Of a stretch of DNA of 43,908 nucleotides, positions 1 through 43,908 are shown piece after piece. Position 1 is the stretch's first letter, and each line of letters opens with the position of its first letter. Made by a program: the position numbers and the translations under genes. The notes under the pieces are model-generated. The model saw only the letters and a list, made by a program, of their open reading frames with translations, did no database searches and was not told the origin of the DNA. This DNA comes from Acidobacteriota bacterium (GTDB lineage Bacteria > Acidobacteriota > Terriglobia > Bryobacterales > Bryobacteraceae), in assembly GCA_025353165.1 (NCBI GenBank), contig JANXRE010000174.1:1-43908 (forward strand), in the 5' to 3' direction.

Positions 1-231
1 GTACACCTCATTACCCGTGAGGTGGCACCCGATCGTATGCGCGTCTACTGAAAAGAGCATTTGCGATGCGGAATTCGGAAGCGGCTGCCTGAAGACGGCG
101 TACGGGCGAATGCAACCGCCGGGCCGAATGAGCCGTCCTTCAGGCAGCCGCTTCCGAATTCCGCATCGCAAATGCTCTTTTCAGTAGACGCGCATACGAT
201 CGGGTGCCACCTCACGGGTAATGAGGTGTAC
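1..231. repeat. 94-bp perfect inverted repeat at window edge
   Basis: Bases 1-94 are the exact reverse complement of 138-231, separated by 43 bases. The right arm holds the first 20 codons of the glycosyltransferase that starts at 172, plus the 34 bases before it. The left arm is the same text inverted, so it is an antisense copy of that N-terminus. The repeat runs to base 1, so the arms may be longer. A perfect fold-back ending at a sequence edge is typical of a chimeric read or assembly fold-back. A genuine recent inverted duplication is the alternative. Confidence 0.9.
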
Positions 232-1332
232 ATCCGCAACCTGCTCAACGAATTTGCAGAACTGGATAGAAGCGCGAATTTCCTGGCCTATCTGTCCAAG
301 CCGGACGCGAACCGCTTCGTGGCGCGCCGTTTCACCAAGCGCAAGGTGAGCGAGAACCCCTGGATACGCCTGGGCTTCGAGATACCCGCGAGCCTGTATC
401 GCGATCGCCCCAATCTGCTGCACGTTCAATACACCGGTCCGATCGCCTGTCCCGTGCCGATGGTGGCGACGGTTCACGATGTCAGCTTCGTCGAGCACCC
501 GGAATACTTCACCAGCTTCCGCGCCCACCAGTTGAAACTGACGGTGAAAAGAACGGTCCGGCGGGCAGCCCGCATCCTTACTCCCAGCGAGTTCTCGCGC
601 CGGTCGATTATCGCGGCATACGGGGTGCCGGGCGATAAAGTAACGGTTATCCCGAACGGGGTTTCGTCGGCCTTCCGGCCGATGCACCACCAAGCGGCCA
701 TCGATTGGGTGCGGGAGCGGCACGGCATCCAGCAGCCCTTCATCCTGACGGTCGGAGATCTCCAGCCGCGAAAGAATCATCTCGGGTTGATCCAGGCTTT
801 CGAAGAGACCGTGCGCGCGCATCCGGAGCTTCCGCATCATCTGGTGGTGGTGGGGAAGGAGACCTGGTACGCATCGCATGTCCGGCGCGCAGCCCAGCGG
901 TCCTGCGTCGCCGACCGCATCCACTTCACCGGTTGGGTCTCGGACGAAGACCTGCGTTATTTCTACTGCGCCAGCGATATTTTCGTATTCCCGTCGCTAT
1001 ACGAGGGATTCGGATTGCCGATTCTCGAGGCGATGGCTTGCGGGCGTGCGGTGCTCTGTTCGAACGCCGCGGCGATGCCTGAAGTTGCAAACGCTGCCGG
1101 CATCCTCTTCGATCCCTGCTCGACGACGGAGATCGCGCGCGCCATGCAGGACGTTCTGCTGGACGCCGAACTGCGGACGCGCATGGAGCGGCTTGGACTT
1201 CAGCGCGCCGCATCTTTCGGCTGGAGCCGCGCGGCCCAGAAAACGCTGGACGTCTATTACGACGTCGCGGATGGCAGGCGTTCGTCCGTTTCCCGGTCGG
1301 AAAAGCGGAAAGTCGTTCCCGCCAGTACGTGA
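172..1332 (+). CDS. Family 4 glycosyltransferase
   Basis: Cytoplasmic GT-B glycosyltransferase, expected to move a sugar from a nucleotide-sugar donor onto a growing polysaccharide. The start is placed at ATG 172 because the protein then begins MLFSVDAHTIG, matching the first beta strand of GT4 enzymes. A longer TTG start at 61 would lie in the fold-back repeat. The N-terminal acceptor domain is followed by a linker with TPSEFSRR, then the donor domain with LTVGDLQPRKNH. The retaining-GT EX7E motif is present (Glu278 and Glu286, within YEGFGLPILEAMA). At 386 aa the length is normal for the family. It overlaps the next gene by 4 bases if that gene uses its GTG start. Donor and acceptor cannot be read from sequence; a mannosyl- or rhamnosyltransferase role is possible. 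Confidence 0.9.
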   Translation: MLFSVDAHTIGCHLTGNEVYIRNLLNEFAELDRSANFLAYLSKPDANRFVARRFTKRKVSENPWIRLGFEIPASLYRDRPNLLHVQYTGPIACPVPMVATVHDVSFVEHPEYFTSFRAHQLKLTVKRTVRRAARILTPSEFSRRSIIAAYGVPGDKVTVIPNGVSSAFRPMHHQAAIDWVRERHGIQQPFILTVGDLQPRKNHLGLIQAFEETVRAHPELPHHLVVVGKETWYASHVRRAAQRSCVADRIHFTGWVSDEDLRYFYCASDIFVFPSLYEGFGLPILEAMACGRAVLCSNAAAMPEVANAAGILFDPCSTTEIARAMQDVLLDAELRTRMERLGLQRAASFGWSRAAQKTLDVYYDVADGRRSSVSRSEKRKVVPAST

Positions 1333-2087
1333 GCGCTATGAGTTTATTTCTTGCCACGCTCCTTTTCCTAATGGCGGCGGATCAGGTTCCCGCACAGAAC
1401 GCACCGGCCAAAATCGCCGCTGCCGCGAAGATGCCGGCGGCCCCCAAGAGCGAGCTGCGGCTTTCGAGCGAAGTCCTGAATTACACAATCAACTGGCCGA
1501 CCGGGCTGAGCCTCGGCGAGGCGCGGCTGCGCACTACCAGGCGCACCACAGCCGATGGGCCGCGCGTGGAAACGGACTTCCATCTGGACGCTTCGGTGCC
1601 GGGCTTCCCGGTGCTGGAGGATCATCGTTCGGTTGCCGACGGCGAGTTCTGCTCCATCGATTTCACCAAGCAGTATACGCACGGAAAGCATAAGGCCGAC
1701 GAGACCCTGAGCTTCGACCAGTCCGCGCGGAAAGCCACGCGCGAGACCAAAGGCGGCGGCAAAGGCGAACTCAACACGCCCCCGTGCGCCAAGGACGTCC
1801 TGTCCTACATCGGATATATCCGGCGGGAGTTGGGAGCGGGCCGCCTGCCTCCGCGCCAGTCCGTCTATTACGGCGCGGCGTACGATCTGAAAGTCGAGTT
1901 CACCGGAACGGTACCGGTCAAGGTCGGCGAGGCCTCAATGGAAGCGGACAAAATCGTCGTTTCCCTGAAAGGACCGGCTTCAAATATTTCCTTCGAGATT
2001 TACTTTTCGAAAGACGCGGCGCGGGCTCCTGTCCTGGTTCGCATTCCGGTGACCCTGGCGACGTTCTCGCTGGAACTGGTCCGCTGA
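1329..2087 (+). CDS. DUF3108-type secreted protein
   Basis: About 252 aa with an N-terminal hydrophobic stretch (SLFLATLLFLMAADQVPAQ) that reads as a signal peptide, so the protein is probably periplasmic. The body resembles DUF3108 proteins: LNYTINWPTGLSLGEARL near the start, paired beta strands, and a late segment VKVGEASMEADKIVVSLKG. DUF3108 members have a beta-rich, lipocalin-like predicted fold and no proven enzymatic role. The GTG at 1329 overlaps the upstream TGA, suggesting translational coupling; ATG 1338 is an equally possible start. It sits between two glycosyltransferases, so an envelope role is plausible but only by context. Confidence 0.7.
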   Translation: MSAMSLFLATLLFLMAADQVPAQNAPAKIAAAAKMPAAPKSELRLSSEVLNYTINWPTGLSLGEARLRTTRRTTADGPRVETDFHLDASVPGFPVLEDHRSVADGEFCSIDFTKQYTHGKHKADETLSFDQSARKATRETKGGGKGELNTPPCAKDVLSYIGYIRRELGAGRLPPRQSVYYGAAYDLKVEFTGTVPVKVGEASMEADKIVVSLKGPASNISFEIYFSKDAARAPVLVRIPVTLATFSLELVR

Positions 2088-2090
2088 CCC

Positions 2091-4070
<1,980 letters not shown>

Positions 4071-4076
4071 AGCTCA

Positions 4077-5291
4077 ATGAGCCTGCGGTATCGCGATCTC
4101 GAAGCCTCGCCGGGCGCGAACGGGCAGGTGCGCGTGCGCTTCCGCCTCGAGAGCCGTCGGCGCGCTCTGTCGCGGCAGCACATCGGCTGGCAGATTTACG
4201 ATCCGGCGACTGCGCTGTTCATCAGCGAGGGCGAGTGGTCGCCGCTGGACGTCGATCTCGGTCCCGGCGAGTCGACCGGCTTCGAGTTGAATATCGCCAT
4301 GCCTCCGCAGGATGGCCCATACCGGCTGTACATCTCGCCGGTGGACCAGGAGGCCGGCTGGTCCTATTCGAACGGCGAGCGTTTCGTGATTGCCGACGTA
4401 GTTGTGCGCGACGGAAACGCGGAAGTGGGCGTGATTCGCGAGACCACGCTGGCTGCGCTGCGCCGCGAAAGTTTCGGGCGTTCGCTGCCCCGGTTGTTCG
4501 TGGAACCATTCCGGGCCGTATGGCGGAGCCGGCAGCTGATCCGGTCCATGGTCCGGCGGGATATTCTGGCGCGGTACCGCGGATCGTTCGGGGACGTCCT
4601 GTGGACGGTTCTGAATCCGCTGCTGTTGATGGCGACGTACTTTTTCGTGTTCGGAGTCGTGTTGAGAACCCGATTCGCAGGGGACGCCAGCAGATTTGGC
4701 TTCGTATTGTACTTCCTGGCCGGGATGCTGCCGTGGCTGCCGTTCAGCGAGGCCGTCGGGCGGTCGCCGATCACTATCCTGGAACACCGGAACTTCGTCA
4801 AAAAGCTGGTGTTCCCGCTGGAAACGCTGCCCGTGAACCTGGTCTGTTCGGGTCTGGTGACGGAACTTTTCGCACTGGCAGTTTTCGCTCTGTTCGTCCT
4901 GGTCGCGCGCGGCTCCATTCCGGCCACGGCGATCTGGCTGCCGGCGCTCCTGATTCCGCAACTGCTGTTTACATTGGGGCTGTGCTGGTTTCTGGCCGCG
5001 CTGGGCGCCTACGTCCGGGATCTGGGGCAGGTGATTGGGTTCGTTTTGACGCTTTGGTTTTTCATCACGCCGATCTGTTATCCGGATACGTCCCTGCCGC
5101 AAGCCGCGCTCCCGCTGCTCGGAAAGAACCCGATCTACACCCTGGTGCGCGGCTACCGGGCGATCTTTTTGGAGGGCCATGCGCCGGAGTTTCACTCGCT
5201 CTGGAAGCTGTGGGTGCTGGCGGTCGCGTTCGCCATCGCGGGGTACGCGTGGTTTGACCGCCTCAAGCGCAGTTTCGCCGATGTAATCTGA
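4077..5291 (+). CDS. ABC-2 polysaccharide export permease with N-terminal beta domain
   Basis: 404 aa. Residues from about 150 on form an ABC-2 (Wzm/TagG-type) permease: RSMVRRDILARYRGSFGDVLW is the typical amphipathic entry, followed by about six hydrophobic segments and the NPIYTLVRGYRAIFLEG signature near the end. Residues 1 to about 120 are soluble and beta-rich (HIGWQIYDPATALFISEGEW, GPYRLYISPVDQ). They resemble the glycan-binding C-terminal domain of the Wzt ATPase, here attached to the permease instead. No ATP-binding gene lies beside it; the next DNA is a gene relic. The partner ATPase must be elsewhere or has been lost. Start ATG 4077 is 6 bases after the previous stop, so it is probably the last gene of the operon. 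Confidence 0.85.
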   Translation: MSLRYRDLEASPGANGQVRVRFRLESRRRALSRQHIGWQIYDPATALFISEGEWSPLDVDLGPGESTGFELNIAMPPQDGPYRLYISPVDQEAGWSYSNGERFVIADVVVRDGNAEVGVIRETTLAALRRESFGRSLPRLFVEPFRAVWRSRQLIRSMVRRDILARYRGSFGDVLWTVLNPLLLMATYFFVFGVVLRTRFAGDASRFGFVLYFLAGMLPWLPFSEAVGRSPITILEHRNFVKKLVFPLETLPVNLVCSGLVTELFALAVFALFVLVARGSIPATAIWLPALLIPQLLFTLGLCWFLAALGAYVRDLGQVIGFVLTLWFFITPICYPDTSLPQAALPLLGKNPIYTLVRGYRAIFLEGHAPEFHSLWKLWVLAVAFAIAGYAWFDRLKRSFADVI

Positions 5292-5325
5292 GATCGCGAG
5301 AAAAAGAGGATGAACGCCTCCCTTA

Positions 5326-6013
5326 CACTTCTTGTCTCGCTCCTACCCGGAAATCCTGACCGCGCCTGTGCATGTGCGGATGGAGGCCGCAGAGCTTGAC
5401 TCGCGCGCCAACCTGGAAAGTCGCATCCACGCGGTAGTTCGGGTCGCCGGGCGGGAGTCCGATCCTTGGCCGCCTTCCCGTTGGGAGTGTCGTGCACCTG
5501 GAACACACGATGTCGGAGTGGCCGGGCCGCAAAATCTCGGCGGACTATCCGGGCGCGTAGCCGGCCAGGAAGTCGCTCGGCATTGCGCTGGTATCGGGTT
5601 CCTCGGCGGTTTTCGCTTGCGGCGCGACGAAGAATACGCCGAGTTTTGGTCCCTTAAACCAGGCGGACTTTGGTTCCCGGATCTACGCGATGATGTGCCG
5701 ATAGCCGATGGCGCCGCGGGCCGGGACGTCATAGGGGATGGGCCACTCAAAAGACCTGGTCCGGTTTGCCGATGCCCCAGCCCTCGTGCCATTGAACGGG
5801 CGCGGGCATGTCCCGCGGGTCTCCCTTGGGAGCCTTGGCCTCCACCCAAGCTATCAGCGTGTCGATCTCGGCAGGCGTGAGGCTGCGTCCGTTGGAAAAG
5901 GCGCCGTACGTAAGCATCGAAAATGGCCCAGCCTCGCCGCTGCCAGAATGGCGAAGGACAATACGAGGAGCCTCACAATTGCCCAGGATCGCACCCGGGC
6001 GGCGAGATACCAT
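5326..6013 (-). pseudogene. Relic of a c-type haem / copper-monooxygenase-like protein
   Basis: Reading leftward from 6013, fragments of one protein appear in different frames. FSMLTY joins directly to a GAFSNGRSLTPAEIDTLIAW / GWGIGKPDQV segment. Next comes GVFFVAPQAKTAEEPD with DFLAGYAPG, followed at once by an in-frame TAG (5545-5547). After that are HDTPNGKAAKDRT in another frame and PPGDPNYRVDATFQVG with GLHPHMHRRGQDF. Intact relatives known from Solibacter-type genomes carry a CXXCH haem site before FSMLTY and a long stretch after it. Both are missing here, showing at least one internal deletion, one stop and two frameshifts. The histidine-rich HPHMH motif belongs to the C-terminal Cu2-monooxygenase-like domain. 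No function is expected. This relic fills the 5292-6030 gap. Confidence 0.8.
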
Positions 6014-6030
6014 TGTTATTTGGTGATCCG

Positions 6031-7215
6031 ATGACCGTTTCTAATCCACTTTCGTATTTGTCCGAGCAACTACACGCTTGGCGCGAGGCCGGGACGTTCC
6101 AGCGCTTACGTGAACTGCAATCGCCGTGCGAGCCGGTGTCGGTGTTTGACGGCCGCGAAGTAATCAACCTGGCTTCGAACAATTATCTCGGCCTCGCGAA
6201 CCATCCGAAGCTGGTGGAAGCGGCCGTGAACGCCGCGAAGAAATTCGGGGTGGGTTCCGGCGCGGTGCGCACGATCTCCGGAACGATGAGCGTTCACCTG
6301 GAACTGGAGGAGCGCATCGCGGCCTTCAAGAATGTGGAGGCGTGTGTAGTCTTCCAGTCGGGGTTCGCCGCGAATGCGGGAACCGTGGCCGCGATCCTCA
6401 CGCCCGAAGATCACATTATTTCCGACGCGCTTAACCACGCTTCGATCATCGACGGATGCCGGTTGTCGCGGGCGAAAATCCACGTCTTCCCGCACAAGGA
6501 CGCGGCGCGCGCGGGCGAGATTCTGGCGGAGCTGCGATCGGTGCCAGGCAGGAAACTGCTGATCACCGACGGCGTGTTCTCGATGGACGGGGACATCGGG
6601 CCGCTGAACGAGCTTGTGCCGTTGGCCGAGCGCTACGGCGCGGTCATGATGATCGACGACGCGCATTCCTCCGGCGTGCTCGGGCGGAATGGGCGCGGGA
6701 CGGTGGATCACTTCGGGTTACATGGGCGCGTGGACATCCAGGTGGGAACGTTGTCCAAGGCGGTGGGCGTGCTGGGCGGGTATGTGTGCGGATCGCGGGA
6801 CCTGATCGAGTTTCTGTGTCACCGGGCGCGGCCGTTCCTGTTCTCGACGTCGCACCCGCCGGCGGTCGCGGCCGCCTGCCTGGCGGCGTTCGATATTCTC
6901 GAGCAGGAGCCGGAGCGGATCGAGCGGCTGTGGGAAAACACGCGCTACTTCAAGGGAGAACTGGCTAAGCTCGGGTTCAACACCGGAGAGAGCGAGACGC
7001 CGATTACTCCGGTCATGGTGGGGCAGGCGGCCACCGCCCACCGGTTCTCGCGTGAGCTGTTCGATGAGGGGCTGTACGCGACGGGAATCGGTTTCCCGAC
7101 GGTGTTGGAGGGGAAAGCGCGCATTCGGACAATCGTGACGGCCACGCACACGCGCGAGATGCTGGACCGCGCTCTCGACATCCTTCAACGCGTGGCCAAG
7201 CGGATGGACATTTGA
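6031..7215 (+). CDS. kbl: Glycine C-acetyltransferase (2-amino-3-ketobutyrate CoA ligase)
   Basis: 394-aa PLP enzyme of the alpha-oxoamine synthase family, expected to interconvert 2-amino-3-ketobutyrate plus CoA with glycine plus acetyl-CoA in threonine breakdown. Landmarks are NLASNNYLGLANHP, SDALNHASIIDG, the PLP-ring motif IDDAHSSG (Asp209, His212) and the Schiff-base lysine Lys243 in GTLSKA. The length matches E. coli Kbl (398 aa). ATG 6031 is chosen over an upstream alternative start at 5923, whose extra codons lie in the neighbouring relic. It is followed after one base by an ACT-domain gene and then an SDR gene, forming an operon. No threonine dehydrogenase (tdh) is adjacent; the SDR at 7879 is not of that type. 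Serine palmitoyltransferase-like specificity is less likely given the close Kbl resemblance. Confidence 0.85.
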   Translation: MTVSNPLSYLSEQLHAWREAGTFQRLRELQSPCEPVSVFDGREVINLASNNYLGLANHPKLVEAAVNAAKKFGVGSGAVRTISGTMSVHLELEERIAAFKNVEACVVFQSGFAANAGTVAAILTPEDHIISDALNHASIIDGCRLSRAKIHVFPHKDAARAGEILAELRSVPGRKLLITDGVFSMDGDIGPLNELVPLAERYGAVMMIDDAHSSGVLGRNGRGTVDHFGLHGRVDIQVGTLSKAVGVLGGYVCGSRDLIEFLCHRARPFLFSTSHPPAVAAACLAAFDILEQEPERIERLWENTRYFKGELAKLGFNTGESETPITPVMVGQAATAHRFSRELFDEGLYATGIGFPTVLEGKARIRTIVTATHTREMLDRALDILQRVAKRMDI

Positions 7216-7216
7216 G

Positions 7217-7873
7217 ATGCCGGAACTTGTCGGATTAATAATCCGGACCGAATGCGGGCCGGGAGTGCTGCACCAGCTTACGGGGGTGATTGCGCAGCAC
7301 AACGGCGACATCACGTCGGTTGAGATCATAGAGAGCAAGCCGCCGGAAACGCGGATCTATTTCGAAATTGAAATCACCGGCGATCCGGCGCCGATCACTT
7401 CGGGACTGGCCGGCCTCACGGTGGTGCACAACGTGGAGATTGTAAAAACGTTCCAGAAGATCTACGGGAAGCGCATCATCATCATCGGCGGCGGGGCGCA
7501 GGTGGGGCAGGTGGCGATCGGGGCGATTTCGGAGGCGGACAGGCATAACATCCGCGGCGAGCACATCTCGGTGGATACGATCCCGCTGGTGGGCGAGCAG
7601 CCGCTGGCGGATGCGGTTCGCGCGGTGGCGAGGCTGCCGCGTGCGCGCGCCGTGGTGCTGGCCGGGTCGCTGATGGGCGGGGAGATCGAGCAGGCCGTCC
7701 GCGAGGTGCGGGCGCAGGGACTGCTGGTGGTCAGCCTGAACATGGCGGGAAGCGTTCCCGACGCGGCCGACCTGGTGGTCACGGACCCGGTGCAGGCGGG
7801 CGTGATGACGGTGATGGCGGTGGCGGAGACGGCGCAGTTTTCGCTCGGCCGGCTGAAGAAGAAGGTTTTCTGA
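7217..7873 (+). CDS. ACT domain protein with DUF5612-like C-terminus
   Basis: 218 aa. Residues 1-75 are an ACT domain (LVGLIIRTECGPGVLHQLTG, then GDITSVEI and RIYFEIEI), the fold that binds small ligands, usually amino acids. Residues 85-218 form an alpha/beta domain opening with KRIIIIGGGAQVGQVAIGAI, a glycine-rich turn like a nucleotide-binding loop, and resemble the DUF5612 region of ACT proteins best known from methanogens. The gene starts 1 base after kbl, so the two are probably translationally coupled and the protein may sense glycine or threonine. That role is inference; no catalytic motif is evident. Confidence 0.75.
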   Translation: MPELVGLIIRTECGPGVLHQLTGVIAQHNGDITSVEIIESKPPETRIYFEIEITGDPAPITSGLAGLTVVHNVEIVKTFQKIYGKRIIIIGGGAQVGQVAIGAISEADRHNIRGEHISVDTIPLVGEQPLADAVRAVARLPRARAVVLAGSLMGGEIEQAVREVRAQGLLVVSLNMAGSVPDAADLVVTDPVQAGVMTVMAVAETAQFSLGRLKKKVF

Positions 7874-7878
7874 CGCAG

Positions 7879-8688
7879 ATGGGCGGCAGTCCGCGGGTGG
7901 TACTGGTGACGGGCGCGTCGTCGGGCATCGGCGAGTGTTGCGCGTCCTTTCTTTCTCAGCGCGGGTACAAGGTGTATGGAGCTTCGCGCCGCGCGCCCGA
8001 ACTTCCGGGAGTCAGTGTTCTGCGGATGGACGTGTGCGACGACGATTCGGTCCGCGCGGGCGTCTCCGCCGTGCTCGATCGGGAAGGGCGGCTGGACGCG
8101 GTGGTCAACAACGCGGGGATGGGGATAGCTGGCGCGATCGAGGACACGTCGATCGAAGAGGCTAGGGCCCAATTCGAAGTGAACTTCTTCGGGGTCCTTC
8201 GCGTGTGCCGCGCGGTACTGCCGGCGATGCGGAAGCAGCGCGGCGGGTACATCGTGAATATCGGTTCCATCGGCGGACTGCTTGCGATCCCGTTTCAGGG
8301 ATTGTACAGCGCTTCGAAATTCGCGGTGGAGGGATTGACCGAAGCCTTGCGCCTGGAAGCGCGGCCGTTCGGCATCCACGCCGTGACGATCGAGCCGGGC
8401 GATCACCGCACGGGTTTCACCGAGCAGCGGCGCCGGACGCAGGGTTCGTTCGGCGGGTCGGCGTATCGGGAACGCTGCGAGCGGGCGGTGGAGCGGATGG
8501 CGTCGGACGAGCGGAACGGCCCCTCTCCGCTCCGGGTTGCGCGGCTGGTGCACCGCGTCATCAACACTCCAAGGCCGAGGCTGCGTTACACGGCCGGTCC
8601 GGCTCCGCAGCGCGCGGCGGTGTGGTTAAAGCGGCTGCTGCCGTACTCGGTGATGGAGAAAGTGCTGAGCGGGTATTACGGGGAGTGA
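7879..8688 (+). CDS. Short-chain dehydrogenase/reductase (SDR)
   Basis: 269-aa classical SDR. The Rossmann cofactor motif TGASSGIG is near residue 12, NNAGMG near 78, the catalytic serine lies in NIGSIGG and the Tyr/Lys pair in YSASKF. The Arg of GASRR after the second strand favours NADPH. Substrate is not evident; the TEALRLEARPFGIHAVTIEPG region is typical of retinol/steroid-type and fatty-acyl SDRs. It is the third gene of the kbl operon, 5 bases after the ACT gene. Confidence 0.85.
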   Translation: MGGSPRVVLVTGASSGIGECCASFLSQRGYKVYGASRRAPELPGVSVLRMDVCDDDSVRAGVSAVLDREGRLDAVVNNAGMGIAGAIEDTSIEEARAQFEVNFFGVLRVCRAVLPAMRKQRGGYIVNIGSIGGLLAIPFQGLYSASKFAVEGLTEALRLEARPFGIHAVTIEPGDHRTGFTEQRRRTQGSFGGSAYRERCERAVERMASDERNGPSPLRVARLVHRVINTPRPRLRYTAGPAPQRAAVWLKRLLPYSVMEKVLSGYYGE

Positions 8689-8853
8689 TTGTCGATTCCT
8701 GGGGCACCCATCCCTCGGGATGGCAGAACCTCAGCCCCGAAGCTGCCCGGCCTAATATCTTTTAAGACCGTATACTCCTTTTTATGCTTGTAACCGGCCT
8801 CAGGATCGGCCACAATCGCGTGGGGGGCTCCCAGCGGAGACCCCTGCCGCCAG
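8689..8853. other. Intergenic region with small hairpin
   Basis: 165 bases between two plus-strand genes. A 6-bp stem with a CTCG loop (8708-8723) lies 20 bases after the SDR stop, but no T-run follows it, so it is at best a weak terminator. An AT-rich patch at 8757-8785 could carry the promoter of the downstream HAD-UbiA gene, but no convincing -35/-10 pair was found. Confidence 0.3.
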
Positions 8854-10395
8854 ATGCCACACTCCTCTACGATGCCGATCGAAGTGGCCTCTGAGCAATC
8901 GGCTGGACGGGCCGATGCACGCGGGGAACGGCGGCGGAGAGCGACGGATGACGTGCCGCTGTGTGTGGACCTGGACGGCACGCTCGTCGCCACAGACACG
9001 CTATACGAGTCCTTGCTGGTTTTGCTCAAGCGGCGGCCGTGGATTGCCCTGTACTTGCCATTTTGGCTGTTGCGGGGAAGACCGGCATTCAAGCGGCGGT
9101 TGACGCAGCACGCACCTCCCGACCCAGCGTCGCTCCCGTACCGGCAGGAGTTTCTGGAGTGGCTGCGCGGACAGAAGACCTCGGGCCGCAAACTGTATTT
9201 AGTCACCGGATCTGACCAGGCCGTGGCCAATGCCGTCGGCGAGTATCTCACTCCCCTGTTCGACGGGGTCTGGGGCAGTGACGGGGCCTGCAATCTGGCA
9301 GGAGCGAATAAACGGCGGCGCCTGGTGGAGCTGTTCGGCGAGCACGGCTTCGACTACGCCGGCAACGCCCCGGCCGACGTAAAAGTGTGGCGGAGCGCGC
9401 GCCACGCTGTCATCGTCGGCGCCCCGGCATCCCTCGCCGCCCAAGAGGCGCAGGAGTTCGGGCAGACGCGACTTTGCCCGGCCGAGCCGATCCGTCTGAG
9501 AACCGTCGGCGAAGCTCTGCGGGTGCGCCAGTGGACCAAGAACGTCTTAGTGATCACGGTGCTGTGCAGCGCGAACAGGCTGCTGGAAACGCGATTTTGG
9601 CTTCTTATATGGATTGCGTTCTGCGCCTTAAGTCTCTGCGCCTCATCGATCTACATCATCAACGACCTTCTGGATCTCGATGCCGACCGCAGACATCCTC
9701 ACAAACGCAACCGTCCGTTCGCCAGCGGCCGCCTACCGCTAGGATTCGGGGTCGCTCTGGCGCCCGTCTTGCTGGCGGCAGCGTTCCTTCTGGGCTGGTG
9801 GCTCCCTCCTCAAGCCCGTCTGTTTCTAGCAGTCTATACGCTGGTCGCGCTGCTGTATAGCTTGTTCCTGAAGCGTAAGCTGCTGGCGGACGTGTTTATA
9901 CTATCCCTGCTCTATACGGTCCGCGTGCTGCTGGGAGCGGCGGCCACGGGTGTGCTCTGCTCAGAATGGCTGATGGGGTTTTGTACTTTCTTTTTCCTTA
10001 GCCTGGCTTTTAGCAAACGCGCATCGGAATTAGTTGACCTGGAGCAACGACGGGCTACATCGGCGCCGGGACGAAACTATTCCGTCTGCGACATCACGGT
10101 CATTGAGGGATCGGGCGTGGCGAGTTGTTTCACCGCTGGTATCATTTTGGCGATCTACATCCAGAGCGAGCAAGTGCGTTTGCTTTACCGGGAGCCGCAG
10201 TGGCTCTGGGTCCTGAGCATCGGTGTCGTTTACTGGCTGGTTCGGATATGGCTGGTGGCTGCCCGAGGGCGCCTGCGGGAGGATCCGCTGGTATTCGCCA
10301 TACACGACCGGCTGAGCTACGTATTTGGCCTGATTGCGGTCGCCGTTGTGGTTTTGGCCCGGACGGGTTGGTGGCGCGTGCCAGGTATCCAATAG
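8854..10395 (+). CDS. HAD phosphatase-UbiA prenyltransferase fusion
   Basis: 513 aa. Residues about 30-200 are a HAD-type domain starting with the nucleophile motif VDLDGTLVATDTL and including LVTGSD. Residues about 210-513 are a UbiA-family membrane domain with about eight hydrophobic segments. Its polyprenyl-diphosphate site I is INDLLDLDADRRHP; the loop LVDLEQRR is the expected position of site II. UbiA proteins of this branch resemble decaprenyl-phosphate phosphoribose synthase, which transfers phosphoribose to polyprenyl phosphate; HAD fusions of this kind occur in many bacteria, and the HAD part may remove the phosphate. This is family-level inference. ATG 8854 is chosen; ATG 8872 is an alternative. 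It converges on the anti-sigma gene with 13 bases between. Confidence 0.85.
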   Translation: MPHSSTMPIEVASEQSAGRADARGERRRRATDDVPLCVDLDGTLVATDTLYESLLVLLKRRPWIALYLPFWLLRGRPAFKRRLTQHAPPDPASLPYRQEFLEWLRGQKTSGRKLYLVTGSDQAVANAVGEYLTPLFDGVWGSDGACNLAGANKRRRLVELFGEHGFDYAGNAPADVKVWRSARHAVIVGAPASLAAQEAQEFGQTRLCPAEPIRLRTVGEALRVRQWTKNVLVITVLCSANRLLETRFWLLIWIAFCALSLCASSIYIINDLLDLDADRRHPHKRNRPFASGRLPLGFGVALAPVLLAAAFLLGWWLPPQARLFLAVYTLVALLYSLFLKRKLLADVFILSLLYTVRVLLGAAATGVLCSEWLMGFCTFFFLSLAFSKRASELVDLEQRRATSAPGRNYSVCDITVIEGSGVASCFTAGIILAIYIQSEQVRLLYREPQWLWVLSIGVVYWLVRIWLVAARGRLREDPLVFAIHDRLSYVFGLIAVAVVVLARTGWWRVPGIQ

Positions 10396-10408
10396 GCGAT
10401 CAGAGAGA

Positions 10409-10663
10409 TTACTTCCCGCGGCGGCGCGCGCCGTCGTCGAACGCGCGACGCAACTTTTGCTTTAGCTCTTCGGGAATCGGCGGCAGCGGATCTTCCGGCG
10501 TCAAACCGTGCGTCAGATGAATGCTCTTTTTCAGGCTCTCGACGAACTGCACACAAGGCGCGCAGGCGGCAATGTGCTTTTCGATCTCCTCGCAAGTTGC
10601 GCCGGGCAACTCGCGGTCAAGATACTCGGACAGTCTTGCAAATACGTCGGTGCAGTCCTGCAT
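10409..10663 (-). CDS. Zinc-binding anti-sigma factor
   Basis: 84-aa soluble protein with the HX3CX2C zinc anti-sigma (ZAS / zf-HC2) motif in KHIAACAPC. An N-terminal helix (FARLSEYLDREL) precedes it, and a basic C-terminus (KQKLRRAFDDGARRRGK) ends the protein. There is no membrane segment, so it would be a cytoplasmic, possibly redox-responsive anti-sigma like RsrA/ChrR-type proteins. It lies 2 bases after the ECF sigma gene, the usual arrangement for a cognate pair. Confidence 0.85.
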   Translation of the reverse strand: MQDCTDVFARLSEYLDRELPGATCEEIEKHIAACAPCVQFVESLKKSIHLTHGLTPEDPLPPIPEELKQKLRRAFDDGARRRGK

Positions 10664-10665
10664 GG

Positions 10666-11274
10666 TTATGCGATCCCCAACGCCGCCGACCGCAGAGACT
10701 GATCGAGCTTCTGCCGAAGCGCGAGGCGCGCCCGGTGCAGACGGGTTTTTACGACGTCCGTGCTGACGTCCAGCACCGACGCCGCTTCCTCGGTTGTCAG
10801 TTCCTCGACGTCGCGCAGCAGGATCACCGCGCGGTAAGTGTCGGGCAATTCCTTTATGCCCTGGCCGATGATCCGGCGGATCTCGCTGCGCTCGGCCGCG
10901 TCGTCGGGCAACCCGGACCAGTCGGCGATTTCGATGGCCCTTGCGTCGCCCTCGCCGGTGGCCTGCGGGCGCAGTTCATCGAGCGACAACTCGTGCTCCG
11001 GCGCGAACACGCTCTTCCTCCGCTTCATCAGACATTCGTTGCGGGCGATCCGAAACACCCACGCTTTCAGGTTCTGCGGTTCCCGCAATTGCTCCAGGCT
11101 GGAGAATACCTTGAGCAGCGTGTCCTGCGCCACTTCTTCCGCGTCCTCGCGCAGGCCGCACATCAGAAAGGAATATTGGAACAGCTTCCGGCGATACGAT
11201 TCTACAAACTCTTCGAATGCCGCGGGATCGCCGGACAGCAGGCGCTCGGCGATGTTCAGGTCCCCTTCAGGCAC
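10666..11274 (-). CDS. ECF-type RNA polymerase sigma factor
   Basis: 202 aa. Region 2 is FVESYRRKLFQYSFLMCGLREDAEEVAQDTLLKVF through LKAWVFRIARNECLMKRRK; region 4 is LPDTYRAVILLRDVEELTTEEAASVLDVSTDVVKTRLHRARLALR, carrying the helix-turn-helix for the -35 element. The linker contains acidic residues. It starts with GTG at 11274 inside the end of the tsaC-type gene, overlapping it by 19 bases, and is followed by its anti-sigma factor. The overlap places an alternative sigma factor inside a housekeeping operon, so its expression may follow read-through or its own internal promoter. Confidence 0.9.
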   Translation of the reverse strand: MPEGDLNIAERLLSGDPAAFEEFVESYRRKLFQYSFLMCGLREDAEEVAQDTLLKVFSSLEQLREPQNLKAWVFRIARNECLMKRRKSVFAPEHELSLDELRPQATGEGDARAIEIADWSGLPDDAAERSEIRRIIGQGIKELPDTYRAVILLRDVEELTTEEAASVLDVSTDVVKTRLHRARLALRQKLDQSLRSAALGIA

Positions 11275-11894
11275 GATGCGATTTCCTTCTCATCCACAGC
11301 CCCGGGCTTGATCATTCGCCAGTAGGGTTCGGTGATGTCGACGGTAGTCGCGCCCTCCCCGGTACAGAGTCCGCCGTCGAGCACCAGCGAGACCCGCCCG
11401 TCCATGGTCCCGAACACATCGATTCCACGGCGGCAGGTGGGCTGGCCCGAAATGTTGGCGCTGGTGGCGATGAGCGGCTGGTCGAGGAACTCGAGCAGCG
11501 CATTTGCGAAATTCGATTTCGATTGCCGCATCGCGAGCCGCCCGGTGTTGCCGGTCACCTTGAGCGGCACGCGGGCCGAGGCCGGAACGATCAGGGTAAG
11601 AGGCCCGGGCCAGAAGTGACGCGCCAGGAGGTAAAAACGCGAGTTCATTTCGGCCGCTAGTTCCTCGGCCATCAGGATGTCCCGCACCAGAAGAGGCAGC
11701 GAGCGCTGCGTCTCGCGTCCCTTGGCCACAAACACCTGGCTGACCGCGTGGAGATTGAACGGATCGGCCACCAGCGTGTACAGCGCCTCGGTGGGAATCG
11801 CGATCACCTCTCCTCGCCGGACCGCCGCCGCCGCCCGCTCGATGGCGTCCGTGGAAGGATGCTCGATATCTATTTCGATGAGATCCGTTGCCAT
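11256..11894 (-). CDS. L-threonylcarbamoyladenylate synthase (Sua5/YciO/YrdC family)
   Basis: 212 aa, single YrdC domain with no Sua5 C-terminal extension, so TsaC-like in size. It makes threonylcarbamoyl-AMP from threonine, bicarbonate and ATP for the t6A37 tRNA modification. Visible motifs are GEVIAIPTEALYTL (usual PTDTVYGL), KGRETQRSLPLLV (the KXR substrate loop), FWPGPLTLIV and the SANISG loop. The first motif departs from consensus, so the specificity of an uncharacterised YciO/YrdC homologue is not excluded. The start codon shares one base with the upstream stop (TAATG). Confidence 0.85.
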   Translation of the reverse strand: MATDLIEIDIEHPSTDAIERAAAAVRRGEVIAIPTEALYTLVADPFNLHAVSQVFVAKGRETQRSLPLLVRDILMAEELAAEMNSRFYLLARHFWPGPLTLIVPASARVPLKVTGNTGRLAMRQSKSNFANALLEFLDQPLIATSANISGQPTCRRGIDVFGTMDGRVSLVLDGGLCTGEGATTVDITEPYWRMIKPGAVDEKEIASCLKGT

Positions 11895-13783
11895 TATTTC
11901 GCCACCGCTTCCGCCCGCAGGTCGCCGAGCGCCTGGGCCACCTCGATCGCCATGGCGTACCTTCCAAAGGGCGCGCTCAACTGCACGCCGTCGACCATAG
12001 TCCGCACGCGCGCTACCATCTCTTGCGCGATGGCTACTCCTTCCGCGCGTGCCTTTTCGGCGCTGTCCGCGTGGCGCATGCGCTCCATGAAATAATCCGG
12101 AACCGGAACCCGTAGCTCATTCACCATGAACTCGGCGTTCCGATAACTGGTAAGCGGCCAGATGCCGCAGATCAGGGGTATCTTGTTCCGTTCTGTTCGT
12201 TTCAGAAATTCCTCGAGCAGCGCCAGATCGAAGACCGGTTGAGTGACGACAAACTCGGCGCCGGCTTGCACCTTCCATTCGTAGCGCCGGATTTCTTCGT
12301 CCATGTTGAGGGCTCCCGGGTTGGCGCCCACGCCGAGAAGCAGCGCCGTTTGCGAACCGATGGCATTGCCGCCAATGTCGAGACCCTGATTCAGGTTGTT
12401 GACGATGTTGGTCAGTCCGATGGCGTCCACGTCGAACACGGCCGTGGCGTCGGGATAGGTGCCCATGCGGGGCGGGTCGCCGGTGATGCAGATCAGATTG
12501 CGTACGCCCACCGCGTGAGCGCCGAGCAACTCGGACTGGATGCCGAGGATGTTCCTGTCCCGGCAGCAGAAGTGCAGAACCGTTTCGATGCCGGCCTGAT
12601 TCTGAATCAACTGGCAGGCGACCTGGGCGCTGAGACGCGCGCTGGCTCGCGGACCGTCCGGAACGTTGATGCAGTCGATGCCCGCGTCGGCGCACGCCTG
12701 AGCGCCTTCGATTTCCTTGGATGCATCGACGCCGCGCGGCGGCAGGATTTCGATGAAGGTGGCGAACTTGCCGGCCGCGAGTTTGGCTCCCAACTTCGAC
12801 TTCTTCGCGACCGGCACCTTGACGAGCGCATGAGCCGAATTCGGCTTGGGCGTCTCGACGACGATGGCGGACGCTTCGTTCAGCGGATGCAGCGACCGCG
12901 CTTCCGACCGCACCAGCTTGATGTGCTCAGGTGTCGTGCCGCAGCAGCCGCCGAAGATCTTCACGCCGGCCGACAGGAATCGCCGCGCGTACTGTGCCAT
13001 GTACTCGGGCGAGCAGAGATAGATGTTGCGGCCTTCGATCCACGACGGGTGTCCGGCGTTCGGCATGGCGCTGAGCGGCTTGTTCGTGAACGGCTTCATT
13101 CGCTCGATGGTCTCGAGCGTGTTCTTCGGCCCCGTGGAGCAGTTCAGGCCGATGACGTCGGCGGGCCATTCGTTCAACTGCCTGGTGAACGTTTCCGTAT
13201 CCGTGCCGTCGCGGAGTGAGCCATCGTCGTTGATCGTCACCTGGGCGATGATAACCGGGTCGTTGCCGGCCACGTCGCGGACGGCGTGGATGGCCTCGCG
13301 GATCTCATGCAGGTCGTAGAACGTCTCGAGGATGAACAGATCGACGCCCGCTTCGTATAACGCCAGCGCCTGCTCGCGGAAGATAGCGCGCGCTTCCGCA
13401 AACGAGGTCGGGCCGATCGGTTCAATGCGCACTCCCAGCGGGCCGATGGCGCCGGCCACAAACGCGCTGTCCCCAGCCGCTTCGCGCGCCAAACGGACTC
13501 CGGCGCGGTTGATCGCCTCCAGCTTCTCCGCGATGCCGAAGGCGGACAGACGCGCGCGATTTGCCCCGAAGGTGTTGGTCTCCAGAATCTCCGCGCCGGC
13601 TTTGACGTAATCCTGGTGAATCTGTTTTACGGTCGAGGCCGCCGAGAGATTCAGCTCATCATAGCTGCGGTTGATGAAAACGCCTTTGGCGTAGAGCATG
13701 GTGCCCATCGCGCCGTCAGCCACGAACACTCGTCCGGGCAAAAGGTTCCGAAACTCCGCGGCTTTATTGGGAAGGGCGCTCAT
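11894..13783 (-). CDS. Bifunctional homocysteine S-methyltransferase / methylenetetrahydrofolate reductase
   Basis: 629 aa. Residues 1 to about 300 are a homocysteine S-methyltransferase TIM barrel (VFVADGAMGTMLY at the start) with zinc ligands in GLNCSTGP and GGCCGTTPEH. Residues about 330-629 are a MetF-type reductase barrel (FIEILPPRG, ICITGDPP, GVGANPGAL, FVVTQPVFD, PLICGIWPLTSYRNAEFM). The fusion joins production of 5-methyl-THF to methylation of homocysteine; whether the methyl donor is methyl-THF or S-methylmethionine is not visible. No cobalamin-binding domain is present. Start ATG 13783 is chosen because MSALPNKAAEFRNLL leads directly into the family N-terminus; the longer frame to 13867 overlaps mutM. 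Confidence 0.9.
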   Translation of the reverse strand: MSALPNKAAEFRNLLPGRVFVADGAMGTMLYAKGVFINRSYDELNLSAASTVKQIHQDYVKAGAEILETNTFGANRARLSAFGIAEKLEAINRAGVRLAREAAGDSAFVAGAIGPLGVRIEPIGPTSFAEARAIFREQALALYEAGVDLFILETFYDLHEIREAIHAVRDVAGNDPVIIAQVTINDDGSLRDGTDTETFTRQLNEWPADVIGLNCSTGPKNTLETIERMKPFTNKPLSAMPNAGHPSWIEGRNIYLCSPEYMAQYARRFLSAGVKIFGGCCGTTPEHIKLVRSEARSLHPLNEASAIVVETPKPNSAHALVKVPVAKKSKLGAKLAAGKFATFIEILPPRGVDASKEIEGAQACADAGIDCINVPDGPRASARLSAQVACQLIQNQAGIETVLHFCCRDRNILGIQSELLGAHAVGVRNLICITGDPPRMGTYPDATAVFDVDAIGLTNIVNNLNQGLDIGGNAIGSQTALLLGVGANPGALNMDEEIRRYEWKVQAGAEFVVTQPVFDLALLEEFLKRTERNKIPLICGIWPLTSYRNAEFMVNELRVPVPDYFMERMRHADSAEKARAEGVAIAQEMVARVRTMVDGVQLSAPFGRYAMAIEVAQALGDLRAEAVAK

Positions 13784-13785
13784 GG

Positions 13786-14595
13786 CTATCTCTGGCAGCC
13801 GGGACAAAAGTAGGTCGATCGTCCGCCTTGCGGAATGCGGCGGATCCGGCGGCCGCATATCCCGCAATTTTCGCCCTCGCGATCATAAACGGCCAGGGGA
13901 AAGGACTCCGCTTCCGAGAAGCGGCCCGGGGACATATACGCAATACTTGCCGATTGTACCGCAGTCCGAAGAACCCGAACAATTTCCGCGTGCAGGCGGC
14001 GCAGGCGGGCGGCCCGGATGCGATTCGCGGGGAGGCGGGGATCGATGCCGGCGTGGAACAGAGCCTCCGCGGCGTAGATGTTGCCGAGGCCCGCAATAAT
14101 TGTCTGATCCATGAGCAGCAACTTCACCGGCTTGTGCGATTTGCGGGCCGCGTCGATCAGCGTTTCCGGGCGAAACGCCTTGGACAGGGGTTCGATCCCG
14201 AGGTGGCCGAGAACATTCTCGATCTCGGGTGTTGGATAGGCGTGAATCTTGCCCAGCGCGCGCGAGTCGTCGAAAATCAGCGCGCGGCCGTCCGACAGCT
14301 CGAACCATGCTCGCGCTGTCACAGGGCGGAAACGCACGTCGGGGATGACGTAAAGGTCGCCAGTCATTCTCAGGTGAACGCGAAGCGTGGAACCGCCGGT
14401 GAGATCGATGAGGATGTTCTTGCCGCGGCGGCGGACTGCCCGCAACCGCGCGCCGTCCGTTGCGCGGGCGATGTCGTCCGGGGTTTGCGGGCTGGCGACG
14501 CTCGGGCGCTGTGCTTGGAAGGCGGCAATCTCAGCGCCCAGCGCTTGTTTTCGAAGCCTGCGGCAGACGGCTTCCACCTCGGGGAGTTCGGGCAA
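13786..14595 (-). CDS. mutM: Formamidopyrimidine-DNA glycosylase
   Basis: 269-aa base-excision repair enzyme that removes 8-oxoguanine and formamidopyrimidines and cleaves the abasic site. The start MPELPEVEAVCRRL supplies the catalytic Pro2 and Glu3 after Met removal. RRRGKNILIDL carries the conserved lysine, GLGNIYAAEALFHAGIDP is the H2TH region, and the C-terminus is a four-cysteine zinc finger (CGICGRR ... YFCPGC). Length is normal. It is the first gene of the operon and stops 2 bases before the next start. Confidence 0.95.
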   Translation of the reverse strand: MPELPEVEAVCRRLRKQALGAEIAAFQAQRPSVASPQTPDDIARATDGARLRAVRRRGKNILIDLTGGSTLRVHLRMTGDLYVIPDVRFRPVTARAWFELSDGRALIFDDSRALGKIHAYPTPEIENVLGHLGIEPLSKAFRPETLIDAARKSHKPVKLLLMDQTIIAGLGNIYAAEALFHAGIDPRLPANRIRAARLRRLHAEIVRVLRTAVQSASIAYMSPGRFSEAESFPLAVYDREGENCGICGRRIRRIPQGGRSTYFCPGCQR

Positions 14596-14623
14596 GCTGC
14601 TAGTTTAACGCAGGTCCGTTTTG

Positions 14624-14680
14624 CGTGGCGCACGCACTCGTGCGTGCCGCGTCGCCACTCTTGGCGGCGCCTGTCTTCGG
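14624..14680 (+). repeat. Dispersed double-hairpin repeat, copy 1
   Basis: First of three near-identical elements (others at 24362 and 28540). Each holds two adjacent stem-loops. Stem one pairs GCACGCA with TGCGTGC around a CTCG loop. Stem two pairs TCGCCA with TGGCGR around a CTCT loop. In all three copies both loops read CTCN and only the last loop base varies. The trailing CTGTCTTCG is shared with copy 3. It lies between the 3' end of the rhamnosidase gene and the 5' end of mutM. Confidence 0.85.
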
Positions 14681-14705
14681 AGTTGTATCGCCCAACAAGC
14701 GGTGG

Positions 14706-17084
14706 CTAGAACTCGACGACGTTTCTGCCGGGCGTGAGATCCTTTGTCTTCCCGTGCCATTCGAACAGGCCTGGCGTGGCGTCCGGCAGATCGATCTCCG
14801 CGCGGATACCTTCCGCTCCCCGGCGCGAAAGGCGAACCTGAATGGCGCCATTCGGATGCGGCACGGAGCCGGACACCTGCTGAAGTTTGCCCAGGAACGG
14901 CCGGATCGACACGCGCTTGAATCCCGGCGCGGCGGAATCGACGCCGAGCACGGTGCGGAACAGCTCGAAGTTCGGCGACGCGCTCCACCCGTGGCAGTCG
15001 GAACGCGCCGGCTCGGGGTTTTCCGCCCAAGTGGTCAAGCCGAGCCGCATCATGCCGCGCCACGGGTCGAGCATCGACAGGTAACGGTCGCCATCGCCCG
15101 CCATGTTCAGCGCGCTGTGCAGGTAATGACGGAAGTAAAACGTGGGTTGCTCAATCGATCGGTCCTCGATCGCACGGCGCAGCAGCGCCCGCGCGTCGTC
15201 GCCCTTCACCAATCCCGCGAGGATCGCCAGCGTGTTCGCGTGTTCCGACCACTTGCTGTGATCCGTGTTGTCGGCGTACAGCTCGCGGGATTTGTCCCAG
15301 TAACGCGCCTGGATTGCCGGCGCCAGTTGTCCGGCGCGCTCGCGGTCGGCGGAGGCCAGCGCCTTGGAGCCCAGCGCGTCCTCCAATTCCGCCGCCCACT
15401 GATAACCGAGCAGCAGTTGCAAGTCGATCACACTGGATTCCGAGCCGTCTGCATCGCGCGGAGGCACGCCGTCCGGCCAAGCCGGCACCCAATCCCCAAA
15501 GTTCCACCACGGAACCTTGCCGAGCGTGCCGTCCGGCTTCTGATACCGGCTGAAAAACGTGACCACTTGCCGGATACCCGGCAACATCTCGCGGATGAAG
15601 CGCGGGTCGTCGCGATACATCCAGTGGTCGTGGACCATCCCGATCCACCACAGCGAGAACGGCGGAATGTATTGCTGCATGCGCGACGGCGCGCGGCTGT
15701 ACGTCGCGCCTTCCGCCGTGCGCGAGTCGTTTAGCTGCGAGATGGCGTTGCGCATCAAACGGTCGTCGCCGGTCATGTACAGCGAGACCAGCGCCTGAAT
15801 CCTGGTGTCGCCGGCGTATTGGAGCTGCTCGTAATACGGACAGTCCATGTAGGTTTCATGGGCGCAAAGCCGCGCGGTTCGCCAGCCGATGTCGAGCATC
15901 TTGTCGATCTCCGGTTCGCCCGTCGCAAGCCGCGCGCGCCGCTCGAAAGGATAGCCGCTAAACACGCCGCGCAGGTCGTCGATAGTGACCGGCGCATCGG
16001 CGGTTTCCACGGTGAACTCGAGATAGCGCCAGGTCCGCCACCACAGCGGCCGGAACGTCCGGTGATTCCCGCCGTCGGCGACGAACACGTCCTTGTAACC
16101 CACAAAGCGCTTCCCGGCGACGTCGTTGCGATTGCCTTTGCGGAATCCGCCCGAATAGTTGCCCGCTTCGACCAGCGCCTCGGCATAGCCGAGCGAAAGC
16201 GTGGCGCCTTTGCCGCCGCTCACCTCGAGTTCCGTGTGTCCCGTGGTGAGGTAGGACTGATCGAGCAGCAACCGGGCCGTTGTGTGTGCCGGAACGGTGA
16301 ACGCCGCCGGTTTTGCAGGCCAGCCCGCCGGCGCCTGCACACCCGTCGATTCGCGCACGGCGACGATTCGTTCAGGCGTTTCCTCCATCGCGGGCACCGA
16401 GCGCGGCACCAGCATCCACCGGTTCGGACCGTCGGAGGAATCGCGCGGCGAGCCGTTGGAGAGCGGGACCGCCTTAGACCAGTGCGCGTCGTCGAAGCCG
16501 GGCTGCTCCCATCCCCACGGGTATTTGGCCGCGTCGATATGCTCGCCCGGTCCGGCTACGAAATAGCCGCGCACATCGCCGTGCGAAATGGGCAGCGGAG
16601 AGTACGATTCATCGCCGACGCATTGCCACGACTCGCCGCTGTCGGCGATTCGCTCGGCGGATGTATCGCCTTGCAGCAGGAATCCCGTCTGCCAGGTCAA
16701 CTGGGCCTCGGGGGCGTACGGGCCGAAATTCCAGACGACGGCGGCGATGGTGTTCTGGCCGGGCTTCAACATCGGCGCGATATCCACGGTTTCAAATCGC
16801 CAGTGGTACAGATCGCCGCGCGCGGGTCCATTTACGCCGCGCTGGCCGTTGACGAACAACTGATATCGATTGTCGGCAGTGACATGAACGACAAAGTGCG
16901 CGGGCTTCGCTGGCAGATCAAAACTCTTGCGGAAGTGGTACACGCCATAATCGAACGGCGGAGCGCCGGGAACCGTGATCCACCGTGCGCTCCAGGGCTT
17001 TGTCAACAGATCGGGGTGTATCGCCGGCGGCTCGGCGGCCGTCGCGGCCAGACTAAAGAGAATGAGGAAGTGCGATGGTGCCAT
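14706..17084 (-). CDS. Secreted alpha-L-rhamnosidase (GH78)
   Basis: 792 aa with an N-terminal signal peptide ([15 protein letters not shown]), so exported. An N-terminal beta domain ([29 protein letters not shown]) is followed by further beta modules and an (alpha/alpha)6 barrel from about residue 380. The barrel carries the family hallmark around [20 protein letters not shown], where the conserved Asp and Glu act in inverting hydrolysis of terminal rhamnose, then [11 protein letters not shown] and a C-terminal beta domain. The length fits GH78 enzymes (about 750-950 aa). The gene stands alone; the substrate could be plant polysaccharide or glycoside. Confidence 0.9.
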
Positions 17085-17110
17085 AGGACACGACCATCAT
17101 ATTGAAATTG

Positions 17111-17971
17111 TCAGTTTGATTTCGGCAGGAAGAGCCGCTCGACGGTCGCTTCCGGAATCGACACGGACATCCGAACGGTGGCGCCGTCCACCGTGACCCG
17201 GAGCGACCCAGCCAGCGAGACTCGGGGACCCGGACCCTGGTTCACCTGAACCAGCCCCGCAATAAAGCGCACGACGTCGCGAAGAGCGTTCGCATCTTTT
17301 TCGGACGGCGCGACCGCCTGGCCGGCGATCCGCACCCCGTCCGCTTCGAACTTCAAGCCGCCGCTGGCCTGCAGGACTCTCGACAGCAGACTGCCACGGA
17401 CCGCCGCTCCTAGACGTTCGTCCTCAATTCTGCCGGCGAAGTATTCCGCCACCGGTCCCATGGACAGAAACCAGGCGTCGTGGGCTTCGCTCAGTTCGCG
17501 TATCTTCGCGCTTCGGGCGGCGTTTTCAGGCGCAGTCGATGCGAGCCGGTCGATGGCCGCGCGGATGGATTCGGGGTCTCCGGCCAGGGCTGTCGTTGAG
17601 TCGGGAAATGCGATGGCATTATTCTCTTTTGAGATGATCGGCACGCCGCGGTAGGGACTCACCCTCGCGCCGCGGGCTATCGCGGCTTCCGCGCACTGTG
17701 CCGGGTGGAACGCGCCTTGCGCGATCGTCAGGGATTTCTCGTGATCGCCCTCGCCGGAGGTGGCTTTCAAAACGACCGTGACAGCCCGATGCGGAAAGTC
17801 GTCGTCTTCGGGCTCCATCTGCGAAAGGACATATTGTCCGAACGAAGTCCCGACGCTTCGGGTCACCCGAATGCCCGAGAGGAACGTGGCGTCAGGCGGG
17901 ATCAGGCGAAAGACTGGGTCGGCCCCGGCACAAGTTAGAAGCGCGGCGAAGAATAGTACGGCAGTTCGCAA
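17111..17971 (-). CDS. Secreted protein of unknown function
   Basis: 286 aa with signal peptide TAVLFFAALLTCAGADP. No family was recognised. The domain after it contains LIPPDATFLSGIRV and FGQYVLSQME, then repeated alpha/beta segments with SPYRGVPIISKENNAIAFPDSTTALAGDPESIRAAIDRL. This resembles the pattern of bacterial proteins that score a gene product against a threshold region (DUF3352-like), but the similarity is loose. It is 26 bases upstream of the rhamnosidase start on the same strand, so the two may be co-transcribed. Confidence 0.6.
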   Translation of the reverse strand: MRTAVLFFAALLTCAGADPVFRLIPPDATFLSGIRVTRSVGTSFGQYVLSQMEPEDDDFPHRAVTVVLKATSGEGDHEKSLTIAQGAFHPAQCAEAAIARGARVSPYRGVPIISKENNAIAFPDSTTALAGDPESIRAAIDRLASTAPENAARSAKIRELSEAHDAWFLSMGPVAEYFAGRIEDERLGAAVRGSLLSRVLQASGGLKFEADGVRIAGQAVAPSEKDANALRDVVRFIAGLVQVNQGPGPRVSLAGSLRVTVDGATVRMSVSIPEATVERLFLPKSN

Positions 17972-18018
17972 AGGCCCCCCACCTCTATTCTAGGGCTCCC
18001 AGGCGTGGGAGAAACCGA

Positions 18019-18198
18019 TTATCCGCAAAACGAGTGAGAAACGGAACGGATGGGCGCGTTATCCAACCGCCATTGCCGGTGCATGAGATCGTCCTGTTCC
18101 GAATCGACCCCGGGTTTCGTCAGTGACGGTTTAGGCAGCGCTACAGCCGGTCTCCTGAGGCCCGCCAATTTCAGCTTTTGCCGGCTCTTCTTGTTCAC
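18019..18198 (-). CDS. Possible small basic protein, 59 aa
   Basis: A GTG-started frame in an otherwise gene-free 367-base gap (17972-18338). A good Shine-Dalgarno (AGAGGTGA) sits just upstream at a suitable spacing. The product begins with a Lys/Arg-rich stretch (NKKSRQKLKLAGLRRP), has a Pro/Lys-rich middle (ALPKPSLTKPG), then an acidic patch, and ends Phe-Cys-Gly. There is no signal peptide or recognised family. The basic front plus a Cys-Gly end could fit a modified-peptide precursor, but no maturation enzyme is adjacent. It could also be chance. Confidence 0.35.
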   Translation of the reverse strand: MNKKSRQKLKLAGLRRPAVALPKPSLTKPGVDSEQDDLMHRQWRLDNAPIRSVSHSFCG

Positions 18199-18338
18199 AG
18201 GATCACCTCTGGCGATTTATGAGCAATCGTAAGGCCGTAGCCTGATCCACTCTGATCGCGGATGCCGGAGGCCACTTCTAGAAAACCAACGGGGCAATTT
18301 GCGCAATACCTGCGGGACTTTGCCCACCGTAACTTGGA

Positions 18339-19445
18339 TTACGGAATCGGCAACTGCTCGACCACCTGCACGCCGAACCCCTCGAGTCCGCCGATCCGCC
18401 GCGGGTGGTTCGTCAGCAGCCGGATGCGCTTGAGTCCGAGATCGGCCAGGATCTGCGCGCCGATGCCGATCTCCTGCTGAACGTAGGGGGAATCCGACGC
18501 CGCGAAGCTGGGGCCGCGCCCGTGATTCGCGATTTTTCCGTCTTTGACCCGGACGCCCGGACCGGTCTGGTGGAGGTAAACGAGTACGCCTTGCCCCTCC
18601 TCGGCAATCCGGTGCAAGGCTCCCCGGAGCGTGGCCTGGCAGTCGCACTGGCTGGCGCCGAAGACATCGCCCAGCACGCAGTGAGAATGCATTCGAACCA
18701 AAGCGCCGCTCCCGGCCGGCTCGCCGCGCACCAGCGCCAGATGCATCTCGGGTCCGATGCGGCTGGCATATTGGATCACGCGAAAATCGCCGAACCCGGT
18801 GGCGATGCAGCCCTCGGCCCGGCGCTCGATGAAGCGTTCGTGCTGGAGACGGTAGCGGATGAGGTCCGCCACCGAGATCATCTTCAGCCCGTGCTGCGCA
18901 CAGAACTCTTGGAGCTGCGGAACCCGGGCCATGGAGCCGTCGGCGTTCATGACTTCGCAGATGACGCCTCCCGGCCGCAGCCCCGCCAGGCGCGCAAGAT
19001 CCACGGCCGCTTCGGTCTGCCCGGCGCGCACCAGCACGCCGCCGTCGCGCGCGCGAAGCGGAAACACGTGTCCCGGTCGCGCGAGGTCGCTGGCGCGCGA
19101 CTCGGAGGCGATCGCCACCTGGATGGTCCGCGCCCGGTCGAAGGCGGAAATGCCCGTGGTTACGCCCTCCCGCGCCTCGATCGATTCACAGAACGCCGTC
19201 CCGAATCGCGACGAATTGGTGCGCGTCATGGGGCCGAGACCAAGGCGGTCGCAGAGATCGGAAGCCAGCGGAAGGCAGATCAATCCACGGCCGTGGGTGG
19301 CCATGAAGTTGACGATCTCCGGCGTGATTTTTTCGGCCGCGACCGTGAGATCGCCTTCGTTTTCGCGATCCTCGTCGTCCACGACGACGAGCATGCGGCC
19401 GGCCCGGAAGTCGTCCAGAGCCTCCGGAATCGAAACGAATGGCAT
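18339..19445 (-). CDS. ribBA: DHBP synthase with degenerate GTP cyclohydrolase II domain (RibBA-like)
   Basis: 368 aa, cytoplasmic, riboflavin pathway. Residues 1-205 are 3,4-dihydroxy-2-butanone-4-phosphate synthase with [20 protein letters not shown] and TEAAVDL intact, so that step should work. Residues about 210-368 have the cyclohydrolase II fold. The zinc cysteines remain (Cys256, Cys267, Cys269), but the GTP-binding EGR is Thr294-Gly295-Pro296. By alignment to the usual PDLREYGIGAQ motif, the proton-acceptor Asp is Val322 and the nucleophile Arg is Gln324; the preceding segment is also about six residues short. The second activity is therefore doubtful, as in RibBX-type variants. It is preceded by the isomerase gene (24-base gap) on the same strand. 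Confidence 0.85.
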
Positions 19446-19469
19446 AAGGGAGCTATCTTCAGAATAGCG

Positions 19470-20357
19470 TCAGGCCATCGCCAGGATCTTGTCGAGCGCC
19501 GCCGAGACGGTTTTCAATTGATCCGGCTGGCCGCTTTCGTACCCAATCTCGGGCGACAGGGGCCCGTTATAGCCAGTCGTCTTCAGCGCGCGCATCACGG
19601 CTTGCCAGTTCACGTCGCCCTTCAGCAGGTCCACGAAGCGTCCCTGCTCCGCCCCCGCCGACAGCTTGTAGTCCTTGATGTGAACGCGCTTGATTCGCGG
19701 GCCCAACGTGAGAATCCAATCCTCCGGATACCCGTACTGCATGACATTGCCGGTATCGAAGTGCGTCTGAATCCAGGGGCTGTGAAACTGATCCACGAAG
19801 GCCCGCATCTCCAGCGGGCTGAGCAGGAACTTGTTCCAGACGTTCTCGGGATTCAGAAGGACTTTGGCCTCCTGGGCGTCGGGAGCCAGTTTGCGGAGTT
19901 CGCCGCTGAGCCGGTCCCACGTTTCCTGCGAACCGTATTGGAAGCGCGGGCCGTTGCCGAGCCGCACGGCGTACAGCAGAAGAGCCTTGCAATTCATGTC
20001 GGTCGCGATGCGGATGACGGTTCGTATAGCCTCCGCCCCGCGCGCCCGGACGGCCGGTTCCGCGGCGTTCAGCGGATTTTTGTGGAGCGGCTCGGAGACC
20101 CAGATCGTCGCAATCTCCACGCCTGCTTTGTGGGCCGCGTCGCCCATGCGGCGCGCGTCGTCGCGGCTGATATCCAGCGGAAAGTCGGTCCCCACGGCGA
20201 GCTCGATAGCGTCGAATCCGGCCGCCTTCGTGCGCGTGAAGCACTCGGTTCGCGGCATCGCCTCGGGGAAAATCACAGAGCAGATGCCTTTAGTGAATCG
20301 GTTCCGCGGCGCGGCAGCGGCGGCCAGCGGTACGGCGAGCATTTCGCGTCGGGTCAT
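19470..20357 (-). CDS. Sugar phosphate isomerase/epimerase-like TIM barrel, exported
   Basis: 295 aa of the AP-endonuclease-2/xylose-isomerase-like superfamily. The start MTRREMLAVPLAAAAAP has a twin-arginine-like RR followed by a hydrophobic stretch, suggesting Tat export. Metal ligands fit the Glu of LLNPENV, the His/Asp of THFDTGN, the His of KRVHIKDYK and the Glu of LSPEIGY. Start ATG 20357 is preferred over 20390 because the extra codons lie in the repeat element and would bury the signal. The substrate is unknown; such proteins act on ketoses or inositol derivatives. Confidence 0.8.
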   Translation of the reverse strand: MTRREMLAVPLAAAAAPRNRFTKGICSVIFPEAMPRTECFTRTKAAGFDAIELAVGTDFPLDISRDDARRMGDAAHKAGVEIATIWVSEPLHKNPLNAAEPAVRARGAEAIRTVIRIATDMNCKALLLYAVRLGNGPRFQYGSQETWDRLSGELRKLAPDAQEAKVLLNPENVWNKFLLSPLEMRAFVDQFHSPWIQTHFDTGNVMQYGYPEDWILTLGPRIKRVHIKDYKLSAGAEQGRFVDLLKGDVNWQAVMRALKTTGYNGPLSPEIGYESGQPDQLKTVSAALDKILAMA

Positions 20358-20372
20358 GAACACAGTATCTCG

Positions 20373-20463
20373 AAAAATGGGGACAGACACCTTTTCCGCC
20401 GCCGTAACCTTATTGACTCTGCGTTTAACCTCTGGCGGAAAAGGCTGTCTATCCCCATTTTTT
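20373..20463. repeat. REP-like long inverted repeat, copy A
   Basis: A 28-base left arm (20373-20400) and a 30-base right arm (20434-20463) are near-complementary with a 33-base loop. The outer ends read AAAAATGGGGACAGAC and the inner ends TTTTCCGCC, with small mismatches. A second element at 32859-32944 has the same plan with a GGGTACAGGC core. Similar GGGGACAGACACC palindromes are known around REP-associated tyrosine transposases; none is encoded in this window. It fills the gap between the SAM-hydrolase 3' end and the isomerase start. Confidence 0.8.
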
Positions 20464-20465
20464 AC

Positions 20466-21254
20466 CTAGAGAAAAGTCAACTCGACCGGAGCGCCGGCGC
20501 CGCAGCCCATCTGCTTCGCCGCCGAACCTTGATTGAGCGAGACCTCGATATACCCGGAACTGCCGACGATGGCAAAGAACTCCTCCGCCCCGGCTTCGGC
20601 GTAAGTCGAACAAAGCCGGCCGACCCGCCTCAGTCCCACCGACAATTCGAAGGACCGTTTCCGGATGTCGCCGAATTCGTCCACGTGCAGATTCGTGATC
20701 AGGTTGCCGAAACGGTCCACCCTGATTACGGTGCCGGACCAGACCCGCTTCCCCACTCGCTGCGGCTTCAGGACGCCGAGCTGCACATAATCGCGAATGA
20801 GCTTGCCGAACTCCGCCGGACGCCGCCCGCCCGCCAGCCACGCCGCGCAGGGCGCGAAAACGTCGCGGCCGTGGAACGTGCGGCTCGGCCCTGGGAGGAA
20901 GAAGCTCTCGTTCGTGATGGCGCGCACTTTGTGCCTCTCCCGCTCGTACATCATGGTCAGCACGCCGTTGTCCGGCGCGATGAAAAACTGCCCGGCCGCT
21001 TCCGCCAGGACCGGACGCCTCGCGCTCCCGACTCCAGGGTCGACCACCACCACGTGCACGCTCCCTTTCGGGAAAAACGGATACGCCTGTGCGATGGTAA
21101 ACGCGCCATCCATGACCTCGAAAGGCGCGACCTCGTGGCTGATGTCCAAGATTTGCGCATCCCGCGCGATCCCCAGAATGACGCCCTTCATGGTCCCCAC
21201 ATAGTGGTCCGAGAGACCGAAATCCGTGGTGAGAGTGATGATGGGCCGGCGCAT
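20466..21254 (-). CDS. SAM hydrolase / SAM hydroxide adenosyltransferase (DUF62)
   Basis: 262 aa. Belongs to the chlorinase/fluorinase-related DUF62 family, which uses water to split S-adenosylmethionine into adenosine and methionine. Visible motifs are ITLTTDFGLSDHYVGTMKG at the N-terminus, VDPGVG, FIAPDNGVLT and TFHGRDVFAP, then the C-terminal beta domain with RVDRFGNLITN. No specialised halide pocket can be judged. It starts 21 bases from the divergent cysteine desulfurase gene, so the promoters overlap or face each other. Confidence 0.85.
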   Translation of the reverse strand: MRRPIITLTTDFGLSDHYVGTMKGVILGIARDAQILDISHEVAPFEVMDGAFTIAQAYPFFPKGSVHVVVVDPGVGSARRPVLAEAAGQFFIAPDNGVLTMMYERERHKVRAITNESFFLPGPSRTFHGRDVFAPCAAWLAGGRRPAEFGKLIRDYVQLGVLKPQRVGKRVWSGTVIRVDRFGNLITNLHVDEFGDIRKRSFELSVGLRRVGRLCSTYAEAGAEEFFAIVGSSGYIEVSLNQGSAAKQMGCGAGAPVELTFL

Positions 21255-21275
21255 CGGTTGTTAGAATGATATAAA

Positions 21276-22412
21276 GTGCGGCGTTCTTACTTCGACCACA
21301 ACGCAACCACGCCGGTTTCTTCCGAGGTCCTGGACGCGATCGTTCCGGTCATGGCCGAAGTGTATGGAAACGCTTCCAGTATCCACCATTACGGCCAGGC
21401 GGCGAAGAGGCGGCTCGACGAATCGCGGCGTCAGGTGGCGGCGTTGCTCGGCGCCGACCCGAACGAAATCGTGTTCACCAGCGGCGGCACCGAGGCCGAT
21501 AATCTGGCGATTTTCGGCGCGGCCCGGCGGCAGCACATCGTCACGACCACCATCGAACATCCCGCGGTGCTGAACGCCTGCGCTCAACTGGAGCGCGAAG
21601 GCGCAAATGTGACATACGTTGACGTCGGAGCGTCAGGCGTGGTCGATCCGGACGATATCCGCCGAGCGCTGCGGCCGGATACGGCGCTGGTTTCGGTCAT
21701 GCACGCCAACAACGAGGTCGGCACAATTCAGCCGCTGCGTGAAATCGCGCACGTCGCGCACGAGGCCGGCGCTCTGCTGCACTCCGACGGAGTCCAGGCG
21801 GCGGGAAAGATCCCCTTCGACGTCGCGTCCTTGGGCGTGGATCTGTATTCCATCAGCGGCCACAAATTCTACGCGCCGAAGGGCGTGGGAGCGCTTTACG
21901 TCCGCAAGGGCGTTGAAATCGCGCCGCTGTTTTTCGGCGGCCACCACGAGCGGGACCGGCGCGCCGGAACCGAGAACGTGCCGGGCGCGGCCGGGCTCGG
22001 CTGCGCGGCCGAATGGATGGCGGCGCATCGCCAGGACATGGCCGCGCTTGCCGGACTCCGCGACCGCATCGAATCGGCCGTTCTGCATCGTATACCGGGC
22101 ACGCGCGTGAACTGCGCCGCGTCTCCGCGCGTTCCCAATACCACGAACATCGTGTTTGAGGGCCTCCATTCCGAGCCGCTGCTCATCGCTCTGGATCTTC
22201 AGGGTTACGCCGTGTCGAGCGGCTCCGCCTGTTCCAGCGGCGCTTCCGAGCCGTCGCATGTCTTGCGGGCCATCGGGCTCTCGCGCGAGGACGCCCGCTC
22301 CTGCCTGCGCATCTCGGTGGGACGGTCGAACACCATCGAACAAGCCGACGCGTTGGTGGACGCAATCGAGATCTGCGCCGCCAAGCTGCGAAAGATTGCG
22401 GTGTATGCCTGA
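21276..22412 (+). CDS. Cysteine desulfurase (NifS/IscS family)
   Basis: 378 aa PLP enzyme that converts cysteine to alanine and carries the sulfur as a persulfide. It begins [17 protein letters not shown] after the initial residues. [22 protein letters not shown] and the Schiff-base lysine motif [18 protein letters not shown] follow, and the persulfide cysteine is in SSGSACSSG. It starts with GTG at 21276 and overlaps mnmA by 8 bases, which fits its role as sulfur donor for tRNA thiolation. The gap to the divergent gene is only 21 bases, so the mRNA may be nearly leaderless. Confidence 0.9.
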
Positions 22413-23511
22413 GACCCTCATTGCCGTCGCCATGTCCGGTGGCGTAGACAGTTCCGCGGTCGCGGCGCTGCTGAAATCGCGCGGCTGCAACATCATCGGC
22501 CTCACAATGCAGTTGTGGAACCAGCGCCGCTTGCCTGAGCTGGAGGGCGACCGCGCCACCGGCCGCTGCTGCTCCCTCGACGACGTGTACGACGCGCGCT
22601 ACGTCGCGCAGCGGCTTGGCATCCCGTACTACGTCGTCAACTTTGAGCAGCGCTTTGAGGAGCAGGTTGTGAAGCCGTTCGTCGACGAATATCTCGCCGG
22701 CCGCACGCCAATCCCTTGCACGCTCTGCAACAACTTCGTGAAGTTCGACCAGTTCCTGGACATGGCCGCGGGTGTCGGAGCCGAGCGCATTGCCACCGGC
22801 CACTATGCCCGCAACGACTACAATAACGAAACCGGCCGCTGGGAACTGCGGCGTGGCGTCGATCGCGGCAAGGATCAGACCTACTTCCTTTTCGGCTTGA
22901 CGCAGCAGCAGTTGTCGCGGGCGCTGTTCCCGCTGGGCGGGTTCAACAAGACCGAGGTGAGGGAACTGGCGCGCGAGCTCGACGTTCCGGTCGCCGAGAA
23001 GCCCGATAGCCAGGAGATCTGCTTCGTCCCCAACGGAGACTACGCCGCGTTCATCGACGCATATTTCCGCGAGCAGGGAGTCCCGCGTTCGGCCACGCGC
23101 GGCGAGGTGGTCGATACGGACGGACACGTTCTCGCGGAGCACGCGGGCGTACACAATTTCACGGTCGGTCAGAGGAAGAGACTAGGCGTCGCGCGCGGCG
23201 AACCGTTGTACGTAATCGCCACCGAGCCGTCCACGCAGCGCGTCGTTGTGGGCCGGAACGACGATCTGCTGCGGCGGACGCTGGTCGCGCGCGAGGTCAA
23301 CTGGATCTCAATCGCCCCGCCGCAAGCACCCGTCCGCGCCGAGGTCAAGATCCGCAACAAGCACGTTGGCGCGCCCGCGACGATTTATCCAACGGCGGAT
23401 CCCGCCCGCGCGGAGGTTCACTTCGACGATCCTCAGCGCGCGGTGACACCGGGGCAGGGAGCCGTCTTCTACTCCGGCGATCTCGTGCTCGGCGGCGGCT
23501 GGATCGACTAG
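22405..23511 (+). CDS. mnmA: tRNA-specific 2-thiouridylase
   Basis: 368 aa, makes s2U34 in tRNAs for Glu, Gln and Lys using sulfur relayed from cysteine. The PP-loop is [15 protein letters not shown]. One catalytic cysteine lies in [14 protein letters not shown], the other in [12 protein letters not shown]. Tyrosine and lysine positions in [11 protein letters not shown] match the family. Start ATG 22405 lies inside the end of the desulfurase gene and gives the family N-terminus [13 protein letters not shown]. The larger frame to 22156 reads through the desulfurase and is not used. Confidence 0.95.
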
Positions 23512-23515
23512 CCCG

Positions 23516-24358
23516 ATGGCCGCGTACCTTCTGGTGCGGCTCGCCCTAGCCACGCTGGGCGCACTCCCCTTCGGAGCGAGCATGCGTGTCGCGCGCTGGT
23601 ATTTCCGGATCCTCCGCGCGTTCGTGCCCAAGCTGGATCGTGTCGCGCGCCGCAACATGGAAATCGCCGGGCTGAGCGGCGCGATGTGGGACTCTCTGGC
23701 TCGCAGCCTGGCGGTGTTCGCTCGCTTCCCGAAGATGAATCGCCAGAACATCGGCGACTGGATCCGCTACGAGGGCCTCGAGCATTACGCCGAAGCGAAA
23801 CGCCAGGGCCGCGGCGTGCTCTTCGCCACCGCCCATTTCGGCAACTGGGAACTCAGCGCTTTCGCCCACGCACTGATGACCGAGCCAATGAACATCGTCG
23901 TACGGCCTCTCGACAACACGCGCCTGGATGCGTTCGTCGGCCGGCGTCGCGCGCTGGCCGGTAACCGCGTAATCGGCAAACGCGACGCGGCCCGCTCCAT
24001 TCTGCGCGCTCTGAAGAACAACGAAGCCGTCGGCGTGTTGATCGATCAGAACGTCCTGCCCGACGAAGGGGTGTTCGTCGATTTCTTCGGCGTCCCGGCC
24101 TGCGCCGGCTCGGCGTTCGCGAAGCTGGCGGCGCACAGCGGAGCGGCCGTGATCCCCGGATTCGCGTTGTGGTCCAGCGTGGAGAACCGCTACGTGCTGC
24201 GGTTCTATCCGCCGGTGGAAATCGCGGGCGACGTGCGGTGCGACACGCAACGGATACACGCCCAGCTCGAGCAAGTCATCCGCGACCACCCAAACGAGTG
24301 GTTGTGGCTGCACCGGCGCTGGAAAACGCGCCCGCCCGGCGAAGCTTCCCTCTACTAA
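23516..24358 (+). CDS. LpxL/HtrB-family lysophospholipid acyltransferase
   Basis: 280 aa. One N-terminal membrane segment (LVRLALATLGALPFG), then the acyltransferase HX4E motif in TAHFGNWE, IGKRDAARSIL, and GVLIDQNVLPDEGVFVDFFG, as in lipid A late acyltransferases. The C-terminal QVIRDHPNEWLWLHRRWKTRP is the usual ending. It should transfer an acyl chain to a lipid A precursor or related lipid at the inner membrane. The start is 4 bases after mnmA; a double-hairpin repeat follows. Confidence 0.85.
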   Translation: MAAYLLVRLALATLGALPFGASMRVARWYFRILRAFVPKLDRVARRNMEIAGLSGAMWDSLARSLAVFARFPKMNRQNIGDWIRYEGLEHYAEAKRQGRGVLFATAHFGNWELSAFAHALMTEPMNIVVRPLDNTRLDAFVGRRRALAGNRVIGKRDAARSILRALKNNEAVGVLIDQNVLPDEGVFVDFFGVPACAGSAFAKLAAHSGAAVIPGFALWSSVENRYVLRFYPPVEIAGDVRCDTQRIHAQLEQVIRDHPNEWLWLHRRWKTRPPGEASLY

Positions 24359-24361
24359 CCC

Positions 24362-24410
24362 CGTGGCGCACGCACTCCTGCGTGCCGCGTCGCCACTCAT
24401 GGCGACGCTT
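24362..24410 (+). repeat. Dispersed double-hairpin repeat, copy 2
   Basis: Same orientation and plan as copies at 14624 and 28540: stem one GCACGCA/TGCGTGC with loop CTCC, stem two GTCGCCA/TGGCGAC with loop CTCA. It starts 3 bases after the acyltransferase stop and precedes the MFS relic. The tail after GACGCTT diverges from the other two copies. Confidence 0.85.
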
Positions 24411-24440
24411 GGCGAACGGGGCGTGCGTTAACCTCACGCA

Positions 24441-24945
24441 ATGCCGCGCAAAACTCTTTGGCGCGATCCCGGCTTTTTAAAGCTCTGGTCTGGTCAAGCC
24501 GTCTCCCAGTTCGGATCCAGCATCACGCGCTCCGGAATTCCGCTCACCGCCGTCATGATCCTCGGCGCGTCGCCACTGCAAATGGATTGCTGGACGGCGC
24601 CGGAGGCGCGGCGGTCCTACTGTTCGGCCTTGGCGCCCGGCTCTGCCTGGGTTGCGTCTGCCTTCCTGATCGCGGCGCAAGCCGGCGACGTAAGCTGGCC
24701 CGTTTACGCGATTGCCGAAATAAGCATCCGGCAAGCAGTCACGCCCCACCGCTTACTGGGGCGCGTAAACTCCGCGATGCACGTATTGTTTCGCGGCATC
24801 ATTCCGGGTGGCAGCCATCGTGGCCGGCGCAGCGGCGCAAGTCACCGGAGTGCGGGGCGCGCTCTTCGCCGGCGCGGCCCGGATTCCTGCGATCGTCGCC
24901 GTGCCTGATCTTCTCGCTTGTGCGCCGGATGCGCGCGCTGCCGGT
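24441..24945 (+). pseudogene. Relic of an MFS transporter (EntS-like)
   Basis: It opens in frame as an MFS transporter: LWRDPGFLKLWSGQAVSQFGSSIT and IPLTAVMILGASPLQM. LLDGAGGAAVLLFGLGA follows in a second frame, then AFLIAAQAGDVSWPVYAIAEIS, IRQAVTPHRLLGRVNSAMHV and finally GVRGALFAGAA in shifted frames. An intact member would have about 400 aa with twelve membrane helices. Here the middle, roughly 250 codons, is missing and at least two frameshifts separate the ends. Only the first and last helices are recognisable, so it cannot transport anything. Confidence 0.75.
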
Positions 24946-24967
24946 CCAGCCGGCTTGCGCCGTTGCG

Positions 24968-25138
24968 CTATGACGGCGGCGTGCAGGAGCGCGTTCCCGG
25001 CTCGACTCCCTCGCGCGCCGGTCCGCCGGCATTCGCCATACGGGTGCCCACCTGACGCCGCAAGATTTCCGCGTGACAGGTGGCGCAGACGCTATCGGAT
25101 AAGCGCACGGAAGACAATTGGGCGTTGGCTGGCTGCAT
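24968..25138 (-). pseudogene. Truncated c-type cytochrome fragment
   Basis: A 56-codon frame with a single CXXCH haem site (SVCATCHAEILRRQ) followed by GTRMANAGG and a stop. This matches the first haem motif and the following helix of secreted multihaem or TPR-linked cytochromes, whose intact forms are several hundred residues long. There is no signal peptide ahead of it. It fills the space between the MFS relic and the DinB gene, which otherwise holds no gene. Confidence 0.55.
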
Positions 25139-25171
25139 ACTTGCGGCCGCTTGGTCATAGGGCTCGCGGTT

Positions 25172-25657
25172 TTACAATCGTGTAGCTTTTGCTTCCTTGA
25201 ACGCCGCCCGCACCGCGCGCAATTGCCGCCCGTGACTCTCCACGTGCTCGGCATAGATGCGGACCAGCGCCAGCAGAGTCATCGGCCCCCGCTGCGAGTG
25301 AATTCCCTTGCGCTCGAACGCCGCCTCCGGGAGATCCTTCAGCAACTCGAAATTCTCCGCGCGAATCCGCCGGAACGTCTCCAAAGACTGCGACGGCTTC
25401 CGCTTCGAGTAGTCCAGGCCGCGCGCCCACGCCTCCTGATCGTACGATTGGAGCTTCGGCTCATCCTCCGCCACCACCTGCCGGAACCGCGTCGCGCCCA
25501 CCACCTCGGAGTCGGACAGGTGCGCCATGATCTGCCGGATGCTCCACTTGCCCTCGGGCGCGAAATCGACCTCCGATCCCGCCGCCCCGGTCAGCGCGGA
25601 CGCAAGAATCTCCGGGCCTCGCCGGAATTTTTCCAGAACTTCAGCGATATCACTCAT
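25172..25657 (-). CDS. DinB-family protein
   Basis: 161 aa, four-helix bundle of the DinB/YfiT superfamily. Metal-binding histidines fit HLSDSE (first helix pair) and YAEHVESHGRQL near the end. WSIRQIMAHL and RFRQVV are typical. Family members are thiol transferases or uncharacterised metalloproteins. The start ATG 25657 is chosen because it makes an ATGA overlap with the tiny upstream ORF and gives MSDIAEVLEKF; the longer frame to 25693 is not needed. Confidence 0.85.
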   Translation of the reverse strand: MSDIAEVLEKFRRGPEILASALTGAAGSEVDFAPEGKWSIRQIMAHLSDSEVVGATRFRQVVAEDEPKLQSYDQEAWARGLDYSKRKPSQSLETFRRIRAENFELLKDLPEAAFERKGIHSQRGPMTLLALVRIYAEHVESHGRQLRAVRAAFKEAKATRL

Positions 25658-25740
25658 AGCTTGCACTTGTGCTCCGTCCAACGCGCGCTGCAACGCGGAC
25701 AGTACAGCATCGGCTCTTCACGCTCCGCTGGAGATTCCAT
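25654..25740 (-). CDS. Tiny zinc-ribbon-like ORF, 28 aa, coupled to dinB
   Basis: ATG 25740 to TGA 25654, overlapping the DinB start as ATGA. It encodes MLYCPRCSARWTEHKCKL at its C-terminus, so a CXXC pair and an HKC are present, like one half of a zinc ribbon. Similar small proteins normally continue with a second CXXC (CGYYXSC) after KCKL; here the frame ends there, so this could be a truncated member or a coupling leader. A TATAAT at 25749-25754 (minus) lies 8 bases before the start, implying a nearly leaderless mRNA. Existence is inferred from spacing and composition. Confidence 0.45.
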   Translation of the reverse strand: MESPAEREEPMLYCPRCSARWTEHKCKL

Positions 25741-25748
25741 GTGCGACT

Positions 25749-25756
25749 ATTATAAT
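25749..25756. promoter_or_regulatory. Bidirectional TATAAT -10 box
   Basis: The sequence ATTATAAT reads TATAAT on the plus strand (25751-25756) and on the minus strand (25754-25749). It lies between the divergent tiny ORF/dinB pair and the gamma-glutamyltransferase gene. It is a perfect consensus -10 in an otherwise GC-rich stretch. No good -35 was found on either side. Confidence 0.5.
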
Positions 25757-25779
25757 GAATCGCATCCGGGAGAATCTCT

Positions 25780-27615
25780 CTGTCGCACGGGAACCGCCTC
25801 GCCGCCGCCTGTTTGCTCCTCTGCCTGCCCGCGGCCGCGCAGCGAAAACCATGGCAGCCGCCCGCCCGCTACGCCGTCCGCGGCACCCACGGGGCCATCG
25901 CCGGAGGCTCGGAATTTGCCACGCAGGCCGGCATGCGCCTCTACTATCGGGGCGGCAATGCCGTCGACGCGGGCGTCGCCACTATGTTCGCCGCGTCTGT
26001 CGCCGAGTTCTCCCACTTCGGCTTCGGCGGCGAAGCCCCCATCCTGATTCGGACCGCCAGCGGGAAAGTGTGGGCCATCGCCGGCGTCGGCACCATGCCG
26101 AAACTCGCCTCGCAGCAATTCTTCCGCGACCGTCCGCTGCAAAAATTCGAAGCGATGGAGATGGACCCCGGCGGCCTGAAGGGCATGGTGCCCGTAGCCG
26201 GAATCATGCCTGCGCTAGTTCCCGGGATGGTCGACGCGGGTCTGCTGGCGCTGCGCGAGTTCGGCATAAAATCGTTTGCCGAAGCCATCCAGCCCGCCAT
26301 CGATCTCGCCGACGGATTCCCGCTCGATGAACCGCGCGCGTCGGCCATCGCCGAATCCAGCCGCTTCCTCCAGAACTGGCCCGACTCGAAACGCGTGTTT
26401 ATTCCGGATGGAACATTGCGCGTCCCCGGCCAGGTTTTTCGTCAGACCGATCTGGCTCGCACACTGCGCTCGATGGTGCAGGCGGAGAAGCAGGCGCTTG
26501 CTACCGGTAAAAATCGGACCGCGGCCATCGACGCGGTTCGAGATTACTTCTATCGCGGAGAGATCGCGCGCCGCATCGGCGAGTTCATGCAGGCCAACGG
26601 CGGTCTCCTGCGCTACGGAGACATGGCCGCCTTCCGGCTCGAACTCGAGGAGCCGGTCTCCACCACCTACCACGGCTACACGGTCTATAAACCGGGCTTC
26701 TGGTCGCAAGGGCCGGCGATGATCCAGGCGCTGAATCTACTCGCCGGCTTCGACTTCCGCACCGGCGGCGCCAACGCGCCCGACACCGTGCATCGCATGG
26801 TGGAAGCTCTAAAACTGGCGTACGCCGACCGCGACACGTACTACGGCGATCCGAAGTTCGGCAGCGTTCCCGCAGAAGTCCTGCTATCGAAGGAGTACGC
26901 GGCGGAACGGAGAAATTTGATCGGAGACCGTGCCTCGCTCGAGTTTCGCCCCGGCGAAATCAACGGGCGGCGCGGCCACCATCCCGCGAACCTCGACGCG
27001 GCGCGCATCCAGATCGACGACTCGCTCAAGGCCAGCGACACCACCTGCGTGGACGCCATCGACAAGGATGGGCTGATGTTCTCCAGTACTCCTTCGGGCG
27101 CCTGGCTGCCGGCCGTCATCGCCGGAGACACGGGCATCGCCCTCACCCAGCGCGCGCAGAGCTTTCTGCTGATCCCGGGCCACCCCAACGAACTCGCGGG
27201 CGGCAAACGTCCCCGCGTCACGCTCAGCCCTACGCTGGTTACCTACGCCGATGGCCGCCCGTACGCCGCGCTCTCAACCCCCGGCGGCGACAACCAGGAG
27301 CAGTCCCTGCTGCAAATCCTGCTGGACATAATCGACTTCGGCATGGGCGCGGAAGCCGCGATCGAAGCGCCGCGCTTTCAGACCCGCCATCTCGTCTCCA
27401 GCTTCGACAACCACGGGTGGAATCGGGGAGACCTGCAGCTCGACGACCGCTTTCCCGCCTCGACCATCCAGGACCTGGCGGGCCTCGGCCATCGCGTGCA
27501 AACGGTTTCGCGGTGGGCCAGCGGCTCCGCGCCGGTCCTGATTCGCATGCTCCCGCAATCCGTCATCGAAGCCGCGGCGGACCCGTACGCCTACCGGGTG
27601 GCGCACGCATGGTGA
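25780..27615 (+). CDS. ggt: Gamma-glutamyltransferase, exported
   Basis: Ntn-hydrolase that cleaves gamma-glutamyl bonds such as glutathione in the periplasm, after autocleavage into two subunits. Landmarks are AIAGGSEFATQAGMRLYYRGGNAVDAGVAT near the start, AFRLELEEPVSTTYHGYTV, the nucleophile region SDTTCVDAIDKDG (Thr codons 27040 and 27043), and GGKRPRVTLSPTLV with STPGGDNQEQSLLQ. No ATG or GTG occurs between the upstream stops (25753-25758) and the mature region. CTG 25780 is chosen because a GGGAG Shine-Dalgarno sits 7 bases before it and it gives a complete signal peptide (LAAACLLLCLPAAAQ). TTG 25813 is the alternative and would clip that signal. Confidence 0.85.
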   Translation: MSHGNRLAAACLLLCLPAAAQRKPWQPPARYAVRGTHGAIAGGSEFATQAGMRLYYRGGNAVDAGVATMFAASVAEFSHFGFGGEAPILIRTASGKVWAIAGVGTMPKLASQQFFRDRPLQKFEAMEMDPGGLKGMVPVAGIMPALVPGMVDAGLLALREFGIKSFAEAIQPAIDLADGFPLDEPRASAIAESSRFLQNWPDSKRVFIPDGTLRVPGQVFRQTDLARTLRSMVQAEKQALATGKNRTAAIDAVRDYFYRGEIARRIGEFMQANGGLLRYGDMAAFRLELEEPVSTTYHGYTVYKPGFWSQGPAMIQALNLLAGFDFRTGGANAPDTVHRMVEALKLAYADRDTYYGDPKFGSVPAEVLLSKEYAAERRNLIGDRASLEFRPGEINGRRGHHPANLDAARIQIDDSLKASDTTCVDAIDKDGLMFSSTPSGAWLPAVIAGDTGIALTQRAQSFLLIPGHPNELAGGKRPRVTLSPTLVTYADGRPYAALSTPGGDNQEQSLLQILLDIIDFGMGAEAAIEAPRFQTRHLVSSFDNHGWNRGDLQLDDRFPASTIQDLAGLGHRVQTVSRWASGSAPVLIRMLPQSVIEAAADPYAYRVAHAW

Positions 27616-28508
27616 ACCTGCCGTTGTTCCCGGAGCCCGCGGGATTCAACCGCGCGCGCCTCGCCGCCAAGCTCGGAGATCTCGCGTCCCAGCAAATCTA
27701 CATCGGAACGTCCTCGTGGAAATACGAAGGATGGTGCGGGCAGATCTACACGAGCGAGCGATATGCGACCCGAGGCCGTTTCTCGCGCGCGAAGTTCGCG
27801 GCCGGATCTCTCGGCGAATACGCCGAAACATTTCCCATTGTCTGCGGCGATTTCTCCTTCTACCAGTTCCCCACGGACGAGTTCTGGCGAAAGCTGTTCC
27901 ACGCCGCCGGCCCGCGCCTGCAATTCGCTTTCAAAGTGCCGGAAGAAATAACCGGCACTCTGGACGCCGGCCTCTTCGGCACGGCCTTCCTGCGCCCGCT
28001 CGAACCGTATCGCAAGCAGGCGGCCCTGTTGATCTTCGAATTCGGCGCCTTCCCCAAGCGAACTTACGAAAACGCCGGCCACTTCATCTGCGACCTCGAT
28101 CCATTCCTCGCAGCGCTCCCCACGGGATGGCGGTATGCGGTGGAGATCCGCAACCCGGAGTTCCTCGCGCCGGAATACTTCGCCTGCCTGCGCGATCGCG
28201 GCGTCGCCCACGTATACAACGCCTGGACGCGCATGCCCGAACTGGATGAGCAGATGGCCATCGAAGAAACCGTGACGGCCGATTTCACTGTAACCCGCGC
28301 GCTCCTGCGGCGCGGTCGCCCCTACGAAGAAGCGGTGCAAAAGCTTTCGCCCTACACCACGATCCTCGACAAAAACATCCGCGCGCGCGAGAGCCTGCGC
28401 CAACAGATCCGGAAAGCCCGCGAGCAGCGCCGCCCGGCGTACGTCTTCGTCAACAACCGCCTGGAAGGAAACGCCCCCCTGACCATCGAAGCGGTCCTCG
28501 ATGACTAA
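27609..28508 (+). CDS. DUF72 family protein
   Basis: 299-aa TIM-barrel protein. Recognisable segments are IYIGTSSWKYEGWCGQIY at about residue 30, YAETFPIVCGDFSFYQFP, FAFKVPEEIT, YAVEIRNPEF and AYVFVNNRLEGNAPLTIEAVL. The family (YecE-like) has no settled biochemical function. Start ATG 27609 overlaps the end of ggt by 7 bases. The stop is followed at once by a terminator-like hairpin. Confidence 0.85.
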   Translation: MVNLPLFPEPAGFNRARLAAKLGDLASQQIYIGTSSWKYEGWCGQIYTSERYATRGRFSRAKFAAGSLGEYAETFPIVCGDFSFYQFPTDEFWRKLFHAAGPRLQFAFKVPEEITGTLDAGLFGTAFLRPLEPYRKQAALLIFEFGAFPKRTYENAGHFICDLDPFLAALPTGWRYAVEIRNPEFLAPEYFACLRDRGVAHVYNAWTRMPELDEQMAIEETVTADFTVTRALLRRGRPYEEAVQKLSPYTTILDKNIRARESLRQQIRKAREQRRPAYVFVNNRLEGNAPLTIEAVLDD

Positions 28509-28509
28509 G

Positions 28510-28533
28510 CCGTCGCTGGCTGGCGACGGTTTT
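28510..28533 (+). terminator. Rho-independent terminator
   Basis: A 7-bp perfect stem (CCGTCGC / GCGACGG) with a 6-base loop is followed by four T residues, starting 2 bases after the DUF72 stop. It would end the ggt-DUF72 transcript just before double-hairpin repeat copy 3. Confidence 0.6.
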
Positions 28534-28539
28534 GGAGGA

Positions 28540-28596
28540 CGTGGCGCACGCACTCATGCGTGCCGCTTCGCCACTCCTGGCGACGCTTGTCTTCGA
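28540..28596 (+). repeat. Dispersed double-hairpin repeat, copy 3
   Basis: Third copy of the 14624/24362 element: stem one loop CTCA, stem two TCGCCA/TGGCGA with loop CTCC. Its first 45 bases differ from copy 2 at only three positions, and the tail CTTGTCTTCG matches copy 1. It lies between the DUF72 terminator and the HAD gene, 11 bases before its ATG. Confidence 0.85.
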
Positions 28597-28606
28597 GTGA
28601 GAGGTT

Positions 28607-29215
28607 ATGCCTGACTACCAAGCCATCCTGTTCGATTTCGACGGCGTCCTCGCCGACAGCGAACCCGTTCACTTCGAAGCCTGGCGCGAAGTCCTGAAGC
28701 CGTTCGGTATCGACCTCGCCTGGAACGTCTACGCCGCCAACTGCGTCGGAGTCTCCGATCGCGACATGATCGCCGGCCTCTGTCACGGCCAGCCGCACGA
28801 AATCGATTTCGACGAAGTCTGGAAGACATACCCGCGCAAGCAGACCCTCTTCCGCGAACGAATGACCACCGCCAACGTCTTCGTGCCCGAGACGCTGGAC
28901 CTGGTTCACTCGCTCCACGGCTACAAGCTCGCAGTGGTCTCCTCCAGCAACCGCTCCGAGATTGAGCCTCCCCTGGTGCGCGCCGGCATCCGGCACCGTT
29001 TCGAAGTGCTGGTATGCGGCTCGGAGGAGGTCCAGCGGCTGAAGCCCGCCCCGGACCCATACCTCCTGGCGGCGAAAAAGCTAAACGTGGAGCGCGCGCT
29101 GGTAGTCGAAGATTCGGATGCCGGCGAGAAAAGCGGCCGCGCCGCGGGATTCGACGTGGTCCGCGTATACGATGCGCGCGAAGTCGCCGCCAAGGTGCGC
29201 GCCGCGCTCGGGTGA
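28607..29215 (+). CDS. HAD-family hydrolase, beta-phosphoglucomutase-like
   Basis: 202 aa. Motif I is LFDFDGVLADSEPVHFEAW (nucleophile Asp and general-acid Asp two residues on). A helical cap follows, then motif II SSSNRSEIEPPL, motif III lysine in RLKPAPDPYLLAAKKL and motif IV VEDSDAGEKSG. This is the layout of the phosphoglucomutase/phosphatase subgroup, so a sugar-phosphate substrate is likely. A GAGAGG Shine-Dalgarno precedes the ATG. Confidence 0.85.
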   Translation: MPDYQAILFDFDGVLADSEPVHFEAWREVLKPFGIDLAWNVYAANCVGVSDRDMIAGLCHGQPHEIDFDEVWKTYPRKQTLFRERMTTANVFVPETLDLVHSLHGYKLAVVSSSNRSEIEPPLVRAGIRHRFEVLVCGSEEVQRLKPAPDPYLLAAKKLNVERALVVEDSDAGEKSGRAAGFDVVRVYDAREVAAKVRAALG

Positions 29216-29227
29216 TACAGTATCGCC

Positions 29228-30139
29228 GTGAGCCTGAAACGAGCCATTCCATTCCTCGCGCTCTTCGCCGCCGCCGCCGCGGCCTGGGCCTACTCTCCGC
29301 CGTTCCGTCTGCTCGCGTTGTACGCCGCGGGCCGCAGTCCCAACTGCCCCCTCAATCGGGCCGTGCAATGTGCCAGCCACATCGAAGCGCTCAAGGCCGC
29401 CAAGGATCGCATCCTCGCCGGCAGCAAGCGCATGGAAACCGATCCGGCGGGATACGAACTCTACGCAACGCCGAAAGGAACCTGGTGGATTCCCGCGGGC
29501 AGCGAATTCGTCCTGCCCTTCAACCTGGCCGAGCAGGAGCTCGACATTTACGGCACGTCGGACCGCTCGCCGGTCCGCGCCGGCGATATCGTCCTGGACT
29601 GCGGAGCCAACGTCGGAGTCTTCACGCGCAAGGCGCTCGACCACGGCGCATCGAAAATCGTCGCGATCGAGCCCGCGCCGGAAAACCTGGAATGCCTCCG
29701 CCGCAACTTCAAGGCCGAGATCGCGTCGGGCCAAGTGGTCGTCTACCCGAAAGGAGTCTGGGACAAGGACGATGTGCTCGAAATGAACGTCGATCCAAAG
29801 AACTCCGCCGGCGACAGCTTCGTCATTCAGCGCGAAGGCTCGCACAAAATCAGCCTGCCCCTCACAACCATCGACAAACTGGTTGCCGAGCTGCAACTGC
29901 CGCGAGTCGATTACATCAAGATGGACATCGAAGGCGCCGAACCCAATGCGCTGACAGGAGGGCAGGGAACCATCGCCAAATGGAAACCGCGCCTCTCCAT
30001 TTCGGCCTATCACCAGGACGACCACCCGGTGCGGATTCCGGCCACTGTCCGCGGGATCCGGGCCGACTACCACGTGGAGTGCGGACCCTGCGAGGAACAC
30101 GACGGACGCATCCGCCCCGACATTCTATATTTTCGGTGA
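29228..30139 (+). CDS. FkbM-family methyltransferase with N-terminal membrane segment
   Basis: 303 aa. An N-terminal hydrophobic segment (AIPFLALFAAAAAAWAYSPP) may anchor it in the membrane or act as a signal. From about residue 115 there is a class I SAM-binding fold: DIVLDCGANVGVFTRKAL (motif I), IVAIEPAPENLECLRRNF, then LPRVDYIKMDIEGAEPNALTG, the signature of FkbM O-methyltransferases. The substrate is unknown, often a sugar hydroxyl. Start GTG 29228, 12 bases after the HAD gene stop. Confidence 0.85.
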   Translation: MSLKRAIPFLALFAAAAAAWAYSPPFRLLALYAAGRSPNCPLNRAVQCASHIEALKAAKDRILAGSKRMETDPAGYELYATPKGTWWIPAGSEFVLPFNLAEQELDIYGTSDRSPVRAGDIVLDCGANVGVFTRKALDHGASKIVAIEPAPENLECLRRNFKAEIASGQVVVYPKGVWDKDDVLEMNVDPKNSAGDSFVIQREGSHKISLPLTTIDKLVAELQLPRVDYIKMDIEGAEPNALTGGQGTIAKWKPRLSISAYHQDDHPVRIPATVRGIRADYHVECGPCEEHDGRIRPDILYFR

Positions 30140-30189
30140 CGCCCTATCCGGCACCGACGCTAGGACAGCGCTGGCTTGAGAATTGGAGC

Positions 30190-31062
30190 TCATCGAAGAC
30201 CCTGCAGTTCCGCCTTGGCCGCCGCCGCAATGCCCTGGTTCTTGGAGGCGGCGAGCAGGTTCAGGGCCGAGATCGCCCGGGGGGTCCGAATCTCGCCCAA
30301 CACTCGGATCCCGAGCATCGCCGTGCGAACGTCGGCATCTTCTGTCCAGGCCAGAGCTGGGTCGAGGCCCGCCTCTGTCCGGCCGTTTATGACACGCTCG
30401 AACTTGTCTCGCACGTACTCGAGCTCCGTGAGCACCCACCGCAGATCGCCAGTGCGCGGCTGCGGAGATACTTCGCTCAGCATCCCGGAAATCAGCGCGA
30501 CCTGCGGCATGAACCGGGATTGATAGTAGCGGGGAAACCGGGCGCTAACGTCCGCAAATGTGCCGTTCTCGGACAGATGCAGGATCGAGTCCCAGTAAAC
30601 TGGGAAAGTGCTCGCGCCCTGGTACCCGCCCACGACGTCTCGCGCAATGATCTCGTCACTACCGTCCCCGTCCAGGTCGACAATTTCCTGGGCGAGCAGG
30701 TGTGGCGGGCTGGACGGCAGAACGATGTACCAGAACCCTTCGGCCGTGCCAGGGCGCGGTTGGATCACCACGAGAGCGTAGGCCAAGTCGCGCCCGCTTG
30801 CGTCGACACTCGCTACGAGCCCGACTTTTTGTCCGAGTCTGGCAAATCGAAAGTCGTCCACCGTAAAACGGATCCCGTCACGCCGCGGGTCAAAGGAGTT
30901 GATGAAGGATTCGATCTTGGCCTTCTCTAGGCGGTTCGCTCGGGCCGTGTCCTGTGCCGTCCCGGGCCACTCAAAGGGTGGTCTGCCCGTTACCTCGAAC
31001 GACTGATCGCAGAGCGCTGGGCGCGCGAAGGTTGCGAGAATAAGAAGCGCTAACAGTCTCAT
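30190..31062 (-). CDS. Secreted protein of unknown function with calcium-type loop
   Basis: 290 aa with signal peptide RLLALLILATFARPALCDQ. A central DLDGDGSDEI loop resembles an FG-GAP/EF-hand calcium site, preceded by a GFWYIVLPSSP strand and followed by FPVYWDSILHLSENGTF. The C-terminal 70 residues (TAMLGIRVLGEIRTPRAISALNLLAASKNQGIAAAAKAEL) look like HEAT-like helical repeats. No family was assigned. It starts ATGA-overlapped with the broken gene upstream. Confidence 0.65.
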   Translation of the reverse strand: MRLLALLILATFARPALCDQSFEVTGRPPFEWPGTAQDTARANRLEKAKIESFINSFDPRRDGIRFTVDDFRFARLGQKVGLVASVDASGRDLAYALVVIQPRPGTAEGFWYIVLPSSPPHLLAQEIVDLDGDGSDEIIARDVVGGYQGASTFPVYWDSILHLSENGTFADVSARFPRYYQSRFMPQVALISGMLSEVSPQPRTGDLRWVLTELEYVRDKFERVINGRTEAGLDPALAWTEDADVRTAMLGIRVLGEIRTPRAISALNLLAASKNQGIAAAAKAELQGLR

Positions 31063-31516
31063 TGTATTAAAGCCACGACACTGTTTGCGTAGTTCACTCC
31101 ATTTGAGTTGCCGGCCGTGTTGATGATCCAGTCGGTTCCATTCTGGTTCGGCACGTAGTAATGCCCCAGTCCCGCGTACGGCCCGTATAGCAGCAGCTCG
31201 TCGTTCTACATTTCAGGCTACCCGAGCCGAAGCTGGGCGGGGCCGGCGACAGGTCCCTGCCGAGGTCGATTTCAAGCGGAGTGTGAACTGGGACCGTGCG
31301 GGTGCCGAGTTCGTAAGGCTGCCCCGCGGCACTATAGGCCGTAAGGAACGTGGCAAGCGGGGCTTTGCAGTTGTCGATGAGGATCAGCGTGGACCGGAAT
31401 CCGTCGGTGTTGCGGAATAGAGCGAAGTTTATAACATGGGACACTGGAGATTCGGCTGGCTGCAATTCGGCGCCGGTCAAGATTCCAACGGCCAGGACTT
31501 GGGACCGGATCTTCAC
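31059..31516 (-). pseudogene. Frameshifted hypothetical gene
   Basis: Reading leftward from GTG 31516, a frame runs about 100 codons (HVINFALFRNTDGFRSTLIL, then YELGTRTVPVHTPLEIDLG). Near 31200-31210 the sense continues in another frame as ELLLYGPYAGLGHYYVPNQN, with WIINTAGNSNGVNYANSVVA following. This ends in a TGA that overlaps the next ATG as ATGA. A single-base indel or a sequencing error would explain the break. The protein seems beta-rich and of unknown function. Because the downstream gene is coupled to the second frame, the restored product would be about 150 aa. Confidence 0.55.
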
Positions 31517-31610
31517 CGGCGTTTAGTATATCGCACGAACCTGCGATTGGCGCCGCGGGCGGGTGCTCTTATGATTTCAGGTCTTGAACTCTTCAGAATC
31601 CTCCGGATCG

Positions 31611-31658
31611 GGGAAGGTCAGGGAAGTCAGCCTTCCCTGGAGGCCATGGGCATGGCCT
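31611..31658 (+). promoter_or_regulatory. Tandem hairpins in the 5' leader of pfk
   Basis: Two stem-loops in sequence just ahead of the phosphofructokinase start: AGGGAAG (31620-31626) with CTTCCCT (31632-31638), then AGGCCATG (31641-31648) with CATGGCCT (31651-31658). The second is a perfect 8-bp palindrome with a two-base gap. They end 16 bases before the ATG, where they could limit ribosome access or bind a regulator. No clear Shine-Dalgarno is visible. Confidence 0.45.
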
Positions 31659-31674
31659 GATAAACTATGGCTTC

Positions 31675-32859
31675 ATGTCGAAAAAACGCATTGGCATTCT
31701 TACCGGCGGGGGCGACGTCCCCGGCCTGAACTCGGTGATCAAGAGCGTCGTCTACCGCGGCCACGAAAACGATTGCGAAGTGATCGGCATCCGGCGGGGC
31801 TGGGAAGGCCTGACGCACGTGAACCTCGACGATTCCGCCAGCAAGCAGCGTTACGTTCTCCCCCTGACCCGCGAGAACACGCGCACCATCGACCGGACGG
31901 GCGGCACTTTCCTGCACTCCAGCCGCACCAACCCGTCGAAGATGAAGACCCTCCCGGAGCACCTGAAGGGCGCGTCGTTCCCCACCTCCGAAGTGACCAA
32001 GGGAGGGCAGACGTCGGTGGTGTACGACGTCAGCAAGCAGGTGCTCTCGAACCTCGACAAACTGGAGATCGAGTACCTGATCGCGATCGGCGGCGACGAC
32101 ACGCTGAGCTACGCCGCGACGCTGGACAAGCTCGGCTTCAAGGTCATGGCCATTCCGAAGACCATGGACAACGACGTCCAGAACACCGAGTACTGCATCG
32201 GCTTCTCGACCGCGATCACCCGCGCCACCGACGCCATCAACCGCCAGCGCACCACCGTCGGCTCGCACGAGCGTATCGGAGTGTTTCGCGTGTTCGGCCG
32301 CGACGCCGGCTTCACCGCGCTCTATACGGCGTACGTCACCTCCATCCGCTGCGTCATCCCCGAATTCAAGGTGAATCTGGACAAGCTGATCGAGCTGCTC
32401 GTCACCGACAAGCGCAACAACCCCTCCAACTACACGCTGGTGGTCTTGAGCGAGGGCGCCGAATGGGAAGGCTATACGGTGCAGGAATACGGGGAGCCCG
32501 ACGCCTATGGCCACCGCAAGAAGGCCAGCGTCGCCGAGTCGCTCAGCGAAGAAATCAAGAAGCGCGCGAAGGAAGAGACGATTGTCAGCGACTTGACCTA
32601 CGACTTGCGTTCCGGCGATCCCGACTTTGTGGACAAACTAGTCGCCTCGACCTTCGGCACGATGGCGCTCGACGCCGTACTCACCGGCAAGAGCGGCCTG
32701 ATGTCCGCGCTGGTGAACGGCTGCTACGAACTCGTATCGATCCCCGACCCAAAGCTCGGTCCGCGCCACGTGAATCTGAAGTCGATGTACAATACGGAGC
32801 GCTACCGGCCGGTTTACGAAAACAAGGTCGGGCTGCCCATCTTCCTAAACCGCGCCTGA
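31675..32859 (+). CDS. 6-phosphofructokinase, PPi-type signature
   Basis: 394 aa. Glycolytic kinase fold with ILTGGGDVPGLNSVI at the front, GGDDTL (Asp142), PKTMDND (Lys162), GVFRVFGRDAGF and YNTERYRP near the end. In E. coli ATP-PFK the two discriminating positions are Gly104 and Gly124; this protein has Asp142 and Lys162 at the matching places. Those residues are characteristic of pyrophosphate-dependent enzymes, so reversible PPi-driven phosphorylation of fructose-6-phosphate is predicted. It stands alone with two hairpins before it and a REP-like repeat straight after its stop. Confidence 0.9.
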   Translation: MSKKRIGILTGGGDVPGLNSVIKSVVYRGHENDCEVIGIRRGWEGLTHVNLDDSASKQRYVLPLTRENTRTIDRTGGTFLHSSRTNPSKMKTLPEHLKGASFPTSEVTKGGQTSVVYDVSKQVLSNLDKLEIEYLIAIGGDDTLSYAATLDKLGFKVMAIPKTMDNDVQNTEYCIGFSTAITRATDAINRQRTTVGSHERIGVFRVFGRDAGFTALYTAYVTSIRCVIPEFKVNLDKLIELLVTDKRNNPSNYTLVVLSEGAEWEGYTVQEYGEPDAYGHRKKASVAESLSEEIKKRAKEETIVSDLTYDLRSGDPDFVDKLVASTFGTMALDAVLTGKSGLMSALVNGCYELVSIPDPKLGPRHVNLKSMYNTERYRPVYENKVGLPIFLNRA

Positions 32860-32944
32860 AAAATGGGTACAGGCTCGAATTTCCGCCGTCCGCAAGCCAC
32901 TGAAAACGCAAGACAGGGCGTGGCGGAAATTCGTGCCTGTACCC
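32859..32944. repeat. REP-like long inverted repeat, copy B
   Basis: The left arm (32859-32887) contains GGGTACAGGC and ATTTCCGCC. The right arm (32922-32944) is its reverse complement over 22 of 23 bases. Loop about 34 bases. It has the same design as the copy at 20373, differing in the core (GTACAGG against GGACAGA). It begins on the last base of the phosphofructokinase stop codon and may also work as a transcript end. Confidence 0.8.
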
Positions 32945-33038
32945 GATGTTTCCGACGCACAGAGGAAGCCGTTCTCGAATTTACTTCCCCGCAGCCTCGA
33001 TGCGCCGCCGGTTCCCGCTGGAGTAACGGATCGGGCTG

Positions 33039-33185
33039 ATGCGCATCCTGTTTGACCAAGGCGTACCAAGAGGCCTGACCGAATCCTTACGCCACCATGA
33101 GGTCACCGAGGCAAGGAAGCTGGGATGGGAGAGGATTTCAAACGGCGCCTTGCTGAATCTGGCGGAAGACACAGCCGCCCCCTGA
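33039..33185 (+). pseudogene. Truncated DUF5615 (PIN-like toxin) relic
   Basis: A 48-codon frame that starts MRILFDQGVPRGLTESLRHH and contains EARKLGWERISNGALLNLAE, the N-terminal half of DUF5615 PIN-like proteins. These normally continue with a second acidic segment (about 110 aa in all) and pair with a small antitoxin. Here the frame ends directly after NLAEDTAAP, so the nuclease-like site is incomplete. No antitoxin is evident upstream. The next 94 bases (33186-33279) hold nothing recognisable. Confidence 0.6.
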
Positions 33186-33279
33186 CCCAGTCGTCCCCGC
33201 CCGCAAGAACGCCCCGGCCGCCGTTTCCGGCCCCGGACAAGGACTCCGCATGACCGCGACAACGCCGCGCAGCGCGCCG

Positions 33280-33603
33280 CTAGCTCTTTTTGGTATCGGT
33301 GGAAGGTGTCGCCGCCGGCTTCGTCTCGGTCTTCGTTTCGGATTTCCCCGATTCCGATTTCCCTGATTCGGATTTCCCCGATTCGGAGGACTCGGACTTG
33401 CCCCCGTTCGAACCCTTGTTCGAACCCCGGCCGTAATCGGTGATATACCAGCCGCTGCCCTTGAACTGCAGAGCCGGAGCCGACAGAATCCGGTGCACCG
33501 GGCCGCCGCAAACGTCGTGAACCTTCAACGGTTCATCGGCGAACTTCTGTCTCAATTCAAAGACAGAACCGCAGGACTCGCACTGATATTCATACGTGGG
33601 CAT
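33280..33603 (-). CDS. FmdB-family zinc-ribbon protein with SESGK repeats
   Basis: 107 aa. Residues 1-45 are the FmdB zinc ribbon: MPTYEYQCESCGSVFELRQ, then the second knuckle HDVCGG, where the usual CPXC has His in the first position. The rest is a disordered, Ser/Lys/Glu-rich tail with SESGK repeated three times, built from 15-base DNA units. FmdB-like proteins are small regulators of unclear mode. Only 6 bases separate it from the upstream S41 peptidase gene, so they may share a transcript. Confidence 0.8.
   Translation of the reverse strand: MPTYEYQCESCGSVFELRQKFADEPLKVHDVCGGPVHRILSAPALQFKGSGWYITDYGRGSNKGSNGGKSESSESGKSESGKSESGKSETKTETKPAATPSTDTKKS
33341..33385. repeat. Three 15-bp tandem repeats in the FmdB gene
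   Basis: Three near-identical 15-base units (GATTTCCCCGATTCN) in frame, each encoding the five residues SESGK on the minus strand. Units differ by one or two bases. Length change here would keep the reading frame. Confidence 0.85.
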
Positions 33604-33609
33604 AATTCT

Positions 33610-34827
33610 CTACTTGTTCGGTTGCTGGGAAGCGCCCGTCAGCACATTGATCGCTTTCTTCAGCAGCGGGTCGTCCGTGGGCCGCGTTACGTCGGGCGTC
33701 TTCTCCGGCGCGTTCTCGTCTTCATCGTCCACCACCGGCTGCGCCTCGGCGAGCTGCACGGTCGGGATCACGGAGTTGTCCTGAATCGCCTTGCCCGACG
33801 GCGAGTAATACTTGGCGACCGAGAGTATCACCGCGCTGCCGTCTTCCATCGTGACAGCCTTGCGAACGCCCGCGTCCCCGTAGGTCCGCTCGCCCACCAC
33901 TTCCGCGCGCTTGTTGTCCTGGAGCGCCGCGGCCGCAACCTCCGCGCCACTGGCCGAGCCCCGATTGGTGATCACCACCAGCGGCAGCTTGCAGATCGCG
34001 TTCGCGGCCTGCGCGTCGAAATTCTGACGAGGATACTTCTGGCCGAGCGTGTACCCCAGCAGGCCCTTCTCGATAAACAGATTCGCAAGATGCAACCCGT
34101 CCTCCGGAGATCCGGTCGCACTGTCGCGGAGATCCAGCACGAAGTGCTTCGCTCCCTGCTTCTCGAGTTCCTGGATTCGGTTGTGGACCTCGTGGACGCG
34201 AGCCGCATCCACCGCGTACGGCCGGATATACCCAACCTGATCCGGCATCATCTTGGCCATCACGGCCGGCGGTTGAACAATGCTCCGCGTCAAGCTGACT
34301 TTCTGAGCCTCGGACTTGCCGAACCGCAGCACGCCCAACTCAACCGTCGAGCCCGCATCGCCCTTCAGCAGAAGATCCGCGTAAGCGAGCGGCATATCCC
34401 GCGTGGATACCTCGTTGATGGTCTCAATCACATCGCCGGTGTTCAGCCCCGACTTGTCGGCCGGAGATCCGGGGATGGCGTCCACGATTCCGACGTACCC
34501 GAACCGCTTCGCCAGCACCAGCCCAACGTCCGCCTTCTTCGTGTCCTTCTGCATCAAGTACTGCTTGTACTGATCGGCGTTCAGGTAGCTGGCATACGGG
34601 TCGATGGATTCCAGTAGGCCGTTCAGCGCGCCCAGCGTGACGCTCTTGAGGTCGGGCTCCTCGACGTAGTCGCTCTTGATCTTCGAAAGCACCTCGGTGT
34701 ACACGCCCAAGTGGCGATACTGGTCGTCGGGAGTGGTGCTGTTCCCATTGCTGACCGCTCCGAAAAGCAGCAACGCAACCAGACAGGTGGACATCATGAC
34801 AACAAGATACTTTAGCCGGCTGTTCAT
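33610..34827 (-). CDS. S41 peptidase homologue lacking the catalytic lysine
   Basis: 405 aa. An N-terminal membrane segment (LVVMMSTCLVALLLFGAV) is followed by a helical start with DPYASYLN, a PDZ domain (GYVGIVDAIPGSPADKSGLNTGDVI), and the S41 C-terminal-processing domain. The nucleophile Ser293 is present (NRGSASGAE). The general-base lysine of Tsp/CtpA sits 25 residues on in TFGKG; here that place is Asp318 in RTYGDAGVRK. Unless Lys323 substitutes, the protein is probably not an active protease and may act as a binding scaffold. It has a C-terminal Pro/Asp-rich tail. It diverges from the esterase gene, 38 bases apart. Confidence 0.85.
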   Translation of the reverse strand: MNSRLKYLVVMMSTCLVALLLFGAVSNGNSTTPDDQYRHLGVYTEVLSKIKSDYVEEPDLKSVTLGALNGLLESIDPYASYLNADQYKQYLMQKDTKKADVGLVLAKRFGYVGIVDAIPGSPADKSGLNTGDVIETINEVSTRDMPLAYADLLLKGDAGSTVELGVLRFGKSEAQKVSLTRSIVQPPAVMAKMMPDQVGYIRPYAVDAARVHEVHNRIQELEKQGAKHFVLDLRDSATGSPEDGLHLANLFIEKGLLGYTLGQKYPRQNFDAQAANAICKLPLVVITNRGSASGAEVAAAALQDNKRAEVVGERTYGDAGVRKAVTMEDGSAVILSVAKYYSPSGKAIQDNSVIPTVQLAEAQPVVDDEDENAPEKTPDVTRPTDDPLLKKAINVLTGASQQPNK

Positions 34828-34865
34828 AAATGCAGTGGCCCCGCTAACATTATTGTAGCAGCCAC

Positions 34866-35804
34866 ATGCCAGTTATAGACGACAGATTACACCCGGAAGT
34901 CCGAGCCGTACTAGCGGCGATCGAAGCCGAGGGCGGACCGCCGCTCGAATCGATGACTCCCTCCGATGCCCGCCAGGCGGCGATCGAAGGATTGAAGCCG
35001 GTGTCGGGCGAAGAGGAGCCGGTGGCCCGCGTGGAAAACCTGCGCATTCCCGGTCCGGCGGGCGAAATTCCCATCCGCGTCTTTACCCCCGTAGGCGCCG
35101 GTCCCTTTCCGGCGCTGGTCTATTTTCACGGAGGAGGCTGGGTGCTCTGCGACCTGGACACTCACGACAAGGTCTGCCGCGCGATCGCGCGTGCGGGTTC
35201 CGCGGTGGTGGTCGCCGTCGATTACCGCCTCGCTCCGGAGCACAAATTCCCCGCCGCGGTGGACGATGCCCATGCGGCGACGCGCTGGGTTGCCGCGAAC
35301 GCGGACCGCCTCGCGATCGATCCTCGCCGGATCGCGGTGGGCGGTGACAGCGCCGGCGGAAATCTTGCGGCGGTAATGGCGTTGCGAAGCCGCGATCTAG
35401 CGCTGCAAGTCCTGGTCTATCCGGTGACGAACCTGGCTTCGTTCGACACCGGCTCGTATCGCGAATTCGCGGAAGGGTATTACTTGAGCAAGTCGGAGAT
35501 GGAGTGGTTCCGCCACTGCTACTTGGGACGCGTGGAGGACGGGCTAAGCCCCGATGCCTCGCCGCTGCTGGCAGAGGATCTTCGAGGAGTCGCGCCCGCG
35601 CTGGTCATCACGGCGGAGTGCGATGTGCTGCGCGATGAAGGCGAGGCCTACGCGGAGCGGCTCCGGAGCGCGGGCGTACCAGTGACCTGCACGCGGTACG
35701 CCGGAATGATACACCCCTTCTTCTCGATGTCGGGAGCCATTGGCGATGGACGCCGGGCGATTCAGCAGGTGGCCGAAGCTATTCGACGCGCCGGCCGAAG
35801 TTGA
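34866..35804 (+). CDS. Alpha/beta hydrolase, hormone-sensitive-lipase family
   Basis: 312-aa esterase or lipase. The oxyanion motif HGGGW is at about residue 89, the nucleophile serine in GGDSAGGN, the acid in ECDVLRDEG and the catalytic His in GMIHPFF. This is the bacterial HSL (family IV) layout. No signal peptide, so cytoplasmic; it probably hydrolyses short acyl or acetyl esters. Its last 26 bases overlap the convergent outer-membrane barrel gene. Confidence 0.9.
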   Translation: MPVIDDRLHPEVRAVLAAIEAEGGPPLESMTPSDARQAAIEGLKPVSGEEEPVARVENLRIPGPAGEIPIRVFTPVGAGPFPALVYFHGGGWVLCDLDTHDKVCRAIARAGSAVVVAVDYRLAPEHKFPAAVDDAHAATRWVAANADRLAIDPRRIAVGGDSAGGNLAAVMALRSRDLALQVLVYPVTNLASFDTGSYREFAEGYYLSKSEMEWFRHCYLGRVEDGLSPDASPLLAEDLRGVAPALVITAECDVLRDEGEAYAERLRSAGVPVTCTRYAGMIHPFFSMSGAIGDGRRAIQQVAEAIRRAGRS

Positions 35805-36468
35805 ACGCCGGCCCGATTGAGAAGCGCACCGTGTTCCGGGCGTCCTTCAAAATATCGTTGAACAGGTGATCCCGAACGAAATCCGCCTGAATACGCAGCG
35901 CCAAGTTTCTGCTGGGGATAATGTCGATCCCACCGCCGAAGCCGTAAAAAGCCTGCCAGTCTGTCTTATGGCCCGTCGGCGTAAGGCGCGAAACCACCAA
36001 CTTCGCGATCGGATCGGCCGGGGTTGGAGTCGCACTCTCCCGGATCGCTCCCAGGTCGGGTCGCACGAAGATCGTCATGTGAGTCCAGTGCCGGTATGCC
36101 AACTGCGGCCCCGCGGAGAAGGCCTGAGTAGTGGAATCGGCGCCCACCGCCAATTTGTAACCCGGCGGCAACTTCCCGGCAGCGGCTAGTTGTTCCAGCA
36201 GGCCGCCCAACTGCTGCTGCAGGGGTGTGGGCAGGAGATTGGGAGTAAGGGTCATGCTGCCCGACGCCCAGGTGTAGTCGAACCCCAGCGAATACCAGGT
36301 CCTGGGCCTCATGCCAACTTGAAACTGGAAGCCGGGCTGGAAGAGGCTGATCTTGGGGCTGTTGAGGAATGCGTATCCGACGTAGGCGTCGTAACGCGTC
36401 ACGTACTGCTGGCCGAAAGCCTGGGAAGCCGGCAGGAACAAAAGAAATAATAAAATTGCGCACTTCAT
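35779..36468 (-). CDS. Outer-membrane beta-barrel protein
   Basis: 229 aa with signal peptide KCAILLFLLFLPASQAFGQ. The mature part is made of alternating strands (YDAYVGYAFLN, FQFQVGMRPRTWYSLGFDYTW, FYGFGGGIDIIPSRNLALRIQADFVRDHLF) and ends in a final strand with a C-terminal aromatic pattern (RFSIGPAFNFGRRVE). This fits a small OmpA/OmpX-like barrel. No substrate can be assigned. Its start codon is only 1 base from a perfect hairpin. Confidence 0.75.
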   Translation of the reverse strand: MKCAILLFLLFLPASQAFGQQYVTRYDAYVGYAFLNSPKISLFQPGFQFQVGMRPRTWYSLGFDYTWASGSMTLTPNLLPTPLQQQLGGLLEQLAAAGKLPPGYKLAVGADSTTQAFSAGPQLAYRHWTHMTIFVRPDLGAIRESATPTPADPIAKLVVSRLTPTGHKTDWQAFYGFGGGIDIIPSRNLALRIQADFVRDHLFNDILKDARNTVRFSIGPAFNFGRRVE

Positions 36469-36499
36469 ATAAACAGAGTATAACCTCTGTTTATTTTTT
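36469..36499 (+). terminator. Strong hairpin with T-run
   Basis: A 10-bp perfect stem (36469-36478 with 36485-36494, loop TATAAC) is followed on the plus strand by six T residues. It would stop transcription running rightward from the esterase gene into the cimA operon. On the minus strand it covers the ribosome-binding region of the outer-membrane gene, ending next to its ATG, so it could also mask that start. Confidence 0.6.
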
Positions 36500-36504
36500 A
36501 CTAG

Positions 36505-38115
36505 TTACACACCCCAGCAGTAATCTTCTACAGCGCGCTCGATCGATTCGTCCTGCTCCGTGAGACGCATCAACTCCAGCTTGATGGCGTCCAGCAGCGC
36601 AAGCCAGCTTGCCTCGATCACGTTTTCGGAAACGCCGACGGTCGACCAGTTCTTTTTGTGGTCCGACCACTCGACCAGTACGCGGACCTTGGCTGCCGTG
36701 CCTTTTTTGAAATCGAGCACGCGCACTTTGTAATCCGTGAGCCGCACGTTCGCGATCGCGGGATACAGCGGCGTCAGGCATTGCCGCAGGCTCACATCCA
36801 GCGCATTGACCGGACCTTGTCCCGTCGCCGTCGCCGAGTAAACGTGCTCTTCCACCTTCAGCGTGACCGTGGCCGTCGTGAGGGATCCGTACTGCCCGGT
36901 CATGCGCGTCGTCGTGTCGAAACTGATGATCTCGAAGAACTGCACGCCGGGCCGGAGCGCATCGCGCACCAGCAGTTCGAACGTGCCCTCGGCGGCTTCC
37001 AGTTCATAGCCCTCGTACTCCATGTGCTTGATGCGGTCCAGCAGTTCCCGCTTGGCCTGATCGTCGAGCCGCGCGTCGAGCCCGTGCTGCTTCAGCTTGT
37101 AGAGAACGTTGCCGCGTCCCGACAGCTCGCTCAACAGAACCCGCTGACGGTTGCCGATCGCTTCCGGCTGGATGTGTTCGTAGGTCGACGCATCTTTCAG
37201 AACCGCGCTGACGTGAACGCCGCCCTTGTGCGCGAAAGCGCTGCGGCCGACATACGGCTGATCGTTGCGCATCGGGAGATTGGCGAGCTCGGAAATAAAA
37301 CGCGCCACGCTGGTCAGGTTCGGCAGGCTCTCCCGGCCCACTGTGGTGTGGCCCAGTTTTAATTCCAGGTTGGCGATGATGGAACAGAGATTCGCGTTTC
37401 CGCAGCGCTCGCCGTATCCGTTCATGCAGCCCTGCACCTGCGTGAAACCTTCCTCCACCGCCGCCAGCGTATTGGCGACGGCGAGGTCGGAGTCGTTGTG
37501 GCAATGGATGGCGAGCGTTCCGTCGAATCGCTTGCGCACCTCGGAGCAGATCTCCTGCAAGCGCGCGGTGAGCGTGCCGCCGTTGGTGTCGCACAGGCAC
37601 AGCACATCCGCGCCCGCCGACCTCGCCGCCTCCAGCCCCTTCAGCGCGTAAACGGGATTCGCAGTGTAGCCGTCGAAGAAATGCTCGGCGTCGAAAATAA
37701 CTTCCTTGCCGTGCGATTTCAGAAACGCCACGGAATCCGCGATCAACTCGAGGTTCTGCTGTTCGCTGATGCCGAGCGCCCGGTGCACGTGCATGTCCCA
37801 CGTCTTGCCGAAGATCGCGACGGCGGGCGTGCCGGCCTCCACCAGTTCGCGCAGATTCGGATCGGAGTCGGGCGTGTTGCGGGCGAAGCGCGTGGATCCG
37901 AAGGCCGTCAGTTTCGCGCGCTTCAGTTTCAGATCGCGGGCGCGCGTGAAGAACTCGCGGTCCTTTGGGTTCGACCCCGGCCATCCGCCTTCGATGTAGT
38001 CGATGCCAAACTCATCCAGCTTCTGCGCAATGACGAGCTTATCCTCGACGGAGAAGGAGACGGCCTCGCCTTGCGTGCCGTCCCGGAGGGTGGTGTCGAA
38101 CGTGTAGATTCTCAT
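36505..38115 (-). CDS. cimA: (R)-citramalate synthase
   Basis: 536 aa. Condenses pyruvate with acetyl-CoA to citramalate, the first step of the threonine-independent route to 2-oxobutyrate and isoleucine. The start [22 protein letters not shown] and GIDYIEGGWPGSNPKD are typical of CimA rather than LeuA; LCLCDTNGGTL, AIHCHNDSDLAVANTL and GCMNGYGERCGNANL complete the barrel, with a C-terminal regulatory LeuA-dimer-like domain (about residues 400-530). ATG 38115 is used, sharing one base with the ilvC stop (TAATG). It is last in the ilvB-ilvN-ilvC-cimA operon. Confidence 0.92.
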   Translation of the reverse strand: MRIYTFDTTLRDGTQGEAVSFSVEDKLVIAQKLDEFGIDYIEGGWPGSNPKDREFFTRARDLKLKRAKLTAFGSTRFARNTPDSDPNLRELVEAGTPAVAIFGKTWDMHVHRALGISEQQNLELIADSVAFLKSHGKEVIFDAEHFFDGYTANPVYALKGLEAARSAGADVLCLCDTNGGTLTARLQEICSEVRKRFDGTLAIHCHNDSDLAVANTLAAVEEGFTQVQGCMNGYGERCGNANLCSIIANLELKLGHTTVGRESLPNLTSVARFISELANLPMRNDQPYVGRSAFAHKGGVHVSAVLKDASTYEHIQPEAIGNRQRVLLSELSGRGNVLYKLKQHGLDARLDDQAKRELLDRIKHMEYEGYELEAAEGTFELLVRDALRPGVQFFEIISFDTTTRMTGQYGSLTTATVTLKVEEHVYSATATGQGPVNALDVSLRQCLTPLYPAIANVRLTDYKVRVLDFKKGTAAKVRVLVEWSDHKKNWSTVGVSENVIEASWLALLDAIKLELMRLTEQDESIERAVEDYCWGV

Positions 38116-39158
38116 TACTTCGTTGTGGCCAGCGCGGGCGAATCCTGCGGTACGCCGGCCTCCTTCGTCTTTTTCAGGAACGTCATCATTTCGCGAAGCT
38201 CGCGGCCGACCGTTTCGATCGGCTGGTTGCGGGCGGCTTCGCGCATCGCCAGGAACTTGTGGCGTCCGGTCTTGTTCTCCGCCATCCAATCCTTCGCGAA
38301 TTGACCCGACTGGATTTCGCCGAGGATCTTCTTCATCTCGGCGCGAGTCTGTTCGTTCACCAGGCGCTTACCGCGCGTGTAATCGCCGTACTCGGCGGTA
38401 TCGGATACGGAGAAGCGCATGTAGCTGAGGCCGCCTTCGTAGATGAGGTCCACGATGAGCTTCAGCTCGTGCAGGCATTCGAAGTAGGCGATCTCGGGCG
38501 CGTAGCCGGCTTCGGTGAGCGTCTCGAAGCCCGCGCGGATCAGCTCGCTGACGCCGCCGCAGAGAACGGTCTGCTCGCCGAACAGATCGCTTTCGGTCTC
38601 TTCCTTGAAGGTGGTTTCGATAACGCCGGCCTTCAAACAGCCGAGCGCCAAAGCGTATGCGAGCGCTTGGCGCAGCGCGTTGCCCGAGGCGTCCTGATGC
38701 ACGGCGACCAGCGCGGGCACGCCCACGCCTTCGGTGTACAATTCGCGGACGCGATGGCCCGGAGCCTTCGGTGCGATCATCGACACATCGACTCCGGGCG
38801 GCGGCGCGATCTGACCGAAGTGGATGTTGAAGCCGTGCGCGAACATCAGCGTCTTGCCCGGCTTCATATGCGGCGCGATCTCGTTGTTGTAGAGGTCGCC
38901 CTGCATATGGTCCGGCACCAGGACCATGAGGACATCCGCGATGTTCGCGGCCTCGGCGGTGGACAGGACGCGGAGTCCGGCGGCTTCGGCCTTGGCCCAG
39001 TTCTTCGATCCGGCGTACAGGCCGACTACGACCTGCACTCCCGAGTCGCGCAGATTGAGAGCGTGCGCGTGGCCCTGCGATCCGTAGCCGATGATGGCCA
39101 CGGTCTTGTTCTGGAGGAGACTGAGATCGCCGTCTTTCTCGTAATAGCGGTTGGGCAT
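38115..39158 (-). CDS. ilvC: Ketol-acid reductoisomerase
   Basis: 347-aa class I enzyme that converts acetolactate or acetohydroxybutyrate to dihydroxy acids using NAD(P)H. The Rossmann motif is [19 protein letters not shown], the cofactor loop [13 protein letters not shown], the catalytic metal region contains [12 protein letters not shown] and [23 protein letters not shown]. An AAAGGA Shine-Dalgarno precedes the ATG. It lies 18 bases after ilvN and ends overlapping the cimA start. Confidence 0.95.
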
Positions 39159-39176
39159 GGGAATCCTTTATATCGA

Positions 39177-39707
39177 TTATTTAACCGTCGCCGGCTCCGG
39201 TTTTTGAACCGGTGGCGACAGCTTCAGTTTCTTGTGTTCCAGCGAGGCGGCGACCAGTCCCGATCGCGTCACATCGATCTCGCCGTAGGCGCGCATCACG
39301 TCGATGAACTCCTCGACTTTCTCGGAGTCGCCGGTGGCTTCCAGAGCAACGCCTTCCGCGGAGGAGTCGACCACTCGCGCGCCGAAGATCTCGGCTTCTT
39401 TCAAGATGGCCGTGCGGTGCTCCAGCGGCGCCCGCACCCGCAGCAGCAGCAACTCGCGGGCTACCGCCGGCACGTCGGTCAGATCGATGGCCTGCAGCAC
39501 GTTGACCAGCTTGTTCATCTGCTTGATCACCTGGGCGCGCAGCGTCGCGTCGACATCGACGACGATGCTCATCCGCGATAGCGTGGGATCTAGCGTGCGT
39601 GCGACCGTCAGACTTTCGATGTTGTACCCGCGGGCGCTGAGCAGTCCGGTGACACGCAGCAGCGCGCCGGGCTTGTTCTCCAGCAGTAGGGAAATAACTT
39701 GCAGCAT
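39177..39707 (-). CDS. ilvN: Acetolactate synthase regulatory (small) subunit
   Basis: 176 aa, the ACT-type regulatory subunit that binds valine and activates the catalytic subunit. The N-terminal ACT domain reads SLLLENKPGALLRVTGLLSARGYNIESLTV; the second domain has VDSSAEGVALEATGDSEKVEEFIDVMRAYG. The length is normal for the long IlvN/IlvH class. Its ATG shares one base with the ilvB stop (TAATG). Confidence 0.95.
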   Translation of the reverse strand: MLQVISLLLENKPGALLRVTGLLSARGYNIESLTVARTLDPTLSRMSIVVDVDATLRAQVIKQMNKLVNVLQAIDLTDVPAVARELLLLRVRAPLEHRTAILKEAEIFGARVVDSSAEGVALEATGDSEKVEEFIDVMRAYGEIDVTRSGLVAASLEHKKLKLSPPVQKPEPATVK

Positions 39708-41449
39708 TACCTGCTCGCCTCAACCGGTTCCGGCGGGCGAAGAACCATTTCGTAAATTGCGCCGCCGGAGGGAACCATCGGATATACGTTTTCGTACGGC
39801 GACACGCGGACGTTCAAAAGGTAGGGGCCCGGTTCGGCGACGGCGGCTTCCAGTGCCGCTCTGAGGTCGCGCGGGTGCTCGATCGTGCGGCCTTTGAATC
39901 CGTAAGCCCCCGCGAGCTTTTCGGCGTCGGGAAATCCGTCGAGCGTCACGGCCGACAGGCGGTTGTTGTAGAACAGTTCCTGCCACTGCCGGACCATGCC
40001 GAGGTACCCGTTGTTGCTGACGATGATCTTCACCGGCAGGCCATGGTTGGCGATGGTGGCCAGTTCCGGCACGGACATCTGGAATCCGCCGTCGCCGACA
40101 ATTGCGAACACCAGTTTGTCGGGGTTGGCGAATTGCGCGCCAACGGCGGCGGGAAGTCCGAAGCCCATCGATCCGAGACCGCCGGAGTTCAGCCAGAGCC
40201 GCGGCTTGTTAAAACGTATGAACTGCGCGGCCCACATCTGATGCTGGCCGACATCCGACGAAACGATTGCCTCGCCGTTTGAAATGCGGTCGATTTCGGC
40301 CATCAGGTGCTGCGGCTTGATCTCGTCGTCGGAAAACTCGGGAGTGAGCGGGTGCTCCTCTTTCCAACCGTTGACCTGCCCCCACCACGCGCGCCGCGCC
40401 GCGGCGTTCCGGGGCTGCATCTCGTCGCGTGTTTCCAGCAGGAACTTGTTCATCTTGGCGATAACGCGCCTGGCGTCGCCCACGATCGGTAACTCGGGGG
40501 TGCGATTCTTGCCGATCTCCGCGGGATCGATGTCCACGTGGATCACCTCGGCGTGCGGCGCGAAGGCGGCGAGACGGCCGGTGACCCGATCGTCAAAACG
40601 AACGCCGATCGCGATCAACAGGTCCGCGTGCGTCATCCCCATGTTGGCGGCGTACGACCCGTGCATGCCGGGCATGGAGATGAAATTGGGGTGCGTGGAC
40701 GGCAGCGCGCCGAGTCCCATCAGCGTGCAGACCGCCGGTGCGTCCAGAAGTTCCACCAGTTGCCGCAGTTCCTCGGAAGCCTCGCCGTGGATGATCCCGC
40801 CGCCGGCATAAACGAACGGGCGCTCAGCCTCCCACATCATCTGGGCGGCGCGGCGGATCTGGCCGGTGTGGCCTTCCGTGTAGACCTTGTATCCGGGGAG
40901 ATGGATCGAATTGACCGGCGTGTAGTGCCCTTGAGCCTGGAAAATATCCTTTGGGATATCCACCAGGACCGGGCCGGGCCGACCCGACGCAGCCAGGTAA
41001 AACGCCTCATGCAGTACCTGAGGAAGATCCGCTAAGCTCTTGATAAGAAAATTATGTTTGGTGCAGGAACGCGTGATCCCGAAGGTGTCCGCTTCCTGGA
41101 ACGCATCGCTTCCGATGAGCTTGCTGGAAACCTGGCCGGTGAGCGCGACCACCGGGATCGAATCCATGAGGGCGTCCACCAGGCCGGTTACAAGGTTCGT
41201 GGCGCCAGGCCCCGAAGTCGCGCAGCACACTCCGACTCTTCCCGTGGATCGCGCGTAGCCTTCCGCGGCAAAGCAGGCGTTCTGTTCGTGGCGCACCAGG
41301 ACATGCCGGATGGGGTGATCGTACAGGGCATCGTACAGCGGCAGCGTCACGCCTCCGGGGTAGCCGAAGATACAATCGACGCCTTCGCGCACCAGGCATT
41401 CCAACAACATGAGAGCGCCGCTTAAGAGGGGCGCGGTCTGTACCGGCAT
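39707..41449 (-). CDS. ilvB: Acetolactate synthase catalytic (large) subunit
   Basis: 580-aa ThDP enzyme forming acetolactate or acetohydroxybutyrate. Visible are the catalytic Glu region VRHEQNACFAAEGYAR, ATSGPGATNLVTGL, FQEADTFGITRSCTKHNFLI, the FAD-region MLGMHGSYAAN-like PGMHGSYAANM, and the ThDP signature VGDGGFQMSVPEL...NNGYLGMVRQWQ. ATG 41449 is chosen over an earlier ATG because GAGGAG sits 5 bases ahead; that Shine-Dalgarno directly follows the attenuator stem. First structural gene of the operon. Confidence 0.95.
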   Translation of the reverse strand: MPVQTAPLLSGALMLLECLVREGVDCIFGYPGGVTLPLYDALYDHPIRHVLVRHEQNACFAAEGYARSTGRVGVCCATSGPGATNLVTGLVDALMDSIPVVALTGQVSSKLIGSDAFQEADTFGITRSCTKHNFLIKSLADLPQVLHEAFYLAASGRPGPVLVDIPKDIFQAQGHYTPVNSIHLPGYKVYTEGHTGQIRRAAQMMWEAERPFVYAGGGIIHGEASEELRQLVELLDAPAVCTLMGLGALPSTHPNFISMPGMHGSYAANMGMTHADLLIAIGVRFDDRVTGRLAAFAPHAEVIHVDIDPAEIGKNRTPELPIVGDARRVIAKMNKFLLETRDEMQPRNAAARRAWWGQVNGWKEEHPLTPEFSDDEIKPQHLMAEIDRISNGEAIVSSDVGQHQMWAAQFIRFNKPRLWLNSGGLGSMGFGLPAAVGAQFANPDKLVFAIVGDGGFQMSVPELATIANHGLPVKIIVSNNGYLGMVRQWQELFYNNRLSAVTLDGFPDAEKLAGAYGFKGRTIEHPRDLRAALEAAVAEPGPYLLNVRVSPYENVYPMVPSGGAIYEMVLRPPEPVEASR

Positions 41450-41463
41450 GGGTCTCCTCAAAT

Positions 41464-41506
41464 GACAAAGGCCACTGGCTGGGTTGTTCACCCCGCCAGT
41501 GGCCTT
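41464..41506 (-). terminator. Attenuator terminator stem in the ilvB leader
   Basis: A perfect 12-bp stem (41495-41506 with 41468-41479) plus a partly paired loop is followed in the transcript by a moderately U-rich UUUGUCAUUU. It lies between the leader peptide stop and the ilvB Shine-Dalgarno (GAGGAG). The 5' arm (segment 3) can instead pair with segment 2 of the leader, so the stem forms only when the leader is translated freely. Confidence 0.75.
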
Positions 41507-41531
41507 CGTACTTTCTTTCCGATAGGACCGT

Positions 41532-41642
41532 TCAGGCGGGGAAGGCTGAGCCTACCCCAATTCTAATCTGAACGAGTACCTGGGGAACTTTAACAGAAAC
41601 CGCGAAGATTAAGTTGGTAACCGGTTGGGCCAAGCGAATCAT
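41532..41642 (-). CDS. ilv leader peptide, 36 aa
   Basis: ATG 41642 to TGA 41532. The peptide has 7 Val, 4 Ile and 3 Leu among 36 residues (39 percent), with the densest run QVLVQIRIGV (residues 21-30). AGAGA lies ahead of the start as a Shine-Dalgarno. Segment 1 (41558-41551) lies in codons 29-31 and segment 2 (41545-41535) at codons 33-36, immediately before the stop. This is the layout of ilv leader peptides in other bacteria: stalling at branched-chain codons would cover segment 1 and free segment 2. It is not a structural protein. Confidence 0.75.
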   Translation of the reverse strand: MIRLAQPVTNLIFAVSVKVPQVLVQIRIGVGSAFPA

Positions 41643-41659
41643 CACGTTCTCTGCCTATG

Positions 41660-41688
41660 ATAGTACCCTAGCAGCACGGCAAATGCAA
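41660..41688 (-). promoter_or_regulatory. Sigma70-like promoter of the ilvBNC-cimA operon
   Basis: On the minus strand, -35 TTGCAT (41688-41683), a 17-base spacer and -10 TACTAT (41665-41660). The transcription start would be near 41653, about 10 bases before the leader ATG at 41642. No other comparable site was seen between here and ilvB. Confidence 0.65.
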
Positions 41689-41884
41689 TACCGTTTCTGC
41701 ATAACAAAGGTTGATGGTTACATGAGCCCGCGAGCGATCAATGTTCTCCCGGGCCGCTTTTCTCGCTGGTCGGCGGGACGATCTGTCTTATCCATGTTCA
41801 TCAGCTTCGTCATCTGGCTGCCCTTCGCATCCGTCATGGCGGTGTAGGTGGTGTTGCAGTAGGCGACGGGTCGACGACCGCAGC

Positions 41885-42137
41885 CAACTGGGGTCCCCCG
41901 AACTCCAGTCGCGTATCCAAAAGGAGTGGGCTCCCCTCGCCCGCGACGTCGAGGCAAACCTGAACGCCGACCCCGCCGGCCCCATCGCGCAGGCCCTGCT
42001 CGCCACCCGGAGAAGCGGGCCGGCCTGAACAACAGGTGGGCCGACCGCGCCACCTGGCCGCAAAAATTCGAAGGGCCCTGGGACAACCCGAACTTGCAGC
42101 CCTTCATCGCCCGCGCCCTGCGTGATACCCTAGCCAC
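41885..42137 (+). pseudogene. Relic of a MerR/TipAS-type regulator domain
   Basis: The plus strand shows LGSPELQSRIQKEWAPLARD, then NADPAGPIAQALLATR and a stop. In the next frame come GLNNRWADRATWPQKFEGPW and IARALRDTLAT. Together these look like a decayed TipAS domain, the drug-sensing C-terminal half of MerR-family regulators (typical WXXL...DPAGPRAQALA...W...). The DNA-binding half is absent and a frameshift or deletion splits the rest. The region 41689-41884 beside it holds no gene I recognise. The relic runs directly into the start of the DinB gene. Confidence 0.55.
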
Positions 42138-42623
42138 GTGCTGTCCACCCTGCGCCAGTTGCTGGCCTACGAAGCCTGGGCCGACGCCCAACACCTGCAC
42201 GTGCTTTTCATCTACGAGCCGGTGTACGCCAACGAGGGCATCCGCCGCAAGCTTGAGCACATCCACGCCGTCCAGCGCGCCTACCTCGCCATGCTGCGGG
42301 ACCAACCCGCCGATTTCGCGAAACGCAGCGTCCCCTTTCCCACACCCGAGGAGTTGGCTGCGTCCTTCCGCGAATACCACGCCGCCATTCGCGAATTCGC
42401 CGCCTCGTGGTCCGAACCCTGGCTCGTCCGGCCGCTCCCCATCGAGTGGTTCACGAACAACACCCCGACCCGCGGCGAGGCGCTCCTTCAGGTCCTCCTG
42501 CACGGCCAATTCCATCGCGGCCAGAACGCCTCGCGCATGCACCACCTCGGCTGGAAACCGCCCACCACGGATTTCGTGCTGTGGATCGACAAGGGGCAGC
42601 CCGAGCCCGACTGGCCGCACTAA
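42138..42623 (+). CDS. DinB-family protein
   Basis: 161 aa, start GTG 42138. A four-helix DinB bundle: the first helix has LLAYEAWADAQ, metal ligands fit LEHIHAVQRAYL and LHGQFHRGQNASRMHHLG. It is followed with no gap by the GDP-fucose synthase gene (TAA then ATG). Distinct from the DinB protein at 25172. Function unknown. Confidence 0.85.
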   Translation: MLSTLRQLLAYEAWADAQHLHVLFIYEPVYANEGIRRKLEHIHAVQRAYLAMLRDQPADFAKRSVPFPTPEELAASFREYHAAIREFAASWSEPWLVRPLPIEWFTNNTPTRGEALLQVLLHGQFHRGQNASRMHHLGWKPPTTDFVLWIDKGQPEPDWPH

Positions 42624-43544
42624 ATGGAAACTGCCAGTTCCATCTATGTCGCCGGCCACAACGGCCTCGCCGGATCGGCCATCGTGCGCGCCCTCCGACG
42701 CCTCGGCCATAACAATCTCATCCTGCGCGCCCGCGCCGAGCTCGACCTGTGCGACGCCGCGGCAGTGAACGCGTTCTTCGCCGCCGAGCGCCCCGAATAC
42801 GTTTTCCTCGCTGCCGCCAAGGTCGGTGGAATCCTGGCCAACAGCACCTGGCCGGCGGACTTCCTCCGCGACAATCTCGCCATTCAGATCAACGTGATCG
42901 ACGCCGCCTGGCGCAACGGATGCCGCAAGCTCGAGTTCCTCGGCTCCTCCTGCATCTACCCCAAATTCGCGCCGCAGCCGATCCGCGAAGAATCGATGCT
43001 GACCGGCGAACTCGAGCCCACCAACGAGTGGTACGCCGTGGCCAAAATCGCGGGCATCAAAATGGCCCAGGCGTACCGCAAGCAGCACGGCTTTAACGCC
43101 ATCAGCCTGATGCCGACCAACCTGTACGGCCCGGGCGATCGCTTCGATCCCGCATCCTCCCACGTCCTCCCAGCCATGATTCGCAAATTCCACGAAGCGA
43201 AGACCGAAGGCCGCCAGCAGGTGGTGTTATGGGGCACGGGAACGCCCCGCCGCGAGTTCCTGCACGTGGACGACCTGGCCGAAGCGGCGCTGCTGCTCAT
43301 GCAGAAGTACGACTCCCCCGAAATCATCAACGTAGGCACTGGCGAGGATTTGACGATCCGCGAACTGGCCGGGCTGATCGGCGAGGCAGTCGGCTTCACC
43401 GGCACGATCGCCTACGACGCCACCAAGCCGGACGGCACGCCCAGGAAGCTGCTGGACGTCACCCGCCTGAAAGCCACCGGCTGGACCCCAAAAATCCCCT
43501 TGCGAGAAGGCATCGCCGAAACCTACCGCTGGTACCTAACCTGA
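42624..43544 (+). CDS. fcl: GDP-L-fucose synthase
   Basis: 306-aa extended SDR that epimerises and reduces GDP-4-keto-6-deoxymannose to GDP-L-fucose with NADPH. Seen: YVAGHNGLAGSAIVRAL (cofactor motif), LAAAKVGGI, the active-site GSSCIYP and NEWYAVAKIAG (Tyr and Lys of the triad), TNLYGPGDRFD and the typical RREFLHVDDLA. It provides fucose for surface glycans, consistent with the polysaccharide genes at the other end of the window, though no GDP-mannose dehydratase is present here. ATG 42624 follows dinB without a gap. Confidence 0.92.
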   Translation: METASSIYVAGHNGLAGSAIVRALRRLGHNNLILRARAELDLCDAAAVNAFFAAERPEYVFLAAAKVGGILANSTWPADFLRDNLAIQINVIDAAWRNGCRKLEFLGSSCIYPKFAPQPIREESMLTGELEPTNEWYAVAKIAGIKMAQAYRKQHGFNAISLMPTNLYGPGDRFDPASSHVLPAMIRKFHEAKTEGRQQVVLWGTGTPRREFLHVDDLAEAALLLMQKYDSPEIINVGTGEDLTIRELAGLIGEAVGFTGTIAYDATKPDGTPRKLLDVTRLKATGWTPKIPLREGIAETYRWYLT

Positions 43545-43809
43545 GTGGGGCGGCCCCCCATAAGCGCTAACTTAAGCAGAATTCCCTTCCAGGCTGTCCG
43601 ACGGAAGTCTCAGGCTTTGTCCGGAACTTCCAACTTCGCAGAACCGAAGCTCCAGACAGTAGCGCCGCAACGTCATTCCGCCAGAAGGGCGTTACACTTC
43701 CACGTAACGCCTTGCAGGTCAGGGACGACAAGCCGACTTACCGAGTCCGCGTTTGCAGGCCGACGAAGAAAAGACTTGTGTGTAAAACAGAACTGGGTCA
43801 AGATGTTGT
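43545..43809. other. Intergenic region before probable IS66-like element
   Basis: 265 bases. It holds an 8-bp inverted repeat GGCGTTAC/GTAACGCC (43688-43711) with an 8-base loop and no T-run. A TAAGCGCTAAC near 43562 loosely resembles the outer end of IS66-type elements, whose tips often read GTAAGCG. Neither is certain. Confidence 0.3.
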
Positions 43810-43908
43810 ATGGCCGATCTGACATCGCTGCGCCGAGAGGAACTGATCGAGCTGATCATGGTTCAGCAACGGATGATCGAGGACCAGCAGCGGCAGATCG
43901 CGGAACTC
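43810..43908 (+). CDS. Probable IS66-family transposase, N-terminal fragment
   Basis: Begins at ATG 43810 and runs off the window end. The 33 codons visible (ADLTSLRREELIELI, then MVQQRMIEDQQRQIAEL) form the heptad coiled coil that opens IS66-type (TnpC) transposases. The catalytic DDE domain is outside the window. Which IS66 subgroup it is cannot be told. Confidence 0.5.
   Translation, partial: MADLTSLRREELIELIMVQQRMIEDQQRQIAEL

Follow-up and report, generated by a model that had tools for sequence, protein, structure and literature searches.

A predicted ribosome-mediated attenuator upstream of ilvBNC-cimA in the order Bryobacterales

The DNA upstream of ilvB in the window (by which we mean the whole stretch of 43,908 nucleotides analyzed, from a member of the Bryobacteraceae in the phylum Acidobacteriota) very probably encodes a ribosome-mediated transcription attenuator for branched-chain amino acid synthesis, with a regulatory response that we predict by comparing sequences across the order. 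A covariance model of the element matches 105 of the 120 genomes searched in the order Bryobacterales, and the parts of the element, their conservation, the partner specificity of their pairing, and a pronounced codon bias in the leader peptide can all be read directly from the aligned sites. The mechanism itself would be classical. What is new is an RNA family that finds no match in Rfam 15, and the newest side of that family would be an apparent division of its amino acid specificity between two genes in one clade.

Parts of the element in the window

The element lies on the minus strand ahead of the ilvB gene. A preliminary description of this DNA had placed there a promoter (TTGCAT-17-TACTAT), a leader reading frame of 36 codons with 14 for valine, isoleucine, or leucine, and four RNA segments, the first of them in codons 29 to 31; a base-by-base check on the minus strand found each of these exactly where it had been put. 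The description had overlooked a further helix that encloses the leader stop codon. The parts are as follows.

41688-41683, minus strand: promoter -35 element, TTGCAT, checked base by base
41665-41660, minus strand: promoter -10 element, TACTAT, 17 nt from the -35 element
41645, minus strand: alternative start (GTG) of the leader ORF
41642 (ATG) to 41534-41532 (TGA), minus strand: leader ORF, MIRLAQPVTNLIFAVSVKVPQVLVQIRIGVGSAFPA, 36 codons, 14 Val/Ile/Leu
41574-41568 (CGTTCAG) with 41535-41529 (CTGAACG), minus strand: outer helix, enclosing the leader stop codon
41558-41551, minus strand: segment 1, GGGGTAGG, codons 29-31, partner of segment 2
41545-41535, minus strand: segment 2, CCTTCCCCGCC
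41541-41535, minus strand: conserved core of segment 2, CCCCGCC, the final sense codons of the leader
41507-41491, minus strand: segment 3, GAAGGCCACTGGCGGGG
41497-41491, minus strand: core of segment 3, GGCGGGG, partner of segment 2
41479-41468, minus strand: segment 4, GCCAGTGGCCTT, putative terminator 3' arm, forming a 12-bp stem with 41506-41495 and followed by an imperfect U-tract
39707..41449, minus strand: ilvB, acetolactate synthase large subunit (TIGR00118, E 4.2e-236)
39177..39707, minus strand: ilvN, acetolactate synthase small subunit (NF008864, E 6.3e-52)
38115..39158, minus strand: ilvC, ketol-acid reductoisomerase (NF004017, E 8.5e-166)
36505..38103 (start approximate), minus strand: cimA, citramalate synthase (TIGR00977, E 1.6e-207)

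The ilvB gene starts at ATG 41449, preceded by GAGGAG, and the stem between segments 3 and 4 is, as previously described, a perfect one of 12 bp ahead of this Shine-Dalgarno sequence. Together with its U-tract it has the sequence form of an intrinsic terminator in front of the first structural gene, the tract in the window being imperfect (TTTGTCATTT, longest run 3). A generic promoter and terminator scan listed neither the promoter nor the terminator of the window. The 216-nt leader region folds to -89.9 kcal/mol, compared to -63.9 (standard deviation, 4.53) for dinucleotide shuffles (z = -5.74), and none of 200 shuffles was as good. The codon content of the window leader is weak by itself (14 of 35 Val/Ile/Leu, P = 0.02 against 23.4% in the downstream genes), so the weight of the case rests on conservation.

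Two alternative pairings between segments 2 and 3 had been proposed. The pairing of CCCCGCC with GGCGGGG is conserved, and that of GCCUUC with GAAGGC, which the nearest relative (G001, same genus) does not keep, reading GCTGTC and AAAGGC instead, was rejected.

Upstream of the element, on the plus strand, positions 42138-42620 match DinB (Pfam PF05163). The plus-strand frames 41741-42025 and 41926-42765, which overlap or lie upstream of the DinB match, matched nothing; the frames across 41741-42620 are perhaps one frameshifted gene.

Conservation, leader codons, and partner-specific pairing

The covariance model was built from 14 of 19 orthologous upstream regions, the five rows from genus g14 being excluded. 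The first search gave IlvB-type matches at E ≤ 0.001 in all 21 genomes, the best one in G013 (8.5e-40) being no orthologue. A stop-terminated leader is present in 18 of the 19 orthologous regions read, and L015, from genus g14, has lost the stop. The conservation of leader codons and stem pairs for which the preliminary description had proposed to look is found in most genomes of the order that were searched. All 100 sites have a leader ORF whose end falls at a homologous position, with an identical model offset in 97 of them. The model failed to match in 15 of the 120 genomes, namely, 10 in genus g14, G013, and 4 members of the window's own family. By eye, the element can be made out in three of the g14 genomes (G014, G017, and G018), and G019 has it in degraded form. 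Absence in the four family members says little, because three of them (G079, G085, and G091) yielded no IlvB at E ≤ 1e-200 and ilvB is truncated by the contig end in the fourth (G099).

Judged by eye, leader and terminator have apparently been lost in G108, in G113, before the ilvB of G063, and in a named metagenome-assembled genome (L032). A TTGCAT promoter-like sequence is retained, with no branched-chain leader visible before ilvB, in L266 and L267 (genus g44), in L268 (G063), and in L032, which is assigned to Bryobacterales. In genus g14 (L014, L015, L017, and L019) leader and stems are recognizable, the U-tract is poor, and the branched-chain codon content is low; these copies possibly have a different or decaying mode. 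Ten more weak model matches were seen inside the order, and only one of them (L285) shows a branched-chain leader by eye.

A phylum-wide search gave matches at E ≤ 0.01 in 25 of 297 genomes, three of them from the window's own family. A set of named genomes contributed 80 ilvB-type loci, including 4 close relatives, of which L031 and L034 come without upstream DNA. L033, from a named Acidobacteriia metagenome-assembled genome, matches the model at E 1.8e-21; among the other 79 loci nothing fell under E 0.5, the reverse strand of L033 aside.

Gene context was counted for 100 fetched sites, 1 of 101 being omitted. The ilvBNC-cimA set named in the preliminary description follows on the same strand in 86 sites, ilvBNC without cimA in 6 (L174 and L223 among them reach the contig end), ilvB alone in 1 (at a contig end), cimA alone in 6, and none of these four genes in 1. 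The last site (L260; match 3435-3547, minus strand, G003) stands before an AHAS-small-subunit-like ACT protein, which is followed by ispD, and the weaker extra copy L285 in G009 (E 1.2e-4) likewise stands before another AHAS small-subunit gene. Between the element and the beginning of the ilvB match lie 5 to 176 nt, or 648 nt in the case of a partial match.

The promoter pattern noted in the window recurs as TTGCAT-15..20-TANNNT in 82 of 100 sites, with a 17-nt spacer in 72 (0.6% in a mononucleotide-shuffle control), and the conserved form TTGCAT-N17-TANNNT is often extended to TTGCATTT. TTGCAT is absent from the searched stretch at all seven sites that do not precede ilvB. In 31 of the 82 promoter-bearing sites the leader's first in-frame start codon follows the -10 element at a distance of 6 or 7 nt; transcription there would begin so close by that the start codon falls at +1 or +2, which would make the mRNA leaderless. 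In the window the distance from the -10 element is 14 nt (GTG) or 17 nt (ATG). At the other end of the element, 71 of 100 sites (the window is not one of them) have a run of at least 5 T after the 3:4 stem, and 95 have a run of at least 4.

Across sites the leaders consist of 56% Val/Ile/Leu codons, compared to 23% in the downstream genes, and the choice of synonymous codons differs as well. GTA makes up 54% of valine codons in leaders versus 6% in downstream genes, ATT 66% versus 24% of its codon family, and CTT plus CTC 77% versus 34% of theirs. Over codons -5 to -22 (counted back from the stop) of 93 ilvB sites, the leader frame holds 934 Val/Ile/Leu among 1,674 codons and no stop, compared to 369 and 80 Val/Ile/Leu and 204 and 28 stops in the other two frames. 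At sites with rival stops no more than 3 nt from the expected offset, the frame richer in branched-chain codons had been taken as the leader. The frequency of Val/Ile/Leu in the 93 leaders is 0.90 at -5, 0.49 at -6, 0.92 at -7, 0.32 at -8, 0.89 at -9, and 0.72 at -10, then 0.52 to 0.66 from -11 to -17, and 0.24 to 0.32 from -20 to -24. Codon -5 is GTA in 74 of the 93 and ATT in 4, and in the window (41549-41547) it is serine. Attenuators are predicted to favor codons read by the tRNAs that are the first to become uncharged, a prediction for which the prevalence of GUA, AUU, and CUU/CUC in these leaders is relevant.

Pairing was assessed by a swap test, in which the duplex energies of a site's own partners are compared with those of partners swapped between sites, the segments being set from the stop codon and from the terminator start given by the model. 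In 41 genus representatives the 2:3 pairing had z = -8.0 (0 of 5,000 permutations), 3:4 had z = -10.2 (0 of 5,000), and 1:2 had z = -3.2 (1 of 5,000); the permutations do not keep phylogeny. The control combinations 1:3 (z = -0.5) and 2:4 (z = 0.1) were null, and 1:4 was not (z = -2.0; 119 of 5,000). With 89 distinct sites the values were -11.8 for 2:3, -14.1 for 3:4, and -6.6 for 1:2, and 0.2, 0.4, and -3.3 for the controls 1:3, 2:4, and 1:4. That 1:3 and 2:4 came out null speaks against relatedness alone as the source of the pairing signal. The swap test thus recovers the mutually exclusive 1:2, 2:3, and 3:4 pairings of a classical attenuator, all three of which had been claimed from the window. 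It also supports the overlooked helix between the leader and the linker after the stop (z = -4.5, 0 of 5,000, in the 41 representatives; z = -9.1 in all 100 sites); among the six cimA sites alone that helix gave no such signal (z = -0.9; 1,051 of 5,000).

Column-wise counts are uneven. Pairing reaches 95.6% in the 3:4 stem, where 86 double-change cells compare with 24.4 in shuffles. The 2:3 pairing, in the alignment fitted by the model, is 81.2% paired with a covariation score above all 500 shuffles, and its double-change pairs were reached by 75 of the 500; on some measures, columns slid against each other equal or exceed it (82.7% paired at +3; at +1, 22 double-change cells versus 14). The 1:2 pairing is mixed, at 67.0% paired with double-change pairs reached by 432 of 500 shuffles, and slid columns give 68.1% paired at +2 and 20 double-change cells at -2 versus 13. 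Register shifts may account for part of these weak counts. Because the column-wise 2:3 and 1:2 counts are weak, support for pairing rests on the swap test, which is free of register. Compensatory variants of the 2:3 core do occur: CCTCGCC with GGCGAGG (3 sites), GCCCGCC with GGCGGGC (5 sites), and CGCCGCC with GGCGGCG (2 sites).

Ribosome position, proposed mechanism, and rival explanations

The preliminary description had argued that a stalled ribosome would favor 2:3, and a ribosome-position model agrees over a defined range. With the leading edge assumed to lie 12 nt past the first base of the A-site codon, all 93 ilvB sites have a modeled 2:3 probability above 0.5 when the A site is at any codon from -6 to -11, and none of the 93 does when it lies anywhere from -5 to the stop; upstream of -11, the 1:2 pairing competes. 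The range includes the top Val/Ile/Leu positions -7 and -9 and, in the window, Ile26, Ile28, and Val30. It excludes codon -5, which holds the most conserved valine codon and where a stalled ribosome should mask segment 2, a misfit to the model. Codon -8, inside the range, also speaks against the attenuator reading with its Val/Ile/Leu frequency of 0.32. Our guesses are that codon -5 has a timing role or that the leading edge is nearer than 12 nt. Codon -5 apart, a stalled ribosome would in this model cover segment 1 and free segment 2, and a ribosome at the stop would cover segment 2.

From these features we infer the following behavior in the cell. Transcription from the conserved promoter would yield an mRNA with the leader peptide as its first reading frame and little or no 5' UTR. 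With ample charged valine and isoleucine (and perhaps leucine) tRNA, the ribosome would reach the stop codon and cover segment 2, the 3:4 terminator would form, and transcription would end before ilvB. When charged tRNA is scarce, the ribosome would stall with roughly codons -7 to -11 (counted back from the stop) in its A site, covering segment 1 and leaving segment 2 free, so that CCCCGCC pairs with GGCGGGG, no terminator forms, and ilvBNC-cimA is transcribed. Without a ribosome, 1:2 and the outer helix would hold segment 2 and 3:4 would form, a default-off state.

Three other explanations deserve weighing against attenuation. The hairpins might instead act on mRNA decay or on the access of ribosomes to ilvB, the 3:4 stem being no working terminator; the imperfect U-tract of the window, the lack of a good U-tract in four of the five g14 copies, and the report that mutating candidate regulatory codons before ilvB in Streptomyces coelicolor had no effect (PMC1262725, according to its available text) speak in its favor. 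We nonetheless regard it as unlikely, as the window stem ends before the ilvB Shine-Dalgarno sequence, the spacing between element and ilvB varies widely, and the longer T runs follow the stem in most sites. Still less probable is a plain constitutive terminator beside a chance reading frame, with no regulatory switch. The strong stem and the modest codon statistic of the window leader would suit such a terminator; the partner-specific 2:3 and 1:2 pairing, the codon bias, the homologous stop, and the presence of a separate copy before cimA would not.

We give just as little credence to direct sensing of a ligand or tRNA by a riboswitch or T-box, the leader ORF being incidental. Some ilvB genes are indeed placed under ppGpp riboswitches in the available text of one paper (PMC10272879), yet the conserved features here are codons and alternative stems, and a search of the window with the 4,227 families of Rfam 15, among them T-boxes, riboswitches, and known leaders, gave no match at gathering score. 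At E ≤ 1, the loci of nine relatives gave only two Rfam matches, both far under their gathering scores. Ribosome-mediated attenuation remains our preferred reading of the element.

Divided specificity and relation to known systems

The six lone cimA sites (L209, L219, L225, L236, L246, and L248) belong to genera g9, g45, and g29. Four genomes (G009, G116, G119, and G090) each have an ilvBNC site without cimA plus a separate cimA site; in G063 the leader before ilvB is gone, and in G069 a search at E ≤ 1e-200 gave no IlvB. Because the IlvB proteins of the four split genomes form one clade (support of 0.999 in a tree of 92 sequences), the split of the operon looks, on this phylogeny, like one event kept in three genera.

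The leaders of the separated genes differ in composition. In the last 22 codons the mean numbers of Val, Ile, and Leu are 5.4, 3.6, and 1.6 in fused ilvB leaders (n = 89), 5.3, 0.8, and 2.8 in split ilvB leaders (n = 4), and 0.8, 4.2, and 4.3 in cimA leaders (n = 6). All four split ilvB leaders have at most one isoleucine codon, compared to 5 of 89 fused leaders with one or none, and all six cimA leaders have at most one valine codon, compared to a minimum of 2 in fused ilvB leaders; codon -5 is ATT in six of six cimA leaders. In the split clade the cimA leader would have become an Ile/Leu leader, with AUU at -5, and the ilvB leader a Val/Leu leader. We think it reasonably likely that the attenuator is a module copied between genes, with its amino acid specificity recoded for the gene it controls, and that cimA kept or gained its own copy when sensing was divided. 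The split clade is a natural experiment in which Val-type and Ile-type leaders share one RNA design in the same genome, and it would let one test which leader codons set specificity.

Similar arrangements occur elsewhere in the phylum. The weak matches outside the window's family amount to 22 loci, of which 17 were read. Seven stand before ilv genes (L143, L146, L148, L149, L153, L160, and L163), with an ilvN-like first gene in L143, L146, and L148 and pheA (prephenate dehydratase) preceding ilvB in L163; the other 10 were judged by eye to be ordinary terminators or unclear. An IlvB search of 80 phylum genomes at E ≤ 1e-170 gave nine non-own loci, three with leader and stem (L275, L277, and L282) and six with none by eye (L274, L276, and L278 to L281). 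In these 7 and 3 loci, 10 chosen for a visible leader and hence not a rate, the best duplex that the leader end forms with the terminator region encloses the leader stop or ends within a few bases of it; the TAG stop of L277 lies opposite CTA, and TGA stops lie opposite TCA. With the stop inside or adjoining the antiterminator arm, reaching it may well in these groups be the off signal itself.

Leader-peptide attenuation is known in Proteobacteria, Actinobacteria, and some Firmicutes, and most of the searched genomes of one order can now be seen to carry a candidate attenuator before an operon for valine and, via citramalate, isoleucine. A 2010 study by Lopatovskaya et al. could contain predictions for Acidobacteria. 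Our literature search, which covered titles and the openings of abstracts and took in few subscription papers, found no description of this element.

In the enterobacterial ilvGMEDA and ilvBN attenuators, a ribosome stalled on branched-chain codons chooses between 2:3 and 3:4, the choice we propose here. The operons and sequences differ, and in Bryobacterales the final leader codons are themselves segment 2 and cimA belongs to the operon. The ilvB-OMG and Leptospira ilvB motifs are likewise ilvB-associated RNA motifs with upstream reading frames rich in branched-chain codons (PMC10272879); the window has no Rfam match at gathering score. A close parallel in the available text of two reports (PMC11857589, PMC10272879) is the ilvBNC attenuator of Corynebacterium glutamicum, or ilvB-II motif, which shares the operon core, a short branched-chain leader, an anti-antiterminator, antiterminator, and terminator, and control codons that include a conserved GUA. 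Its transcription start adjoins the leader start codon, as would be the case in the 31 leaderless-type sites here, and the same report stresses the short distance from the control codons to the switching bases (PMC11857589). It differs in phylum and in leader peptide (15 residues in C. glutamicum), and what could be consulted of these reports mentions neither cimA nor a cimA copy (PMC11857589, PMC10272879). Actinobacterial ilvB leader peptides more broadly are short reading frames with runs of Ile, Val, and Leu before ilvB and a terminator, and the available text describes their codons as overlapping the terminator, with an unclear mode of action (PMC1262725); in the element described here, by contrast, the antiterminator and anti-antiterminator pairings have comparative support.
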